A DNA stretch of 28,389 nucleotides from a virus, in IMG/VR virus record IMGVR_UViG_3300034284_000643, positions 1 to 28,389 of that record; one strand, 5' to 3'. Below, piece by piece: positions 1 to 28,389 of the stretch. Under the pieces are notes generated by a model. The model made no database searches and had not been told where the DNA came from. It worked only from the letters and a program-made list of their open reading frames with translations. Within the stretch, counting starts at the first letter, position 1; the number at the start of each line of letters is the position of its first letter. The position numbers and the translations under genes are program-made.

Positions 1-2
1 CT

Positions 3-3000
3 GGTGTTGATGTGACACCATCTGGTTCGGATGGAGTATTAGTAACCATATTAGGTGGCGGTGGTGGTGGTGCTGGTATTGGTGATTTACTTAGTTCACA
101 AACCGCTTCAATGTTGGTTGGTACGGCATCATTAGCATTTACAGCATCTTACGCAATATTCGCATTAAATTCGGCAAACGTTGATACTGCATCATTCTTA
201 CAAGTAAATAAAGATAGTAAAATTGATGCTAACTTAACTATTAGTGGTAGTTTGGGTGTTAGTGGTAGTGTGTTATTAAATTCATTACCATCTGGTTCAT
301 CTGAAAATGTTGTTGTTTGGAATGATGTAACAAAAAAATTAGAAAGAAGAAATATAGCAGCAGCAGTTGGTTCATCGGGAACATCTGGTGCACAGGGTTC
401 ATCTGGTTCAAGCGGAAGTAGTGGTACATCTGGTTCAAGCGGCTCAAGTGGTAGTTCGGGTTCATCTGGAATAGATGGTACTAATGGTACAAGCGGAAGT
501 AGTGGTTCAAGCGGAAGTAGTGGTAGTAGTGGTTCAAGCGGAAGTAGTGGAACTGCCGGAAGTAGTGGTTCATCCGGTTCATCTGGAAGTAGTGGTACAT
601 CAGGAAGTAGTGGTACAAGTGGCTCATCAGGTTCAAGCGGTTCAACAGGTTCTGCTGGTACAAGCGGTAGTAGTGGAAGTAGTGGTTCAAGTGGTAGTTC
701 GGGTTCATCTGGTACATCAGGCTCAACGGGTTCTGCTGGTACATCTGGAAGTGGTGGTTCATCGGGCTCTGGAGGTACATCGGGTTCAAGCGGAAGTAGT
801 GGTACATCGGGAACTTCAGGTTCATCTGGAAGTAGTGGAAGTAGTGGTTCATCGGGTTCAACTGGTTCAGCTGGTACATCAGGTTCTTCTGGTACAAGCG
901 GAAGTAGTGGTACATCGGGTTCATCAGGTTCAACTGGAACAGCTGGGTCTTCTGGTTCATCGGGTTCATCGGGAACTTCTGGAATAAGTGGAACATCGGG
1001 TTCATCGGGAACAACTGGTTCTGGTGGCTCATCAGGAACAACAGGTACGGCTGGAACATCGGGTTCTTCTGGTTCTGCTGGTAGTGGAGGTTCTGCTGGT
1101 ACAAGCGGTTCATCGGGAACTTCTGGTACATCGGGTTCTTCTGGTAAAGCTGGAACTGATGGTTCATCAGGAACTTCTGGTAAAGATGGTAGTGGTGGTA
1201 CTTCTGGTACAAGTGGTTCATCAGGAACTTCTGGTAAAGATGGAACATCGGGAACTTCTGGTGAAGATGGTACATCGGGAACTTCTGGAAGTAGTGGCTC
1301 ATCAGGTACAACTGGTTCATCAGGTACAACTGGTTCATCAGGTACATCGGGAAGTAGTGGTTCATCCGGTTCATCTGGAAGTAGTGGTTCATCGGGAAGT
1401 AGTGGTTCATCGGGAACTACGGGCTCATCTGGTACTAGTGGTACTAGTGGAAGTAGTGGCTCATCAGGAACTTCTGGTTCATCGGGAACTTCTGGTTCAA
1501 GTGGCTCAGCTGGCACAACAGGTTCTTCTGGAACAAGCGGAAGTAGTGGAAGTAGTGGCACATCAGGAACTTCTGGAACTGACGGAACGTCTGGTTCAAG
1601 CGGGTCTGCTGGTTCATCTGGTTCATCTGGTTCAACTGGTTCGGCTGGAACATCTGGCACAGCTGGCACAGCTGGTAGTTCAGGCTCATCAGGAACTTCT
1701 GGTACTGATGGAACATCGGGCTCAAGCGGCTTGAGTGGTACTGATGGTACAAGCGGTAGTAGTGGTAGTAGTGGAACGGCTGGTTCATCTGGCACAAGCG
1801 GTAAAAATGGTAGTAGTGGTAGTAGTGGGAGTAGTGGAACGGCTGGTTCTTCTGGAACATCTGCTGAAGGTACATCTGGAACTTCAGGTACCAATGGTAC
1901 AAGCGGAAGTAGTGGTTCAAGCGGAAGTAGTGGAACGAATGGCACGTCTGGTTCAAGCGGTTTAACAGGAACTTCTGGCACAAGCGGAAGCAGTGGAAGT
2001 AGTGGAGTTGATGGTACAAACGGAACTGGTGGAACGGCCGGCTCTTCTGGTAGTAGTGGAAGTAGTGGTTCAAGCGGCACAAGCGGTTTGGATGGTACAT
2101 ATTTTGGTTCATCGGGTTCATCAGGAAGTAGTGGTACGACTGGCACAGCAGGTTCTTCAGGAACTTCAGGAACAAGTGGCTCAAGCGGCTCTTCTGGATT
2201 AGATGGTACATACTTTGGTAGTAGTGGTTTAAGTGGTTCAAGCGGTTCTTCTGGAAGTTCTGGAAGTACAGGTACATCTGGTAGTACGGGGACTAATGGC
2301 ACATCGGGAACTTCTGGATTAGATGGTACATACTTTGGAAGTAGTGGCTCATCTGGTACAAGCGGTACAACAGGAACTTCTGGTTCATCTGGAATAGATG
2401 GTACAAGCGGAAGTAGTGGAAGTAGCGGAAGTAGTGGAGTTGATGGAACATTTTTTGGTACAAGTGGTACAACAGGAACGTCTGGTTCATCTGGAAGTAG
2501 TGGCACATCGGGAACTTCTGGTTCAAGCGGAACTACTGGACTTGACGGAACATATTTTGGTAGTAGTGGTTCAAGTGGAAGTAGTGGTTCAAGCGGAACT
2601 ACTGGAGTTGATGGTAGTAGTGGAAGTAGTGGTTCATCGGGAAGTAGTGGACTAGATGGAACATTCTTTGGTAGTAGCGGTATTTCTGGAACATCAGGAA
2701 GTACTGGATTGAATGGTACATCTGGATTAGATGGAACTTCTGGCACAAGCGGAAGCAGTGGAAGTAGTGGAACTTCTGGATTAGATGGAACATATTTTGG
2801 TAGTAGTGGTACATCAGGTTCATCTGGCACATCGGGCTCATCGGGCTCAACTGGTACGGCAGGTTCTTCTGGTATATCGGGTTCAGATGGTACATCGGGT
2901 TCAAATGGTTCTTCTGGTTTAGATGGAACATTCTTTGGTAGTAGTGGTACAAGTGGTTCTGATGGTACAAGCGGAAGTAGTGGTACAAATGGTACAACGG

Positions 3001-4052
3001 GTACGGCTGGCTCATCTGGAAGTAGTGGTACAACAGGAACTTCTGGTGTGAATGGTACTTTCTTTGGAAGTAGTGGTACATCCGGTTCGTCTGGCACAAA
3101 TGGTACAACTGGTACGGCTGGTTCAAGCGGATTTACTGGTAGTAATGGTACAAGTGGTACAACTGGAACATCTGGTGTTAATGGTACTTTCTTTGGAACA
3201 AATGGTACATCAGGTAGTGGAGGTACATCTGGTACTGGAGCAAATGGTACATCGGGATTAGATGGTACTTCAGGTACATCATTCTTTGGAGTTACATCTG
3301 GAACGGCTGGTACGTCTGGTACATCACCATTAGGATTTACAAATGGTACATCAGGAACTTCAGGTTCAACAGGAAGTTCTGGATTAGATGGTACATACTT
3401 TGGTTCTTCGGGTTCATCTGGTACTTCAGGCGCAACAGGGCCTGCAGGTACTTCGGGTACTTCATTTTTCGGAACAACATCAGGAACAGCAGGTACATCT
3501 GGAACATCCCCATTAGGATTTACATCTGGTACTTCTGGTACTGGAGCATCTTCTGGTACTTCTGGATTTATGAATGTAAGTGGTACTACTAATAATGGTG
3601 TAATTACATATGATAGTGTATTACCTGGTGGTAGTGTTGAATCTAACTTAGTATTTGATGGTACTACATTAACATTAACAGGAAACTTAGGAGCTAGTGG
3701 ATATATAAGTTCAACAAATTATGTAACTTCTACTACATTTAGAGAAACATATTCTGATTTAGGAACTGGCGGTAGTACAACATTAGACCTATCAACAGCA
3801 AATAATTTCAGAAGACAATTTAATGGTACTGCAACACTTACATATTCAAATCCGCCAGCATCAAATGCATTTGGATTTACTTTAGTAGTTGTAAACGCTG
3901 GAGCATATACTATAACATGGCCAGCAACAATAGATTGGGTGGGTGGAACTGCACCAATATTAACATCGTCTGGTACTGATGTGCTGGCATTTTATACATT
4001 TAATGGTGGTACAACATATTACGGATTTGTAACAGGTAAAAATTTAAGTTAA
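3..4052 (+). CDS. Giant collagen-like tail fibre, 5' partial
   Basis: The frame is open to the left edge. The first possible start in view is a GTG at 12, but codons before it (Gly-Val-Asp) remain in frame, so the true start probably lies upstream. Numbering from the GTG: residues 1-120 are a beta-type N-terminal region with ISGSLGVSGSV-like strands; about 121-1184 are Gly-X-Y triplets, mostly G-S-S, G-T-S and G-S-T; 1185-1346 are a non-repetitive Ser/Thr/Gly-rich C-terminal domain with aromatic strands, likely the distal tip. The triplet shaft is of the collagen-like type seen in phage fibres. From residue 695 it is interrupted roughly every 40 residues by GTYFG/GTFFG. The flanks of the shaft resemble those of the second fibre at 6108-13796, so the two are modular paralogues. 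A role as trimeric host-binding fibre or whisker is inferred. A structural protein is nearly certain; exact placement in the virion is unknown. Confidence 0.85.
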   Translation, partial: GVDVTPSGSDGVLVTILGGGGGGAGIGDLLSSQTASMLVGTASLAFTASYAIFALNSANVDTASFLQVNKDSKIDANLTISGSLGVSGSVLLNSLPSGSSENVVVWNDVTKKLERRNIAAAVGSSGTSGAQGSSGSSGSSGTSGSSGSSGSSGSSGIDGTNGTSGSSGSSGSSGSSGSSGSSGTAGSSGSSGSSGSSGTSGSSGTSGSSGSSGSTGSAGTSGSSGSSGSSGSSGSSGTSGSTGSAGTSGSGGSSGSGGTSGSSGSSGTSGTSGSSGSSGSSGSSGSTGSAGTSGSSGTSGSSGTSGSSGSTGTAGSSGSSGSSGTSGISGTSGSSGTTGSGGSSGTTGTAGTSGSSGSAGSGGSAGTSGSSGTSGTSGSSGKAGTDGSSGTSGKDGSGGTSGTSGSSGTSGKDGTSGTSGEDGTSGTSGSSGSSGTTGSSGTTGSSGTSGSSGSSGSSGSSGSSGSSGSSGTTGSSGTSGTSGSSGSSGTSGSSGTSGSSGSAGTTGSSGTSGSSGSSGTSGTSGTDGTSGSSGSAGSSGSSGSTGSAGTSGTAGTAGSSGSSGTSGTDGTSGSSGLSGTDGTSGSSGSSGTAGSSGTSGKNGSSGSSGSSGTAGSSGTSAEGTSGTSGTNGTSGSSGSSGSSGTNGTSGSSGLTGTSGTSGSSGSSGVDGTNGTGGTAGSSGSSGSSGSSGTSGLDGTYFGSSGSSGSSGTTGTAGSSGTSGTSGSSGSSGLDGTYFGSSGLSGSSGSSGSSGSTGTSGSTGTNGTSGTSGLDGTYFGSSGSSGTSGTTGTSGSSGIDGTSGSSGSSGSSGVDGTFFGTSGTTGTSGSSGSSGTSGTSGSSGTTGLDGTYFGSSGSSGSSGSSGTTGVDGSSGSSGSSGSSGLDGTFFGSSGISGTSGSTGLNGTSGLDGTSGTSGSSGSSGTSGLDGTYFGSSGTSGSSGTSGSSGSTGTAGSSGISGSDGTSGSNGSSGLDGTFFGSSGTSGSDGTSGSSGTNGTTGTAGSSGSSGTTGTSGVNGTFFGSSGTSGSSGTNGTTGTAGSSGFTGSNGTSGTTGTSGVNGTFFGTNGTSGSGGTSGTGANGTSGLDGTSGTSFFGVTSGTAGTSGTSPLGFTNGTSGTSGSTGSSGLDGTYFGSSGSSGTSGATGPAGTSGTSFFGTTSGTAGTSGTSPLGFTSGTSGTGASSGTSGFMNVSGTTNNGVITYDSVLPGGSVESNLVFDGTTLTLTGNLGASGYISSTNYVTSTTFRETYSDLGTGGSTTLDLSTANNFRRQFNGTATLTYSNPPASNAFGFTLVVVNAGAYTITWPATIDWVGGTAPILTSSGTDVLAFYTFNGGTTYYGFVTGKNLS
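372..3563 (+). repeat. Collagen-like 9-bp repeat array, about 1,060 codons
   Basis: This is a continuous run of 9-bp units encoding Gly-X-Y. The units use a small vocabulary: GGAAGTAGT, GGTTCAAGC, GGTTCATCG, GGAACTTCT, GGTACAAGC and GGTACATCG recur constantly in shuffled order. Both serine codon families are used, which breaks up long exact DNA repeats. The antisense frame is open over about 2.9 kb for compositional reasons only. Confidence 0.95.
2094..3475 (+). repeat. Aromatic interruption motif GT(Y/F)FG in the collagen-like shaft
   Basis: Motifs begin at 2094, 2205, 2325, 2445, 2547, 2658, 2787, 2925, 3054, 3183, 3273, 3390 and 3456 (residues 695 to 1149). Most read GLDGTYFG, GVDGTFFG or GVNGTFFG; the copies at 3273 and 3456 read GTSFFG. 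Intervals are mostly 34-46 residues. Each adds one residue between triplets (G-T-Y-F before the next Gly), so the collagen register shifts by one. Two of the later motifs are followed by GTSGTSPLGFT. The first 570 residues of the shaft lack the motif. Confidence 0.9.
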
Positions 4053-4063
4053 TAATTATAGTT

Positions 4064-4969
4064 ATGGGAATATTTAGAAGATTAGTAGAATCAGATTCAT
4101 CGGCAGTTTTTCCTTTTGTATTTAAAATAACAACAACGGTAGCTAATACGGTATTTACAACCCCATTAGTTGATTATGCTGGATTGACTCCAAGTTTATT
4201 TATAAATTGGGGAGATGGGAGTGCAAATTCTCCATTAATTACAGCATCATCATCTACAAATAGAATTCATACATTTGTAGCACCTGGAACTTATACAATT
4301 ACTATAAGTGGGTTTATGCCAGGATTTAGAGTAAATAATAATTCTGGAATAAGAAACCTCATTACTGAATTAGTACAATGGGGAGTAGTTGGATTGAGAA
4401 CAATAGATTTTTATGGTTGCCAAAATTTAACAGCAATTCCTGGTAGCGCTTCTTTAAGTGGTGTTGGTGGATATACTGGATTGGCAGAAGTTATAAATTT
4501 CTCATCTCTATTTCAAGGTACAAGAATATCATCAATACCTTCTGATTTATTTGAATATTCTCCAAATGCAACTACATTTTCAAATACATTCTCATCAATA
4601 TTAACATTAACAACAGTACCAAACGGATTATTTGATAGTGTACCAAATGCAACTACATTTGCATCTTGTTTTTTTGGATGTTCGGCATTAACTTCAGTAC
4701 CATCTACATTATTTGACCAAAATACAACGGCAGTAAACTTTTCTGGTACTTTCTATAATTGTAGAGCATTAACAAATGTATTACAATTTACTTATAATAC
4801 AAACGTTACAATTTTTAATAACTTATATTATATGAGTTCAACATCAAATGCGTTGACAGGAACTGCACCTACATTGTGGTTACGAACTCCAACACCATCT
4901 GGTACTAGAGCATTTTTTAATTGTACTGGATTAGCAAACTACGCATCAATACCTTCAAATTTCAAATAA
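4064..4969 (+). CDS. PKD-like plus BspA-type leucine-rich repeat protein
   Basis: A 301-residue protein starts 11 bp after the first fibre. Residues about 20-88 look like a PKD-type beta-sandwich: a WGDGS turn at about 47-51 followed by HTF and PGTYTITISG, the usual PKD signature. Residues about 105-300 contain degenerate repeats of the form F-x-x-C-x-x-L-T-x-x-P-x-x-L-F, resembling the BspA / DUF285 class of leucine-rich repeats found in bacterial surface proteins. There is no signal peptide. Lying between a fibre and a fibre-assembly-type gene, it is most likely a fibre tip or adhesin subunit. The domain calls are from visible motifs; the virion role is inferred. Confidence 0.7.
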   Translation: MGIFRRLVESDSSAVFPFVFKITTTVANTVFTTPLVDYAGLTPSLFINWGDGSANSPLITASSSTNRIHTFVAPGTYTITISGFMPGFRVNNNSGIRNLITELVQWGVVGLRTIDFYGCQNLTAIPGSASLSGVGGYTGLAEVINFSSLFQGTRISSIPSDLFEYSPNATTFSNTFSSILTLTTVPNGLFDSVPNATTFASCFFGCSALTSVPSTLFDQNTTAVNFSGTFYNCRALTNVLQFTYNTNVTIFNNLYYMSSTSNALTGTAPTLWLRTPTPSGTRAFFNCTGLANYASIPSNFK

Positions 4970-4970
4970 T

Positions 4971-5414
4971 ATGTATTTAAGAATTATAGAAGAAAATATT
5001 AATTATCCATATAGTGTTAATGATTTAAGAGAATCATATCCTAATGTAAGTTTACCTGCTGAATTAAGTGATGGGGCTTTAATAGAATGGGATATGTATG
5101 TAGTAACGCCAACTCCAGCACCATCTGATTATACAAAAAACATTACAGAAGGTACTCCAACTTTAATTGATGGAAATTATCATCAAACTTGGAATCAAGT
5201 CAATGCATCTGAAGCAGAGATTTCATATAGAATTGAAAATCAATGGGAAGAAGTTAGAGTATTGAGAAACCAATTACTAACTGAATGTGATTGGACACAA
5301 TTAGCAGATATCTCATCTGAAACTAAAGAAGCTTGGACAGTATATAGACAAGCATTGCGAAATATTACAACACAAACGAATCCATTTAGTATAGAATGGC
5401 CAGCGAAACCTTAA
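4971..5414 (+). CDS. Phage tail/fibre assembly chaperone-like protein
   Basis: A 147-residue protein starts one base after the stop of the PKD/LRR gene, which suggests coupled translation. The C-terminal half (about 84-147) carries the pattern LRNQLLTECDWTQLAD, then W-x-x-YRQALRNI and a terminal WPAKP. This is the signature of the phage tail assembly chaperone family often found beside tail-fibre genes in other phages. The N-terminal half (about 1-80) is different and may bind the cognate fibre or adhesin. It probably helps the neighbouring fibre protein fold or attach and need not be in the finished virion. The family call is fairly strong; the client is inferred from position. Confidence 0.75.
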   Translation: MYLRIIEENINYPYSVNDLRESYPNVSLPAELSDGALIEWDMYVVTPTPAPSDYTKNITEGTPTLIDGNYHQTWNQVNASEAEISYRIENQWEEVRVLRNQLLTECDWTQLADISSETKEAWTVYRQALRNITTQTNPFSIEWPAKP

Positions 5415-5427
5415 AAGGAAATTATTT

Positions 5428-5437
5428 TATATTTATA
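5428..5437 (+). promoter_or_regulatory. AT-rich TATATTTATA motif, possible promoter
   Basis: TATATTTATA lies in the 49-bp gap before the gene at 5464. The core TATTTAT(A/T) recurs upstream of genes at 14437, 15299, 17678, 18290 and 19341. No convincing TTTG element is seen 18-20 bp upstream, so promoter function is only suggested. Confidence 0.3.
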
Positions 5438-5463
5438 CCTATAACAAAAGTATATAGATATAA

Positions 5464-5745
5464 ATGGTAATACATAGTCCCATATTTTCAGGTTCAATAA
5501 TTCAAGATAGGAACAATGCATATGCGGACCTTAGTGGTTCTTTCACAGGTTCTTTAACTGGTTCTTTTAAAGGAACAATCGATGTTCAACAGGCATCATT
5601 TGCAAATTTAAATATAACTAATAAATTATCGGTAAGTGGTTCTATAATAATGACGGGTTCAATGAATCTGACAGCTGGCGGATATTTAGTTGATAATGTA
5701 AACGTATTAGATTCAGCAATAGCTTTTGCGATAGCATTAGGATAA
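5464..5745 (+). CDS. Small fibre-like structural protein
   Basis: A 93-residue protein is rich in Ser, Gly, Thr and Ile, with strand-turn units such as LSGSFTGSLTGSFKG and LSVSGSIIMTGSM. These resemble the N-terminal regions of both large fibres, which carry similar SGSL-x-VSGSV stretches. It ends in a hydrophobic helix-like segment (SAIAFAIALG). There is no signal peptide or catalytic motif. It may be a short fibre adaptor or a detached copy of a fibre N-terminal module. A tail-associated structural role is inferred from similarity to its neighbours; no named family is recognised. Confidence 0.6.
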   Translation: MVIHSPIFSGSIIQDRNNAYADLSGSFTGSLTGSFKGTIDVQQASFANLNITNKLSVSGSIIMTGSMNLTAGGYLVDNVNVLDSAIAFAIALG

Positions 5746-5757
5746 AAATAAAACAAA

Positions 5758-6090
5758 ATGGCAAATACATTTAAAAATAGTATAACGGGTTCGGTAGGAA
5801 CAGCAGGTGTTAAAGTATATGAATCACCAGCTGCAACTTCGGCAACAATAATTGGTGTTAATGTAGCAAATGCAGCAGCACAAAATATTTCGGTAAGTGT
5901 AATGATGAGAGATACTTCTGGAAATAAATGTGTATATTTGGTAAAAGATGCTTTGATAGTACAAGGTGGTTCAAATGTAATGGTAGGTGGTGAACAAAAG
6001 ATTGTATTAGAAGCTACGGATTTTCTTTCGGTGACATCTTCGTTAGCAAATTCGGCAGATGTAATTGTTTCGGTATTAGAGTTGACATAA
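5758..6090 (+). CDS. Small virion protein of a T4-like phage family
   Basis: A 110-residue protein begins MANTFKNSITGSVGTAG and continues with a beta-rich pattern: VYESPAATSATIIGVNVAN, then a Gly-rich turn, an EQKIVLEATDFLSVTSS stretch and a terminal VSVLELT. From memory this matches a widespread small protein of unknown function in marine T4-like phages, generally beside virion genes. No catalytic residues or membrane segments are visible. The start is preceded by AAAACAAA, an A-rich leader typical of Bacteroidota. It lies 12 bp after the previous gene and 17 bp before the giant fibre. A structural or decoration role is likely; the specific function is unknown. Confidence 0.6.
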   Translation: MANTFKNSITGSVGTAGVKVYESPAATSATIIGVNVANAAAQNISVSVMMRDTSGNKCVYLVKDALIVQGGSNVMVGGEQKIVLEATDFLSVTSSLANSADVIVSVLELT

Positions 6091-6107
6091 TAAAAAAGAT
6101 ATATTAA

Positions 6108-9100
6108 ATGGAGTTTAACGGTAAAAGTCCTAATGGTTTAAATCAGACTAGTGTAAATAGTGTATCACTTTTTGTGAGTGGGGCATCTATATTAAATGTA
6201 TCATCGGAATCTGTAAATGTTGTAGGAAACTTTACTGCTTCTAAAATACAAACGGATGAAATTGATTCATTTGGTAATAATCCGTTTCAAATAAAAGCCG
6301 ATACTAAAATCTCAGGCTCACTTAATGTTTCATCATCACTATCAGCATCTTTATTTAGAGGTGATGGTAACGGACTATTTAATATATCAGCTGCATCAAT
6401 TGGTGATATAGATAGATTAAAATCAGGTTCGGCAATTGCAGTAATTTCTCCAAACAAAGGACTTGAAGTTAATAGTGGAGTTACTGTTACGGATTTTTTA
6501 GTAGTAACTGGTAGTGGTATTTTTAAAGGAGATATAACTGTAGCTGGAAAAATTACAACAACTCAATTACATACAACATTTATATCATCTTCAGTAATAT
6601 TCTCATCTGGTTCAAACAAATTTGGTGATAACGTAATTGATAAGCAAGAAATTACTGGTAGTTTAGCTATTAGTGGTTCTGTATTTATAGATGGATTAAG
6701 AACGGATTTAACAACCAACGAAGTATTGGTTATTAATACTACAACTGGTAAGATAGGTACAAAAACAGCAGCAGCAACATCGGGAACTTCTGGTACGTCA
6801 GGTACAACGGGTTCAAGCGGTTCATCGGGTACAACTGGTTCAAGCGGCTCATCAGGAACTTCTGGAAGTGGTGGTACATCAGGCTCTGGAGGTACATCTG
6901 GCACAAGCGGAAGTAGTGGAAGTAGCGGTAGTGGAGGAAGTAGTGGTTCAAGTGGAACTTCGGGAAGTTCTGGTTCATCCGGCTCAACAGGTTCTGCTGG
7001 TACATCTGGTTCAAGCGGAAGTAGTGGAAGTAGTGGTAGTGGAGGAACATCAGGTTCTGGTGGTACAAGTGGCTCTGGTGGTACATCAGGCTCTTCTGGA
7101 ATTGATGGTACGAGTGGAAGTAGTGGTAGTGGAGGAACATCAGGTTCTTCTGGTAGTTCAGGCTCATCGGGTACAACTGGTAGTAGTGGTACAACTGGCT
7201 CATCGGGTACATCGGGCACAACTGGTTCAAGTGGTACAACAGGAACTTCTGGTAAAGATGGTTCAGCTGGTACAAGCGGTAAAGATGGTAGTTCGGGTAC
7301 ATCAGGAACAAATGGTTCATCTGGTAGTGGTGGTACATCCGGCTCTGGCGGTATAAGTGGAGCTGGTGGTTCAGCTGGTACAAGCGGAACTGGTGGTACG
7401 AGCGGTACATCAGGTTCTTCGGGAACTTCAGGCTCAACTGGTAGTGGTGGTTCAAGTGGTTTGTCTGGGGCAGGTGGAACTGGAGGTTCTGCTGGTACAA
7501 GCGGTAGTGGGGGAAGTAGTGGTTCAAGTGGTACATCGGGTTCTTCAGGAACTTCTGGTAGTGCTGGTTCGGCTGGTACAACTGGTAGTGGAGGTACAAG
7601 CGGTTCTGCTGGTACAAGCGGTAGTGCTGGTTCAACTGGTTCGGCTGGTTCAGCTGGTACATCGGGTTCAACTGGTAGTGGTGGTTCGGCAGGTTCTGCT
7701 GGTTCATCAGGAACTTCTGGTAGTGGTGGTACATCGGGAACTTCTGGTAGTGGAGGAAGCAGTGGTACAAGCGGTAGTGCTGGTTCGGCTGGTACAACAG
7801 GTTCTGCTGGTTCGGCTGGTACAACAGGTTCTGCTGGTTCGGCTGGTACAAGCGGTTCAGCAGGTTCTTCAGGTTCAACTGGAACAAGCGGTTCGGCAGG
7901 TACATCCGGCTCAACTGGTACAAGCGGAAGTGGAGGAACATCGGGTTCTGCTGGAACAAGCGGTAGTGCTGGTTCGGCAGGGACTAGTGGTAGTGCTGGT
8001 ACATCGGGTTCTGCCGGAACATCGGGTTCAGCTGGGACTAGTGGTAGTGCTGGTACATCGGGTTCTGCTGGAACAAGCGGAAGTGGTGGTACATCTGGTA
8101 CAAGCGGAAGTGGTGGAACGGCAGGTACAAGCGGAAGTGGTGGTACGGCAGGTACATCAGGCTCTGGTGGCTCATCTGGAACAAGAGGTACATCCGGTAG
8201 TGGAGGTACATCAGGCTCAGCTGGTTCTTCTGGATTATTAGCATTAACTGGTACAACTGATAATGGTGTAATTACACTAAATGGTTCAGCTCCCAACGGA
8301 ACTGTTGAAGCAAATTTAAGATTCGATGGTAGTACATTGACAGTAACTGGGGATGCTACAATTAGTGGTAACCTTACTGTAAGTGGTACTACAACATATA
8401 TTAATACAACAACTTTAAACGTAGGTGATAATATTATTACACTTAACGCAGATATTGGAGTAGGAACTACACCAACTGAAAACGCTGGTATAGAAGTTAA
8501 AAGAGGTAATGCCGCAACAAAAGCATTTTATTGGGAAGAAGCAAATGATAGATGGTATGCTGATGATGGTCTTTATGTTGCTGGAAATGTAGTACTTACT
8601 GGTACAATAAACACAGGACAAGGAGCAACCGAAGTTTATTTAATGGACCAGAATGTTCGTACAACCGATGCAGTAACTTTTACTACCGTTAATACTGGAC
8701 AAGGTGCTAACGAATTGTACGCAATGAATCAAAATGTTCGTACAACCGATGCAGTAACTTTTACTACGGTTGATACTGGACAAGGTGCTAACGAATTGTA
8801 CGCAATGAATCAGAATGTTAGAACAACCGATTCTGTAACATTCGCAAACGTAACTTCAAACTTAACAGGTACTGCTGATAGAGCAGAAGCAGTTGATTCA
8901 AACGATACTAGAAATACAAACGATACACCATCAAGTAAAAATGCTGGAGTTTATTTTGACTTTAAAGCAAATAGTACAAACGGATTAAGTGATGGTGGTA
9001 CATATAACGGACAAATGTTTTGGAGAAGTTATGGTAGTAGTACTGATTTAAGTGGCGGAGCTCCAATACAAATTGCATATACTGCAGCAGGTAGAATTTG

Positions 9101-12100
9101 GAGTAGATTAGGAACTGGGGCATCAACATGGAGTAGTTGGCAACAAATATTAAATAGTGTTGACCAAATTTACGCTTACAATATGAATCAGTATGTGAGA
9201 ACAACCGATTCACCAACATTTGCATCTTTAACTCTTACTAGTGTTTTAAATCTACCAAATGCTGCATTGATTTCTGTTAATAGTGAGCCTGATACTTGGG
9301 GAGCTAGATTTAGAACAACAACATCAACAACTAATTTAGGTTCACAACTTAAAAATATTATTTGGACAGGTGGTGGTGCTAGTGAAGGATTTGCTGTAAG
9401 TGGAGTTGGTACTGGTGGTGCATCATTCGAAGTAGCAAACAATGGTGTAGCTTGGATAAAAAGTTCAATATATTCAAATGCAGGTGGTAATGGTGGTGCA
9501 TTTTATTTATCAGATACTAATGCTGGTTTATATAGAGATAATACATATGATGTGATTTTACATCAAAGTAATTCATCTGGTAATGTATTATATTTAACGG
9601 GAGCTGGTGATGTGCGTGTAAATATAGATTCTAATAACAACCAAACGGATAGTAGATTTATAGTTGGTAATAACGCAATAAAAGCATCTAACGAATTATT
9701 TTCAATAAACGAAGTTGGTAGTGGATATTTTGCTGGAGCAATTAGAGCAGATGGTATCAATAACTATCCACATTCATTTACAAATACGGATGCTGGTTCA
9801 GTACATTGGACGGATAGAAATAGTAGATTATTGACATCTAATGGTTCTAACTGGGCAGCTGATGGTAGAGACCCAATAATGGCATTAGTTGGTAGTACCG
9901 CTTCAAGCGTAAGAGGTACGCTGATTGGATTGGCAATGCATAATGAAAATAATACTGATAATGCATTCTCTCCAATAATAGCATTTAGTGCTAGAAGTAC
10001 AAGTGGTGGCTACAATTCTACATACGCTTCTATAATGGGTAGAAAGACCGGATATGGTTCTGGTTTAGATACTAACTGGAATAAAGGAGAACTCCATTTC
10101 TACGCACATGGTAACTCATATGTAGCAAATACTGCAAACTTAACAATAACTGGAGATTACACACAAGAAGCAAATTCATTCAGAGCACCTATATTTGAAG
10201 ATTCAAATGATACTGGGTATTATGTAAATCCAGCATCAACTTCAAACTTAAATCAATTAAATGTAAGAGGGTGGTCAGTACGTGATACTGCTACATTTAG
10301 TGTTGTTGCTGGTAGATGGTACACAATAGCAACTAATGGTGGTACTAGAGCAATGGCTACGTTCCACATTTGGGATTATGAAAGTGGATTACATGGTTCA
10401 ATGAAATTTAATGCTGGTATATCATTTGGAGGAGTTGCTGATATTACAATGCTTGGTAAGTCTTGGTATAGTGCCGGTGGTGTATTCAATGAAATAAGAA
10501 TTAGAAGAAGTGGAACATATGATACTCACTATGTACAAATTTATATAAATTATACTGGTACTCTTTATGTTGCAATGACTGATAACTATCAAAGTGCTGG
10601 TTGGACTTTGGGTGATGGTGGTTTTGGTGACCCTGGTTCTGCAACTGCTGCACAAATAAATCCGAATTCATATCCCGGTCTTGCAACAAATAATAGTATA
10701 TTCACTGGTGGTACAATGTACGCATCAAGTGAAGTATATGGTACAATATTCAGAGATACAAATGACCCAACAAGTTATTTTGTAGACCCTAACGGTAATT
10801 CTCGTATATGGTATTTAGGAATTCAAAATGCACAAGGTGGTGGTGGTTCTAACGGAACTGTTGGTTTGAAATTCGGTGGACTTGGTGATTATCCTTCTTT
10901 AGAGCTTGGTATAGTTGATAGCTATGATGGTATGATTCGTAGTTATGGTAATGATATAAGGTATTATTCAGGACATTGGAGAAGTATTGGTAATACGGCA
11001 TCTGAAAACCACTCACATTATTGGTACACATCAAGAGTAAGTAGTACTGACTGGAGTACCGCTAAAATGAGATTAGACCACGATGGTAGACTTTATGTAT
11101 CAGGTCCTATTACAGCAGGAATGAGTGCAAATAGTAAAAGTGGTGGTATAGGTTTAGTATTAAACGATGGTTCTTTAATAGTAAGAGCTGAAGGTGATAA
11201 CTACCATAAAATTTGGTATTATGATGGTATTGCATTTGGTACAAATAATGCACATGGTATATTCCGTTTTTATGGTGAAAGTAATACTCAAAGAAATAAC
11301 TCAACTGGTGGTGATAACTTAAGATTCTCAATAAATTCAACAAATGGTGTAGCAATATCATATGGTGATATGAGAGCACCTATTTTCTATGACCAACAAA
11401 ATACAGGATTCTTTGCAGACCCTAATGGACGTTCTCGTTTTTCATCAATAGATTATGGTGATGGTAGTTACTATTTAGCTGGAGGTAGTTGGGGTTATAG
11501 ACACAATACTCCGTATGGATACATAGAATTTGGACCTGCAAACTCTGGACATGCTCACATTTATACTGATAGAAGTAACTTCTACTTCAATGTGAATGAG
11601 ATGTACATGAATGGGTATAGAATATTGAAAGAGGATTATTGGAATGGTAATAAATATTTTGGTTCTGATGGTACTATATACGCAACAATTTTTAGAGATG
11701 CTAATGATGGTGGATATTATGTAGACCCAAATGATAGTGGTAACTCTGGAAGATTTAGAGGTGGTACTTTACATGGACCTAACCCAACTTGGGGAGCTTA
11801 TTTATATGTTGGTTCAAATGGTAGAGTAGATAGTTGGGCATCTGTTGTAACAACAAATGGTAACTTACACTTAGACCCAAGAAACGGATATACTACATAT
11901 CTTAACTGGTATGCTGGTGGACCTGTATATATTGAAAACGCAGCATACGCAACGATTTACTACGATAGAGATAACAGTGCATACTATTTCGGAAGTGGGC
12001 AAGGTGATGCTAGATTTAACTCTGTAGCTTCAAACAACCATTACATTTATGCTGGATATATGTTATATAGTGATAGTGGTGGATGGACTGGTGAATATAA

Positions 12101-13796
12101 TAAGATTCAATGGCATAGCTCACATACATACTATCAGGTAATTAATAATGGTTATCATATTTTCCGTTATGGCGGAGATGGTTTAGAATCTCACCAATTG
12201 GCTAGAGACGGAAACTATTGGAATAGATATATGGGTTGGATGTCCAACTATATGAATCAAAACGTAAGAACTGATGCGAATCCTACTTTCTATGATTTAT
12301 ATGTAAACGGATGGTTTAGAAATAATACAAACGGACACGGACTTTATAACCAAAGTAGAGGAATGCACTGGTACACCAATAATGGATATTGGAAATCAGC
12401 TGGTGGTGGATATGGCTATGGTGGTATTCAAATGTATAATAACTATGAATCGGATAGTAGAGGATATTGTGGATATTGGGATGGTTCTGGTTTTGGTATG
12501 TTGAATAACTCTGGTAACTGGCAAATTCGTATTGAATATGGTAACGCTCATATGGAGTTGTATCGTATTACTTACGGAAATGATTTTAGAGCATATATCT
12601 ACTATGATAGAGATAATACTGGATATTATTGTGACCCTGCTTCTACAAATAGATTAAACTTTGTAAACGCTAATAACATATACATCAATGCAGGGCATAT
12701 GTTGTATAGTGATTCTGGTGGATGGACTGGTGAATACAATAAAATTCAATGGCATAGTGCTCACACATATTATCAAACGTTAGCAAATGGTTATCATATT
12801 TTCCGTTATGGCGGAGATGGTTTAGAATCTCACCAATTGGCTAGAGACGGAAACTATTGGAATAGATATATGGGTTGGATGTCCAACTATATGAATCAAA
12901 ACGTAAGAACTGATTCTGGACCTACATTCCAAGAGGTTTATGCAAACGGATGGTTTAGAAACCAAGGCGGTGGTGGTTTATACCAACAATCTTATGGTGG
13001 ACACTTTAGAACCAACTTCCAATCATCATATACTCCTTGGGAAACATTTGGTTACTATCGTTCTGGATATGGTGGACAAAACTTTAATGACCCTTCTGGT
13101 TATCACAATAACTTGATGTTTGAAAGTGGTAATGGAGGTATTTACAATCAGCAATTTGGTTGGACATTCTATTATAGTAGACCTAACAACTGTGCTTCTT
13201 TCGATTCTACAACATATGGATGGGTAGCATTTAACGTACAAAGGGGTGCTTCTAGATTCCGTAATTTTGTGAATCTAAATTATAACGCTGATGGTAACTT
13301 AGATGTTTTAGGTGGATTTGGATTATATGTTCGTTCATCTGGTGGATATAACCTTGTAATGCAAACTGATGGATATAACAACGTATATTGTTTAAATGGT
13401 GGAGGTTCATATGGTGGTGTAGTATTATATCCATATTATTATGGTTGGAGTGGTTATTCTGATGCTAGTGTTAAAAATATACATGGTGTAATTGTCAATG
13501 TTCTTGATAAAGTAAATCAACTAACACCTATCTATTATACATATAAAATACATTCTGTAGACCCGGAATATGTAGAAGATACTAAGATTAAAATGGGCTT
13601 TACGGCTCAAAATGTCCAAAGTGTTTTTCCTGAATTAGTAAGAACAGATGAAAAAAGTGGATTACTAACACTTGCTATGGAATCTTTAATACCTGTACTT
13701 GTACAATCTGTTAAAGAATTAAGAAATGAAATTAATTTCTTAAAAGCACAAAATGAATATTTATTAGATAGAATAGAAGATTTAGAAAACAAATAA
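6108..13796 (+). CDS. Giant tail fibre with collagen-like shaft and C-terminal S74 chaperone
   Basis: A 2,562-residue protein. Residues 1-223 are a beta-type N-terminal region; 224-708 are collagen-like triplets richer in G-S-G and G-S-A than the first fibre; 709-835 match the domain after the first fibre's shaft ([21 protein letters not shown]). Then come three tandem [19 protein letters not shown] units. The distal 1,500 residues contain at least six modules of the form (F/Y)-x-D-x-N-x-x-x-YYVDP. Residues about 2451-2562 form a Peptidase_S74 / intramolecular chaperone domain with an SDASVKN start and a C-terminal coiled coil. In that family the chaperone aids trimerisation and is then cut off by self-cleavage. 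It is probably the main receptor-binding long fibre. The start ATG follows an A/T-rich leader; there is no frameshift. Confidence 0.9.
6777..8231 (+). repeat. Second collagen-like repeat array, about 485 codons
   Basis: Gly-X-Y triplets as in the first fibre, but with many more GGTAGTGGT/GGAAGTGGT (Gly-Ser-Gly) and GGTTCGGCT or GGTAGTGCT (Gly-Ser-Ala) units, concentrated in the second half. No GTYFG interruption is present. Scattered GKDG, GIDG and GTNG units occur in the middle. Confidence 0.93.
8610..8852 (+). repeat. Three tandem 81-bp coding repeats
   Basis: The 27-residue unit centred on [19 protein letters not shown] is repeated three times with a period of exactly 81 bp (AATGTTCG/AATGTTAG at 8652, 8733 and 8814). 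Copies two and three are nearly identical in DNA. The MNQNVRT core recurs singly near 9181, 12250 and 12889. Confidence 0.9.
12147..12275 (+). repeat. 129-bp perfect direct repeat, copy 1
   Basis: Identical base for base to 12786-12914 and separated by 639 bp start to start (213 codons). It encodes residues 2014-2056 of the fibre, within a module containing [15 protein letters not shown] and ending NQNVRTD. The flanking 90 bp upstream are similar but diverged at synonymous sites. Confidence 0.97.
12786..12914 (+). repeat. 129-bp perfect direct repeat, copy 2
   Basis: Second copy of the 12147-12275 sequence, encoding residues 2227-2269. The preceding [16 protein letters not shown] stretch is also duplicated, with several silent differences. 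The perfect block therefore looks like a later copy or conversion event inside an older protein duplication. Confidence 0.97.
13458..13796 (+). other. S74 intramolecular chaperone domain of the fibre
   Basis: The domain starts at SDASVKN. Ser2451 and Lys2456 are the residues expected to form the self-cleavage Ser/Lys dyad of the Peptidase_S74 family. [16 protein letters not shown] is the conserved core, and a C-terminal leucine/isoleucine heptad region (about 2525-2562) would form the trimeric coiled coil. Cleavage just before Ser2451 would leave a mature fibre of about 2,450 residues. The motif is seen; cleavage is inferred. Confidence 0.85.
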
Positions 13797-13799
13797 TTT

Positions 13800-14399
13800 A
13801 TGGCATTAACAATTAACACACCAATCGGAACTGACAGAGGCTTAACAAATAATGCTTATGTTAGAATAAACGAATATAGAGTTCTTAAAACAGGAGAATG
13901 TATATTTGATATTCATATTTATAAATCAAAAGAAGATGCTATTATAGCTGATTCTAATATTGCTACATATGGAAAATCAAATCACTTAACTTGTATGAGT
14001 TTGGAAATTGGTAAAGAACTTAGAGTTGATTTATCTAGAGAAATAGTAAAGACTGTAACAATACCAACAGAAACACCAACTACAGCTATTGTAACAAAAA
14101 CAATAGGTAGTGGGGATAGAATGAAATCATATACTGTAACTGAAAATTCAATAGAAATGCAAAGTCGTACTTTTGAAACTACGTTAAAAGTTGCAGATTG
14201 GACAACTTTGGAAAATCATAACATTTTTGAATTTGGATATGCTATGTTAAAAGATAAATTAGTTCAATTATATGGTGATGAAAATGTAATTGATGACCAT
14301 ACAATAGCAGCTGGCTCTGGTCCATTTGCTACCGAATTATCGGTAGATATTGCTGCTAGAAGGGCTGGGCATATTGATAGTGTTCCACCACAATCATAA
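13800..14399 (+). CDS. Conserved-looking phage protein of unknown function
   Basis: A 199-residue protein starts 3 bp after the giant fibre, so it is probably co-translated with it. It begins MALTINTPIGTDRGLTNNAYVRI, which is beta-rich, and has a central Thr-rich strand region around residues 75-120. The C-terminal third has a helical segment (FEFGYAMLKDKLVQLYGDE). There is no signal peptide, transmembrane segment or catalytic motif. The position at the end of the fibre cluster suggests a virion-associated or fibre-connecting role, but I do not recognise the family. Confidence 0.6.
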   Translation: MALTINTPIGTDRGLTNNAYVRINEYRVLKTGECIFDIHIYKSKEDAIIADSNIATYGKSNHLTCMSLEIGKELRVDLSREIVKTVTIPTETPTTAIVTKTIGSGDRMKSYTVTENSIEMQSRTFETTLKVADWTTLENHNIFEFGYAMLKDKLVQLYGDENVIDDHTIAAGSGPFATELSVDIAARRAGHIDSVPPQS

Positions 14400-14414
14400 T
14401 TTAGAAAAAACTAA

Positions 14415-14422
14415 TATTTATT
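14415..14422 (+). promoter_or_regulatory. TATTTATT motif before the 14437 gene
   Basis: One of the recurring TATTTAT(A/T) boxes, 22 bp upstream of the ATG at 14437, in a 37-bp gap that is almost entirely A and T. No clear -33 element is visible. Confidence 0.2.
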
Positions 14423-14436
14423 AAAAAACAAATAAG

Positions 14437-14724
14437 ATGATTATTTTTGTAGAAGAAAAAAATGTATTGGGTAAAACAATAAACACAATCTTTACTAACA
14501 TATTACGATATGATTTGAATGAAGATGATTGTGTACTTAGATACGAACTTAGATATAGAGACCCTAATAGAGAGTCTGTAGCAGTTCCAGACACAAATTT
14601 AGGAAATGGTGAATGGAAAGTACCAACCAATATATTAAATTCTTGGAGTGGTAGCAATTACTATTTAGCTCAACAAATGTGTTCTGATTTGGGCTTCACT
14701 CCATATAGTGGTTCTTTAGGATAA
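14437..14724 (+). CDS. Small phage protein of unknown function
   Basis: A 95-residue protein. It begins MIIFVEEKNVLGKTINTIF and contains a charged central region (RYELRYRDPNRES) and a C-terminal SWSGSNYYLAQQMCSDLGF helix. It is soluble and has no recognisable catalytic motif. A-rich DNA precedes the start (AACAAATAAG). It sits between two other small genes on the same strand, with gaps of 37 and 22 bp. Probably a structural or accessory tail protein by context only. Confidence 0.55.
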   Translation: MIIFVEEKNVLGKTINTIFTNILRYDLNEDDCVLRYELRYRDPNRESVAVPDTNLGNGEWKVPTNILNSWSGSNYYLAQQMCSDLGFTPYSGSLG

Positions 14725-14746
14725 TAAAATAAAAAAATAATATACA

Positions 14747-15151
14747 ATGGGATATACATACGAATGGAAAATAAAAGGCCTTAGAAAAGGAAATAGTACT
14801 GATGTAAGCGATGCTATTATTGGTACACAATGGACTGTAACCGCAACTGATGAAGTTGGTGATGGTATTACTGGTGAATTTAATGGTGCAACTCCATTTG
14901 ATTTACATACAATAAATACTGGTAGTTTTACACCATTTTCTGAATTAACAGAAGAGCAAGTAATTGGTTGGATTAAAAATACTGTTAGTGGTTCAAATAA
15001 AGCAACAAATTATTGGGACCATATTGAAAGTAGAATTGTTAGAGATATTACAGCAAAAAGAGGTAGTTATTCTAATTTATTAGAAGATGAATTACCTTGG
15101 AAACCAAATCCTACCACTTATAATGGACCTCATGGTAATGGTGGGGCTTAG
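14747..15151 (+). CDS. Small phage protein resembling a tail-associated family
   Basis: A 134-residue protein begins MGYTYEWKIKGLRK. It carries a W-x-V-TATDE-x-G stretch, then GEFNGATPFD, FTPFSELTEEQVIGWIK and a C-terminal SRIVRDITAKR region. I recall the GATPF and LTEE-x-V-x-GWI pattern from short proteins of unknown function in T4-like marine phages. The protein ends with TAG, the only TAG stop among the genes here. It is the last gene before the 147-bp intergenic region in front of the sheath. Function is unknown; family membership is moderately supported. Confidence 0.6.
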   Translation: MGYTYEWKIKGLRKGNSTDVSDAIIGTQWTVTATDEVGDGITGEFNGATPFDLHTINTGSFTPFSELTEEQVIGWIKNTVSGSNKATNYWDHIESRIVRDITAKRGSYSNLLEDELPWKPNPTTYNGPHGNGGA

Positions 15152-15177
15152 TATTTATTATTAGAATTATTAAATTT

Positions 15178-15225
15178 AAATGTCCAATTCACTTATTTAT
15201 AAACAAATTTGTGTTTTGGACATTT
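15178..15225. promoter_or_regulatory. 10-bp inverted repeat in the pre-sheath intergenic region
   Basis: AAATGTCCAA (15178-15187) and TTGGACATTT (15216-15225) are perfect inverted copies 28 bp apart, with an ACAAATTTGT palindrome between them. T-rich DNA follows (TTTTCTTT), so it could be a weak terminator for the upstream genes. It also overlaps the likely promoter at 15208-15237, so it could be an operator. The symmetry is seen; the role is not decided. Confidence 0.45.
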
Positions 15226-15237
15226 TCTTTATATTTA
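15208..15237 (+). promoter_or_regulatory. Candidate promoter for the sheath-tube genes
   Basis: TTTG at 15208-15211 and TATATTTA at 15230-15237 are separated by 18 bp. This resembles the Bacteroidota TTTG / TAnnTTTG promoter apart from the last base. The sheath ATG lies about 60 bp downstream. It is in the longest gap between protein genes apart from the frameshift-linked segment. Confidence 0.45.
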
Positions 15238-15298
15238 TATAGGTAATTATATAGGACTTTCTTAATTACAAATTTAAAATACAAATTGTAGAAATAAA

Positions 15299-17626
15299 AT
15301 GGCAGAAAGAATCGTATCACCCGGCGTATTCACAAGAGAAAATGACCTATCCTTCTTAGCGCAAGGAGTAGGAGAGATTGGAGCAGCATTTATAGGACCT
15401 TTTAAAGAAGGACCTGCATTCATTCCAACCATTGTGAGAACTCAATCAGAATTTGAAGATATCTTCGGAACACCTGATGGAACTTATTATACTGAATATG
15501 CAGTACAAAGATATTTGCAAGAAGCTGGACAAGCAACTGTAGTTAGAGTAGCTGGAACTGGAGGTTACACTCAAGTAGCTCCTTTAGCAATATTCGCTAG
15601 TGGTTCTCAAAATCAATCTTTAGGTACTAAATTGATTGGAGTATTATACTCTACATCTACTGGATATCAAAATTTTGGTTTTACTGGAGCAACTGTTGCT
15701 AGTAATTTAGCATTAGATGGTTCATTCGCCTTATCTGCATCTTTCTTAACTCCGGTATCGGCATCGATTTTACCAACTGATACAAATGATTTAGCAGATG
15801 TATTTGGTGAATCTCCATTTGGTAGTAAGCAAGCATATGTTTTTAATTATTATGAAAATATGGCCGGTAACTATACTGGTTCGGTGACTAGTAATATTGT
15901 AATTAGTGGAATAGCATTACCTACGCAAGATTATACAGGTGGTAGTGCAGATGCATACTCACAAGCAATTACTCCGTGGATTGTTTCTCAAAAAGATACT
16001 AACAATTTAAGAAGTAATCTTTTCAAATTCCATACATTAGGACATGGTGATATTTATAACACAAAATATAAAATTGGTATTTCAAATATTAAGGCAGCTG
16101 GTGAAGATGGGGCAACTGATTATTCTGTATTCACTGTAACTGTTAGAAGTTATTCTGATACTGATAAGAGAAAGAGTGTAGTTGAAACTTACAATAATGT
16201 AAACTTAGACCCAACATCTACTAACTATATAGCTAGAAGAATTGGTGATAGATATATTACTATTGATTCTGATGGTAAGATTACTGAAAATGGTGATTAC
16301 TCAAACAAATCAAAGTACATAAGAGTTGAAGTAGCTGAGGCGGGTTCATACCCAATATCAGCAGCACCATTTGGACATGAAGCATATACAAACCCTGTTT
16401 ATTGTGGTAACACAACTTACGCAGGAGAAATACCTCCGGTAGTTTACCAAACTGGTTCGGCTGATAACACATCATCATCTCCAATATATTATAGTGGATT
16501 TGATTTTAGTAATATGGATAATGTGAATTACTTAAAACCAATTCCTGCTAGTGCAGAAACTGGAGCAAACGTATTATTCGCATTTGATTCTCAATTATCA
16601 TATCAAATGACTGGTTCATCCGCAGTTGATATGGTTAAAAGACAATTTGTATTAGGATTCCAAAAAGGATATGATGGAATGAACCCAACAACTAAAAAAG
16701 CTAAAGCTGGTGATATTGGTGTATGGGGAGCAGCAAATACGCAAGGATTTAACTGTTCAACTGGAGTATCAATAGGTACAACGGCTTATTACAAAGCAAT
16801 TAACGCTGTATCTAACCCTGATGAGTGGGATATTAACTTAGTAGCAACTCCTGGTATTGTAAGAAGCTTACACCCATCGGTTACTTCTAAAGTAATTGAT
16901 ATGGTTGAAGATAGACAAGATTGTTTCTATATCGCTGATTTCAACGATTATAATGATTCAATTACTGAAGCAACTGAGCAAGCAAATTCAGTAGATTCAA
17001 ATTATGTAGGAACTTATTATCCTTGGGTTAAGACAGTTGATAACAACACAAACAAATTAACTTCAGTTCCACCATCAGTATTGATGCCGGCTGTATTCGC
17101 TTCTAACGATAGATTAGCAGCAGAATGGTTCGCACCTGCTGGTTTGAATAGAGGTGGTATTAGTGGAGCAGTTAGTGTATTGAATAGATTAACACACTCT
17201 GAAAGAGATACTCTATATGAAAACAAAGTAAACCCAATCGCAGCATTCCCTGGACAAGGTATTGTAGCATTCGGACAGAAGACATTGCAAGATAAGGCAT
17301 CTGCTTTAGATAGAATCAATGTTAGAAGATTACTTATCGTTCTTAAGAAGTTTATCGCTTCAACATCTCGTTACTTAGTATTCGAACAAAATACCGCTAC
17401 AACTCGTCAAAGATTCTTAAACACTGTGAACCCTTACTTAGAGGCAGTTCAACAAAGACAAGGTTTATACGCTTTCAGAGTAGTAATGGACGAATCTAAC
17501 AATACACCTGATGTAATTGATAGAAACATATTAGCAGGACAAATTTTCTTACAACCGGCTAAGACAGCTGAATTCATCGTAATTGATTTCAACATCTTAC
17601 CAACTGGAGCAAGTTTTACAGCATAA
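15299..17626 (+). CDS. Contractile tail sheath protein (T4 gp18-like)
   Basis: A 775-residue protein opening MAERIVSPGVFTRENDLS, the typical sheath N-terminal strand, followed by IGAAFIGPFKEGPAFIP and an FGTPDGTYYTEYAVQRYLQ segment. The C-terminal 300 residues hold the conserved sheath core: APAGLNRGGISGAV, NPIAAFPGQGIVAFGQKTL, then NVRRLLIVLKKFIASTSR and QNTATTRQRF. The protein is longer than T4 gp18 (about 660), with the extra length in the variable middle domain (about 110-440). It polymerises around the tube and contracts at infection. Codons ending in C are commoner towards its C-terminus than in most neighbours, as expected for an abundant protein. The start follows an A-rich leader (AGAAATAAA). 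The tube gene is 51 bp downstream. Confidence 0.95.
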   Translation: MAERIVSPGVFTRENDLSFLAQGVGEIGAAFIGPFKEGPAFIPTIVRTQSEFEDIFGTPDGTYYTEYAVQRYLQEAGQATVVRVAGTGGYTQVAPLAIFASGSQNQSLGTKLIGVLYSTSTGYQNFGFTGATVASNLALDGSFALSASFLTPVSASILPTDTNDLADVFGESPFGSKQAYVFNYYENMAGNYTGSVTSNIVISGIALPTQDYTGGSADAYSQAITPWIVSQKDTNNLRSNLFKFHTLGHGDIYNTKYKIGISNIKAAGEDGATDYSVFTVTVRSYSDTDKRKSVVETYNNVNLDPTSTNYIARRIGDRYITIDSDGKITENGDYSNKSKYIRVEVAEAGSYPISAAPFGHEAYTNPVYCGNTTYAGEIPPVVYQTGSADNTSSSPIYYSGFDFSNMDNVNYLKPIPASAETGANVLFAFDSQLSYQMTGSSAVDMVKRQFVLGFQKGYDGMNPTTKKAKAGDIGVWGAANTQGFNCSTGVSIGTTAYYKAINAVSNPDEWDINLVATPGIVRSLHPSVTSKVIDMVEDRQDCFYIADFNDYNDSITEATEQANSVDSNYVGTYYPWVKTVDNNTNKLTSVPPSVLMPAVFASNDRLAAEWFAPAGLNRGGISGAVSVLNRLTHSERDTLYENKVNPIAAFPGQGIVAFGQKTLQDKASALDRINVRRLLIVLKKFIASTSRYLVFEQNTATTRQRFLNTVNPYLEAVQQRQGLYAFRVVMDESNNTPDVIDRNILAGQIFLQPAKTAEFIVIDFNILPTGASFTA

Positions 17627-17647
17627 TACGAAAATAAAGGAATTAGA

Positions 17648-17655
17648 TATTTATT
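17648..17655 (+). promoter_or_regulatory. TATTTATT motif before the tube gene
   Basis: A recurring AT box 30 bp upstream of the tube ATG. The same gap has AAAAAGGAATAAAA directly before the start, one of the few Shine-Dalgarno-like GGA sequences in the window. Separate transcription of the tube from here is possible but unproven. Confidence 0.25.
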
Positions 17656-17677
17656 AATATAATAAAAAGGAATAAAA

Positions 17678-18166
17678 ATGGCAGAAATATTAGAGTTTGA
17701 TAAGATGTTCTATACGAACTTCGAACCTAAGATGAAAAATAGATTTGTAATGCAAATCGATGGTATTGATTCATACTTAGTTAAAGCAGCACAAAGACCA
17801 ACAATTACTTTTGAGCCTGTTGTGTTAGACCACATCAACGTTAAGAGAAAATTAAAAGGTAAAGGTGAGTGGCAAGATATCACAATTACTCTTTATGACC
17901 CAATTGTTCCTTCTGGAGCACAAAAGGTAATGGAGTGGGTGAGATTATCACATGAATCAATTACTGGTAGAGATGGATACGCTGATTTTTACAAAAAAGA
18001 CTTGGATTTCTATATGTTAGGACCAGTTGGTGATAAAATTGAACAATGGAAAATCAAAGGAGCATTTATCCTAAGTGCAAACTTTGGAGATGTAGCATTT
18101 GATTCAAACGAACCAGCAACAATTGAATTAACATTAGCAATGGATTACGCAATCTTAGAATTCTAA
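17678..18166 (+). CDS. Tail tube protein (T4 gp19-like)
   Basis: A 162-residue protein, the usual length for T4-type tube subunits. It starts MAEILEFDKMFYTNFEPKMK, then NRFVMQIDGIDSYLVKAAQRP, a standard tube pattern. VKRKLKGKGEWQDITITLYDP and the C-terminal ATIELTLAMDYAILEF are also typical. It forms the inner tube through which DNA passes, stacked inside the sheath encoded just upstream. A strong rho-independent terminator follows at 18199-18229, so sheath and tube form a compact transcription unit. Confidence 0.93.
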   Translation: MAEILEFDKMFYTNFEPKMKNRFVMQIDGIDSYLVKAAQRPTITFEPVVLDHINVKRKLKGKGEWQDITITLYDPIVPSGAQKVMEWVRLSHESITGRDGYADFYKKDLDFYMLGPVGDKIEQWKIKGAFILSANFGDVAFDSNEPATIELTLAMDYAILEF

Positions 18167-18175
18167 AAACATATT

Positions 18176-18196
18176 CCTTACGGATGCTACCGAAGG
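18176..18196 (+). other. Hairpin just after the tube stop codon
   Basis: CCTT-A-CGG (18176-18183) pairs with CCG-AAGG (18190-18196) around the loop ATGCTA, giving seven pairs with one bulged A. It directly precedes the terminator hairpin. It may protect the mRNA 3' end or serve as an RNA-processing signal; the role is inferred. Confidence 0.5.
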
Positions 18197-18198
18197 AC

Positions 18199-18229
18199 AA
18201 CCCTCATCAGAAATGGTGGGGGTTTTTTT
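18199..18229 (+). terminator. Strong rho-independent terminator after the tube gene
   Basis: AACCCTCATCA (18199-18209) pairs with TGGTGGGGGTT (18214-18224) in an 11-bp stem with two G-T pairs and a GAAA tetraloop. A run of seven T follows. This is a textbook intrinsic terminator, ending the sheath-tube transcript. Confidence 0.93.
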
Positions 18230-18253
18230 ATTTCTAATTTTTTAATTTCTATG

Positions 18254-18261
18254 TATTTATA
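18254..18261 (+). promoter_or_regulatory. TATTTATA motif before the chaperone gene
   Basis: TATTTATA lies 36 bp before the ATG at 18290 and directly after the terminator. A new promoter is required here unless readthrough serves the downstream genes. No clear TTTG element is present at the usual distance. Confidence 0.35.
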
Positions 18262-18289
18262 TATACAAACTTAAAAACATTTAAAAGTT

Positions 18290-19093
18290 ATGGCAGAAGT
18301 GAATATTGCGGCAGCTCCGGTTGCACAAAAAAGAGAATTTGATTTCCCAACGGAAACAATTGAATTACCTTCTCAAGGATTAGTTTATCCTGAAGGACAC
18401 CCATTAAGAAAGGGTACTATTGAAATTAAACATATGACAGCTAGAGAAGAAGATATCTTAGCATCACAAAATCTTATCAAAAAAGGTTTAGTGTTGGATA
18501 GATTATTTGAATCAGTTGTTGTTGAGCCGGGATTAAACCCAAATGATATTGTAATTGGTGATAAAAACGCTATTTTATTAGCAACTCGTATTTTAGGATA
18601 TGGGGCTGATTATGAAGTAGAAATTACTGACCCATTTACTTTTGAAAAACAAAAAGTCAATATTGATTTATCTAAGATACAAACCAAAGATATTGATGAA
18701 GATGCTTTAAATTCAAAAAATAGATATCAATTTAAATTACCTTCAAATGGTAAAGTTATTGAATTTAAGTTATTAACTCATGGTGACGAGCAAAATATTA
18801 CTAGAGATACTCAAGCTATGGAAAAGATAGCAAAAGGAGCAGCTGGTTCAACTGATGTTACAACTCGTATGAAATATATGATTACTTCGGTAGATGGTAA
18901 TACTGATACTGGGTTTATTAATAAATGGATTATGAATTCTTTCTTAGCAAAGGATACAAAAGCATTTAGAGCGCATGTAAAGGAACTTTCTCCTGATTTG
19001 GATTTGAAATTTAATTTTGTATCGGAATTGACAGGCGAAACGGAGGCGCTAGATATCCCATTTGGGATAGGCTTTTTTTACCCTACCACCTGA
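18290..19093 (+). CDS. T4 gp26-type baseplate/tail assembly chaperone, zero-frame product
   Basis: A 267-residue protein. Residues about 20-45 read TIELPSQGLVYPEGHPLRKG, then EIKHMTAREEDILASQNLIKKG and VIGDKNAILLATRILGYG. This is the T4 baseplate-protein (gp26-like) family pattern common in T4-related phages, including a near-terminal IPFGIGFF. The family normally ends close to an FFWP motif, so this product is full length. The gene lies between tube and tape measure, the standard place for tail-assembly chaperones. The zero frame ends YPTT then TGA, the only TGA stop in the window, 12 bases after a seven-T run. The sequence downstream is a good coding frame in +1, described as a separate entry. 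Confidence 0.85.
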   Translation: MAEVNIAAAPVAQKREFDFPTETIELPSQGLVYPEGHPLRKGTIEIKHMTAREEDILASQNLIKKGLVLDRLFESVVVEPGLNPNDIVIGDKNAILLATRILGYGADYEVEITDPFTFEKQKVNIDLSKIQTKDIDEDALNSKNRYQFKLPSNGKVIEFKLLTHGDEQNITRDTQAMEKIAKGAAGSTDVTTRMKYMITSVDGNTDTGFINKWIMNSFLAKDTKAFRAHVKELSPDLDLKFNFVSELTGETEALDIPFGIGFFYPTT

Positions 19094-19292
19094 TTATAAA
19101 ATCACATTACACTCTCAAATTTGGGAGATGGTTCAATTTAGTAATGGATTTACTTGGTCAGATGTTTACCACATGCCGATTTATCTTAGGAGATTTTATT
19201 TTAATAAACTAATAGAATTGAAGAAAAGAGAAGCAGATGAGGTTAAGAGAGCTAATTCAAAAGCAAAAAGTTCTAAAGTGAGGATACGATAA
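18290..19292 (+). CDS. Probable frameshift-extended chaperone (gp26-like plus C-terminal extension)
   Basis: If the ribosome shifts +1 (or -2) at the T7 run 19073-19079, residue 263 continues into 70 more codons (19080-19289) ending at TAA 19290-19292, for 333 residues. The extension reads TLPPDYKITLHSQIWEM, GFTWSDVYHMPIYLRRFYF and a Lys/Arg-rich helix. The W-S-x-x-x-Y-x-MP-x-x-LRRFY pattern resembles short T4-like gp51-type or chaperone C-terminal proteins. The +1 frame has a stop at 19068-19070, so it is open only from 19071. The first ATG inside it (19128) is poorly placed for independent initiation. This matches the G/GT architecture of tail chaperones, where the minor extended form binds the tape measure. 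A sequencing indel is the main alternative. Confidence 0.65.
19054..19079 (+). other. Putative slippery site T7 with upstream hairpin
   Basis: The zero frame reads GGC TTT TTT TAC at 19070-19081. After a +1 slip both Phe codons still pair perfectly with UUU (19074-19079). A TATCCC / GGGATA inverted repeat (19054-19059 and 19064-19069, loop ATTT) ends three bases before the T run. It could stimulate shifting, or with T7 act as a weak terminator. Confidence 0.55.
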
Positions 19293-19305
19293 TCCTCACT
19301 TTTTT
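19275..19305 (+). terminator. Rho-independent terminator after the chaperone extension
   Basis: AAAGTGAGGAT (19275-19285) and ATCCTCACTTT (19292-19302) form a perfect 11-bp stem with loop ACGATA, followed by more T. The TAA stop of the frameshifted frame lies at the end of the loop (19290-19292). The last six codons of the extension are therefore part of the stem, which ties the extension to the transcript end. Confidence 0.93.
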
Positions 19306-19314
19306 ATTATCCAA

Positions 19315-19323
19315 TATTTATAC
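19315..19323 (+). promoter_or_regulatory. TATTTATAC motif before the tape-measure genes
   Basis: It lies 26 bp upstream of the ATG at 19341 and about 10 bp after a strong terminator, so a start site for the 19341-27950 genes is expected nearby. ATAAAGGAAACACT just before the ATG gives a GGA that could act as a Shine-Dalgarno sequence. Confidence 0.35.
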
Positions 19324-19340
19324 AATATAAAGGAAACACT

Positions 19341-19565
19341 ATGTCAAACGAAACACAACCAATAAAGGAAGGATTATTCGGAGCAGCTAAACAATTTAGT
19401 GATGCTTTTTTCGATGGTTTAAAAAATAATGCAGTAGATAGAGTATTATCAAAAGCTAGAGCAGCTAGAATGAGCCAAGAAGCTATTGAAAAAATGGAAA
19501 AAATAAAAAAAGAAAAAGAAGAATTGGATAAAATACTTTCGCAAATTCCAAAAGCAAAAATATAA
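19341..19565 (+). CDS. Small helical protein upstream of the tape measure
   Basis: A 74-residue protein begins MSNETQPIKEGLFGAAKQF. It has an amphipathic central region (FFDGLKNNAVDRVLSKARAARMSQ, split by a turn) and a highly charged C-terminal coiled coil rich in Lys and Glu. There is no signal peptide or known motif. It ends 6 bp before the GTG of the tape measure, so the two are probably translated together. It could be a tape-measure partner or an additional chaperone. No family is recognised; the role is from position only. Confidence 0.6.
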   Translation: MSNETQPIKEGLFGAAKQFSDAFFDGLKNNAVDRVLSKARAARMSQEAIEKMEKIKKEKEELDKILSQIPKAKI

Positions 19566-19571
19566 AAATAA

Positions 19572-22142
19572 GTGGCAGAAGACTTAAATAGAGAACGATT
19601 AGCCATATTAGGCGAATTAGGAAGACTTACTCAGCAGATAAATGCATATAATGCTCAAGGGATACAGAATGCGCAAAGGGAAAATGAATTAAATCGTGAA
19701 AGACTTAGAATAGGTAGAGAACTTCAAAGAGTAAATTTAGAACTACAAAAAGCACAAAGACAATCATACGTTGACTCTATAAACAGTATGAAATCATTGA
19801 GTTCTATGTATGAACCTTTGAAAAAAGCTGATAAACAGAGAATTGATTTAATGCTAAAAGCTGGAAATTTATCAGACACTGCTGTTGCAAGGGGTAATAA
19901 TTTAGCTGATATAAATCAAAAAATATCCCAACTTACGGCTGACCAAACTTTAGAAAGACAAATTTTACAAGAACAATTTGATTCCGAAATAGTCAGATTT
20001 GGTAGAATGGCTGGTATATCGCAAGAAATAGTTGATAATCTTAAAAATCAAAATGAATTAGCAAGAGATTATTCTTCAATGACAGAAGGTCAAAAGGAAC
20101 AATTGGAAGCTCAATTGGAGACATATAATACTATAAAGAAAACAATAGGTGGTATATTGGATACTGCTGCTATATTAACAAGCGGACCTGGTGGTTTGCT
20201 TGGTATGAGTCTTATTGGCGCTGGTAAGTTCCTTGGTAAGATGGGTGAGGTTAGAGGTCAGTTGGGTGGTATTGCTGAATTTGGAACAACGGCACTTGCT
20301 TTCTTTGATGATAACGCTGTAGCAAATGCAAAAGAATTAGCATCACAATTTGGCGGAATAAATAATGTATCGGGGCAATTACAAGCATCAACATCGCTTA
20401 TATCAGTTAATATGGGTATTAGTGGAATTGAAGCAGCTGGATTAATTGGTTCGTTTGCAAGGTTGAATGGTAATAGCCAAGAAACAGCATTAAACTTAAC
20501 AAAAGCATCTCAAGAGTTTGCAGCTCAAAATGGTTTAATACCTGGCGCTCTTATGGAAGATTTAGCAGCAAATACTGAAGCATTTGCACTATTTGGTAAA
20601 GAAGGTGGTAAAAATATGATTCAAGCCGCTGGAGCAGCTGCTAAGATGGGAGTTAGTTTAAAAACTATGACTGGATTGGCTGATAATCTTTTAGATTTTG
20701 AAAACTCAATTAACGCTGAAATGGAGTTGGGTGCAATGCTTGGTAAAAATATTAATTTAGATAAAGCAAGAGCATTGGCATATCAAGGTGATATAGCTGG
20801 GGCAACTCAAGAAACACTAAGTGCATTAGGTGGAGTTGATGCATTCAATAAAATGGATTATTTCCAAAAGAAAAAAACGGCAGAATTAATGGGAACATCG
20901 GTAGAAGAATTGCAAAAGATGGTAACAAATCAGGAGCAAGCAGCTACGATGGGTGGTAAGATAAACGCAACATTTAGTTTAGTTGGAGAAACTATTAATG
21001 CTGGATTAAACAAATACTTAGGTACATCACTAGAAGCTTTAGGTGGAATGGTGATGGCTGGTGCACAATTGGGTGGTTCTTTTGCACAAATGGGATTTGA
21101 TGTAAAAGGAATGGCATCTAAAATACCAATCATAGGAAAATTATTTGGTGGTGGTGGTGCACCGGGTACTGTACCTGGTCCAGTCCCAACACCTGGTACT
21201 GGCGGCGGTCCAATCCCACCGGTTCCTGAAGGAGGTGGTGGATTAGCAAGTTTAGCAGCAGGATTAAAAGAAATGGGTAGTGCGAAAGTTTTGTTTGGAG
21301 CACTAAACCTCATACCTACTGCGGCTGGATTAGCTCTTATGGTTATTGGTATCCCATCTATGATGGCACTTGGTGCTTTTGGAGCTAATGCTGGTATTGG
21401 ATTAGAATTTATAGGAGTTGGATTACAAGCTATGGGAAATCCACAAGCCTTATTAGGAGCACTAACATTATCAGTAGCAGCTGTTGGGTTTACATTAATG
21501 ACAGCTGGTGCAATTGGATTAGCTGCAATTGCAATTGGTGGTGTTGCGGCTGGAGCTGGATTAACGGCATTATCAGTTGGATTAGTTTCATTAGGAACAG
21601 CAGCAGCAACTGGTGTTCCATTCTTAGGTCTTGCATTACTTGCTGGATTTGGGGTAGCATTGATACCTTTAACATATGCATTAAGTTTATTAGCACCATT
21701 AGTTGAATCAATTGGTAACGTTATAGTTGGAACAATTACAGCAATAGCAAATGGTATATCAATGGTTGTTAGTAGTATAGGACAGTTTGTTACTCAAGTA
21801 CTTCCATTATTTAACTTAGAAAATGCAGCTGGGTTGTTAGCAATGGCTGGTGGATTTGCCGCATTATCTCTTTCTTTAATGGGATTCGCAATGGCATCTA
21901 TTATGGCTATTCCTGGTATGATTGCAGTTGGTGCTTTTGTAGCATTGGGTGGTGGTGATTTATTAGGTGGTGGTGGTGAAGCTGGTGGTAGTGATGGTAT
22001 GGATGAATTAATTGCTGAAATAAAAGGATTGAGAGCTGACTTATCTTCTGGTAAAATTGGTGTTAATATGGATGGACAAAAAGTTACTTCTAAAATAACA
22101 TCAGTTGTAGATAAAGGTAGTAGAAACTCATACGCTAAATAA
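19572..22142 (+). CDS. Tail tape measure protein
   Basis: An 856-residue protein with a GTG start, chosen because it gives a coiled-coil N-terminus right after the previous stop. Residues about 1-75 are a charged coiled coil with repeated RERL/ELQR units, and 75-220 are further helices. Residues 220-525 are Gly/Ala-rich with helical repeats. About 526-556 are a Pro/Gly linker (GTVPGPVPTPGTGGG). About 556-736 and 755-796 are long hydrophobic, glycine-rich stretches typical of tape measures. The C-terminus has a short helix (DELIAEIKGLRADL). Length, composition and position after tube and chaperone support the call. At the rule of thumb of 0.15 nm per residue the tail would be about 128 nm. The hydrophobic part may enter the host membrane at infection. 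Confidence 0.88.
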   Translation: MAEDLNRERLAILGELGRLTQQINAYNAQGIQNAQRENELNRERLRIGRELQRVNLELQKAQRQSYVDSINSMKSLSSMYEPLKKADKQRIDLMLKAGNLSDTAVARGNNLADINQKISQLTADQTLERQILQEQFDSEIVRFGRMAGISQEIVDNLKNQNELARDYSSMTEGQKEQLEAQLETYNTIKKTIGGILDTAAILTSGPGGLLGMSLIGAGKFLGKMGEVRGQLGGIAEFGTTALAFFDDNAVANAKELASQFGGINNVSGQLQASTSLISVNMGISGIEAAGLIGSFARLNGNSQETALNLTKASQEFAAQNGLIPGALMEDLAANTEAFALFGKEGGKNMIQAAGAAAKMGVSLKTMTGLADNLLDFENSINAEMELGAMLGKNINLDKARALAYQGDIAGATQETLSALGGVDAFNKMDYFQKKKTAELMGTSVEELQKMVTNQEQAATMGGKINATFSLVGETINAGLNKYLGTSLEALGGMVMAGAQLGGSFAQMGFDVKGMASKIPIIGKLFGGGGAPGTVPGPVPTPGTGGGPIPPVPEGGGGLASLAAGLKEMGSAKVLFGALNLIPTAAGLALMVIGIPSMMALGAFGANAGIGLEFIGVGLQAMGNPQALLGALTLSVAAVGFTLMTAGAIGLAAIAIGGVAAGAGLTALSVGLVSLGTAAATGVPFLGLALLAGFGVALIPLTYALSLLAPLVESIGNVIVGTITAIANGISMVVSSIGQFVTQVLPLFNLENAAGLLAMAGGFAALSLSLMGFAMASIMAIPGMIAVGAFVALGGGDLLGGGGEAGGSDGMDELIAEIKGLRADLSSGKIGVNMDGQKVTSKITSVVDKGSRNSYAK

Positions 22143-22147
22143 CAAAA

Positions 22148-24550
22148 ATGGGTAAAACATTAGAAGAATTATTTAAGACCAAAGTGTTGGATAACGGTAA
22201 GACGGCTCAGCAAAACTATGACATTCGTAATAGTAAAGAACCGCCAATAACTCCGTATAACCCATTATTAGATTTGCCATTTAAAGGAGCAAATGCAATA
22301 CGAAAAACAGCTTCTGTTAGAACAAAAGAAACTAAACTTGAGGAAGAAACTACTGGACTTAGAGTAATAAGTAAATTAAGTGGTCCTGTAATATATGGTG
22401 TAGATGTGTTCAGATTGAATAATCAAAAAACCGATATGGTTGAGATTATGAAAGGAGCAACTGGTGGACAAGGTGGTAGTAATGGTATAATAGGAAACGC
22501 TACTAATAAAATAAAGCAAGTTGGTGAAAACATAGCAAGTAAACTTGGTATAGAATTTCCTCAAAATTTAATTCCAACTAAAATCGTTCTTAATCAATCA
22601 TTTAAAGATGGTAAAGAAAACGATACAATGATTACATTATCTGCTATTAAAAATGGTAGAGAGGGTAATCTTATTGGTAAGACATTAGGTAAAATATTAG
22701 CATCAAGTGTTAAAGGACCTGTTGCAGATATACCAAATAAATTAGTGGGAGCTGGTATTGATTTTTTCAAAGGCGAAGTTAAAAAAGCATTGTATGGTTC
22801 TCCAAAAGTGGCCGCACAAAACTTAGCAAAAAAAGGAAAAGAAGAAATACAATATAATAGTACTGATAAATATTCCGAAACAATAGCTCCAAACGATGAA
22901 GATTATTTTAAAAGAAATGACCTTTCATCTATTTTAGTAGCTAAAGAAACAAAAGAAGCTGGTGGTGGCTCTGAAGTACAAAATAAGGTTAATAAATTAG
23001 TTCCAAAATCAAAAGGAATTGGAGATGGTATAATACCATTAAATTTAATAAATAACCCAGCAGCAAAAGTAACTGATTTTATATCTGATAACAAAAGTAA
23101 ATTAGATTCTAAATTATCTGGAGCTAGAAAATTAGGTCAAAAAAGTATTGCCGGTGGGTTAAATATAGGTGATATAATACCTGGTACAAAAGAAAAGGTT
23201 ACACAAACATCTACAGTTGACCCTCAAGCAGATTCCCCAGCTTTAAGAAATGATTTATCTTCAAAGTTAGAAGCTTTATTGGCTGGTGGTGGTATAAACG
23301 GAAATTCAATATCAAGAGATGATGTATCTATAAATCAATACTCTAGGAAAAAAGATAGCCAAGTAGACCCAAAGGTTAGTATGAGAACTAAATTGGGAAT
23401 AGATTCGGCAATAAAATCGGATTATTTAAACGAAAAACTTCCGTATAGTTTAGGACCAAATGATACTAAATTAGTATTATCAGATGGTAGTTTTTTAGAT
23501 GATTATGATTTTATAACATTAAAATTTAAATCATTGGCAACTGGAATGGCAGTAAATTTTAGAGCAACAATAAGTGGTGTATCTGAAACTATATCTCCAT
23601 CTTGGGATTCTGCTAAATTTATAGGAACTCCATTCAATAATTATACATATACTGGTATTGAAAGAAGTCTTACATTTAATTTTAGAGTGTATTCAACAAC
23701 ACCTGTTCAACACATTGCTGCTTGGCAAAGAATAAACTTTTTAACATCATTGGCATATCCTCAAGGTTATGCTGGTGGTATCGGAGCTAGAGCACCATTC
23801 TTACAATTTACTTTAGGTAATTTATATAAAAATAGAGAATGTTTTATTGAATCATTATCATATACAATGGATGATAATTCTCCTTGGTATGTTGGAATGA
23901 CCGAAGCTAGTGGTATTGCGGATGATGCTAAATTTTCTATAAATAAAGAAGAAACATCTATTGATAATTATAAATTACCAATGATTGTTGATGTTGCTAT
24001 AACTATTAAATTACTTGAAGCTAAATATAATACAAGCGATGGTTACTTATATGGATTTGATAAATTACCAAGAGCATTACGAGCTGGACAAAAATATTCA
24101 GTAGAAGAATCTTCAAAAAATACTCAAATAGCCGGAGATATAAATAATTCAGATACATTTAAATTTGGACCTGAGGGTGATAGTACAACTAAAAAATCAG
24201 ATGGTGATGCGGATAATATAGCATTACCTTTAGATAAAGTTAAACCTAGGTTTGACCCAGCTAGTATAATTTCATTGGAAAAAAGAAATTTGGTTGGTAT
24301 AAAAGCACCTGTTAGTATAGATGCGTTTAAATTACCAACACTAGCACCATTGAGACAAAATCCAGATGCTAGTAAGGGAAACTTTATAAAAGATGGTAAA
24401 GATAACTACGAACTTTGGGTTAAGGAAGATGATAAAAAGTATATAGCAACCGTTTATCAATCTGGTACGGTAAAGGAAAAATCAAGAAAATTCTCTGATG
24501 CTGGTAAGGCAATAGATAAAGGTACTGAATTATTTAAAAAATATCAATAA
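22148..24550 (+). CDS. Large baseplate or tube-junction protein
   Basis: An 800-residue protein. The first 430 residues are hydrophilic and Lys/Gly/Ser-rich, with low-complexity segments such as KGKEEIQYNSTDKYS. Residues about 440-640 form a beta-rich domain: a GVSETISPSWDSAKFIGTPF stretch, then YTYTGIERSLTFNFRVYS, AAWQRINFLTSLAYPQGYAG and DDNSPWYVG. That pattern is one I associate with baseplate/tail-tube junction proteins of T4-like phages (gp48/gp54-like). The C-terminal 150 residues are again hydrophilic. The stop overlaps the next ATG by one base (TAATG), implying translational coupling with the LysM-like wedge protein. Structural role likely; exact T4 counterpart uncertain. Confidence 0.6.
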   Translation: MGKTLEELFKTKVLDNGKTAQQNYDIRNSKEPPITPYNPLLDLPFKGANAIRKTASVRTKETKLEEETTGLRVISKLSGPVIYGVDVFRLNNQKTDMVEIMKGATGGQGGSNGIIGNATNKIKQVGENIASKLGIEFPQNLIPTKIVLNQSFKDGKENDTMITLSAIKNGREGNLIGKTLGKILASSVKGPVADIPNKLVGAGIDFFKGEVKKALYGSPKVAAQNLAKKGKEEIQYNSTDKYSETIAPNDEDYFKRNDLSSILVAKETKEAGGGSEVQNKVNKLVPKSKGIGDGIIPLNLINNPAAKVTDFISDNKSKLDSKLSGARKLGQKSIAGGLNIGDIIPGTKEKVTQTSTVDPQADSPALRNDLSSKLEALLAGGGINGNSISRDDVSINQYSRKKDSQVDPKVSMRTKLGIDSAIKSDYLNEKLPYSLGPNDTKLVLSDGSFLDDYDFITLKFKSLATGMAVNFRATISGVSETISPSWDSAKFIGTPFNNYTYTGIERSLTFNFRVYSTTPVQHIAAWQRINFLTSLAYPQGYAGGIGARAPFLQFTLGNLYKNRECFIESLSYTMDDNSPWYVGMTEASGIADDAKFSINKEETSIDNYKLPMIVDVAITIKLLEAKYNTSDGYLYGFDKLPRALRAGQKYSVEESSKNTQIAGDINNSDTFKFGPEGDSTTKKSDGDADNIALPLDKVKPRFDPASIISLEKRNLVGIKAPVSIDAFKLPTLAPLRQNPDASKGNFIKDGKDNYELWVKEDDKKYIATVYQSGTVKEKSRKFSDAGKAIDKGTELFKKYQ

Positions 24551-24840
24551 TGGAAAGTAGATATTACGAACAACAAACAAAGAAAACTTTTGATGGTAAG
24601 GAAGTATATAGACCAAAAATATATCCTAATATTCCATTAAGAGATGATGATGTTTATGTAATGACTGAGACGGGTGATAGGTTAGATACGCTTGCTTTTC
24701 AATATTATGAAAATCCAAGTCTATGGTGGATTATAGCATCGGCAAATAATATACATGATGCACCTTTGGGATTTCAAGAAGGTACAATATTAAGAATACC
24801 ACAAAATTATATTTCAATATTAAGAAATTTTACAAAATAA
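24550..24840 (+). CDS. LysM-like baseplate wedge protein (gp53-like)
   Basis: A 96-residue protein. The core reads TETGDRLDTLAFQYYENPSL, then WWIIASANNIHDAP and GTILRIP. This is the LysM-like fold pattern used by T4 gp53 and by gpX-type tail proteins: G-D-x-L-D-x-L-A-x-x-Y-Y-x-N-P-x-L-W-W-x-I-A-x-A-N. In T4 gp53 helps close the baseplate around the hub. The ATG overlaps the stop of the preceding gene by one base. The hub-like gene follows after 7 bp. Confidence 0.8.
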   Translation: MESRYYEQQTKKTFDGKEVYRPKIYPNIPLRDDDVYVMTETGDRLDTLAFQYYENPSLWWIIASANNIHDAPLGFQEGTILRIPQNYISILRNFTK

Positions 24841-24847
24841 ATAGTTT

Positions 24848-27565
24848 ATGTCAGCTTTTCCACATTTTTCAAACATAGCACCTTGGGTAACCAAAGAACT
24901 TGATGCACGAAGACAAGATATTATTAAAGTATCAAATTTAAATGCATGGGTGAGAGTTTCTTCTGGAGTTGGGAAAGGATGTATGATGTTATCAAATCCA
25001 AACTTTAAATTATTTGGTGGTGTGGGTGATAAAATTGCACCATCTGTCTATGGAACTAATGCACTTAGTGGTACTATTGGTGTTCAATGGGATGGTGTAA
25101 CTCCTGTTAATACTGCTAATGAATATTGGGGATTTAGACCAAAGCCAAATATAACAACAATTGAAATTGAAGAAGGTGCTGGGTCTCTTTCTAGAAAAGC
25201 AACATTTACAATAACTGCATACACAAGAGCTCAATTAGATGAATTATGTAAGTATTACTTAGAGCCAGGATATACAATATTTTTAGAATGGGGATGGAAT
25301 ACAATACAAGGAGTATCTATGTACACTCCTAAATTAAATGGAGCGATTGTTGGGGCTAACCAATCTTTTGTTGAAGTTAATAAGAAAAGAGCAGCAGCTG
25401 AAGGACACTATGATAACTATTTAGGATTTATTAGTGGTGGTAATGTTACTATGGAAGGTGATAAATGGACAATAACTGTTAAGTGTACTGGATTTACCGA
25501 ATTGCCGGCATATATGACAGTAACAAGCAATTCAGATACAAGAGAAAATATAAAAAAAACAAAACCAGCAACATTTAAACCATCGGAAATAACTGCAGAA
25601 ACTGATTTAGGTAAAAAACGTTTTATGATGGCTTTTAATAGACTTCCATCAAATAAACAAAGCGAAAGTATTCAGGGTTTAATAAAATATGGAACTATCG
25701 CAAGTGTTTTAAATTTTGTTAATGTTGATGAGGATGTAAAAGAAAATATAAATGATACTACTTCTGGTTTTGAAATATTAGGAATATCAATAAATGATGA
25801 AGAAATAAAATCAGAAGGTAAAAATGTTGAAGTTCCATCTGGTACTGAAATTATTGGAGATGAAGCTTTTATTAGATTCGGAACATTAATGGATATTATG
25901 AATATGATTGGTGCTGGTTCACTTTCAATAGGTGGTGTCGAAGTTAGTATGACAGTAAACACAAAAAAAACAATTATTTCTGCATTTAAAAATATATATA
26001 GTACTGATAAAAGTAAACTACTTATACCAAATGCAAATGCACCTAAATTTTCACTAGCAGAAGCAGCTAGTTCAGTAAATGAGCAAAATACATTTGCAGA
26101 AACAGCAAATTGCTCAATTTCACATGATGGTGCGGTAGTAGAATTTCCATATTCAAAAGCAATAAAAGGTGGTACTGTTAGTGGTGTATCAATACAATAT
26201 AAAGATGGTAATATTGAAGGTATAAATAAAGCCGCATATATGTGGGGATTTTTAGATGACCTTTATGTTAATATGGATTTCGCAAAAGGAATTTTAGAAA
26301 CAGAAAACTTTTCAATAAAAGATGCATTATATAAACTATTAAATGGATTATCAAGTGCGGCTGGGGGTATTTGGGATTTTCAAATAATCGAAGTAACTAC
26401 AACTAATGGTAAAAGTACTGAATTGATGGTAGTTGATTTGAATTTTATGGCAGATAACGGAAAGGGAATGACAACATTCTATGTATCTGGTGTAAACTCT
26501 GTATTTTTAGATGCATCATTTGATATGGATATGGGTGGGGCTAAAATGAGCCAAATTATTGGAAAACGTTTAGGATATGATTTAAATCCCAACTCACCAT
26601 CGGTAGATGGAAAGGTATCAAAGGCAGTAGACCAAAATAATACAGCACAAGGGCAAAAGAAAGGATTGTTTACTGATATGCAAGATATGGTTTTAAAAGT
26701 AATAAGACCATTAGCTGGAAAACCACCAATGATGTCTCCTCAACAACTAGCACAAGATGCAGCTGCTAAACAAGCTAAAGCTGAGGCAGCAAAGGCAGCT
26801 CAGCAAAAAGTAATAGCAGATAAACTTGCGGCCGAAGCTGCAATAAAAAAAGCAGCAGATGAAAAAGCTGCAAAAGCAGCAGCATCTACTAAATCAACCG
26901 CTACAGCAACCACTACCCCAGAGACAGAAGTTGGTTTACTTGATAGAGCTGCAAATTTCGTTTCAGGTATAGGTGATGGTATTGTACAAGCAAAAAACAA
27001 GCTTGTTGAAGGAACTGTAGCCGCTTATGATACTGTTACTGAAGCAGCTGGCCAAGTTTATACTAATACTGTAGAGAAAATAGAAGAAGTTGGAGAAAAT
27101 CTTACAGAGCAATTTAATGAGTTAGAAGTAGTTAAGCAATTTAAAGCTTTTTTGGATAAGGAAGAAGCTAAAGAAAAGAACTTTAAATTATTTATGAGTA
27201 AAATAGGTATATATCCTAAAGTATCAGTTACGAAAGATACTCAAGTTAGTTCGCCGGAAACGGAACTTACTTCAATAACAATGAATGCAGTGTACAACGA
27301 CCAGTTGGTATTTCAGGCACTAAAAGCTGGATATAATAATGTAAATGCATACGATGCGAATACTGTATCAGCATTATTACCAATTAAATTTTCATTTACT
27401 GTTCATGGTGTTAGTGGAATTAAGAGAGGAGATAAATTTAAAGTTATTGGTATTCCTAGACAATATGAAGAAAATGGATTTTTCCAAGTAACATCCGTTA
27501 AACATACGATTGATGGTATGCTATGGAAAACTGAAGTTGAAGGTGGACTTAGATTAAATAAATAA
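24848..27565 (+). CDS. Baseplate hub-like structural protein
   Basis: A 905-residue protein. The N-terminal 210 residues carry RPKPNITTIEIEEGAGSLSR followed by CKYYLEPGYTIFLEWGWNT, a pattern I recall from large structural proteins of T4-like and jumbo phages. Residues about 631-683 are an Ala/Lys-rich helix (QAKAEAAKAAQQK, KKAADEKAAKAAAS), then a Thr/Pro linker and a further helical segment. The C-terminal 100 residues (LPIKFSFTVHGVSGIKRGDK, VIGIPRQYEENGFFQVTSV, ending KTEVEGGLRLNK) look like the hub domain of the phage late-control D / gp27 type. It would connect tube and baseplate. No lysozyme or needle motif is visible. Hub assignment is moderate. Confidence 0.65.
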   Translation: MSAFPHFSNIAPWVTKELDARRQDIIKVSNLNAWVRVSSGVGKGCMMLSNPNFKLFGGVGDKIAPSVYGTNALSGTIGVQWDGVTPVNTANEYWGFRPKPNITTIEIEEGAGSLSRKATFTITAYTRAQLDELCKYYLEPGYTIFLEWGWNTIQGVSMYTPKLNGAIVGANQSFVEVNKKRAAAEGHYDNYLGFISGGNVTMEGDKWTITVKCTGFTELPAYMTVTSNSDTRENIKKTKPATFKPSEITAETDLGKKRFMMAFNRLPSNKQSESIQGLIKYGTIASVLNFVNVDEDVKENINDTTSGFEILGISINDEEIKSEGKNVEVPSGTEIIGDEAFIRFGTLMDIMNMIGAGSLSIGGVEVSMTVNTKKTIISAFKNIYSTDKSKLLIPNANAPKFSLAEAASSVNEQNTFAETANCSISHDGAVVEFPYSKAIKGGTVSGVSIQYKDGNIEGINKAAYMWGFLDDLYVNMDFAKGILETENFSIKDALYKLLNGLSSAAGGIWDFQIIEVTTTNGKSTELMVVDLNFMADNGKGMTTFYVSGVNSVFLDASFDMDMGGAKMSQIIGKRLGYDLNPNSPSVDGKVSKAVDQNNTAQGQKKGLFTDMQDMVLKVIRPLAGKPPMMSPQQLAQDAAAKQAKAEAAKAAQQKVIADKLAAEAAIKKAADEKAAKAAASTKSTATATTTPETEVGLLDRAANFVSGIGDGIVQAKNKLVEGTVAAYDTVTEAAGQVYTNTVEKIEEVGENLTEQFNELEVVKQFKAFLDKEEAKEKNFKLFMSKIGIYPKVSVTKDTQVSSPETELTSITMNAVYNDQLVFQALKAGYNNVNAYDANTVSALLPIKFSFTVHGVSGIKRGDKFKVIGIPRQYEENGFFQVTSVKHTIDGMLWKTEVEGGLRLNK

Positions 27566-27569
27566 TAAT

Positions 27570-27950
27570 ATGAGAGCAGCAGATTTAATAAGATATACGG
27601 GTTTATCAAGATTTGAAAAAGGAGAATCTTTTAAAAACTTACAAATATCAGCCTATATTCCAATCCCAACTGAAATTGATTATAAGAGAGGATATATATC
27701 CAGATATTTTATACAAAGAGCAAATGATAAGGCAGGTAGAATAACAGAAATAAATGAAATTGCTTTTTCTAAATTTGTAAATGCACCATTTTATACTGCA
27801 ATTACTTTGGATTGGAAAATAACTGGAAGTGATGATGAAATAAAAGATTGTAATTTTAAATCAATTAAATTTGTATTAAAGGAAATGCCAAAAATACAAA
27901 TGTATTTACCAAATCTTTTACAATTTAGAAAAATAGAAGCTACACAATAA
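27570..27950 (+). CDS. Conserved phage protein next to baseplate genes
   Basis: A 126-residue protein starts 4 bp after the hub gene. The core, YIPIPTEIDYKRGYISRYFI, then a TEINEIAFSKF stretch, an APFYTAITLDWKITG stretch and PKIQMYLPNLLQF, resembles small conserved proteins found among T4-like phage structural genes. It is soluble, with no catalytic motif. It is the last protein gene before the tmRNA; its TAA directly precedes the TTTG of the tmRNA promoter. Function unknown. Confidence 0.6.
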   Translation: MRAADLIRYTGLSRFEKGESFKNLQISAYIPIPTEIDYKRGYISRYFIQRANDKAGRITEINEIAFSKFVNAPFYTAITLDWKITGSDDEIKDCNFKSIKFVLKEMPKIQMYLPNLLQFRKIEATQ

Positions 27951-27982
27951 TTTGGTAGTTTGGAATTTTATTCGTATATTTA
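27951..27982 (+). promoter_or_regulatory. Bacteroidota-type promoter for the tmRNA
   Basis: TTTG at 27951-27954, a 20-bp spacer, then TATATTTA at 27975-27982 match the TTTG / TAnnTTTG consensus except for the last base. Transcription would begin a few bases before 27996, leaving a short leader for RNase P to remove. Confidence 0.6.
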
Positions 27983-27995
27983 CATAAACAAATTT

Positions 27996-28378
27996 GGGGG
28001 TGACTCGGAATTGATTACAATGAGAATTATAGTATCACACGTAGACAGAAGTGCTAGATGTCTTTAAATCTGTACAAAACAATAAATGACGAAATGTCAA
28101 CTATGACCTTCGAAGACCTTATGGCTTTCGTAGGTGCTGATTACGCTGTAGCAGCCTAATCACAACAATCGGGTCGGTGCACATATAACCTAGGAACAGA
28201 AGTGTTTACAAAGGCTTTATTCGTTGAGCCCGAATCAACGAATTGGTGGAAACGCTGTACTAACCATACGGCCCCAATTATTTTGGAAAGTGAATAAGAT
28301 TAAACTTTATCCTAAACGTGTGACATGCTGGTATTATGGTTACTTTGTAAGACATGGGTTCGAATCCCATCACCTCCA
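27996..28378 (+). ncRNA. ssrA: Transfer-messenger RNA (tmRNA)
   Basis: This is a 383-nt RNA. The 5' end GGGGGTG (27996-28002) pairs over seven bases with CACCTCC (28371-28377), including the G3-U70 pair read by alanyl-tRNA synthetase, with discriminator A at 28378. A T-arm ATGGG-TTCGAAT-CCCAT lies directly before the 3' acceptor strand. A perfect 8-bp helix TCACACGT / ACGTGTGA (28035-28042 with 28316-28323) plus AATTATA / TATGGTT (28025-28031 with 28335-28341) forms the long P2 arm. TTCGTTGA / TCAACGAA (28220-28242) is a further stem; its GCCCGA loop can pair with TCGGGT at 28169-28174, giving a pseudoknot. The tag frame ends ADYAVAA-TAA at 28159. CCA is not encoded. tmRNA rescues stalled ribosomes with SmpB, presumably from the host. 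Confidence 0.95.
28082..28159 (+). other. tmRNA tag reading frame (long proteolysis tag)
   Basis: The frame ending at TAA 28157-28159 encodes a C-terminus AFVGADYAVAA, like the usual YALAA degron. It is open back to an in-frame TAG at 28055-28057. ATA-AAT-GAC-GAA (28082-28093) aligns with the start of the E. coli tag (GCA-AAC-GAC-GAA). Resumption there would give a tag of about 23-25 residues, against 9-11 in most bacteria. The exact resume codon cannot be fixed by eye. Confidence 0.7.
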
Positions 28379-28389
28379 CAATAATCCCG

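Follow-up and report, generated by a model that had tools for sequence, protein, structure and literature searches.

What is the role of a short aromatic motif that interrupts the collagen-like shaft of a giant phage fibre at bounded intervals, and only towards its tip? The question is raised by a fibre gene at one end of a 28,389-bp virus fragment, a complete IMG/VR record that was analysed at its full length and is called the window below. The fibre ORF is cut by the 5' end of the record (Table 1). The window is without most of the fibre protein, because complete relatives (L009, L087, L100, L113, L118 and L122) are 3325-4045 residues long, and their shaft is preceded by about 2,070-2,520 residues of another kind of repeat, beta-rich in appearance. 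The shaft itself (aa 123-1188, nt 369-3566) is a Gly-X-Y repeat of 1066 residues consisting nearly entirely of GSS, GTS and similar triplets; 317 of the 355 shaft tokens are triplets, and the Pfam model PF01391 (Collagen) matches the ORF with 372.5 bits, compared to a cut-off of 27.2. Richness in proline or hydroxyproline, a stabiliser that is typical of collagen though not strictly required, is not found, with 3 proline residues among the 1066. Judged from the repeat and the Pfam match, the shaft would form a triple helix. A single-chain AlphaFold prediction of the shaft was uninformative (pLDDT 32), and the PDB matches of the shaft, ordinary collagens and low-complexity hits, were discarded.

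The shaft carries 13 [YF]FG sites, all within nt 2100-3471. As an earlier note on this DNA had claimed, these sites are semi-regularly spaced and confined to the distal half: the gaps are 37, 40, 40, 34, 37, 43, 46, 43, 43, 31, 38 and 23 residues, 10 of 12 inside the range of 34-46, and the first motif is located 575 residues into the shaft (54%). The claim that each motif adds one residue to the triplet register holds for the 11 sites with a GTYF or GTFF token, which we call nodes. It does not hold for the two TSFFG sites (aa 1091 and 1152), which consist of 5+4-residue tokens (GTSFF-GVTS and GTSFF-GTTS) and leave the register unchanged. Of the 29 aromatic residues in the shaft, 26 belong to the motifs, and none is found in its proximal half. 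In 20,000 shuffles of the non-glycine residues the motif never reached more than one copy, versus 11 observed, and motifs placed at random are less regularly spaced (P=0.001). The 11 node copies comprise 10 distinct 24-mers whose pairwise difference is 0.12, 0.07 and 0.40 at codon positions 1, 2 and 3, respectively, and a repeat at the DNA level was rejected on account of this codon divergence. With the textbook rise of 0.286 nm per residue, the noded zone of the window spans about 124 nm and the rods between nodes about 11 nm.

Table 1. Annotated features of the window, with nucleotide positions
Feature	Position	Strand	Basis or remark
C-terminal part of giant collagen-like fibre protein	3..4052	+	ORF open at 5' end, start outside window
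Plain proximal part of Gly-X-Y shaft, rich in GSS/GTS and free of aromatic residues	369..2084	+	Pfam Collagen
GTSAE two-residue insertion	1854..1868	+	80 aa before first aromatic node; GTSAE also in some relatives
Node 1 GLDGTYFG	2085..2108	+	
Node 2 GLDGTYFG	2196..2219	+	
Node 3 GLDGTYFG	2316..2339	+	
Node 4 GVDGTFFG	2436..2459	+	
Node 5 GLDGTYFG	2538..2561	+	
Node 6 GLDGTFFG	2649..2672	+	
Node 7 GLDGTYFG	2778..2801	+	
Node 8 GLDGTFFG	2916..2939	+	
Node 9 GVNGTFFG	3045..3068	+	
Node 10 GVNGTFFG	3174..3197	+	
Register-neutral 9-residue inserts GTSFFGVTS ... GTSPLGFTN	3273..3344	+	Separate class, near tip in relatives
Node 11 GLDGTYFG	3381..3404	+	
Register-neutral 9-residue inserts GTSFFGTTS ... 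GTSPLGFTS	3456..3527	+	
C-terminal tip domain, predicted all-beta	3564..4049	+	AlphaFold2 mean pLDDT 85.9; Foldseek BFVD; tblastn to Roseobacter phages
Conserved 301-aa neighbour gene	4064..4969	+	Present in 72/125 searched loci
Tail fibre assembly chaperone	4971..5414	+	Pfam Phage_tail_APC 1.7e-16; conserved next to fibre
Second fibre: collagen-like shaft without aromatic nodes, Peptidase_S74 chaperone end	6108..13796	+	
Tail sheath and tail tube, contractile-tailed phage	15299..18166	+	Phage_sheath_1, Phage_T4_gp19

The node array is real, conserved and functionally constrained. When the motif was written as a degenerate DNA pattern and run against IMG/VR, at least 119 stretches on at least 114 contigs matched, and the matches listed comprise 52 non-redundant shafts after removal of near-duplicates; the search for motif arrays that the earlier note had proposed thus finds them in the same gene of many phages. 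For each locus the pattern demanded a minimum of one site with D or N ahead of the motif and glycine two residues behind it, all other sites being unselected, and the subsequent census of register breaks follows the glycine register without presupposing the motif, the distal zone being defined as everything from the first motif onward. Among these 52 shafts, whose common ancestry means that counts across loci are not independent, 531 of 532 distal +1 insertions are of the form GT[F/Y/L/M/N/S]F or GTFN (GTFF 328, GTYF 93, GTLF 66, GTMF 25, GTNF 12, GTFN 5, GTSF 2, other 1). Upstream of the first motif there are 7 +1 breaks, a contrast that is partly one of definition, since the first motif sets where the zone begins. 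The residue ahead of the motif is Asp or Asn in 534 of 534 sites (D/N being demanded by the scan in at least one site per locus), and the triplet that follows is GSS in 470 of 534; the spacer sequence farther away is generic. The node consensus is G-[LVFQK]-[DN]-G-T-[FYLM]-F-G-S-S; its first hydrophobic position is filled in the order F>Y>L>M, and its second is almost always Phe.

The spacing is conserved as well; its absence in relatives had been named beforehand as a finding that would speak against the proposed roles. Gaps between nodes in the relatives have a median of 40 and a mean of 40.6 residues, 97% are within 30-53, and the mean per array is 37-44. When equal numbers of motifs were placed at random, the real array was the more regular one in 49 of 50 related cases at P<=0.05 and in 45 of 50 at P<=0.001, although a combined value would not be a probability, as the arrays come from related loci. 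The number of nodes follows the array span (r=0.97) with a slope of 40.1 residues. Single gaps change by whole triplets: in L044 and L096, whose tips match over the last 110 residues (1.00 at the printed precision), 5 of 7 gaps differ by three residues. Since the gaps nevertheless remain bounded, their lengths evidently drift within limits. The first gap is short on average (37) and the second long (44), probably by shared ancestry, and the lag-1 autocorrelation of gaps is slightly negative (P=0.03).

The shafts are also zoned. Plain shaft of 523-694 residues precedes the first motif in 28 of the 31 shafts with a readable start, and most of the 27 complete shafts harbor 8-17 nodes (one has 3). 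Many relatives insert a run of register-neutral elements (GTTPPNFTS, GTNAPGFSS, GTSFYGVTS) between nodes and tip. Beside the 532 +1 breaks the distal zones contain 122 -1 breaks; breaks of either sign were counted as glycine-register breaks flanked by regular triplets. In 36 shafts, -1 breaks of the form G-x-G occupy 98 of 472 gaps. They are closer to the centre of the gap than expected by chance (P=0.004), as though a break of opposite sign could cut each rod into two halves.

The genes downstream are conserved too. After the fibre the order is a 301-aa gene, the assembly chaperone, two small genes and the second fibre, and in 43 of 43 arrays with room downstream the 301-aa gene or the chaperone is retained. 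Node arrays thus belong to a single orthologous fibre gene, and a mobile module was rejected, the neighbours being unchanged in all 43 testable arrays. The array is retained where the last 130 tip residues fall to 36% identity. The tip domain resembles the C-termini of other phage fibres in Foldseek BFVD, two of them annotated as collagen-like; a PDB fold search with the tip returned weak matches only, to a phage tailspike and a capsid spike (best E 1.8e-3). Sheath and gp19-like tube genes are found in one cluster, as in the tail module of contractile (T4-like) myoviruses, and the array belongs to an uncultured lineage of contractile-tailed myoviruses that are probably large. Judged by the sheath protein, the isolates that come closest are Microcystis phage Mel-JY01 (48%) and Flavobacterium immuto phages (39.5%). 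The motif pattern has no exact match in Mel-JY01, in a Flavobacterium immuto phage or in CRP-603, and blastn and tblastn searches of GenBank phages, the latter weakened by low-complexity masking, found no array. A cellular origin was rejected, as 84,980 genomes gave 13 single pattern matches and no array, only one of the matches (L137) being in a short collagen-like ORF.

The earlier note had offered flexible joints, lateral docking points and register locks as possible roles. The results support this in part: a structured joint or clamp fits best among these. Our preferred reading, which we put forward tentatively, is that the nodes are structured joints that divide the distal arm into short rods, each node being a knot that holds the chains and allows a bend. 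The protein would be a very long tail fibre, presumably trimeric, in which the last 40% or so of the collagen-like rod is divided into 11-nm rods of about 12-14 triplets. In a homotrimer, each node would bring together at one level six hydrophobic side chains, most of them aromatic, along with one extra residue from each of the three chains; the six side chains could pack as a small hydrophobic knot, so that the extra residue is absorbed and the chains are held together. Such a node would give a bend or soft joint, and beside the host-binding tip the arm would consist of short stiff rods strung together. A second break is added in many relatives by the opposite one-residue deletion near mid-gap. 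We infer the knot because the substitution pattern fits burial better than exposure to sugars: the series F>Y>L>M together with the near-fixed Phe suggests buried hydrophobic residues. Strict conservation is not needed for a loose hinge, and hence the bend may be small or absent. With slightly less confidence, we consider it possible that the distal arm as a whole is a segmented structure in which a trimeric aromatic 'stutter' (+1), at times paired with a mid-segment 'stammer' (-1), lets the sequence set segment length and bending.

A serious rival, though on balance an unlikely one, is that the nodes are folding or register clamps that nucleate and align three proline-poor chains zipping from the C-terminal tip, without any role in bending. 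The nodes are hydrophobic, invariant and situated on the tip side, where zipping would begin, and repetitive GSS/GTS chains could readily slip by whole triplets. However, the proximal 520-690 residues of the same composition and the shaft of the second fibre in the window manage without nodes. Since nodes occur only on the tip side and are absent proximally and in the second fibre, a mechanical job near the tip fits better than general help in folding. Neither are node positions tuned against slippage, the best off-register overlap being 0.42 versus 0.41 for permuted order. A tuned anti-slippage code was rejected because the real arrays show at least the periodicity of permuted ones, and a pure register code thus has no special support.

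Lateral docking, with the nodes as contact points to adjacent fibres, to the tail or to the capsid, or as ties that bundle distal arms, is improbable. The regular mean spacing per array and an exposed linear geometry would suit it, but single gaps vary by several triplets and change fast, and the kind of residues found at the nodes points to burial. The real arrays come no closer to a lattice than permuted ones do (departure 3.0 vs 3.04 residues, P=0.21), and docking on a rigid lattice is disfavoured, and was rejected as the main cause of the spacing, because there is no phase-locking beyond what low variance gives. A match between the 40-residue gap and the height of a sheath ring was likewise dropped, the gap being no good multiple and too variable. 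Repeated weak receptor sites, with aromatic side chains binding host surface glycans along the distal arm, are very improbable: the distal location, the many copies and the aromatic residues agree with such a role, whereas Trp is lacking, Leu and Met replace the aromatic residue at one place while Phe is near-fixed at the other, unlike in sugar-stacking sites, and the diversification expected of receptor sites is absent. Least credible is a by-product of DNA repeat expansion, with a chance unit duplicated without a function of its own; the gene is simple-sequence DNA and spacers within one protein are slightly more alike than shuffled ones (0.57-0.58 vs 0.47-0.48), but residues are fixed while codons diverged, gaps are bounded despite fast length change, nodes persist beside the most diverged tips, and a similar sparse motif occurs in the fibre of a 735-kb phage (see below).

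Collagen-like phage fibres and natural interruptions of collagens are already known. In the open-access literature, with most subscription papers outside it, we came across no account of an aromatic +1 interruption that recurs at bounded spacing, and no described phage fibre with such a spacing, in agreement with the earlier note. Collagen-like fibres are common in metagenomes and little studied, and how long proline-poor rods fold, keep register and flex is unclear. A single conserved node, kept at bounded spacing across a lineage, offers a short peptide that lends itself to tests, and jointed collagen materials could perhaps be designed with it. It is also a signpost to an orthologous fibre gene whose zoned layout can be predicted and whose complete product has roughly 3,400-4,000 residues. 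If true, the segmented-arm design could be a general building rule for flexible collagen rods.

Several described systems share parts of this architecture. The collagen-like side-tail proteins EPclA and EPclB, encoded by E. coli O157:H7 prophages, combine a collagen-like shaft with terminal domains; one conserved interruption breaks the collagen stretch, and EPclA is trimeric, with a hinged stalk seen by EM (PMC3368898); both are much shorter than the window fibre. The phage-fibre domains PfN, Pf2 and PfC flank the collagen stretch of the EPcl proteins; in a Pfam scan, where the counterparts of these domains may bear other names, the window protein and L009 matched only Collagen. Non-fibrillar collagens, mannan-binding lectin and C1q also have one-residue breaks of the Gly-X-Y register, experimentally tied to bends or kinks. 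Such breaks loosen and bend the triple helix: at the GQG of mannan-binding lectin the fitted bend reaches up to 85 degrees, and the helix of C1q is kinked by its extra residue (PMC9898670). Such interruptions usually number one or a few and have no single repeated motif, whereas the window fibre has a lineage-wide, near-invariant aromatic motif at bounded spacing. The upper fibre FibU gp68 of 80alpha (PDB 6v8i; PMC7048315) likewise contains a predicted collagen-like stretch, but of about 30 residues, uninterrupted and with no node array. The fibre of the 735-kb uncultured phage LR756501 has a proline-poor GTS/GSS shaft with four +1 breaks of the form Gx-D-G-[NTS]-F-[YLF]-G (GVDGNFYG, GKDGNFLG, GVDGTFFG and GKDGSFLG); here the breaks are sparse, 63-232 residues apart instead of about 40.

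Breaks of the opposite sign, one-residue deletions with the sequence G-A-G or G-L-G, occur in 98 of the 472 gaps between aromatic nodes, lying near mid-gap, in the distal zone of the fibre, in the related loci L054, L015 and L087 and in other shafts. A further type of interruption, neutral to the triplet register, lies near the tip (Table); in relatives, inserts of the form TTPPNFTS or TNAPGFSS occur in runs with a spacing of about 20-30 residues.

Features of the window outside the aromatic nodes
Feature	Position	Remarks
9-residue inserts containing Phe or Pro, neutral to the register	3273-3344, 3456-3527	TSFFGVTS, TSPLGFTN; near tip
Conserved 301-aa gene	4064-4969	adjoins fibre gene downstream
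Second giant fibre, 2562 aa	6108-13796	collagen-like shaft without nodes; S74 self-cleaving chaperone at end

In four relatives (L009, L100, L113 and L122) the repeats of the N-terminal part of the fibre contain inserts that we assigned by eye as cupredoxin-like; in L087 such an insert lies within the collagen shaft (about residues 2716-2820 of the fibre ORF). Their pattern is H..., Y-x-C-x-x-H-x-x-M (for example LYYNCQFHSSMAG), and a tblastn search with one such stretch matched cyanophage baseplate/fibre connector proteins.

The conserved gene next to the fibre shares about 29% identity with ORFs in Klebsiella phage records. A prolyl 4-hydroxylase is annotated in the nearest isolate, Mel-JY01 (L150, 1572-2171), yet the shaft studied here is nearly proline-free. 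The 735-kb phage LR756501 (L147) encodes at least three collagen-like ORFs, one of which comprises 2816 aa with about 780 GTS/GSS triplets.
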